DNA from: Candidatus Mediterraneibacter merdigallinarum
GTDB lineage: Bacteria; Bacillota; Clostridia; Lachnospirales; Lachnospiraceae
Direction of reading: 5' to 3'
Length of the DNA: 33,476 nucleotides
Assembly: GCA_019117305.1 (NCBI GenBank)
Contig: DWZZ01000054.1
Location: 1 to 33,476 of the forward strand
In this document: positions 1-33,476 of the stretch, piece after piece
Layout: every line of letters begins with the position of its first letter
Numbering within the stretch: the stretch's first letter is position 1
Position numbers and translations under genes: made by a program
Notes under the pieces: model-generated
Databases searched by the model: none
Told to the model about the DNA's origin: nothing
Seen by the model: the letters and a program-made list of their open reading frames with translations, nothing else

Positions 1-609
1 GCGCTCCGGTGCGGAACCGTGGCAGGAAACGCCTTTTACGTCGATACGGATTTCCATACGTCCCCGCTGTCCCCGATAGATACCTCCGTCGGTAGGCTCT
101 GTGGAGACAACAAATTCCGGACGGATTTTATCTTCATTAATAATATACTGCCAGCAGAGACCGTCGCAGTCTTCTTCCTGAACAGTTCCTACAACCATAA
201 TCTTACAGCCTTCCGGAATCAGATCCAGATCCTTCATGATTCTTGCGCCGTAAACAGCAGATACAAGACCGCCGCACTGGTCGGACACACCGCGGCCGCC
301 GATCTCTGTCTCGTTCTCATAGCCCTCATAGGGATCGAATGTCCAGTTATCAATATTTCCGATTCCTACGGTGTCGATATGTGCGTCATATGCGATAATT
401 CTTTCGCCGGTTCCCATGTAGCCGATTACATTTCCCTGAGGATCAATAACAACCTCATCAAAATTCAGCTTTTTCATCTCAGCAGCGATTGTGTCAATGT
501 GCGCTTTTTCGTCGCAGCTCTCTCCCGGGTTTTTTACAATGGCCCGCAGAAATGCGGTCATATCTTTCTGATAACCCTGTGCAGCCTCTTTGATTTTGTT
601 GAAATCCAT
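1..609 (-). CDS. ygeY: YgeY-type M20 peptidase/selenium-metabolism-linked hydrolase, N-terminal part (runs off window start)
   Basis: Reverse-complement translation from ATG at 609: [111 protein letters not shown] is an M20 metal motif. Missing from the ORF track because it is truncated. Confidence 0.9.
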
Positions 610-675
610 AATTTTTCTCTCCTTTAATAAATGATAAATAAAAAAGTGATAAATGGTACCGATCTGATCTTGTCA

Positions 676-714
676 GGCTTTCCGGGCGGCGGAGGGTGCC
701 GCGCCGGAAAAGCC
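676..714. other. GC-rich inverted repeat/hairpin in the ygeX-ygeY intergenic region
   Basis: ggctttccgg (676-685) pairs with ccggaaaagcc (704-714); inner gcggc/gccgc. Confidence 0.6.
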
Positions 715-762
715 CGGCCAAAAAAGGTTGAAAGGTTGCTTTATGGTAAGGAAATGAGCAGA

Positions 763-1968
763 TTATCTGTTATTTCCGTCCCAGACAATTGATTTGTAGC
801 GGTCCGGATCCGTGTCTCCTTCTGTGGAGAAGAGGAGAACTCTTGAAGTTTCGTCCAGTCCCAGATGTTCTTTCAGCGGCCTGTATTCTTCCATTGTCAT
901 AATGCAGGCCAGCGCGCCGAAGGGCGCGGCTCCGGATTCGCCGGAAGTTACGGGATGATCCCCCTTGATGGGAGCGGCCAGCATGCGCATTCCTTTTGCG
1001 GCCACCCAGTCGGGAGCAGCTGTAAAGGTATCCACATGATTTTTCAGGATATCCCAGGAAATGGTATTCGGCTCGCCGCAGGCAAGGCCGGCCATGATCG
1101 TTTCCATATCTCCGTCCACAATCCGGATGTCTCCATCTGCGGCGCAGGCTCCTTTATAAAGGCAGGCAGCAGCGTCCGCTTCTACGACGACTACCTTGGG
1201 CGGATTGTCAGGATAACGGTTAGCGAAATATCCCTGAACCGCTCCGGCAAGAGAGCCGACTCCGGCCTGGATAAATACATGAGTGGGACGCTCGCATCCG
1301 TTTTCATGAAGCTGTTCGTCCGCTTCCATTGCCATTGTTCCGTAACCCTGCATGATCCAGGAGGGGATTTCCTCATATCCGTTCCATGCGGTATCCTGCA
1401 CCATAACGCCGTTTTCCGTTTTTTCTGCCATGGCGTTTGCCATGCGGACGCATTCGTCATAGTTATATTCTTCAATGGTTGCCTGAGCGCCTTCGGCAAG
1501 GATATTGTTCAGTCTTGTCTGTGTGCTTCCCTTCGGCATGAGCACGACAGCTTTCTGTCCGAGTTTATTTGCCGCCCACGCGACGCCCCGGCCGTGATTG
1601 CCGTCCGTTGCCGTGAAGAAAGTAGCCTGTCCGAACTCTTTGCGGAGTTCTTCTGAAGTGAGCACATTGTAGGGCAGCTCAGAGACGTCTTTTCCGGTCT
1701 GCTTTGCTATGTAGCGGGCCATTGCGAAGGAACCGCCCAGTACTTTAAAGGCATTCAGGCCGAAGCGGTAGGATTCGTCCTTTACATAAACTTCCTTCAG
1801 TCCAAGATATTCTGCCATTTTCTTAAGATCAGCAAGAGGGGTTACACTGTACTGAGGAAAGCTTTCGTGAAATGCTCTCGCTTTTCTGACATTTTCCAGA
1901 TCCATGACCTTAAGCTGCGCGTCATCGGTTTTGGGCATTTTGTTGACAGCCCATTTTATTCCTTCCAT
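763..1968 (-). CDS. ygeX: diaminopropionate ammonia-lyase (PLP-dependent)
   Basis: 401 aa; RFGLNAFKVLGGSFA, FFTATDGNHGRGVAWAA, AGVGSLAGAVQGYF and LLFSTEGDTDP are typical of DpaL/YgeX; adjacent to ygeY as expected. Confidence 0.95.
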   Translation of the reverse strand: MEGIKWAVNKMPKTDDAQLKVMDLENVRKARAFHESFPQYSVTPLADLKKMAEYLGLKEVYVKDESYRFGLNAFKVLGGSFAMARYIAKQTGKDVSELPYNVLTSEELRKEFGQATFFTATDGNHGRGVAWAANKLGQKAVVLMPKGSTQTRLNNILAEGAQATIEEYNYDECVRMANAMAEKTENGVMVQDTAWNGYEEIPSWIMQGYGTMAMEADEQLHENGCERPTHVFIQAGVGSLAGAVQGYFANRYPDNPPKVVVVEADAAACLYKGACAADGDIRIVDGDMETIMAGLACGEPNTISWDILKNHVDTFTAAPDWVAAKGMRMLAAPIKGDHPVTSGESGAAPFGALACIMTMEEYRPLKEHLGLDETSRVLLFSTEGDTDPDRYKSIVWDGNNR

Positions 1969-2043
1969 GAAGAAACCTCCTTAATATAATAATATTGTAT
2001 TTGATTACTGATTTTTTGTATTGGTTTGTTTATGCTGTTTCCG

Positions 2044-2207
2044 GCTTGCACGGCAGATACTGCCTCATTGGAACATGCGCCAGCTCGACTCCGCCGCGGT
2101 GCGGCTCCATCTCGCTGAATGGCGTCCGCCATATGCCGGTATCGTCACCATCTGCCGTCTGCAAGCCCGCTTGCACGGCAGATACTGCCGATACCGGGCG
2201 CATGTTC
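2044..2207. repeat. Complex palindromic repeat element with nested inverted repeats and a 21-bp direct repeat
   Basis: gcttgcacggcagatactgcc at 2044-2064 and 2169-2189; inverted pairs gaacatgcgcc (2071-2081)/ggcgcatgttc (2197-2207), ccggtatcg (2136-2144)/cgataccgg (2189-2197), atctgccg..tgcaagc (2150-2166)/gcttgcacggcagat (2169-2183). Confidence 0.75.
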
Positions 2208-2853
2208 ATCCTTTGTCCATATAACTGTATAATGTGAATTTTGATATTCCCAGAAGCGAGGAAATTTTATCCCCCGATTTTGTAATGAGAAATGCACCGG
2301 CATTATTCAGGTACTGTACGACAGCGACTTTGTCATCCTTGTTCATCATTGCCACGGGCTTACCTATTTTGGCGATTGCCTGTTCAATAAGAAGGTCCAG
2401 AAGTTCAGTAACATTATGGGTAATTTTCTGAGGCGCGTCTGAACGGTCTGCTTCCGGATTCTCTTCCGGTTCTGTACGGATCAGGCTCTGGATGCTGCTT
2501 TCCGCTGCAAGCACGGCGGTGATATCGTAATTCATTGAAAAGATATAAGCGATTCTGCCTTTCTCATTGCGGATATAGAGTGTGCTGGATTTTAAGATCC
2601 TGCCATCGTCGGTTCTTGTAAGATAAGCGAGTCTGTCTTTGATCTTTCCCGGATCCGATCTGAGAGTTTCAAGCACAATGCCTGAGGGGCCATCGCCTGT
2701 GCGGCGGTTGGAAACCTGCCCGTTTTCAATATATACGATAGATTTATCCAGATCATTCTTTGTAAGATCGTGGATAACAACCTCGCAGGAAGTTCCGAAC
2801 TGAACCGCCAGTCCGTGTGCAAGCTGCTTTAGAAAATCAAGTTTCTCATCCAT
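2206..2853 (-). CDS. YheO-like PAS domain + C-terminal HTH transcriptional regulator
   Basis: 215 aa; MDEKLDFLKQLAHGLAVQFGTSCEVVIHDL..IAYIFSMNYDIT.. and C-terminal IAKIGKPVAMMNKDDKVAVVQYLNNAGAFLITKSGDKISSLLGISKFTLYSYMDK (HTH). Confidence 0.85.
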   Translation of the reverse strand: MDEKLDFLKQLAHGLAVQFGTSCEVVIHDLTKNDLDKSIVYIENGQVSNRRTGDGPSGIVLETLRSDPGKIKDRLAYLTRTDDGRILKSSTLYIRNEKGRIAYIFSMNYDITAVLAAESSIQSLIRTEPEENPEADRSDAPQKITHNVTELLDLLIEQAIAKIGKPVAMMNKDDKVAVVQYLNNAGAFLITKSGDKISSLLGISKFTLYSYMDKG

Positions 2854-2923
2854 TGTTTCACCTGCCTTTTTCCAAACTTATATCACAGAAGAAAGTGTTT
2901 GTCTGCTGTACGTTTCTAAATCC

Positions 2924-2951
2924 ATCATAGCATAAAAAAATATGGAGTCAA
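2924..2951 (-). promoter_or_regulatory. Predicted sigma-A promoter of the PAS/HTH regulator (TTGACT-N16-TATGAT)
   Basis: Reverse complement: TTGACT CCATATTTTTTTATGC TATGAT; -35 at 2946-2951, -10 at 2924-2929. Confidence 0.6.
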
Positions 2952-2959
2952 TACTTTTT

Positions 2960-3049
2960 CTAAAAAATTTTTAGGTAATCTAAAAAATATTTAGGAATGA
3001 AGAACGGCAGGGCTCTAAAAAAAATTTAGGGCGTCTAAAAAATAGTTAG
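2960..3049. promoter_or_regulatory. Four-copy 15-bp palindromic operator array, consensus CTAAAAAAWWKTTAG
   Basis: ctaaaaaatttttag 2960-2974; ctaaaaaatatttag 2980-2994; ctaaaaaaaatttag 3015-3029; ctaaaaaatagttag 3035-3049. Confidence 0.85.
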
Positions 3050-3057
3050 AATCCATG

Positions 3058-3086
3058 TTGCATTTATACAATATTGATGGTATTCT
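3058..3086 (+). promoter_or_regulatory. Candidate ssnA promoter (TTGCAT-N17-TATTCT)
   Basis: ttgcat ttatacaatattgatgg tattct, just downstream of the operator array. Confidence 0.45.
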
Positions 3087-3183
3087 ATAAGAAGTGACAG
3101 GGCTTAGTGTGCGAATTGCACAGTGGTTTGCAGGGGCGCGCTAAGAACAGTATGTGGAAAATAAATAAAAAGGAGAAGACAAC

Positions 3184-4518
3184 ATGCTGGTTTTAGGGAA
3201 TGGAAAAGTTATCACAAGAGATGCCTCATGTCCCCTGATTGAGAATGGCGCGGTAGCGATTGACGGATCCGTAATCTGCAGAGTAGGGAATGAGGAAGAC
3301 ATCAGAAACGCATATCCGGACGCAGAGTTTATTGACGCCCGGGGCGGTCTGATCATGCCGGCCTTTATTAATGTACATGAACATATTTACAGTTCATTTG
3401 CGAGAGGACTTTCCATCAACGGTTATGCTCCGAAAGGCTTTCTGGACATTCTGGACGGGATGTGGTGGACCATTGACCGGAATCTCACGCTGCAGGATAC
3501 CTATTTAAGTGCTATGGCTACTTATATTGAATGTATCCGGAACGGCGTAACCACAATTTTTGACCATCACGCAAGTTTTGGTTCCATCGGGGGTTCTCTT
3601 TTCGAGATTGAGAAGGCGGCAAAGGAAACCGGGGTGAGGTCCTGCCTCTGCTATGAGATTTCGGACAGAGACGGGATGGATAAGGCGAAAGCCTCCGTGA
3701 TGGAGAACGCTGAGTTTATCCGCCACGCGTTAAAAGACAATTCCGGAATGATCGCCGGTATGATGGGAATGCACGCGCAGTTTACGATTTCCGATGAAAC
3801 GTTTGAACTGGCCGCTGCGAACAAACCGGATGAAGCAGGGTATCATATCCATGTGGCAGAGGGGATCGAAGATCTGCATCACTGTCTGAAACATTACGGA
3901 AAACGGATTGTTGACCGGCTGATGGATCACGGCATTCTGGGAGAAAAGACACTGCTGGGACACTGCATCTATATCAACCCCCATGAAATGGATCTGATTA
4001 AGGAAACGGATACAATGGTTGTCCATAATCCGGAGTCCAATATGGGCAATGCCTGCGGATGCCCGCCGACGATGGAGCTGGTGCACCGGGGAATTCTCAC
4101 AGGGCTTGGCACAGACGGATATACCCATGATATGATGGAATCCTACAAAGTGGCAAATGTTCTGCACAAGCATCACCTGTGCGATCCCAATGCAGCCTGG
4201 GGAGAAGTGCCTCAGATGCTTTTTGAAAATAATGCGGAGATTGCCGGCAGATATTTCAGTCAGGAACTTGGTGTGCTCAGAGAAGGCGCGGCGGGAGATG
4301 TGATTATTGTGGATTATGATCCGCTCACTCCGCTGAACGAAAACAATATCAACAGTCACCTTGTATTCGGTGTAACCGGTCATGATGTGGTGACCACCGT
4401 GGCAAACGGCCGGGTTCTGATGAAAGACAGAATCCTGACAAAGATTGACACGGAAAAAGTTATGGCTGACTGCAGACAGGCCGCGAAAGAGCTGGCAGAC
4501 CGGATTAACAGCCGATAG
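3184..4518 (+). CDS. ssnA: SsnA-type putative aminohydrolase (amidohydrolase superfamily)
   Basis: 444 aa; INVHEHIYSSFARGLSI, IHVAEG, LLGHCIYI, GLGTDGYTHDMMESYK are amidohydrolase metal motifs; genomic context with ygeX/ygfK. Confidence 0.92.
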   Translation: MLVLGNGKVITRDASCPLIENGAVAIDGSVICRVGNEEDIRNAYPDAEFIDARGGLIMPAFINVHEHIYSSFARGLSINGYAPKGFLDILDGMWWTIDRNLTLQDTYLSAMATYIECIRNGVTTIFDHHASFGSIGGSLFEIEKAAKETGVRSCLCYEISDRDGMDKAKASVMENAEFIRHALKDNSGMIAGMMGMHAQFTISDETFELAAANKPDEAGYHIHVAEGIEDLHHCLKHYGKRIVDRLMDHGILGEKTLLGHCIYINPHEMDLIKETDTMVVHNPESNMGNACGCPPTMELVHRGILTGLGTDGYTHDMMESYKVANVLHKHHLCDPNAAWGEVPQMLFENNAEIAGRYFSQELGVLREGAAGDVIIVDYDPLTPLNENNINSHLVFGVTGHDVVTTVANGRVLMKDRILTKIDTEKVMADCRQAAKELADRINSR

Positions 4519-4565
4519 ACAACAGCAGATGCTTCTGACACAGAAGGAATGGAGGGCAAAACAAA

Positions 4566-5996
4566 ATGAGTGACATAAAAATGAAAAAAGACAACAGTGA
4601 ACTGTTTAAATGGGACGGAAAGCCGTCATTCGGGCAGGTTCTTCCTCTGGCGGCCCAGCATGTACTGGCTGCGGTTGTAGGATGTGTAACGCCGGCAATT
4701 CTTGTGGCAAACGCCGCCAACAATGCCGGGGGAAATGTGGATATGGGGCTTCTGATCCAGGTATCCCTTGTGTTTGCTGCTTTATCCACACTGCTGCAGT
4801 TATACGCGCAGAAAATCAAGCTGGGAAGCGGCCTTCCTGTTATTATCGGAGTCAGCTTCGCGTACGTTCCCACAATGACGGCGATCGCTGCCCAGGCAAA
4901 GGATGTAAATACGATTTTCGGCGCCATGATTATCGGCGGTGTTGTAGCGATCCTTGTAGGACTGTTTATCCGTCAGATCCGGAAAGTATTCCCGCCGCTT
5001 GTTATCGGTACGGTTATTCTGGCGATCGGTCTTTCCCTTTACAGCACAGCTGTAAATTATATGGCAGGAAACTCTTCCAATACTTATGAAGTGATCGTAG
5101 AGCAGCAGGGGAAAACAGAGGCGCTGGTATTCGGCTCCTGGCAGAACTGGCTGGTTGCGTTCATTACACTGGCAATTGTAGTCCTTCTGAATCATTATGG
5201 AAAAGGACTGTTCAAACTGGCGTCAATCCTGATCGGTCTGCTCTGCGGCTACGTAGTGGCGCTCTGCTTCGGAATGGTGGATTTTTCCGCTCTTTCCTCT
5301 GCAGGCTGGTTTGAAGTGCCGATGCCGCTGGCTTTCGGCATAAAGTTTGATATTTCGGCGATTCTGCCCCTTGCGATCCTGTTCCTTGTAAATTCCATTC
5401 AGGCTATGGGAGACTTCTCCGCCACAACCACAGGCGGCATGGACAGACTTCCCACAGATGACGAGCTGAACGGCGGTATTATCGGATACGGCGTCAGCAA
5501 TATAGTAGGCGCGCTGTTCGGATGTCCTCCCACGGCAACATACAGCCAGAACGTAGGTATTGTAGGTTCTACAAGAGTTGTGGCGAGAAGAGTTTTTTCT
5601 GCTTCAGCGGTTATTCTGCTTATCGCCGGACTGATTCCGAAGTTTTCCGCGCTTCTGCGTACCATCCCGCAGTGCGTGCTGGGCGGCGCGGTCGCGTCTG
5701 TATTTGCTTCCATAGCAATGACCGGCATCAAGCTGCTTGTAACAGAAAAACTGACTTACAGGAATACGACAGTTGCAGGACTTTCCATTGCCATCGGCAT
5801 GGGCGTATCCTTAAGCGACGGCTGTCTGAACCAGATGACGGCAAGTATCCACAACGCTCTGAATATGAGCATGAGCCTGGAAAGCTTCCAGTCAATCATC
5901 AACAATACATTCGCGTCTTCACCGGTGGTGCTGGCCACGATCTTCGCAGTAATCCTGAACCTGATACTGCCGAAAGACAAGCCGGACGCACAGTAA
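4566..5996 (+). CDS. NCS2 family nucleobase (xanthine/urate/uracil) permease
   Basis: 476 aa polytopic; QHVLAAVVGCVTPAILVANAA, NSIQAMGDFSATTTGG (NCS2 signature), GALFGCPPTATYSQNVGIV. Confidence 0.93.
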   Translation: MSDIKMKKDNSELFKWDGKPSFGQVLPLAAQHVLAAVVGCVTPAILVANAANNAGGNVDMGLLIQVSLVFAALSTLLQLYAQKIKLGSGLPVIIGVSFAYVPTMTAIAAQAKDVNTIFGAMIIGGVVAILVGLFIRQIRKVFPPLVIGTVILAIGLSLYSTAVNYMAGNSSNTYEVIVEQQGKTEALVFGSWQNWLVAFITLAIVVLLNHYGKGLFKLASILIGLLCGYVVALCFGMVDFSALSSAGWFEVPMPLAFGIKFDISAILPLAILFLVNSIQAMGDFSATTTGGMDRLPTDDELNGGIIGYGVSNIVGALFGCPPTATYSQNVGIVGSTRVVARRVFSASAVILLIAGLIPKFSALLRTIPQCVLGGAVASVFASIAMTGIKLLVTEKLTYRNTTVAGLSIAIGMGVSLSDGCLNQMTASIHNALNMSMSLESFQSIINNTFASSPVVLATIFAVILNLILPKDKPDAQ

Positions 5997-6127
5997 GAAG
6001 GCTCCGGCAAGAAGACTTTAGATCCGGAACCGGCCCGGCTGCCGGAAAATAAAACAGAAGACCGGACAGCCCGGGGAAATGGCTGCCCGGCCGGAAGGCG
6101 GGAACGGAACAACAGGAGGAGAGAATC

Positions 6128-9121
6128 ATGAGTGATATTATGAGACCAATGTCATTTGAACAGCTGATAAACTGGACATTGACAGAACAGAAAAAGCAGG
6201 GAACCGTGTTCGGCGAGCACCATCCCTATTATGCGGACAGCCGGTTTAACAGAACGATTTTCCGGCGGACGCTGGAGACACCGGTGGGACCGGCGGCCGG
6301 CCCCCATACGCAGCTGGCACAGAATATTGCCGCGGCGTACTACACAGGCAGCCGCTTCTTTGAGCTGAAGACCGTACAGATCATGGACGGGGCAGAGCTT
6401 TCCGCCTGTGTCAACAAGCCCTGTATCAAAGCGGACGACGAGTGCTATAACTGCGAGTGGTCCACGGAACTTTATGTGCCCCAGGCAATGGAAGAGTATA
6501 TCAAAGCCTGGTTCCTGTGCAAGGTAATGGCAAAAGAATTCGGCCTGGGCAGCATGGACGGATTCCAGTTCAATATCAGTGTGGGGTATGATCTGAAAGG
6601 GATTCAGTCGGAGAAAATTGATACCTTCTTAAATACAATGAAACATGCCCGGGATTCTGATATTTTCAGATCCTGCAGAGATTATCTGCTGGCTCACGCG
6701 GATCTGTTCGAAAAAGTGACAAAAGAAGATATCGAGAGCATCTCCGGAGATATATGCAATTCCGTGACCATCTCAACCCTTCACGGATGCCCTCCGGAGG
6801 AGATTGAGAAAATCGCCATGTACCTGATTACGGAGAAGGGATTCCACACGTTTATCAAGTGCAATCCGACCCTGCTTGGCTATGAGTTCGCAAGAGAGAT
6901 CATGGACGATATGGGATATGACTATGTTGCCTTCGGCGATTTTCATTTTAAAGATGATCTGCAGTATGAAGACGCAGTGCCCATGCTGACCAGACTGATG
7001 AAAGTCTGTCAGGACAGGAATCTGGAATTCGGCGTAAAGATCACCAATACATTCCCTGTGGATGTGAAGCAGAATGAACTACCCAGCGAAGAGATGTACA
7101 TGTCAGGAAAATCCCTGTATCCGCTGTCGATTTCGCTGGCGGCGAAGCTGACGGAAGAGTTTGACGGAAGGCTTCGCATCTCCTATTCCGGCGGGGCGGA
7201 TTATCACAATATTAAGGAAATCGTGGATGCGGGCATCTGGCCTGTGACCGTTGCTACTACGCTCCTGAAACCCGGCGGATATGACAGAATGACCCAGATG
7301 GCGTCCCTTCTGGAAGAGGAAAATGCTGTATTTACCCGTGTGAATCCTGAGGCAGTGCGGAAACTGGCGGACGATGCCAGGACAAATCCCCATCACGTGA
7401 AGGCAGTGAAGCCGCTGCCCTCCAGAAAGATGAAAAAACAGGTGCCCCTTCTGGATTGTTTTGTGGCGCCGTGTAAGGAAGGCTGTCCCATTCATCAGGA
7501 TATTCCGGCTTACCTTAAGCTTGTAAAAGAAGAAAAGTACAGGGAAGCAATGCAGGTTATTACGGAGAAGAACCCGCTTCCGTTTATTACGGGAACGATC
7601 TGCGCGCATCCGTGTATGAATAAATGCACCCGTAATTTCTATGAGGAATCCGTCTATATCCGGGGCATGAAGCTGATTGCCGCGGAGAAAGGCTATGACG
7701 CGCTGATGGATCAGATCGCGGCTCCGCCTGTGACAAAGAGCGGGAAAGCTGCTGTAATCGGCGGCGGTCCGTCAGGAATGGCGGCGGCGTATTTCCTGCG
7801 CCGGGCAGGTATGGAGACGACCCTGTTTGAAAAGACAGATTCGCTGGGCGGCGTAGTGCGCCATGTAATTCCGGAGTTCCGCATATCCGGCAGTTCTATT
7901 GATAAAGACGCCGCTCTGCTTGAAAAGATGGGCGTGAATATTTATCTGAACTCGGAAATCACGGATCTGGATATGCTTAAAAATGCCGGATACACAGCAG
8001 TTGTCCTTGCCGTAGGCGCTTCTGAGCCGGGTGTGCTCCGTCTGGAAAAAGGGGAACCGGTCAATGCTCTGCAGTTCCTTGAAGAGTTTAAAGTAAAAGA
8101 CGGGGATCTTGATATCGGAAAAAACGTGGTTGTAATCGGCGGAGGCAATACGGCCATGGACACGGCAAGAGCGGCGAAACGCACAAAGGGCGTGGAGCAT
8201 GTGTATCTTGTATACAGAAGAACGAAGCGCTATATGCCGGCGGACGAGGAAGAACTTGTTATGGCAGTGGATGACGGCGTGGAGTTTATGGAACTGCTTT
8301 CTCCGGTGAAGCTGGAGGACGGCAGACTTCTCTGCAAAGTGATGAAGCTGGGCGATTATGACGCTTCCGGAAGAAGAGGAGTAGTGGAAACCGGCGAAGA
8401 AAAAGAGATTCCGGCGGATACGGTTATCGCGGCAGTAGGAGAGCGGGTGCCCACGGCATTTTACCAGGCCTGCGGCATCAACGTAAACGACAGAGGCCGG
8501 GCAATCGTCAATGAAGAGACCTGTGAGACCAGCCGTCCGGGCGTATATCTTGCAGGTGACGGTCTGGGCGGACCGGCTACAGTCGTGGAAGGCATCCGCG
8601 ACGGCCTCAAAGCCGCACAGGCAATAATCGGAGAAACTCTGGTGAAAGATACGGACCCAGATACAGAAGAAGAAACAATCTACAGCAGGAAAGGAAATCT
8701 TTCTGGTCAGAAAGCCGACAGCGAGGAAAGCGGAAGATGTCTGGGCTGCTCCGGCATCTGTGAGAACTGCGTGGAAGTATGTCCGAACAGAGCCAATATT
8801 TCCATCCGGGTGCCCGGCATGGAGAAGCACCAGATTATCCATGTGGACTATCTGTGCAATGAGTGCGGCAACTGCAGGAGTTTCTGCCCCTATGACAGTG
8901 CGCCGTATCTTGATAAATTTACACTATTCGCAGATGAGAAAGATATGGAAGACAGCCGGAATCAGGGCTTTACTGTGCTGGATGCCGCATCTGTGAAGTG
9001 TAAAGTCCGTTTCTTCGGAGAAACTTATGTATGGACCAAAGGAGAGGAGACAAGAATTCCCGAGGGCCTGTTAAAGCTTATGGAAACCGTAATCCGTGAT
9101 TATTCTTATCTGCTGAGATAA
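6128..9121 (+). CDS. ygfK: YgfK-type putative selenate reductase subunit (DHOD-like + GltD-like FAD/NAD(P) + ferredoxin domains)
   Basis: 997 aa; SVTISTLHGCPPEEIE, AAVIGGGPSGMAAAYFLRRAGMETTLFEK, NVVVIGGGNTAMDTARAA, C-terminal CLGCSGICENCVEVCPN..CNECGNCRSFCPYDSAPY. Confidence 0.95.
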   Translation: MSDIMRPMSFEQLINWTLTEQKKQGTVFGEHHPYYADSRFNRTIFRRTLETPVGPAAGPHTQLAQNIAAAYYTGSRFFELKTVQIMDGAELSACVNKPCIKADDECYNCEWSTELYVPQAMEEYIKAWFLCKVMAKEFGLGSMDGFQFNISVGYDLKGIQSEKIDTFLNTMKHARDSDIFRSCRDYLLAHADLFEKVTKEDIESISGDICNSVTISTLHGCPPEEIEKIAMYLITEKGFHTFIKCNPTLLGYEFAREIMDDMGYDYVAFGDFHFKDDLQYEDAVPMLTRLMKVCQDRNLEFGVKITNTFPVDVKQNELPSEEMYMSGKSLYPLSISLAAKLTEEFDGRLRISYSGGADYHNIKEIVDAGIWPVTVATTLLKPGGYDRMTQMASLLEEENAVFTRVNPEAVRKLADDARTNPHHVKAVKPLPSRKMKKQVPLLDCFVAPCKEGCPIHQDIPAYLKLVKEEKYREAMQVITEKNPLPFITGTICAHPCMNKCTRNFYEESVYIRGMKLIAAEKGYDALMDQIAAPPVTKSGKAAVIGGGPSGMAAAYFLRRAGMETTLFEKTDSLGGVVRHVIPEFRISGSSIDKDAALLEKMGVNIYLNSEITDLDMLKNAGYTAVVLAVGASEPGVLRLEKGEPVNALQFLEEFKVKDGDLDIGKNVVVIGGGNTAMDTARAAKRTKGVEHVYLVYRRTKRYMPADEEELVMAVDDGVEFMELLSPVKLEDGRLLCKVMKLGDYDASGRRGVVETGEEKEIPADTVIAAVGERVPTAFYQACGINVNDRGRAIVNEETCETSRPGVYLAGDGLGGPATVVEGIRDGLKAAQAIIGETLVKDTDPDTEEETIYSRKGNLSGQKADSEESGRCLGCSGICENCVEVCPNRANISIRVPGMEKHQIIHVDYLCNECGNCRSFCPYDSAPYLDKFTLFADEKDMEDSRNQGFTVLDAASVKCKVRFFGETYVWTKGEETRIPEGLLKLMETVIRDYSYLLR

Positions 9122-9136
9122 GGATACAAAAGCAGC

Positions 9137-9895
9137 ATGATATATATTTACAGAGACCATAAATTATGTGAAACAGATTCCCTGCTTCCGGCTGCGGGGC
9201 TGGCCGGGTGGAAACACCCGGTAGTCTCCGCGGCCGGAGCCGGGGGAAAGACAACCCTGCTCCGGCATCTGGCCCGGGAATACGCGGACCGGGGGCCGGG
9301 AGCGGTTGTCACGACAACAACTCATATTTTAAAGGAAGACCTGCCCTGGTTTCTCACAGAGCCGTCGGAAGATGGTCTGAAAGAGAGGCTGCAGCAGTGG
9401 GGGCAGGCATGGATCGGGATTCCGGCAGCCGGAGGAAGGCTTGGAAGCGTACCGGAATCCTTTTTTTCAAAAATATACAGTCTGGGTGTGCCGGTACTGA
9501 TCGAAGCGGACGGAGCCAGAATGCTTCCGTTGAAATGTCCCGGAGACAAAGAACCGGTAATTCCCGCAGAAACAACACACGTGCTTTCCGTCTACGGACT
9601 GGACGCGGTCGGACGGCCCATCGGAGAAATCTGCTTCCGGCCGGAGCGGGCGGCACAGTTACTGAATAAGGAAATAACAGAACCGGTTGCTGCAGAAGAT
9701 ATCGGCAGGCTGGCCGCTTCTGCTGAAGCAGGCAGAAAAGGCTGTCCGGCACATGCAGTGTACACGGTTGTTTTAAATAAAGCGGATGACCCGCAGAGAA
9801 AAGAAATGGCAGCTTATATCGGCACCTTTCTGGAACATCAGGGCGTCACCCGCGTCATTGTGACATCTTTCAGGAGGCCGGAAGAACGAATATGA
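9137..9895 (+). CDS. yqeC: YqeC, selenium-dependent molybdenum hydroxylase accessory protein
   Basis: 252 aa; P-loop AAGAGGKTTLLRHLAREY, VVTTTTHIL, VLIEADGARMLPLKCP, VVLNKADD; directly upstream of yqeB. Confidence 0.9.
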   Translation: MIYIYRDHKLCETDSLLPAAGLAGWKHPVVSAAGAGGKTTLLRHLAREYADRGPGAVVTTTTHILKEDLPWFLTEPSEDGLKERLQQWGQAWIGIPAAGGRLGSVPESFFSKIYSLGVPVLIEADGARMLPLKCPGDKEPVIPAETTHVLSVYGLDAVGRPIGEICFRPERAAQLLNKEITEPVAAEDIGRLAASAEAGRKGCPAHAVYTVVLNKADDPQRKEMAAYIGTFLEHQGVTRVIVTSFRRPEERI

Positions 9896-11301
9896 AAATA
9901 CTGATAAAAGGGGCAGGCGATCTGGCCACAGGAATCGCGGCCCGGCTTTTCCGGGCAGGCCACCGGATTCTGATGACAGAAATCCCGGTGCCTCTGACCG
10001 TAAGACGTACCGTGGCATTTTCCCGTGCTGTGTATGAAGGAAGCGCGCTGGTGGAAGAGACTGAGGCGCGGTTTGCAGGTACAGAGAAAGAAGCAAAAGA
10101 GATTTTATCCCGGGGAGACATTGCTGTAATGGTCGATCCGGAAGCCTCCTGCAGAAACTGGTTCCGTCCGGATGTAATTGTGGACGCTATTCTTGCAAAG
10201 AAGAATCTGGGAACCCGTATAGCAGACGCTCCTTTTGTAATCGGAGTGGGGCCGGGATTTACCGCCGGCGCGGACTGCAGCTGTGTAGTAGAGACAAAGA
10301 GAGGACATTATCTGGGACAGGTGATCTGGCGGGGAAGCGCCATCCCGAATACGGGCGTACCCGGCGACGTGGGCGGTTATACGACAGAGCGTCTGCTGCG
10401 GGCATCGGCAGACGGGATTATGGAACCGAAGGTTCAGATCGGAGACAAAGTAGAAAAAGGTCAGATTACCGCATTGACAGGAGGCGTGCCCGTTTATGCG
10501 CAGATGCCGGGAATTGTCCGGGGGCTGCTGCAGGAAGGCACGGAAGTGCGGAAAGGGCTGAAAATCGGTGATATAGACGCCAGAGCCCACAGCTCTTACT
10601 GCCATACCATATCCGATAAGGCCAGGGCAGTAGGAGGAGCGGTTCTGGAAGCAGTGTCCCTTTATGAAAAAATGGCAGGACAATATGCATTTGTAACGCT
10701 GGCGGCAGGGCTTGGAAGCCGGTTCGGCGGCAGTAAACTGGAGACAGAGATTGACGGGTTTCCTCTTTATATCCGGGCGCTGAGGCGGATGCAGGCATTT
10801 GCCGGTTTCCCCTCCTATCTGGTCGCAGGACCGGGGCATATGGCAGAAGCAGCGCCGGAATACGGGGTTACTCCGGTAGAAAACCGGGATCCCCGGAAGG
10901 GAATCTCCCATTCCCTTAAGCTGGGACTTCACAGGGCTCTGGAAGACAACCCGGGTCTGAAAGGCGTGCTTTTTTCAGTCTGTGACCAGCCCTGGCTGGA
11001 TTCTGCCACAATTCAGCAGATCTTTAATACGGCAGCTCTTCATCCGGGATGTATTGTCTGTGCGGGCAGAGGCCAAGAACGGGGGAATCCGGTTCTGTGG
11101 GACAGAAAATATTTTCCTGAGCTGATGAACCTGGAGGGAGACCGGGGCGGAAAACAGATTATGGAAAAATACAAAGAGAAAGTCCGTGTCGTTCAGGCCG
11201 GAGAGAAAGAGTTAAGAGATATCGACGTCAGAGAAGACCTGCCGGAGGCAGGCGGGATAAAAAAGCGGCGAGGAGATGAGAACTATGGCTCAGAAACGTA
11301 A
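9892..11301 (+). CDS. yqeB: YqeB fused to a C-terminal MocA-like cytidylyltransferase domain
   Basis: 469 aa; N-terminal MKILIKGAGDLATGIAARLFRAGH..IGVGPGFTAGADCSCVVETKRGHYLGQVIW (YqeB); C-terminal AFVTLAAGLGSRFGGSKLETEIDG..VLFSVCDQPWL (NTP transferase). Confidence 0.9.
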   Translation: MKILIKGAGDLATGIAARLFRAGHRILMTEIPVPLTVRRTVAFSRAVYEGSALVEETEARFAGTEKEAKEILSRGDIAVMVDPEASCRNWFRPDVIVDAILAKKNLGTRIADAPFVIGVGPGFTAGADCSCVVETKRGHYLGQVIWRGSAIPNTGVPGDVGGYTTERLLRASADGIMEPKVQIGDKVEKGQITALTGGVPVYAQMPGIVRGLLQEGTEVRKGLKIGDIDARAHSSYCHTISDKARAVGGAVLEAVSLYEKMAGQYAFVTLAAGLGSRFGGSKLETEIDGFPLYIRALRRMQAFAGFPSYLVAGPGHMAEAAPEYGVTPVENRDPRKGISHSLKLGLHRALEDNPGLKGVLFSVCDQPWLDSATIQQIFNTAALHPGCIVCAGRGQERGNPVLWDRKYFPELMNLEGDRGGKQIMEKYKEKVRVVQAGEKELRDIDVREDLPEAGGIKKRRGDENYGSET

Positions 11302-11866
11302 GAAAAAAACAGCGGTTGTTCAGTGTGCCGGAGGGTGCCGTTTGGTCTCCGCTGTGCAGGAAGGGAAGGAAACGGACAGTAAAAAACTGCAGTACAGGGA
11401 CTGCGCAGACGCGGCTCTGAAGCTTTCAGAAGATCTTTCGCTGTGCCGATGGGGCTGTCTGGGGCTTGGAAGCTGCGTAGAGGCATGCCGGCTGAACGCT
11501 GTTTTTATAAACAGCAGCGGGACAGCCGAGGTGGACAGAAGCAGATGCGTGGGATGCGGTTTGTGTGTGAAGGCCTGTCCCCGGCATCTGATTCGCCTGA
11601 CCGGACCGGAATATTGTATATACCCGGCCTGTGTCAGTGAAGCTTCCGGTCCTGAGACAAGAAAGGAATGCGCTGTCGGATGCATTGCCTGCGGAATCTG
11701 TGTGAAAAACTGTCCGGTGAATGCGATACGGCTGGAAGAGAACCATGCGGTAATTGATGAAGAAAAATGTATTTCCTGCGGTATGTGCGCGGTAAAATGT
11801 CCCAGAGGAGTGATCCGGGATTATGACGGTATCTTTGCGGCGGGCAGTTCTCTGGAAAAAAAGTGA
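11285..11866 (+). CDS. RnfB-like multi-[4Fe-4S] ferredoxin
   Basis: Start at 11285 preferred (GAGGAG spacing; ORF track starts 11276). CRWGCLGLGSCVEAC, CVGCGLCVKACP, CIACGICVKNCP, CISCGMCAVKCP. Confidence 0.9.
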   Translation: MAQKRKKKTAVVQCAGGCRLVSAVQEGKETDSKKLQYRDCADAALKLSEDLSLCRWGCLGLGSCVEACRLNAVFINSSGTAEVDRSRCVGCGLCVKACPRHLIRLTGPEYCIYPACVSEASGPETRKECAVGCIACGICVKNCPVNAIRLEENHAVIDEEKCISCGMCAVKCPRGVIRDYDGIFAAGSSLEKK

Positions 11867-11878
11867 CAGGAGGCGGCG

Positions 11879-14473
11879 ATGAAAGAGAAGTATTGTTTTA
11901 AGGTAAATGGCGTTGTATGCAGCACGGAAGAGAATAAGCCCCTGCTGCGCTACCTGAGAGACGATCTGCATTTGCATTCAGTAAAAGACGGCTGCAGCGA
12001 GGGCGCCTGCGGAACCTGTACGATTGTGGTAGACGGAAAAGCAGTAAAATCCTGTGTGCTGACCACGAAGCTTGCCGTGGGACACAGCATTCTGACGACA
12101 GAGGGGCTGAGCGAGGAGGAGAAGGAGGCTTTTGTATATGCTTTCGGCTCCAGGGGCTCTGTTCAGTGCGGATTCTGCATTCCGGGCATGGTGATGGCAG
12201 GAAAGGCGCTGATTGACCGGGTGCCGGATCCTACGGAAGAAGAGATCAAAACGGCTTTGAAAGGAAATATCTGCCGCTGTACCGGCTATAAGAAGATTAT
12301 TGAAGGCATTCAGCTGGCCGCGGCCATACTCCGGGGCGACGCTTCCATAGAAGAAGATCTGGAAAAGGGAGAAAACTACGGCGTCGGGAAAAAGGCGTTC
12401 CGCCTGGATGTGCGGGAGAAAGTTCTGGGGTACGGTGAATACCCGGATGATGTAGAGATGGAAGGCATGGTGTATGCATCAGCAGTACGCTCCCGTTACC
12501 CACGGGCCCGGGTTCTGGATATTAATTATGAAAAGGCTCTCGCACTGCCGGGCGTGCTGGCAGTGATGACGGCGGAAGACGTGCCGAATAACAAAGTGGG
12601 TCATCTGCAGCAGGACTGGGACGTGATGATTGCAAAGGGCAGCATTACCCGCTGTGTGGGAGACGCTATCTGCCTTGTGGTGGCTGAGACGCGAAATACA
12701 TTGGAAAAGGCAAAAAAACTGGTGAAAATCGAATACGAAGAGCTGAAGCCTGTGACAAACGTCCATGAGGCAATGGCCCCGGATGCGCCGAAAGTTCATT
12801 CCGGCGGGAATCTGTGCCAGAGCCGCCATGTGACAAGAGGAAACGCGAAAAAGGCGCTGGCAGAGTCCAGATATGTGGTGACGCAGAAATATACCACGCC
12901 CTTTACCGAGCATGCGTTTCTGGAGCCCGAGTGCGCGGTGGCCTTCCCGTATAAGGACGGAGTAAAAGTATACTCCACCGATCAGGGCGTCTATGATACC
13001 CGGCATGAGATTTCCATTATGCTGGGATGGGATCCGGAGCGGATTGTAGTGGAGAACAAGCTGGTGGGCGGCGGATTCGGAGGAAAAGAGGACGTATCTG
13101 CCCAGCATATCGCGGCGCTGGCGGCCATTAAAGTACAGCGTCCGGTAAAAGTTGTGTTTTCCCGGCAGGAGTCCATCAATTTCCATCCCAAGCGCCATGC
13201 TATGGAAGGGACATTTACCCTGGGCTGTGATGAAAACGGTATATTTACAGGGATGGACTGCGAGATTTATTTTGATACAGGGGCTTACGCCTCCCTGTGC
13301 GGACCGGTTCTGGAGCGGGCCTGCACCCATTCGGTAGGGCCCTATTGTTATCAGAATACAGATATCCGGGGCTACGGATATTATACAAATAACCCGCCGG
13401 CCGGGGCGTTCCGGGGATTCGGCGTATGCCAGAGCGAGTTCGCCCTGGAATCCAACATCAATCTTCTGGCAGAGAAGGTAGGCATCTCGCCGTGGGAAAT
13501 CCGCTACCGCAATGCCATTGAACCCGGGAAGGTGCTTCCCAACGGACAGATCGCGGACTGCTCTACTGCTTTAAAGGAAGCGCTCCTGGCGGTAAAAGAC
13601 GCATATGAGAGCAATCCGGGACGGGCGGGAATTGCCTGTGCCATGAAAAATGCCGGCGTGGGCGTGGGCCTTCCGGATAAAGGAAGGGCGAAACTGGTCG
13701 TCCATGACGGAAAGGTGGAACTGTACAGCGCCGCTTCCGATATCGGACAGGGCTGCGCGACTGTATTTGTTCAGATGGTGGCCGAGACCACAGGGCTTGG
13801 CAGAGCATATATTAAAAATATGGGTTCCAATTCGGAAGTGGCCCCGGATTCCGGAACAACATCCGGTTCCCGTCAGACGCTGATTACCGGAGAAGCGGTG
13901 CGGATGGCGGCGGCAGAGCTGAACGATGCCCTGAAGGAAGCTGACGGGGATCTGGAAAAACTGGAAGGAAGGGAGTTCTTTGCAGAGTTTTTCGATCCCA
14001 CGGATAAGCTGGGAGCTGACGTGCCTTATCCAAAGAGTCATGTGGCATACGGATTTGCCGCCCATGTAGTAGTTCTGGATGATGAAGGGCGGGTCAGAGA
14101 AGTCTATGCGGCCCACGATTCCGGCAAAGTGGTCAACCCTATTGCCATACAGGGGCAGATTGAAGGCGGTGTGCTTATGGGACTGGGCTATGCGCTGACA
14201 GAAGATTTCCCGCTGAAAGACGGCGTGCCCCAGGCGAAATACGGTACTCTGGGACTGATGCGCGCGCCTCAGATTCCGGATATTCATGCCATTTATGTGG
14301 AGAAGGAAAAACTGCTTCCCTTCGCCTATGGAGCCAAGGGAATCGGAGAGATCGCGACCATTCCCACAGCTCCGGCAGCGCAGGGAGCATATTACGCAAT
14401 GGATCATGTGCTTCGGACCAGCCTGCCTATGAAGGATACCTATTATTCGAAGAAACAGAAGGCGGTGAAGTAG
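11879..14473 (+). CDS. xdh: Selenium-dependent xanthine-dehydrogenase-like molybdenum hydroxylase ([2Fe-2S] + molybdopterin domains in one chain)
   Basis: 864 aa; CSEGACGTCTIVVDG, CGFCIPGMVMAGKAL..GNICRCTGY (two 2Fe-2S clusters), VGGGFGGKEDVSAQ, PAGAFRGFGVCQSEFALE, AKGIGEI; RBS ggaggcggcgATG. Confidence 0.92.
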   Translation: MKEKYCFKVNGVVCSTEENKPLLRYLRDDLHLHSVKDGCSEGACGTCTIVVDGKAVKSCVLTTKLAVGHSILTTEGLSEEEKEAFVYAFGSRGSVQCGFCIPGMVMAGKALIDRVPDPTEEEIKTALKGNICRCTGYKKIIEGIQLAAAILRGDASIEEDLEKGENYGVGKKAFRLDVREKVLGYGEYPDDVEMEGMVYASAVRSRYPRARVLDINYEKALALPGVLAVMTAEDVPNNKVGHLQQDWDVMIAKGSITRCVGDAICLVVAETRNTLEKAKKLVKIEYEELKPVTNVHEAMAPDAPKVHSGGNLCQSRHVTRGNAKKALAESRYVVTQKYTTPFTEHAFLEPECAVAFPYKDGVKVYSTDQGVYDTRHEISIMLGWDPERIVVENKLVGGGFGGKEDVSAQHIAALAAIKVQRPVKVVFSRQESINFHPKRHAMEGTFTLGCDENGIFTGMDCEIYFDTGAYASLCGPVLERACTHSVGPYCYQNTDIRGYGYYTNNPPAGAFRGFGVCQSEFALESNINLLAEKVGISPWEIRYRNAIEPGKVLPNGQIADCSTALKEALLAVKDAYESNPGRAGIACAMKNAGVGVGLPDKGRAKLVVHDGKVELYSAASDIGQGCATVFVQMVAETTGLGRAYIKNMGSNSEVAPDSGTTSGSRQTLITGEAVRMAAAELNDALKEADGDLEKLEGREFFAEFFDPTDKLGADVPYPKSHVAYGFAAHVVVLDDEGRVREVYAAHDSGKVVNPIAIQGQIEGGVLMGLGYALTEDFPLKDGVPQAKYGTLGLMRAPQIPDIHAIYVEKEKLLPFAYGAKGIGEIATIPTAPAAQGAYYAMDHVLRTSLPMKDTYYSKKQKAVK

Positions 14474-14476
14474 GCG

Positions 14477-15391
14477 GTGAGAGTCGGCGCGGTAATTGCG
14501 GCGGCCGGTGTTCCCGGCGGTTTTGCCGCATACGAAAAAACGGATTATACGGACGGACCGGACATGGTGAAACGGATGATACAGGTGTTTCACCAGGCCG
14601 GGGTGGAGGATGTGGCTGTTATAACAGGATATAAGGCAAGAGAGACTGAGAAAAGCCTGTCAAAGCTGGGGGCTGTATTTCTGCGGAGCCCGGATTATGC
14701 CGGTGAACAGATGCTGGATTATGCGGTCAGAGGTCTGGATTATTTCAGGAAAAGCTGTGAGCGGATCTTTTTCTGTCCTGCAGATGTACCGCTGTTTTCC
14801 GTACAGACTGTGAAAGCGATGACAGAGGCAGAAAGTCCGGTGGTCATTCCGGTGTATGAGGGGCGGAAAGGCCATCCCATCCTTATTCATGCCGATCTGG
14901 TGCCCGGGATCTGCGCATACCGGGGAGAGAGAGGACTCAAAGGCGCGGTTGACGCCTCGGGAGCAGCGGTCTGTCTGCTTCCGGTGGATGATGCGGGAGT
15001 TGCGCTGAGGGCAGGAACAGACCATGCGTTTGAACAGATGGCGTCCAGCAGAGAGATTCGTCAGATCTATCCCCGGGTAAAAGTACAGCTGGTCAGAAAC
15101 GAGCCCTTTTTCGGGCCGGGCATGGTAACGCTTTTAAAGCAGATACAGGCGCTGGGGTCTGTCCGGGAGGCCTGTGAAAAGACGGGAATGTCCTACAGTA
15201 AGGGATGGAGTCTGATCCGCACGGCGGAGCGGGAGACCGGATATACCATTGTAGACCGCAGTCCGGGCGGAAAAGGCGGCGGCGCGGCCCGGGTAAGCGA
15301 ACGGGGCCTGAAGCTTCTGGAACAGTATGAGCGGTTTGAAAAAGAGATTGCCCGGATTGCCCGGGAAAAGTACCGGGAGATTTTTGAATAG
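14477..15391 (+). CDS. MobA/MocA-like NTP transferase domain fused to a C-terminal ModE/LysR-type HTH
   Basis: GTG start 3 bp after xdh stop; N-terminal NTP-transferase fold (FFCPADVPLFSVQTV..VIPVYEGRKGHPILI); C-terminal PGMVTLLKQIQALGSVREACEKTGMSYSKGWSLIRTAERETGYTIVDRSPGGKGGGAARVSERGLKLLEQY resembles the ModE DNA-binding domain. Confidence 0.88.
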   Translation: MRVGAVIAAAGVPGGFAAYEKTDYTDGPDMVKRMIQVFHQAGVEDVAVITGYKARETEKSLSKLGAVFLRSPDYAGEQMLDYAVRGLDYFRKSCERIFFCPADVPLFSVQTVKAMTEAESPVVIPVYEGRKGHPILIHADLVPGICAYRGERGLKGAVDASGAAVCLLPVDDAGVALRAGTDHAFEQMASSREIRQIYPRVKVQLVRNEPFFGPGMVTLLKQIQALGSVREACEKTGMSYSKGWSLIRTAERETGYTIVDRSPGGKGGGAARVSERGLKLLEQYERFEKEIARIAREKYREIFE

Positions 15392-15426
15392 GATGCAGTG
15401 AATAACTGCCGGTGTTTCCGGCAGAT

Positions 15427-15456
15427 AAAAAGGCAGAAGAAGGTTGCTGCCTTTTT
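15427..15456 (+). terminator. Rho-independent terminator after the Se/Mo operon
   Basis: aaaaaggcag (15427-15436) / ctgccttttt (15447-15456); preceded by hairpin ctgccgg-tgttt-ccggcag (15406-15424). Confidence 0.8.
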
Positions 15457-15469
15457 ATCACACCACCGA

Positions 15470-15498
15470 TTGTTTTTTAAAAAATAATCGAATATAAT
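15470..15498 (+). promoter_or_regulatory. modABC promoter (TTGTTT-N17-TATAAT)
   Basis: -35 at 15470-15475, -10 at 15493-15498, 17-bp spacer, directly after the terminator. Confidence 0.65.
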
Positions 15499-15638
15499 AT
15501 ACATATTACAGCAACAGCAGGTGGAGCGGAAGACGGACCCGAAACCGGCAGACGGGGGACCATCCGATCCCGGCAGTGAAAGATCCGGAACTGCGCAAAG
15601 CAGTATGGAATAGAAAAAGAAGAAAGAGAAACAGTATT

Positions 15639-16511
15639 ATGAAGAAAAGAGTGTTGGCGGTAATGCTTGCGGCGGCTATGGTATTTTCAACAGCGGCATG
15701 CGGCAGCGGCACGGAGGATTCCGGTGAAAAAGGAAGTCAGGGAGAGAGTTCGGGAGAAGAGGAAACAGAGATCCAGGTATTTATTGCGGCCAGCCTGAAT
15801 ACGGTTATGACGGAACTGGCGGAAAAATATAATGAGGATCATCCAAATGTTAAAATCACATTTAATGCTGACAGTTCAGGAACACTTCTGACTCAGATTC
15901 AGGAAGGATATGAGTGCGATATTTTCTTCTCTGCCGCGCAGAAACAGATGGATGATCTGGAAGCGGACGGTCTTATGGTGGAAGGCACCCGCGCGGATGT
16001 AGTAAACAATCAGGTTGTTGTAGTTACACTGAAGGAGAGCGGCACAAAAGTGACAGGTCTTGAGAATCTGGGAGACGCGGAGAGTATCGCCCTGGCAGGC
16101 GGCAGCGTTCCGGTAGGCAGATATACAAGACAGGCTCTGATTAATCTTGGCGTTCTCCCTGAGACAGATGATCCGGCAGCGATTACGACAGAGGAAGTTT
16201 CAGAGGCTCTCGGCGGCGTGGAGATCAGTGAGCAGGACAACGTAAGCAAGGTGCTGACTGCGGTTGTGGAAGGATCCTGTGAAGTCGGAACGACCTACTA
16301 TTCTGATACATATGGATATGAGGATGATCTTGAAATTCTTGAGACAGTCAGCTATGATCTGACCGGAAATGTAATTTATCCCATCGCGAGAGTGGTAAAT
16401 GAGGAGGCTGACGATGCCCAGACTGCAGCTGCGGAGGATTTCCTTGAGTACGTGCTCTCGGATGAGGCGAAAGAAGTATTTGAAGCCTACTACTTTGATA
16501 CAAATGTATAA
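15639..16511 (+). CDS. modA: Molybdate ABC transporter substrate-binding lipoprotein
   Basis: Start chosen at MKKRVLAVMLAAAMVFSTAAC (lipobox); IQVFIAASLNTVMTELAEKY, ADSSGTLLTQIQEGYECDIFFSAAQKQMD; followed by modB and modC. Confidence 0.95.
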   Translation: MKKRVLAVMLAAAMVFSTAACGSGTEDSGEKGSQGESSGEEETEIQVFIAASLNTVMTELAEKYNEDHPNVKITFNADSSGTLLTQIQEGYECDIFFSAAQKQMDDLEADGLMVEGTRADVVNNQVVVVTLKESGTKVTGLENLGDAESIALAGGSVPVGRYTRQALINLGVLPETDDPAAITTEEVSEALGGVEISEQDNVSKVLTAVVEGSCEVGTTYYSDTYGYEDDLEILETVSYDLTGNVIYPIARVVNEEADDAQTAAAEDFLEYVLSDEAKEVFEAYYFDTNV

Positions 16512-16552
16512 AGGACTGAAACAGTGAGCCGGTATTTTTCAGGAGGGAATAC

Positions 16553-17257
16553 ATGGAAGAGATAATGGATATTTTAAAGGAACTGGACTGGAGTCCGCTG
16601 TTTATTTCGCTGAAGACCGGAGTGGTAGCTACGGTAATCTCCTTTTTTCTGGGTATATTCGCGGCCAGAAAAGTAGTAAAGGCGTCTCCGGGGAAAAAGG
16701 CGGTGATTGACGGAATTCTGACGCTGCCCATGGTGCTTCCTCCCACGGTTGCGGGATTCTTCCTGCTGCTTCTGTTCAGCCGCAGGCGCCCGCTGGGAGA
16801 ATTCCTGTTCAATGAATTCGGTTTTAAAGTGGTACAGACATGGCTGGGCTGTATTATTGCGGCTACGGTGATCGCGTTCCCCCTGATGTACCGCAATGCC
16901 AGGGCGGCCATGGAGCAGATCGATGTGAATCTGATCTATGCCGGACGTACGCTTGGCATGTCTGATATTCAGATTTTCTGGAAGGTTGTGATTCCGGCAG
17001 CCGGTCCGGGCATTGCATCAGGAACCATTCTGACGTTTGCCAGAGCACTGGGAGAATACGGCGCCACATCCATGCTGGCAGGCAATATACCGGGAAAGAC
17101 AGGAACTATATCCCAGAAGATTGCAATGGTTATTCAGGACGGAGATTATCTGACTGCCGGAATCTGGGTGGCGGTAGTTATGCTCATCGCTTTTGTGGTG
17201 ATCTTTCTGATGAATCTTATCTCCGGGAAAAAGATGAAGAATGTAGGGAGGTGGTAG
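16553..17257 (+). CDS. modB: Molybdate ABC transporter permease
   Basis: 234 aa; LPMVLPPTVAGFFLL, RTLGMSDIQIFWKVVIPAAGPGIASGTILTFARALGEYGATSMLAGN (EAA loop). Confidence 0.95.
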   Translation: MEEIMDILKELDWSPLFISLKTGVVATVISFFLGIFAARKVVKASPGKKAVIDGILTLPMVLPPTVAGFFLLLLFSRRRPLGEFLFNEFGFKVVQTWLGCIIAATVIAFPLMYRNARAAMEQIDVNLIYAGRTLGMSDIQIFWKVVIPAAGPGIASGTILTFARALGEYGATSMLAGNIPGKTGTISQKIAMVIQDGDYLTAGIWVAVVMLIAFVVIFLMNLISGKKMKNVGRW

Positions 17258-17260
17258 GCT

Positions 17261-18298
17261 GTGGGCGTATCCGTACATATAAAGAAACAACTGGACAGCT
17301 TCCTTCTGGATATCAGTTTTGAGAGCGAGGCAAAGCGGATCGGTATTCTGGGAGCTTCCGGGTGCGGAAAGAGCATGACGCTTAAGAGTATTGCCGGAAT
17401 TGTGGTTCCGGACGAGGGAAAAATCGAGGCCGGCGGCAGAGTGTTTTTTGACAGCAGCGCCCGGATCAATCTGAAGCCCCAGAAACGCAACGCAGGATAT
17501 CTGTTTCAGAATTACGCCCTGTTCCCTACTATGACAGTAGAAAAGAATATCGCGGCGGGACTGAGGGGAAACCGGGCGGAAACCGCGGCCCGGGTGAAAC
17601 AGATGGCAGAAAAGTTCCAGCTTCAGGGGCTGGAAAAGAGGCTGCCGTCAGAGCTGTCCGGAGGGCAGCAGCAGAGAGTCGCTCTTGCCCGTATTATGGC
17701 ATATGAGCCGGATATCATCCTTCTGGACGAGCCATTTTCCGCACTGGATATGTATCTGAAAGATCAACTTCAGAGAGAATTGTCAGAAATGCTGAAAGAC
17801 TATGAGGGAACCGTAATACTGGTGTCCCACAACCGGGATGAAGTGTACCGCTTCAGCGAAGAGCTGCTGGTAATAGACCAGGGAAAGATTGCTGTCAGCG
17901 GAAAGACGAAAGAGATATTTGAAAATCCGGTGAGCAAAGAGGCGGCCCGGCTGACCGGCTGCAAAAACTTTTCCCGCGCCTGCAGGCTGGACGCGCATAC
18001 GGCGGAGGCTCTGGACTGGGGGATTACGCTGCATACCTCCGGCGAGATCCCGGAAGACACACTGTGGATCGGATACCGTGCCCATGATTTTGTCCCTGTG
18101 TGGGGAGAGGGCGGAGAGAATATGCTGAAGTTCGACCTGGAGAGCAGCGCGGAACTTCCTTTTGAACATAATTATTACATAAAGGCCGGAGAAACCGTAT
18201 GCTGGTTTATCCAGCGGGAGAAAATGAGCGTGATCGAAGAAAGGGGACTGCCGGATTATCTCAGGCTGGAAGAGGAGAAAATGCTGTTCCTGAAGTAA
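17261..18298 (+). CDS. modC: Molybdate ABC transporter ATP-binding protein
   Basis: 345 aa, GTG start; Walker A GASGCGKSMT, LSGGQQQRVALARIMAYEPDIILLDEPFSALD. Confidence 0.95.
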   Translation: MGVSVHIKKQLDSFLLDISFESEAKRIGILGASGCGKSMTLKSIAGIVVPDEGKIEAGGRVFFDSSARINLKPQKRNAGYLFQNYALFPTMTVEKNIAAGLRGNRAETAARVKQMAEKFQLQGLEKRLPSELSGGQQQRVALARIMAYEPDIILLDEPFSALDMYLKDQLQRELSEMLKDYEGTVILVSHNRDEVYRFSEELLVIDQGKIAVSGKTKEIFENPVSKEAARLTGCKNFSRACRLDAHTAEALDWGITLHTSGEIPEDTLWIGYRAHDFVPVWGEGGENMLKFDLESSAELPFEHNYYIKAGETVCWFIQREKMSVIEERGLPDYLRLEEEKMLFLK

Positions 18299-18378
18299 GA
18301 AATTCCGCTTTCAGATACCGGCCGGATGAGAGACGGATGCCGGTTCAGATGATCTGTGCAAAATTTTGAAAAAGTATA

Positions 18379-18407
18379 TTTACATGGTGCCGCTTCTGTT
18401 ATATAAT
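18379..18407 (+). promoter_or_regulatory. Promoter of the MATE gene (TTTACA-N17-TATAAT)
   Basis: tttaca tggtgccgcttctgtta tataat upstream of the ATG at 18442. Confidence 0.65.
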
Positions 18408-18441
18408 CTGCATTTGGATTTTAGTAACGGGGGAAGATACT

Positions 18442-19836
18442 ATGAAAGCAGTTCAATCTGATATGACAACAGGAAGTCCGATGAAAATTATCTTTAATTT
18501 TACTCTGCCGATTTTCATCGGAAATGTGTTTCAGCAGTTTTATAATATGGCCGATGCGGTAATTGTAGGAAAATTTGTGGGAAATAAAGCCCTGGCTGCC
18601 GTGGGAAGCACAGGGACGATTATGTTTCTGATCTATGGATTCGTGGTTGGAATGACAGCAGGATTTACCGTGCTTACCGCTCAGAAATTCGGCGCCGGAG
18701 ATATGCCGGCCATGCGCAGAACCGTGGTGGGAGCTTCGTTCTTGTCGCTGGTTGTGGGACTGGTGCTTACCGCGGCATTTATGGTGTTTATGAAGCCATG
18801 GCTTGTTCTGATGCATACACCGGAAGATATTTTTGCAGACGCCTATGCATATATTATGATTATCAGCGCCGGCATACTGGCCCAGATGCTCTATAATCTT
18901 CTGGCAAGCATCCTGCGGGCATTGGGAAACAGCAAGGTGCCTCTGTATTTTCTGATTCTGGCGGCTCTGCTGAATATTGTGCTGGATCTGGTACTCATCA
19001 TTGTATTTCATATGGGAGCGGCAGGAGCAGCTGTCGCGACGGTGATTTCCCAGGGAATTTCCGGAGTACTGTGTCTGTTCTACATAATCAGAAAAGTCCC
19101 TCTTCTGCGTCTGACCCGGGATGACAGGCATCTGTCCGGAGATCTTCTGCGGACGCAGATCCGGATCGGAATTCCTATGGCTCTGCAGTATTCGATTACT
19201 GCTGTGGGAACCATGATGGTGCAGTCTGCCCTGAATATTCTGGGCTCTACTCTGGTAGCGGCATATACGGCAGCAGGCAAGATTGAACAGATCGTTACGC
19301 AGGCATACGTGGCAATGGGCACGACGATGGCGACCTATGGCGCCCAGAATATGGGGGCGGGAGATGTGTCCCGGATACGGCAGGGGTTCAAGGCGTCTAC
19401 AATTATCGGAGTCATATATGCCATTGTCTCAGCGGCGCTTGTCATGACAGTAGGAAAATATATGACTTACCTGTTCGTATCAGAAGATGTGGCGTTGATT
19501 ATGGATTCGGTAAATACATATCTTATCTGTGTTGGAATCTTTTTTATTCCTCTGGCGATTGTAAATATTTACCGGAACGGAATTCAGGGGCTTGGATACG
19601 GCCTGCTTCCCATGATGGCCGGTGTGGCCGAGCTGGTGGGAAGAGGCGTAGTTGCCGTGATTGCGGCCGGTCAGAAAAGTTATCTGGGCGTATGCCTTGC
19701 AAGTCCTGCGGCCTGGGTGCTGGCTTCTCTGCTTCTGATCGGAATGTACTACTATGTAGTCAAAATTGATCTGAAAAAAATATTCCCGGACAAATATGCC
19801 GGAAACAAAAAAAAGAGCGGTTTACGCTCTCGGTGA
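18442..19836 (+). CDS. MATE family efflux transporter
   Basis: 464 aa polytopic; GSPMKIIFNFTLPIFIGNVFQQFYNMADAVIVGKFVGNKALAAVGSTGTI. Confidence 0.95.
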   Translation: MKAVQSDMTTGSPMKIIFNFTLPIFIGNVFQQFYNMADAVIVGKFVGNKALAAVGSTGTIMFLIYGFVVGMTAGFTVLTAQKFGAGDMPAMRRTVVGASFLSLVVGLVLTAAFMVFMKPWLVLMHTPEDIFADAYAYIMIISAGILAQMLYNLLASILRALGNSKVPLYFLILAALLNIVLDLVLIIVFHMGAAGAAVATVISQGISGVLCLFYIIRKVPLLRLTRDDRHLSGDLLRTQIRIGIPMALQYSITAVGTMMVQSALNILGSTLVAAYTAAGKIEQIVTQAYVAMGTTMATYGAQNMGAGDVSRIRQGFKASTIIGVIYAIVSAALVMTVGKYMTYLFVSEDVALIMDSVNTYLICVGIFFIPLAIVNIYRNGIQGLGYGLLPMMAGVAELVGRGVVAVIAAGQKSYLGVCLASPAAWVLASLLLIGMYYYVVKIDLKKIFPDKYAGNKKKSGLRSR

Positions 19837-19982
19837 TTCTATATTTAGTCGAAGTCCAATGGCCGTGCACACAAGCTGTATGAACAGCCATTGTCTTCTG
19901 TTTTCATGGTTTCAGAATAACAGGAAAATGTGAATCCGGTGTGACAATATACAGAAGAAATTTTAAAAATTATAAAAAGAAA

Positions 19983-20294
19983 CTAAACTTTTCCGGCGAT
20001 GGTATGCATAGAGTCCAGAGAGGCCTGCGTCCATCGCTTTTTCTCTGTCTCAAACCGTTCGTGCAGCCAGGCCATTGCCTGATCCATGCCCTCCTCAGAG
20101 AGCGGGAAGGAAGCGCTTTCTTTCTGATCGTCCGGCGTCTCTTCAAAGCACCAGGGCTCCGGATATACGTATGCGGTAAAGGTAGTGCTGTTTTTGCCGT
20201 CATCGCCTGCAAGGTAATACCGCATTCCCTGATGGCTTCCGGAGAAAGGCTCCTTCTTCAGTCCGCTGAAGGGTACAAGTCTTTTATCAATCAT
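19983..20294 (-). CDS. Hypothetical protein (about 103 aa)
   Basis: MIDKRLVPFSGLKKEPFSGSHQGMRYYLAGDDG..; coherent soluble composition, no family recognised. Confidence 0.65.
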   Translation of the reverse strand: MIDKRLVPFSGLKKEPFSGSHQGMRYYLAGDDGKNSTTFTAYVYPEPWCFEETPDDQKESASFPLSEEGMDQAMAWLHERFETEKKRWTQASLDSMHTIAGKV

Positions 20295-20424
20295 GAGATA
20301 TACATCCGTCCTTTCCAGAGTTATAGAAATGTACCGCCTGTCCGCTGTACACAGTGTCAGCCCGAAATTCTCTGCCGGGAGTTGTTTCGGGCTGCTGTTT
20401 TAAATCTGCTGTATCTTTATTATA

Positions 20425-21225
20425 TCACTGGGTGGCTATGGCTGCAAATTTTGTTGTAACCAGATCATCATATGGAGCGCGCTTTTCCAGTTCTCCGGCG
20501 CTTTCCAGAATATCCTGGAGAAGATCAAAGCTGCTTTCTTCAAAGATCAGATTGCTTTTCCATGTATCCTGATCGTAATAGCGGGTTACGATGGTTGTGA
20601 TGGTTTCCAGATCTGTCTCCGGGAACTGCGGTTCAATAACGGCGGCAATTTCTTCCGGCGAATGAGCCTGCACATAGTCCATTCCTTTCTGAAGAGCATT
20701 TGTGAAACCCTGGATAACATCAGGATTTTCATCAATATAGCTCTGCTTTGCGCTGAAAGCGGTGTAGGGAACATAGCCGCTGTCCTCGCCCAGGGAGGCT
20801 ACCACATAGCCTTTTCCCTCGGATTCAAGAGTTGTGGCGCCCGGTTCGAACTCAACCGTGAAATCCCCCTGGCCCTCTGAAAATGCGGCGGCGGTGGAGC
20901 CGAAGTCGATACTCTGATTGATTTCCAGATCTGTCTCCGGGTCAATGCCGTTTTCTTTCAGAATATATTCAAATACCATTTCAGGCATACCGCCTTTGCG
21001 TCCCCCAAGTACCAGATGGCCTTTCAGGTCTTCCCAGGAGAAATCATCCATTTCTTCCCTTGCCACAAGGAAATTGCCTGCCCGCTGCGTGAGCTGGGCA
21101 AAGTTAACGACATAGTCGGTTGCTCCCTCGTTGTAGGTATAGATGGAAGCTTCAGAGCCCATGAAGCCAATATCGGCCTCACCGGAAATTACAGCGGTCA
21201 TTGTCTTGTCTGCTCCGAACGGGGT
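20425..21225 (-). pseudogene. ABC transporter substrate-binding protein (NMT1/SsuA-like), 5'-truncated by prophage insertion
   Basis: Frame reads TPFGADKTMTAVISGEADIGFMGSEASIYTYNEG..YVVNFAQLTQRAGNFLV; N-terminal signal/lipobox region absent; in-frame TGA at 21226-21228 on the minus strand immediately before recombinase-proximal DNA. Confidence 0.85.
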
Positions 21226-21247
21226 TCACAATTTAGGCAGAGACAGC

Positions 21248-22651
21248 TTAAATAAAGTCAACAAAATCAACGGTATAATCCGGCTTCAAATGGATCTGCC
21301 GGATTGTATTTCGCCAGAAAGCACGCCGGTTTTCCGGGCTGAGGGAATTATATATTGACCGGAAATCTTTCTGCAGGAGATTCTCAATAAAAGTATAATC
21401 CTGTTCCGGTTCCGGGACACTGACTGCAAGCTGCTTTTTCTCCTCTTCCAGTGTATCATATTCCTTACTATAATAGTCCCAGTCTATGCGTCCTTTCTGG
21501 AATAAGATATTCAGACGCTCCATTTCTTTGTCAATCTGTTTTTCTGTCCGGACTTTCGGACTCTCTTTCTTCTTCTGTTTTTTGATATCCTCCACACGAA
21601 TCTTGTATGCTTCAAATTCACGTTCCAGGTTTTCCAGCAGGTAATTCTCAATCAGGTTCTGACTTACCTTGTGCGTATTGGTGCAGATCCGGTCAATCAT
21701 TGCCCGATTGCATCTGTAATAACAGTAGTCCCGCTTTTCTCCGGTCTTCCGATTGATGATCGAGCGGCATCCAGTGCCACATAAGAGCTGGCCGCACACA
21801 GGGCAGCGGATCATCCCGGAGAAATAGTAGATCCTTCCGGAGGGTGTTCGTTTGATGTTTTTGTGGCTGATCTGCTGGATCCGGGCCCAGCGCTCTTCTG
21901 ACAGATAGGCGGGGCAGTATGGAATCCCCCGGTAGGTTCCCTTATAAAATTCACTTGATAGCATGGTTCTGAGCACGCTGTAGGAAAATGTCGGGTCATA
22001 ATTCCGCTGCATGTAGCGGAGAGTTGCCTGCTTTGCCTGATGCTTCTCAAAATAATCATAGAACGCATTTACCATTTCTTCCTGATCAGGGTCTTTGACC
22101 ATACATTTTTTTCCGTCTACAATCCCGACCTTGTAGCCGCGGGGCATGTTTGCACCTCCAAAGATTACTTTACCCTGACGTATTGATGCCTCGTTTACAA
22201 ATTTAATACGTTCGGATGTAGTATCTACTTCATTCTGTCCGATTGACAGTACTACATTAAGCTGCAGCCGGCCATCCCGGGTTTCCATGTTAATGCCGGG
22301 CTCAGAAGCGGATATCCAGTATACACCGTACTCATCCAGAATATCCTGCACTTTGTAGAAGTCAGACATGTTACGAAACCACCGGTCCAGTCGCCAGAAT
22401 AGGATCACGTCAATGTTTCCGGCTTTCACGTCCTCCAGAAGGGCATGGATCGCTTTTCGCTTCTTCAGTTCCTTCCGTGCGGTTTTCCCCTCATCCGCAT
22501 AGACTCCGACCGGAATCATGCCGTGATCTTTTGCATAGCGTGCAAGGTATTCACGCTGGGCTTCAAGGGATTTTCCATGCATGCATTGCTCTGCTGTAGA
22601 GACTCTTATGTAGAGTGCGCAGCGCTTGATCTTTTCAGACAATAATATCAT
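21248..22651 (-). CDS. Large serine recombinase (phage integrase)
   Basis: 467 aa; CALYIRVSTAEQ, LEAQREYLARYAKDHG, ILFWRLDRWFRN, zinc-ribbon CPVCGQLLCG..CYYRCNR, C-terminal coiled coil. True start may be an internal TTG because the SD directly abuts the ATG. Confidence 0.95.
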   Translation of the reverse strand: MILLSEKIKRCALYIRVSTAEQCMHGKSLEAQREYLARYAKDHGMIPVGVYADEGKTARKELKKRKAIHALLEDVKAGNIDVILFWRLDRWFRNMSDFYKVQDILDEYGVYWISASEPGINMETRDGRLQLNVVLSIGQNEVDTTSERIKFVNEASIRQGKVIFGGANMPRGYKVGIVDGKKCMVKDPDQEEMVNAFYDYFEKHQAKQATLRYMQRNYDPTFSYSVLRTMLSSEFYKGTYRGIPYCPAYLSEERWARIQQISHKNIKRTPSGRIYYFSGMIRCPVCGQLLCGTGCRSIINRKTGEKRDYCYYRCNRAMIDRICTNTHKVSQNLIENYLLENLEREFEAYKIRVEDIKKQKKKESPKVRTEKQIDKEMERLNILFQKGRIDWDYYSKEYDTLEEEKKQLAVSVPEPEQDYTFIENLLQKDFRSIYNSLSPENRRAFWRNTIRQIHLKPDYTVDFVDFI

Positions 22652-22817
22652 CTCCCTTATTCATTTGTATGAAAAATAAGTATAAAAATAACAGCCAGAC
22701 TATGAACTGATGTTCTGGATTGTGTGGCTGTACCGAAGATGATACAATATTCCGTGGATAAGGTATCGTATATCTTCGGATATACACAGCTGCTTCGGTG
22801 CGCCAACACTGGAGCAG

Positions 22818-22847
22818 TTGACTTTTTTCAGGTACATTTGCTATAAT
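22818..22847 (+). promoter_or_regulatory. Promoter of predicted antisense RNA (TTGACT-N18-TATAAT)
   Basis: ttgact tttttcaggtacatttgc tataat. Confidence 0.65.
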
Positions 22848-22854
22848 GTACTTA

Positions 22855-22954
22855 ACAGGATAGCCGGAAGGTGACTGCACCTCACCCGTCCCGGCGAAAC
22901 TTAAGATCTACAAAATAGTCGTCAGCTTTTCCAGGGCAGGACGGCTATTTTTTA
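22855..22954 (+). ncRNA. Candidate type I antitoxin antisense RNA (about 100 nt) overlapping the 3' end of a small toxin mRNA
   Basis: Promoter 22818-22847; terminator hairpin aaatagtcgtc (22913-22923)/gacggctattt (22940-22950) plus T-run; no convincing ORF; convergent with toxin ORF 22945-23028. Confidence 0.6.
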
Positions 22955-23028
22955 TGTGTATAATTCAGAACAGCTATGATCAGTAAAGCTATGCTTACAA
23001 TCAGGCTTAATTCTTCATATGTACTCAT
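22945..23028 (-). CDS. Putative holin-like type I toxin (Hol_Tox-like, 27 aa)
   Basis: Reverse-strand translation MSTYEELSLIVSIALLIIAVLNYTHKK*; single TM helix with lysine tail; SD AGAGGGGGTGG; not in the ORF track because of size. Confidence 0.8.
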   Translation of the reverse strand: MSTYEELSLIVSIALLIIAVLNYTHKK

Positions 23029-23179
23029 AAGCACCACCCCCTCTGCAGGATTCTCAGAACGGGTGGGAGCTCGTCCCCGGCTACCCGGTTAAATACGTTA
23101 TTTGGTTGGAATCCCCGGAGCTTACGATTAAGCACCGGGGAAAATAGTAATTTTATACATTCTTAATTCTTGCTAAAAT

Positions 23180-24055
23180 TCATTGAACAGATATGTCAAA
23201 AGTAAATGGAGAAAATTCTAAATTATAGTCATCACTACTTCCCTCGGCATATAACTGAAAATTGGTAGAATTGTCTATTGAAGGAAATACAATTATTCCA
23301 GAGGAAGAAGCGCCGGGCAACAGATCATAGGAAAGTTCCGGATAATTTCCATCATACTTTGATGTGGATGAGGAATCCTGTTCTATTTGCTGTCCGTTCT
23401 GTATAATGCGGATATCATAGGTGTACAGAGAAAATGTATTATCTGAATTATTAGTTTCTGTTATATATACGCGAGTTTCTGCTTCTGCAAATTCAATTTT
23501 ATCAATTTTTAATGTAATATCATGCTGAGTTGCCGTTGCGTTTTCCGGGACAACCTCTTTGATTGTTGGAACTACTGCATCTATATAGGACTGTTTTTCA
23601 ACGGAAACAGCGTCTATCTGAAGAGATGTTAATGTATTACCATATATATTTTCATATTCAAGAGAACCAACTATACGGCCATCAACAGTCACATAATCAT
23701 CAACAGCAAAAACTTCAGTCGGATTGGTGATTCCGAAAATAAAATCATTCGAGGCAGTGGAAGGATCATACCATGCTTGATATACGGAATAGTTATCCTC
23801 GGTCTGGGGACCATTAAAGATTTTACCGGATAATTTCACATACTTTCCGGCATAATCATCAGGAGATGAAAACAGGGATATTATTTCAGAATCTGAAATG
23901 TACTCGGGTTCATCATTTTCAGCATCTATATCTTCTTCGGCACTTTCATTACTTTCGGAAGTACCATCAGATGAGGATTTTGAATCACCAGCAGAACAAG
24001 CTGTTAATGCAGCCATGGATAACATAATCAATGCGACACAAATTTTCTTTTTCAT
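23180..24055 (-). CDS. Prophage-encoded lipoprotein, OB-fold-like central region and DUF5067-like C-terminus
   Basis: 291 aa; MKKKICVALIMLSMAALTACSAGDSKSSSD (lipobox); SPDDYAGKYVKLSGKIFN..DDYVTVDGRIVG (OB-like); C-terminal NNSDNTFSLYTYDIRIIQNGQQI. Confidence 0.75.
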   Translation of the reverse strand: MKKKICVALIMLSMAALTACSAGDSKSSSDGTSESNESAEEDIDAENDEPEYISDSEIISLFSSPDDYAGKYVKLSGKIFNGPQTEDNYSVYQAWYDPSTASNDFIFGITNPTEVFAVDDYVTVDGRIVGSLEYENIYGNTLTSLQIDAVSVEKQSYIDAVVPTIKEVVPENATATQHDITLKIDKIEFAEAETRVYITETNNSDNTFSLYTYDIRIIQNGQQIEQDSSSTSKYDGNYPELSYDLLPGASSSGIIVFPSIDNSTNFQLYAEGSSDDYNLEFSPFTFDISVQ

Positions 24056-24119
24056 ACTTTTTCCTCTCTTTCATTTTCTGGTCCGAGAAAACACCACATT
24101 TATATAATCGCCAGTGCGG

Positions 24120-24578
24120 TTATATCTTTTCCATAACTGCCAGATTCGGGATGAAGTAAATTACATAATTATCTACTTCTGTATATACTCCGTATTTATC
24201 TCGGTAGCAGTCAATGCATTCCTGTAAATATTCTTCTGTTACATCTAACAGTTCTGCAATTTCATGTCTGCTCTGGCATCCGGCACGGAATGCTGTTATA
24301 ATGCCGGTCAGCCCGATCAGTTTGTTATATCCCCACAGACGAGCCTGCCGTTCCTGCTTGCGGTTACGAACATCATTCATGTCAAGGATATTTCCCACTG
24401 ATGTATGATGATGTCCGAGCTCCTCTGCGAGGACACAGGTCTTTTCCGTATTTGTCTCAATGTCTTGGCGGATAGCAATCCGCTTTCCCTTGATTCTTCC
24501 GTTGTTGTATTTCAGGGGCTTTTCCTTTACGATAAGTCCCTCCTGATTAGCTTCATCCAAAAGTGCTTCATAATTCAT
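24120..24578 (-). CDS. ImmA/IrrE-family metallopeptidase
   Basis: 152 aa; AEELGHHHTSVGNI zinc motif; adjacent to XRE repressor. Confidence 0.85.
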   Translation of the reverse strand: MNYEALLDEANQEGLIVKEKPLKYNNGRIKGKRIAIRQDIETNTEKTCVLAEELGHHHTSVGNILDMNDVRNRKQERQARLWGYNKLIGLTGIITAFRAGCQSRHEIAELLDVTEEYLQECIDCYRDKYGVYTEVDNYVIYFIPNLAVMEKI

Positions 24579-24632
24579 AGGTCAACACCTCCAGTCTATA
24601 GTGTAGTACAAAGCCTGTCCTATAAACCGGAC

Positions 24633-25109
24633 TTAGAAGTCATCATCATCCATAATGTCATTATCAGATGTGTCTGTGCCTTCTGGTATATTAATGTCAA
24701 TACGGGCGTTGGCGGCGTTCGTATCCAAATGGGATGGCATTTCTACTATATTATCATCACTTCCTTTTTCTCGTTCAGCCAAAGCCTTAGAGCGCTCGTA
24801 TTCCTTTTCAAGTGTGAAATCTACCATTTCTCTGCCGTGAGGATCTAAAAGATGATATTTTTCTAAAAGTTCTTTATCGTCAAGACTTATGACAAGTTCT
24901 GTTAATATTTTGGTCTCATCCTGATATAAGTAATTTGCATCTATATTAAGAATTTCTAATGCTTTCGCTATAGTAGCAATAGTTGGTTCGCGGTTTCCGC
25001 TTTCATATCCTGATAACGTAGATTTAGCTACGCCTAATTTCTCGGCAAGTTGTTCTTGTGTTAATCCTGCCTTTATTCTACTTTCTTTTAACCTATCGTA
25101 AAAAGCCAT
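24633..25109 (-). CDS. XRE-family (cI-like) repressor
   Basis: MAFYDRLKESRIKAGLTQEQLAEKLGVAKSTLSGYESGNREPTIATIAKALEIL; start at 25109 preferred over ORF-track start 25118. Confidence 0.9.
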   Translation of the reverse strand: MAFYDRLKESRIKAGLTQEQLAEKLGVAKSTLSGYESGNREPTIATIAKALEILNIDANYLYQDETKILTELVISLDDKELLEKYHLLDPHGREMVDFTLEKEYERSKALAEREKGSDDNIVEMPSHLDTNAANARIDINIPEGTDTSDNDIMDDDDF

Positions 25110-25133
25110 TATTTTCACCTCTCTTTAAAAAAT

Positions 25134-25162
25134 ATTATAAACGCATAATATGGATAAATCAA
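25134..25162 (-). promoter_or_regulatory. Repressor promoter (TTGATT-N17-TATAAT)
   Basis: Reverse complement: -35 at 25157-25162, -10 at 25134-25139, spacer 17. Confidence 0.7.
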
Positions 25163-25170
25163 TATATAAA

Positions 25171-25224
25171 GTTTGCGAAATGAATATTTTTGTATAAAAA
25201 TATATTGACAAGTTCACGAAACGA
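25171..25224. promoter_or_regulatory. Candidate repressor operators
   Basis: gtttgcgaaatga (25171-25183) and gttcacgaaacga (25212-25224); a further acgcaaaatgcgt palindrome at 25245-25257. Confidence 0.55.
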
Positions 25225-25233
25225 GAATATAAT
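25205..25233 (+). promoter_or_regulatory. Divergent early promoter (TTGACA-N17-TATAAT)
   Basis: Perfect consensus hexamers with a 17-bp spacer. Confidence 0.8.
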
Positions 25234-25274
25234 CAAGAAAAAGAACGCAAAATGCGTAGAAGGGAGAAGGATAG

Positions 25275-25505
25275 ATGCGAATTGCAGATTTTAATGCACC
25301 GGCAGCGGACAATATATCAAAGCTGATTGAAGAGAAGGGTCTAAAGCAGGTGTATGTTGCACAAAAAGCTGGATATAAGGCGCAGGAATTAAATGATATG
25401 TTAAATGGTCGCCGGCTAATAAAAGCATGTGATGTTCCAAGACTTGCGCTTGCGCTAAACGTAGAGATTAATGAAATCTACGAGTCCGGAAAGAAAGGGG
25501 AGTGA
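25275..25505 (+). CDS. Small HTH protein (Cro-like)
   Basis: 76 aa; ISKLIEEKGLKQVYVAQKAGYKAQELNDMLNGRRLIKACDVPRLALALNVEINEIY. Confidence 0.85.
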   Translation: MRIADFNAPAADNISKLIEEKGLKQVYVAQKAGYKAQELNDMLNGRRLIKACDVPRLALALNVEINEIYESGKKGE

Positions 25506-25510
25506 TTAAC

Positions 25511-25645
25511 TTGATTGTTGCTGATAAGGAATGCAGTGAAATCCAGATCGTTACAAAAGATAATGAACTGATCGCGAGTATCACAGATGAGGATGTTATC
25601 GAAAAGGATGGATACAAAGTTGTATGTGTGCCGACTGAAAACTAA
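25511..25645 (+). CDS. Small hypothetical protein (44 aa, TTG start)
   Basis: MIVADKECSEIQIVTKDNELIASITDEDVIEKDGYKVVCVPTEN*, SD gaaaggggag upstream; not in ORF track. Confidence 0.6.
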   Translation: MIVADKECSEIQIVTKDNELIASITDEDVIEKDGYKVVCVPTEN

Positions 25646-25887
25646 CCGAGATTGTTACGAGGATTCCCATCGGGTTTAGAGACAGGGGTGTCAATACCGT
25701 TTATTTTCCTATGATAGTAGTCGTTCCCATAATCGCCTCTATCAATAGCTTTAATAAATTGGTTGCGAGTCATTTCGTTGCCAGTACGTGTGTCACGAAA
25801 GCGTTCGTTGCGTCCGGTGTCGGACTCTTTGATAACTTCTACTTTGGGTTTATTTGTCATATGCATCATCCTTTCTATATGACACAC
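25642..25887 (-). CDS. Small hypothetical protein (about 70-81 aa), own promoter
   Basis: MTNKPKVEVIKESDTGRNERFRDTRTGNEMTRNQFIKAIDRGDYGNDYYHRKINGIDTPVSKPDGNPRNNLG; promoter TTGACA-N17-TAGTCT at 25907-25935 (minus strand). Start uncertain among upstream Mets. Confidence 0.75.
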   Translation of the reverse strand: MCHIERMMHMTNKPKVEVIKESDTGRNERFRDTRTGNEMTRNQFIKAIDRGDYGNDYYHRKINGIDTPVSKPDGNPRNNLG

Positions 25888-26073
25888 ATAACAACCTTGT
25901 ATGGCTAGACTACTACAAGAATAATGCTATGTCAAGACTAAAATACAATATAATGTATAGAACATTTGTTTACACACAAAATATTGTTTATGTCAATAAA
26001 AGTTTTATAAAAGATACGTAATTATTTTATAAAACATAAGAAAATGAGTTGCTAAAAAAGTGAGGTGAAACAG

Positions 26074-26247
26074 ATGTGGACGGCGATATTTGCCATTACA
26101 ACAATAATATGCGCGATTGGGTGGCTCAGTAGATACATTTCTTGCATGGCGATACTTTATTACATAGCTGAAAAAGGGTACAAGCTCCCGAATGATGATG
26201 ACATCAGGGAGTGTGCCTATGAGGTGGTAAAGCATTTGTTTAAATAA
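26074..26247 (+). CDS. Small membrane protein (57 aa)
   Basis: MWTAIFAITTIICAIGWLSRYISCMAILYYIAEKGYKLPNDDDIRECAYEVVKHLFK; SD gtgaggtg. Confidence 0.75.
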   Translation: MWTAIFAITTIICAIGWLSRYISCMAILYYIAEKGYKLPNDDDIRECAYEVVKHLFK

Positions 26248-26626
26248 GGCCGAGCTGGGACTTGATGATTGCCATAATAATTCCGGTTGCAATTTGCGAG
26301 AGTGCAGACACGGAATTTGAACCAACTTTCTTGCTGACCTCCTTAACATCATTCCATATGTTGTCCGAGCGTATGTCTGCGAGAAATTGGTGACCAGGAT
26401 AAGTAATATCAAGAAAAGTGACAAGGTATTCCCCTTCTGTATCAGATGATGTGATTGCTCGGATAAACCCAGCCTCTTTTAGTTTAAGAGCAGCATACTC
26501 TATCACATCGGAATCATATTCATTTGCGAGAAGAGGAATCATGTCATCAAAATCAACTGGCTGGTTAAGGGGTTGCTTTTCCATAGCGATTAAAATATCG
26601 CGCATACAATCAGGGTTTAATTTCAT
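26240..26626 (-). CDS. DUF2513-like protein, own promoter
   Basis: 128 aa MKLNPDCMRDILIAMEKQPLNQPVDFDD..EAGFIRAI..GHQFLADIRSDNIWNDVK; promoter TTGTCC-N17-TATAAT at 26680-26708 (minus strand). Confidence 0.8.
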   Translation of the reverse strand: MKLNPDCMRDILIAMEKQPLNQPVDFDDMIPLLANEYDSDVIEYAALKLKEAGFIRAITSSDTEGEYLVTFLDITYPGHQFLADIRSDNIWNDVKEVSKKVGSNSVSALSQIATGIIMAIIKSQLGLI

Positions 26627-26775
26627 TACCTAACCACTCCTTTTATAACTACTCAGCTCTGGCGGGAGCTTGTAAGTAAATTATAGGAGGAGAGAAGAAA
26701 AAGGACAAGAGAGGAAAATTGTTTTTCTGTTAAGTTACTTGATTATTTGTTTCAGACGGATGAGAAGGAGGTGAA

Positions 26776-27024
26776 ATGAGAGTGGAAGAGCTGAAAAAAG
26801 AAATAGAAAGCCTTAAAAGAAAGACTTTCTATATATCAATAGCGTTTTTAGTAATGTCGGCGGCATATGCAGGTTCAGTTTTTTTACAATTACAACGGTA
26901 TGCGACTATTCAGGATTACTATTTTGATTCTCTTGACACTGATCGAGATCTGAACCAGCAGTTGCAGGAGCAGAATCAGGTTTTGAAAGAGATTCTTTCC
27001 AAGATTCAATCTGGTCAGCTTTAG
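26776..27024 (+). CDS. Small coiled-coil/TM protein (82 aa)
   Basis: MRVEELKKEIESLKRKTFYISIAFLVMSAAYAGSVFLQL..LNQQLQEQNQVLKEILSKIQ; SD aaggaggtgaaATG. Confidence 0.7.
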   Translation: MRVEELKKEIESLKRKTFYISIAFLVMSAAYAGSVFLQLQRYATIQDYYFDSLDTDRDLNQQLQEQNQVLKEILSKIQSGQL

Positions 27025-27745
27025 AAGAATTTGAAGTATCTGTTGATGTAAGAAGGTCAATATATTGGCTAAAAAGTTGATTGCTTTCTTCAATAAGTTC
27101 GTTACGTTCCTCTTCAATTTCTATACGCCGAGTTTCGGTTTTAGCTTCAGTGATTGCGGTATTCAAATCAATGATAAGTCCAATAAAGTTGAAGATAAGA
27201 GGAATGATAATGTTGCCGATTAAAGCAATAAAGAGATCTGTTTTCATGCGAATTTGATTGTGTCCGGTGGAAGGAGCGAGAGTATCAGGAATTTTGAATT
27301 CCCTAATAGGTCTTTTAATCGTGGTTATAAAATCGTCTTCTGGACAGTCAGACGTTTCATCTAAGGACTCTAGGACTGAGCCAATAGCAGAAACTGCTTT
27401 ATCTATACTAAGATTTGCAGTATTCAAGCCTGATAGTGACTTAGCAAAAGATGACATGGCAGAAACAGCCCCATTAATTGAGTCACAATCATAAGGGATA
27501 TTGATGTTAAGGGCATTTGAGGTGGCTTGTGAAATTGCCGTGGCGGTTAAATCGGGATTATACAAGTTTGAATAATAAATCTGCAACTTCCTTGCCATTT
27601 CTTGTATAGAAGAAATTTGAGGACTGTGTGAAAGATTATCAAGTGCGTCGAGCAATTCGGGAGACAAATTGGACGTGGGTAGAGTTTTTATTTTATCTGA
27701 GAATTTAGAGAGCATTTCATTTAAAGATGAAAAATCGTAATCCAT
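26906..27745 (-). CDS. Hypothetical protein with one predicted TM segment (279 aa), own promoter
   Basis: MDYDFSSLNEMLSKFSDKIKTL..MKTDLFIALIGNIIIPLIFNFIGLIIDL..; SD AAGGAAGG; promoter TTGTCC-N17-TATAAT at 27779-27807 (minus strand). Confidence 0.75.
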   Translation of the reverse strand: MDYDFSSLNEMLSKFSDKIKTLPTSNLSPELLDALDNLSHSPQISSIQEMARKLQIYYSNLYNPDLTATAISQATSNALNINIPYDCDSINGAVSAMSSFAKSLSGLNTANLSIDKAVSAIGSVLESLDETSDCPEDDFITTIKRPIREFKIPDTLAPSTGHNQIRMKTDLFIALIGNIIIPLIFNFIGLIIDLNTAITEAKTETRRIEIEEERNELIEESNQLFSQYIDLLTSTDTSNSSKADQIESWKESLSKPDSAPATAGSDLDQCQENQNSNPE

Positions 27746-27841
27746 GATAAAACCTTCCTTTCATCATTTGATAGGAAGATTATACCAGATACCGGAAAAC
27801 GGGACAATCAGGGGCGCATACATTTTAGAGAGGTGGTGCAT

Positions 27842-27934
27842 GTGAATATCGAAAAGATCATGGAAGTATTGATCAGCCTTTTGGCAGAGCAGGAGGGAGT
27901 AACAATTGAATATACGCTTGAGAAAACCGCGTAA
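27842..27934 (+). CDS. Micro-protein (30 aa, GTG start)
   Basis: MNIEKIMEVLISLLAEQEGVTIEYTLEKTA*, SD gagaggtgg; not in ORF track. Confidence 0.6.
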   Translation: MNIEKIMEVLISLLAEQEGVTIEYTLEKTA

Positions 27935-27995
27935 GCGGGAACAGTTGGACAAGCAGAAAAAGCAATGAATCATTGCGAAAGGAGGGAAGAAAGCA

Positions 27996-28223
27996 ATGGA
28001 TTATTTCAAAGTTGATGCCACGGAATTGAGACCGGAGCCGGCAGAGCTGCAGCTGATTGATCTCAAGAGGACAAGGCCGATTCTGATACCGGTTGATCCG
28101 GCGCCGATCCAGCAGAAGAGAAACAGGGCAATCCGCGGCATCGAGATCACGGCTGCAGCGTCACTGCTGCTGAATGCGGTCCAGGCGGTAATTATATATG
28201 TGCTGCAGGCCGGACCTATATAA
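27996..28223 (+). CDS. Small hypothetical membrane-anchored protein
   Basis: 75 aa; C-terminal TM GIEITAAASLLLNAVQAVIIYVLQAG; SD aaaggaggg. Confidence 0.7.
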   Translation: MDYFKVDATELRPEPAELQLIDLKRTRPILIPVDPAPIQQKRNRAIRGIEITAAASLLLNAVQAVIIYVLQAGPI

Positions 28224-28300
28224 AAAGAGCGCCCACATGAGCCGGCAAGCTCGGGCACTCAGAAAAATAACCAACTATATCGTAACACAAGGAGGCGGAA

Positions 28301-28675
28301 ATGTACATAGGAATCGGGCCGGAATACGGAAAGCGCATTCGCAAGGAAGATGCATTTACCTATGCCTGCCAGAGGATTTTTTCAGAACCTCAGGAAGAAC
28401 GGGAAACCGCAATGCAGATCTTCCGGGATGCCGGAAGTTTTGAAGAGGCAGAGAATGCACTGATCGAATGGTACTATTCCGGCAACTGGATCCATGAGGG
28501 ACCATTGGAGGAAGAGGAGATTCCCGATCACAGGATTATAGGTAACCTTGAGCGGGTCTGGTGGATCCGGTATTCAGATGGTGTAACCGCATGCTGTGCC
28601 AGGAGTTACAGAGACGCTGTAGATACGGCAGAAGCGTGGGTTACTGGAACAGAATTAACATATGTGATTTTTTAG
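28301..28675 (+). CDS. Hypothetical phage protein
   Basis: 124 aa, SD ggaggcgg; acidic early-gene-like protein. Confidence 0.75.
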   Translation: MYIGIGPEYGKRIRKEDAFTYACQRIFSEPQEERETAMQIFRDAGSFEEAENALIEWYYSGNWIHEGPLEEEEIPDHRIIGNLERVWWIRYSDGVTACCARSYRDAVDTAEAWVTGTELTYVIF

Positions 28676-28683
28676 GAGGAATT

Positions 28684-29340
28684 GTGGATCAATTTAAAAT
28701 ATTTGATTTCCTGGATAATACAGCCTGGCTACAGGGAAGGATGAACGGGATCGGCGGAAGTGATGCCAGCGCAATTGTGGGCCTGAATCCCTACAAGAGC
28801 AATATTGATCTCTTCGAGGAGAAGATCGGCAGGAGAATTCCGGAAGATATCTCGGACAAGCCTTGCGTGATTTATGGAAAGTTGGCAGAGGCTCCAATCC
28901 GGGAGCTGTTTAAGCTGGACTATCCAGAGTACCATGTGGAGCACCATGAGTTCCGGATCCTTCAGAGCATCCAGTATCCCTTCATGCAGGCATCCCTGGA
29001 TGGAGAACTGATAGATCCGGATGGACGCCGTGGCATCCTTGAGATCAAAACAACAAATATCCTGCAATCTATGCAGCGCGAGAAATGGAATGACAGAATC
29101 CCGGACAATTATTATATACAGATCCTGCACTACCTGCTTGTGACAGGTTATGAGTTTGTAGTACTCCGTGCCCATCTGAATACAGACTGGGGCGGAGAAA
29201 AACGGACAACGGTGAAGCACTATTTTATAGAGCAGTCTGAAGTAGAAGAGGATCTGGATATGTTGCTTCGGGAAGAACAGAAATTTTGGAAGTACGTGGT
29301 AAGCGGCAGAAAGCCGCCGCTGATACTTCCGGAAATATAA
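28684..29340 (+). CDS. YqaJ-family phage exonuclease/recombinase
   Basis: GTG start after AGGAGG; GRMNGIGGSDASAIVGLNPYKSNIDLFEEKIGR..ASLDGELIDPDGRRGILEIKTT..YYIQILHYLLVTG (PD-(D/E)XK). Confidence 0.92.
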   Translation: MDQFKIFDFLDNTAWLQGRMNGIGGSDASAIVGLNPYKSNIDLFEEKIGRRIPEDISDKPCVIYGKLAEAPIRELFKLDYPEYHVEHHEFRILQSIQYPFMQASLDGELIDPDGRRGILEIKTTNILQSMQREKWNDRIPDNYYIQILHYLLVTGYEFVVLRAHLNTDWGGEKRTTVKHYFIEQSEVEEDLDMLLREEQKFWKYVVSGRKPPLILPEI

Positions 29341-29349
29341 AAGGAGGAA

Positions 29350-30234
29350 ATGATGGAATTAAAGATTATAAGCCCACAGGAAGGCGGATTCGTAAAGGAG
29401 ATTCGCTGGAATAATGAAGAGCTGAAAGCGGAGATCTCAGAGAAAATGCAGGAATATAAGTCTCTTGCATTTACTGCAGAAACAATTCAGGACGCAAAAA
29501 AGGATCGGGCAAAACTGAACAAACTGAGAACCGCCTTTGAGGATGAACGCAAAAAGGTTAAAAAGCAGTGTATGGAGCCTTATGAGAAGTTTGAAAGACA
29601 GGTTAAGGAATTAACTGCTTTGATCGACGAACCGATCCGGCTGATCGACAGCCAGATTAAGGAAGTGGAAGAAAACCGGAAAGTGCAGAAGCGGAAAGAG
29701 ATAGAAGATCTGTTTTCAGGAATCGGATTTCAGACGTTTGTAACTCTTGAAAAGATCTGGGACGAAAAATGGCTGAATGTTTCGGTCCCTATGAGCCGGA
29801 TCGAGGAACAGATGAAGACACGTATGTATCAGATCGGAAATGATGTGATGACTATTAAAAACCTTCCGGAGTTTAGCTTTGAGTCCATGGAAGTTTATAA
29901 GAAGTCGTTGGATCTGCCCATGGCGATACAGGAAGGTCAGAGGTTATCTGAAATTCAGAAACGCAAGGCGGCCTATGAGGAGGAACAGAGGCGCAAGGCT
30001 GCGGAAGAAGCCGAAAGGAAAAAGCAGGAGGAGGCCGCAAAATTACAGCAGGCACCTTCTTCTGAAAATTCTGCACACGCGGTTGAGAAAAAGCAGGATA
30101 TGAAAAAGCCTGAGGAGATGGCGGAATCGAAAATAATGAAACTGGATTTCCGTGTATGGGGAACAGAAGAGCAGATCATGGGGCTGAGACAGTACCTGAT
30201 TGATAACAATATTAAGTTTGGAAAGGTGGAGTAA
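29350..30234 (+). CDS. DUF1351-like phage protein (coiled coil)
   Basis: 294 aa; located between YqaJ and RecT; Lys/Glu-rich coiled coil, FRVWGTEEQIMGLRQYLIDNNIKFGKVE. Confidence 0.85.
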   Translation: MMELKIISPQEGGFVKEIRWNNEELKAEISEKMQEYKSLAFTAETIQDAKKDRAKLNKLRTAFEDERKKVKKQCMEPYEKFERQVKELTALIDEPIRLIDSQIKEVEENRKVQKRKEIEDLFSGIGFQTFVTLEKIWDEKWLNVSVPMSRIEEQMKTRMYQIGNDVMTIKNLPEFSFESMEVYKKSLDLPMAIQEGQRLSEIQKRKAAYEEEQRRKAAEEAERKKQEEAAKLQQAPSSENSAHAVEKKQDMKKPEEMAESKIMKLDFRVWGTEEQIMGLRQYLIDNNIKFGKVE

Positions 30235-30237
30235 AAC

Positions 30238-31230
30238 ATGGCAGTACAGAACAGTCTGGCAAAGAGACCAACAAAAACAGGACTTACAGCATATCTGACG
30301 CAGGATGCGGTAAAGAGGCAGATTAACAGCGTTGTTGGCGGAAAGAACGGGACACGGTTTATTTCTAGTATTGTGTCTGCAGTGCAGACCACGCCGGCGC
30401 TGCAGGAATGCACGAATCCGAGTATCCTGTCAGCGGCCCTTCTGGGAGAGGCACTGAACCTGTCCCCCTCCCCGCAGCTGGGGCAGTTTTACATGGTGCC
30501 CTTCGATAATAAGAAGAAAGGCGTCAAAGAAGCACAGTTTCAGCTTGGATATAAAGGATATATTCAGCTGGCTGTGAGATCCGGATACTATAAGCGGCTG
30601 AATGTGATGGCAATCAAGGAAGGGGAGCTGGTCCGTTACGATCCGCTCAATGAGGAAATCGAAGTGAATCTGATTGAAGACGATATTGTTCGCGAAGAGA
30701 CTCCGACAACCGGGTACTTCGCAATGTTCGAGTATGAGAACGGTTTCAAGAAGACAATGTACTGGTCGAAACAGAAGATGCTTTCTCATGCGGATAAGTA
30801 CAGTCAGGCATTTCACGTGAATGCTGTGGAAAGTGACAATCCGAGAAGGCAGCGTGTATCCTACGAAGATTACCTGAAAGGTAATTATCCGAAATCAGAT
30901 GAATGGAAATATTCCTCTTTCTGGTATAAAGATTTTGATGGTATGGCTATGAAGACTATGCTCCGGCAGCTGATCAGCAAGTGGGGAATTATGAGTATTG
31001 ATCTGCAGACTGCGGTGGACAAGGATATGGCAGTAATCCATGAGGATGGCAGTGCCGAATATGTGGAGAATGAGCAGGAAGATGTGAATGTCGTTGCAGA
31101 TCAGGAACTGAATGAGGTTCTGGAAGAACCTCAGAAAGCTGAACCGGTTCAGGCAGTGGATGCAGCAAAGCCGGGGCAGGAAACAAATGGACAGATGCGC
31201 ATGGAAGAAGCATTCTTCTCCCAGCCATAA
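30238..31230 (+). CDS. recT: RecT-family recombinase
   Basis: 330 aa; SILSAALLGEALNLSPSPQLGQFYMVPFDNK..AQFQLGYKGYIQLAVRSGYYKRLNV..YEDYLKGNYPKSDEWKYSSFWYKDFDGMAMKTMLRQLISKWG. Confidence 0.95.
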   Translation: MAVQNSLAKRPTKTGLTAYLTQDAVKRQINSVVGGKNGTRFISSIVSAVQTTPALQECTNPSILSAALLGEALNLSPSPQLGQFYMVPFDNKKKGVKEAQFQLGYKGYIQLAVRSGYYKRLNVMAIKEGELVRYDPLNEEIEVNLIEDDIVREETPTTGYFAMFEYENGFKKTMYWSKQKMLSHADKYSQAFHVNAVESDNPRRQRVSYEDYLKGNYPKSDEWKYSSFWYKDFDGMAMKTMLRQLISKWGIMSIDLQTAVDKDMAVIHEDGSAEYVENEQEDVNVVADQELNEVLEEPQKAEPVQAVDAAKPGQETNGQMRMEEAFFSQP

Positions 31231-31255
31231 ATAAAGGAGAAAGGAGACAAGCATT

Positions 31256-31702
31256 ATGAAACACATCAACATTGAACAGTTCTCAAATGGGGAGCTGACA
31301 CAGCAGATCAACCGGGAGATGGAGGCGGTCGCAAGAAATATTGCAGACCCGAACACGGAGGCAAAGACAACCCGTAAGATTACTGTGACCATTACCCTGA
31401 AACCGAATGAGCAGAGAGACTTCATTACTACAAGCATTACCACGAAGTCCACGCTGGCTCCGACGCTTGGTGCAGTGACCGCTCTGGCAGTAGGAAAGAA
31501 CCTGAAGACCGGTGAGATTGAAGTGGGAGAGATCGGGAACCAGATTCCCGGTCAGATGTCCATAACGGATGTTGAAGCGCAGCAGTCTGCAGGACCGGTG
31601 CAGGAGATTGATGGGAAAGCCGTGAATACGGAAACCGGTGAGATTGTCGGACAGGCATCCGGCGGTAATGTAGTAGATCTGAGAAAAGCAAGAGAAGCAT
31701 AA
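31256..31702 (+). CDS. Hypothetical phage protein (148 aa)
   Basis: MKHINIEQFSNGELTQQINREMEAVARNIADPNTEAKTTRKITVTITLKPNEQRDFITTSITTKSTLAP; good RBS context. Confidence 0.8.
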   Translation: MKHINIEQFSNGELTQQINREMEAVARNIADPNTEAKTTRKITVTITLKPNEQRDFITTSITTKSTLAPTLGAVTALAVGKNLKTGEIEVGEIGNQIPGQMSITDVEAQQSAGPVQEIDGKAVNTETGEIVGQASGGNVVDLRKAREA

Positions 31703-31716
31703 GGAGGATAAGAAAG

Positions 31717-32457
31717 ATGTTTGAAGGATTAAAAGAAGCACTGCAGTATGTGAATGGACTGAAAGAAGAGAGTATGCAACCAATCGTGACTGAGATCGCA
31801 GGCAAGACCTATTGTAATAAGGAGCTCATGAGATACGGCAGGGAAGATCTGGCAAAAGCCATCCATGTGAACACCTTGTCCGCTATGGTGGACTATATTA
31901 CCGGAAAGAGAGAAGAGCTTCGGGAGAAGATGATCTTACATATCGTAAGCCCGAAAGAAGTATCATTATATTCCGGACTTTTGAAAGAACGGAACAGGGA
32001 AACCCTCTTCGTGTGTGATGCTATCGTGAATGAATTTCAGTTCGACAAGTATTACGATCAGGAACGCTTCCTGATTGAGCTGCAGGCGAACTTCGCAGAG
32101 AACGACGATCTGAGGACGATCATGCAGGTGGCAGGAAACATTCAGGCAGGAACTACGGCATCCTATTCAGATGACGGTATCTCTCAGAAGACCACAATTA
32201 AATCCGGGGTAGAGCGGCTTGATGTACAGGTACCGAACCCGGTGAAGTTGATTCCTTACCGGACGTTTGCCGAGATCGAGCAGCCCTCCAGCCTGTATGT
32301 GTTCCGGGTAAAGGATGACGGGAACGGGGCTCCCATGTTCAAGCTGGTGGAGGCAGACAACGGTCTCTGGAAGCATGCGGCCATGCTGAAGATCAAGGAT
32401 TACTTTGAGCATGAACTGGCGGATGGATATAAGAAAAACCTGACGATTATTGCATAA
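31717..32457 (+). CDS. DUF2303 (YfdQ-like) phage protein
   Basis: 246 aa; IPYRTFAEIEQPSSLYVFRVKDDGNGAPMFKLVEADNGLWKHAAMLKIKDYFEHEL resembles YfdQ. Confidence 0.75.
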   Translation: MFEGLKEALQYVNGLKEESMQPIVTEIAGKTYCNKELMRYGREDLAKAIHVNTLSAMVDYITGKREELREKMILHIVSPKEVSLYSGLLKERNRETLFVCDAIVNEFQFDKYYDQERFLIELQANFAENDDLRTIMQVAGNIQAGTTASYSDDGISQKTTIKSGVERLDVQVPNPVKLIPYRTFAEIEQPSSLYVFRVKDDGNGAPMFKLVEADNGLWKHAAMLKIKDYFEHELADGYKKNLTIIA

Positions 32458-32570
32458 CTGACGGCACCTCTTCGGAAGAAATTTCAATAGATGTCACACA
32501 GAACTTGAAAACCATGATTCACCTGCCGCCGGCTCTTCACTGTCGGCGGCGGAGAAAGGAGAAATATCGG

Positions 32571-32948
32571 ATGCCGATTAACAGCAAGAAGAAAGGTGCA
32601 AAGTTTGAAAGAGATCTGGCTGGGATTTTTCGCGAATATGGATATACCGGCAGTAGACGAACAGCACAGTATTGCGGGAATACCGGAGACGCTTCGGATG
32701 TGGTCGGCCTTCCAGGGATCCACGTAGAGGCAAAGCACCAGGAGACAATGCGGCTGTACGAATGGATAGAGCAGGCAAAGCGTGACGCTGCGGCAGGAAC
32801 GGAAAGAAAGCTTCCCGCTGTATTCCACAAGAAAAACCGGGCTGATATCCTGGTAACGATGCGCCTGGAAGATTGGATGGAAATATATCGGGAGTATGAA
32901 TCTGGGCTATATTTTGATGGATTGAAAAACGGGCAATCGGAGGAATAG
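32571..32948 (+). CDS. Putative PD-(D/E)XK/Holliday-junction-resolvase-like nuclease
   Basis: Start at MPINSKKKGAKFERDLAGIFREYGYTGSRRTAQYCGNTGDASDVVGLPGIHVEAKHQETMRLYEWIEQAKRDA (E..D..ExK). Confidence 0.85.
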   Translation: MPINSKKKGAKFERDLAGIFREYGYTGSRRTAQYCGNTGDASDVVGLPGIHVEAKHQETMRLYEWIEQAKRDAAAGTERKLPAVFHKKNRADILVTMRLEDWMEIYREYESGLYFDGLKNGQSEE

Positions 32949-32953
32949 AAACT

Positions 32954-33476
32954 GTGGCAGGGCGACCAAAACAGGGGATTGATTATTCTGGTTGGTCGGT
33001 TGACATATTTGATGGTGATAAAAAAATAGACAAGCTGCTTGATGCAAAAGGATGGAAAGGATTCGGAATTTACTTCTTTTTGTGCCAGCGGGCATATAAA
33101 ACTAATGGATACTTTTACGAATGGGGTTATGACGACTGTGCAACGACTGCAAGGAAGATGGGCGGCGGTATTAATTCTGGTACGGTAAAAGAAACCGTGG
33201 ACTACTGTTTGCAAGTGGATCTCTTCAATAAGAGGTTATTTGACAGATGGGGAGTGCTTACCAGTAGAGGTATCCAGCGCCGTTTTTGGACTGTGCTTTC
33301 TGAACGGCGTAGCAAAATCGTATACGAAGAATACTGGCTTTTGAAACCGGAGGAGTGCAAAGGCTTAGTTAAAGTCAGCCTAAATTCGGATGTGCAACCG
33401 ACAAATGATGATGTGCAGGCGACAAATAAAGATTCGTCCCCTATAAAGAAAAGTAAAGTAAATAAAAGTATATATA
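32954..33476 (+). CDS. Phage replication initiation protein, Lin1244/Lin1753 (DUF4373)-like N-terminus; truncated by window end
   Basis: GTG start: VAGRPKQGIDYSGWSVDIFDGDKKIDKLLDAKGWKGFGIYFFLCQRAYKTNGYFYEWGYDDCATTARKMGG..; no stop before 33476; absent from ORF track. Confidence 0.8.
   Translation, partial: MAGRPKQGIDYSGWSVDIFDGDKKIDKLLDAKGWKGFGIYFFLCQRAYKTNGYFYEWGYDDCATTARKMGGGINSGTVKETVDYCLQVDLFNKRLFDRWGVLTSRGIQRRFWTVLSERRSKIVYEEYWLLKPEECKGLVKVSLNSDVQPTNDDVQATNKDSSPIKKSKVNKSIY

What the first reader, a model, noticed from the sequence alone, without database searches (positions are those of the whole stretch)
22855..23028. Unannotated type I toxin-antitoxin module (27-aa Hol_Tox-like toxin and convergent antisense RNA) beside the integrase
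Seen: minus-strand ORF 22945-23028 encodes MSTYEELSLIVSIALLIIAVLNYTHKK with a strong SD. On the plus strand, promoter TTGACT-N18-TATAAT (22818-22847) would drive a roughly 100-nt RNA ending at a terminator hairpin (22913-22950) whose stem contains the toxin stop codon. This matches the TxpA/RatA and BsrG/SR4 layout in which toxin mRNA and antitoxin RNA overlap at their 3' ends.
Basis: partly seen in the sequence, partly recalled or inferred. Interest (0 to 1): 0.72.

Follow-up and report, generated by a model that had tools for sequence, protein, structure and literature searches.

The report
Prophage toxin with matched antisense RNA
Next to a prophage integrase in a gut Lachnospiraceae genome sits a 27-residue membrane-toxin gene facing a ~105-nt antisense RNA, and the same compact gene pair, with an RNA that Rfam does not describe, recurs in roughly a quarter of the family's genomes sampled and beside phage integrases of unrelated kinds.

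Summary
The 27-aa ORF (22945-23028, -) is a member of Pfam Hol_Tox (27.0 bits, cut-off 23.3), the family that also contains the proven type I toxin BsrG. On the other strand a near-consensus promoter starts a ~105-nt RNA that ends in a hairpin holding the toxin's stop codon. This is conserved: 91 of 397 same-family genomes encode the toxin, and a covariance model of the RNA alone finds it in 80 of 299 (E<1e-4). The RNA's stems covary strongly, and 74 G-U pairs against 2 A-C show that the antitoxin strand is the one folded as RNA. The toxin is under purifying selection (pN/pS 0.28). Its last two Lys codons and TAG stop double as the antitoxin's terminator tail. The best reading is a type I toxin-antitoxin system used by prophages: in IMG/VR contigs the pair lies directly before the integrase in 17 of 27 cases, with both tyrosine and serine integrases. 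New points are an RNA family absent from Rfam, toxin and antitoxin RNAs that begin with co-evolving matching sequences (-12 to +14), and exchange of the toxin over a constant antitoxin RNA. Transcription, toxicity and neutralisation were not testable here.

The parts
22945..23028 (-). Toxin ORF, 27 aa, Hol_Tox family, one hydrophobic (probable transmembrane) stretch and a Lys-Lys C-terminus
   Evidence: 126 distinct 27-codon homologues, pN/pS 0.28
23034..23041 (-). Shine-Dalgarno GGGGGTGG of the toxin, inside a hairpin
   Evidence: unpaired probability near 0 for most positions in the predicted mRNA fold
23034..23066 (-). SD-sequestering hairpin in the toxin leader (arms 23034-23045 and 23055-23066)
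   Evidence: covarying pairs across 57 leaders
23029..23090 (-). Toxin mRNA 5' leader; its upstream half pairs with the mRNA 3' arm around 22930-22945
   Evidence: predicted fold; cognate pairing energy -16.0 against -14.4 kcal/mol permuted, 0/2000
23097..23102 (-). Toxin -10 box (AATAAC), no proper -35; weak, as in its closest homologues
23112..23141 (.). GC-rich hairpin just upstream of the toxin promoter, probable insulator
   Evidence: hairpins at the same place in homologues, folding stronger than shuffled on average
22818..22847 (+). Antitoxin promoter TTGACT-N18-TATAAT
   Evidence: TATAAT-like box conserved throughout
22854..22957 (+). Antitoxin (antisense) RNA, about 105 nt
   Evidence: model R1 matches 22853-22959 at 99 bits
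22863..22895 (+). 5' hairpin of the antitoxin RNA (GCCGG...CCGGC)
   Evidence: 97-99% of cells paired, strong covariation
22909..22954 (.). Shared terminator hairpin; holds the toxin stop codon; the Lys-Lys-TAG codons form the antitoxin U-tract
   Evidence: terminator recognised on the antitoxin strand in about 120 of 138 modules and on the toxin strand in 93 of 144
22843..22867 (+). Inverted repeat, antitoxin end (-10 to about +14)
   Evidence: cognate matching z 8.1 and 10.5
23077..23101 (-). Inverted repeat, toxin end (-10 to about +14)
   Evidence: cognate matching z 8.1 and 10.5
22787..22820 (+). 14-bp hairpin with a CGCCAA loop and a T-run, directly before the antitoxin -35; probable insulator
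21248..22651 (-). Serine integrase, the gene next to the module (context)
   Evidence: PHROG 95, Pfam Resolvase

Best explanation
This is a prophage-borne type I toxin-antitoxin system. The toxin gene makes a 27-residue hydrophobic peptide expected to insert in the host membrane. A strong promoter on the opposite strand makes a ~105-nt antitoxin RNA that runs into the end of the toxin gene, so the two RNAs are complementary over the shared terminator (about 45-50 nt). On its own the toxin mRNA is held nearly silent: its SD is closed in a hairpin, and its 5' leader pairs with its 3' end. The antitoxin contacts the 3' arm and probably also the leader, and the duplex is degraded, presumably by RNase III. 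Losing the prophage would stop antitoxin supply and free the remaining toxin mRNA, so the module would keep the prophage in place. Shown here by sequence: conservation of both genes, RNA structure, strand, overlap, position beside integrases. Inferred: transcription, toxicity, silencing, decay, and the maintenance role.
For: Toxin above the Hol_Tox cut-off, as is BsrG (34.5 bits). Homologues in 91/397 family genomes; purifying selection, pN/pS 0.28 over 126 ORFs. Antitoxin RNA: 98.3% of cells paired, covariation 0.537 against 0.08-0.17 for slid structures and 0.272 shuffled; from that table and, 74 G-U cells against 2 A-C, which fixes the strand. A model of the RNA alone finds 80/299 family genomes at E<1e-4, and most of 20 such hits inspected, chosen from places the toxin search had not listed, face another short hydrophobic Lys-rich ORF at the same spot. 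Toxin stop is TAG in 130/147 against 134/744 in long frames, as expected if it serves the antitoxin terminator. SD less accessible than with shuffled leaders (0.23 against 0.31). Leader and 3' arm co-evolve. Integrase directly downstream on the same strand in 17/27 viral and 25/76 genome loci. Sub-threshold Rfam BsrG match on the toxin strand (18.1 bits, E 0.03).
Against: No expression or toxicity data. The toxin promoter in this copy is weak (AATAAC, no -35), so the toxin may be little expressed from it. Leader-antitoxin pairing is strong but hardly cognate-specific (108/2000 permutations). Most genome copies are not beside an integrase (51/76), so maintenance of a prophage cannot be the only role. 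Permutation tests ignore relatedness.
Confidence: 0.84

Rival explanations
1. The pair mainly regulates the integrase: transcription from the toxin promoter would reach int, and the convergent RNA and terminator between them act as an attenuator. The peptide is incidental.
For: Toxin and integrase lie on the same strand with the antitoxin promoter between them in every integrase-linked case seen.
Against: The peptide is under purifying selection; 51 of 76 genome copies have no integrase within 700 nt; hairpin 1 is a recognisable terminator before int in 93/144; related RNAs sit against other hydrophobic peptides.
Confidence: 0.08
2. The peptide is a secreted or holin-like antibacterial effector (the family name is holin-like toxin; some relatives are compared with the antibacterial Tmp1) rather than an addiction toxin.
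For: Family annotation; a C. acetobutylicum holin-like toxin is compared with Tmp1 in PMC9045289.
Against: A conserved antisense RNA with co-evolving structure points to tight self-silencing; no export gene recognised among the neighbours scanned; BsrG of the same Pfam family is a proven type I toxin (PMC6562991).
Confidence: 0.04
3. This copy is a decaying module: the antitoxin is intact but the toxin promoter is dead, so it acts only as an antitoxin against related toxins elsewhere.
For: AATAAC -10 box with no -35; no other copy of the toxin found in the held genome, which is 89% complete.
Against: The same promoter variant occurs in the closest homologues (L100, L117, L118), with intact ORFs, SDs and RNA structures; few toxin promoters have a proper -35 (11/147).
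Confidence: 0.12
4. Chance ORF and chance promoter.
For: A single short ORF in one window carries little weight by itself.
Against: All conservation and covariation results.
Confidence: 0.01

Closest known systems
bsrG/SR4 (B. subtilis SPbeta prophage)
   Same: Hol_Tox toxin, prophage-borne, toxin and antitoxin RNAs overlap at their 3' ends, SD sequestered in the toxin mRNA (PMC6562991)
   Different: Toxin 27 against 38 aa; antitoxin ~105 against 180 nt; overlap ~45-50 nt against 100-140 bp; no convincing matched 5' ends at bsrG; Rfam BsrG match only sub-threshold
txpA/RatA (B. subtilis skin element, E. faecalis)
   Same: Grouped with BsrG in one toxin family, 3'-3' overlap, mobile element (PMC3531473; PMC6562991)
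   Different: 59-aa toxin, 222-nt antitoxin, ~120-nt overlap
fst/RNAII (par locus of plasmid pAD1)
   Same: Very compact convergent pair ending in a shared bidirectional terminator, with repeats at both 5' ends (from my own knowledge)
   Different: Fst is another toxin family (only Hol_Tox matched); par repeats are direct, giving complementary RNAs (own knowledge), whereas here they are inverted, giving RNAs with the same sequence
C. difficile type I systems (for example CD2517.1/RCd8)
   Same: Clostridia, prophage-linked, antisense RNA (PMC6563280)
   Different: Toxins of 34-59 aa reported to lack similarity to the B. subtilis type I toxins
TxpA-like ORFs predicted in Clostridium bolteae (Fozo 2010, cited in PMC6563280)
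   Same: C. bolteae is also a Lachnospiraceae (own knowledge); probably this family or a relative
   Different: Only a toxin-homology prediction is mentioned in the review; no antitoxin RNA family. The original paper was not available

Membership tests
Pfam Hol_Tox (PF16935) | Profile score above the curated cut-off | tested here: met
   27.0 bits against 23.3, E 4e-6
Type I toxin-antitoxin system | Short hydrophobic toxin with charged C-terminus, conserved as protein | tested here: met
   Sequence; pN/pS 0.28
Type I toxin-antitoxin system | Antisense RNA gene with its own promoter, complementary to the toxin mRNA | tested here: met
   By sequence, covariation and strand-specific G-U pairs; transcription itself not tested
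Type I toxin-antitoxin system | Toxin inhibits growth when expressed | not testable with these tools
   Needs expression in a laboratory strain
Type I toxin-antitoxin system | RNA neutralises the toxin at the mRNA level | not testable with these tools
   Needs co-expression and RNA decay assays
TxpA/BsrG group | Toxin in the same sequence family | tested here: met
   BsrG scores 34.5 bits in Hol_Tox
TxpA/BsrG group | 3'-3' overlap of toxin mRNA and antitoxin | tested here: met
   Shared terminator, stop codon in its stem
TxpA/BsrG group | Overlap of 100-140 bp | tested here: not met
   About 45-50 nt if the toxin mRNA ends at hairpin 1; no excess of terminators beyond the antitoxin promoter, 12/144 against 13% in controls
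TxpA/BsrG group | Toxin RNA recognised by the Rfam BsrG model | tested here: not met
   18.1 bits against 55
TxpA/BsrG group | RNase III decay of the duplex | not testable with these tools
   Needs RNA half-lives in a strain lacking RNase III
fst/par | Fst-type toxin | tested here: not met
   Pfam scan returns only Hol_Tox
fst/par | Direct repeats giving complementary RNA leaders | tested here: not met
   Repeats are inverted

The most novel reading that the evidence does not exclude
The toxin and antitoxin transcripts are kept alike at their start by selection: the segment -12 to +14 of one matches that of its own partner better than that of other modules (z 8-10), with sharp borders. This would mean a new control principle, such as a toxin leader that mimics the antitoxin's 5' arm so that the two compete for the same strand, one operator shared by both promoters, or a small mobile unit with terminal inverted repeats. 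The antitoxin RNA would be a constant chassis onto which different small toxins are loaded.
Probability: 0.3. Interest if true: 0.7.

Novelty: new variant of a known kind. Interest (0 to 1): 0.55.

Why it matters
[quoted passage not shown] difficile (PMC6563280). This result predicts one widespread, uniform system in Lachnospiraceae, a dominant gut family (27% of sampled genomes, one per genus, with the RNA at E<1e-4). It comes with an RNA family absent from Rfam and a repeated position next to the integrases of unrelated prophages. It supplies a ready covariance model for annotation, a testable account of how gut prophages are held in place, and an unusually rich covariation record for dissecting a toxin mRNA.

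Tried and rejected
(1) I first took the weak toxin promoter for decay of this copy. Close homologues share it, so I no longer prefer that reading; it is kept as a rival. (2) A longer toxin mRNA reading through the antitoxin gene would make the inverted repeat a 5'-3' helix. There is no excess of terminators beyond the antitoxin promoter, so this is not supported. (3) The letter before AGCC matches between partners in 66 of 78 modules (31.7 expected), but I found no complementary strand for it in the antitoxin hairpin; unexplained. (4) The toxin was not found in the phage or plasmid record collections. (5) Structure prediction was not tried because the peptide is under 30 residues. (7) The original Fozo 2010 paper is not held. 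(8) PADLOC finds nothing in the toxin or five neighbouring window proteins. (9) The A2 alignment is out of register between subclasses for the leader-3' pairing, so I tested that by duplex energies instead of pair counts.

Full report
WHAT IS THERE. The window holds host genes up to about 21.2 kb and then a prophage: serine integrase 21248-22651(-), the module studied here, a possible lipoprotein 23180-24055(-), a metalloprotease 24120-24578(-), a CI-like repressor 24633-25118(-), a Cro-like ORF 25275-25505(+) and, further on, RecE/RecT/RusA-type genes. Between the integrase and the lipoprotein the minus strand encodes MSTYEELSLIVSIALLIIAVLNYTHKK behind GGGGGTGG. The plus strand has TTGACT-N18-TATAAT at 22818-22847 and a hairpin, 22909-22954, whose stem includes the toxin stop codon. 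The predicted RNA, 22854 to about 22957, folds better than 198 of 200 shuffles.

FAMILY OF THE PEPTIDE. It scores 27.0 bits in Pfam Hol_Tox (cut-off 23.3). I checked what that family contains: a BsrG sequence, confirmed by a 100% match in phage SPBc2 and by an annotated bsrG in phage Goe14, scores 34.5 bits. So the peptide and a proven type I toxin share one curated family. NCBIfam gives nothing; PHROG 9488, of unknown function, matches.

CONSERVATION. 91 of 397 genomes of the same family hold a homologue. The family is Lachnospiraceae: handles match named contigs by length and position (Blautia sp. An81, Coprococcus catus, Lachnoclostridium An196). Of 437 relatives in named genomes, the 80 returned are mostly Blautia, Mediterraneibacter and allied taxa, with a few records labelled otherwise. 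Among 126 distinct 27-codon ORFs pN/pS is 0.28, so the peptide itself is selected.

THE ANTITOXIN RNA. 57 antitoxin regions were aligned (A1). RNAalifold finds 16 pairs, 13 with double changes. Counted against controls, 98.3% of cells pair, the covariation score is 0.537 (shuffled 0.272; slid 0.08-0.17) and 152 cells carry compensatory changes (shuffled 44). Summing the pair table gives 74 G-U cells; A-C cells, which would be G-U on the other strand, number 2. This shows that the structure is selected in an RNA made from the antitoxin strand. A covariance model built from A1 (R1) scores 99 bits in the window and finds matches at E<1e-4 in 80 of 299 family genomes (my count; 114 at E<=0.01, of which the weakest are probably chance). 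Among 199 other genomes of the phylum only weak matches (E>1e-4) appear. Rfam has no family above threshold here. The nearest is a sub-threshold BsrG match on the toxin strand (18.1 bits, threshold 55, E 0.03).

DUAL USE OF THE TOXIN'S LAST CODONS. The last codons (usually AAG/AAA AAA TAG) are, read backwards, the U-tract and stem base of the antitoxin terminator. The stop is TAG in 130 of 147 modules, against 134 of 744 long open frames in the same loci. The shared hairpin is recognisable as a terminator on the antitoxin strand in about 120 of 138 modules and on the toxin strand in 93 of 144. Beyond the antitoxin promoter, terminators are no commoner than in control pieces. The overlap is therefore probably 45-50 nt.

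THE TOXIN mRNA. The 5' leader contains an SD-closing hairpin with compensatory changes. Over 146 modules the SD region is less accessible than with shuffled leaders (0.23 against 0.31). In the window's predicted fold the leader also pairs with the 3' arm. Across 59 modules cognate leader and 3' arm pair at -16.0 kcal/mol on average against -14.4 for permuted partners (0 of 2000 permutations as low), while a reversed-sequence control shows no difference. Leader-antitoxin pairing is strong but only marginally cognate-specific.

MATCHED 5' ENDS. In the window the first ~25 nt of the two units form an inverted repeat, 84%. Over 145 modules, 25 nt at the start of the antitoxin match the toxin's upstream region at 19.1 of 25 positions on average, 17.2 for non-cognate partners and 11.6 for shuffled sequence. 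Slicing shows the cognate excess only in -12 to -1 (z 8.1) and +1 to +14 (z 10.5), not upstream or downstream. Independent drift from a common repeat would not give a cognate excess, so the two ends co-evolve. The cause is open: RNA competition, a shared operator, or DNA-level homogenisation of the repeats. bsrG/SR4 shows no comparable repeat between its two starts apart from one weak 18-nt pair outside the expected place.

CONTEXT. In IMG/VR contigs 17 of 27 loci with enough sequence have an integrase directly downstream on the same strand, and in genomes 25 of 76. These integrases are of two unrelated kinds, tyrosine (10 of 10 scanned) and serine. The gene on the other side varies: lipoprotein here, Abi_2/AbiD in L100 (whose integrase is 83% identical to the window's), DUF5067, SLH, HsdR-N elsewhere. 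This suggests a portable cassette at the lysogeny end of many phages, next to a cargo slot. Both ends of the module carry hairpins that look like insulators.

TOXIN EXCHANGE. Among 20 antitoxin-model hits at places the toxin search had not listed, most have another short hydrophobic, Lys-ended ORF at the same place, often of the type MVTYSDLFTFVIMLCAVITLV...KK, which falls below the Hol_Tox cut-off. A few have degraded or no ORF. The RNA is thus broader than one toxin type.

MECHANISM. I propose a type I system: toxin mRNA nearly silent by itself, antitoxin in excess from a stronger promoter, pairing at the shared 3' end, duplex decay by RNase III as for txpA/RatA (PMC3531473) and bsrG/SR4 (PMC6562991). 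Shown: both genes conserved, structure, strand, overlap, position. Inferred: expression, toxicity, neutralisation, prophage maintenance.

LIMITS. No transcript data. Start sites are placed by sequence (about +/-3 nt). Permutation tests do not correct for relatedness. The 17/27 and 25/76 counts come from collections and homologue sets that are not random samples.

Noticed in passing
window 20425-21255: An NMT1/SsuA-like substrate-binding protein gene appears to lack its 5' part where the prophage's integrase end begins; probable attachment site inside the gene.
   Followed up: partly
window 23180-24055; L100:2234-3370; L183, L186, L191, L198 upstream ORFs: The gene between repressor side and module is variable cargo (lipoprotein, AbiD, DUF5067, SLH, HsdR-N), possibly an accessory or defence slot next to the integrase-linked module.
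   Followed up: partly
window 22787-22820 and equivalents: Hairpins with a CGCCAA loop: the motif occurs within 90 nt beyond the antitoxin promoter in 28 of 145 modules against 2.8% of background tiles.
   Followed up: partly
L079-L098: The same antitoxin RNA faces a second type of small peptide (MVTYSDLFTFVIMLCAVITLV...KK), below the Hol_Tox cut-off.
   Followed up: partly
L022, L023, L043, L068: Tandem copies of the whole module 285-350 bp apart in one genome; some genomes carry up to seven antitoxin matches.
   Followed up: no
toxin upstream regions: Many toxin promoters read TTGACAATATAATATACTTA, with TTGACA abutting the -10 box instead of at -35 (57 of 147 by a loose pattern).
   Followed up: no
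L172 (record titled Candidatus Mailhella merdavium): A toxin copy in a 4.4-kb contig binned to an unrelated bacterium; probably misbinning.
   Followed up: no
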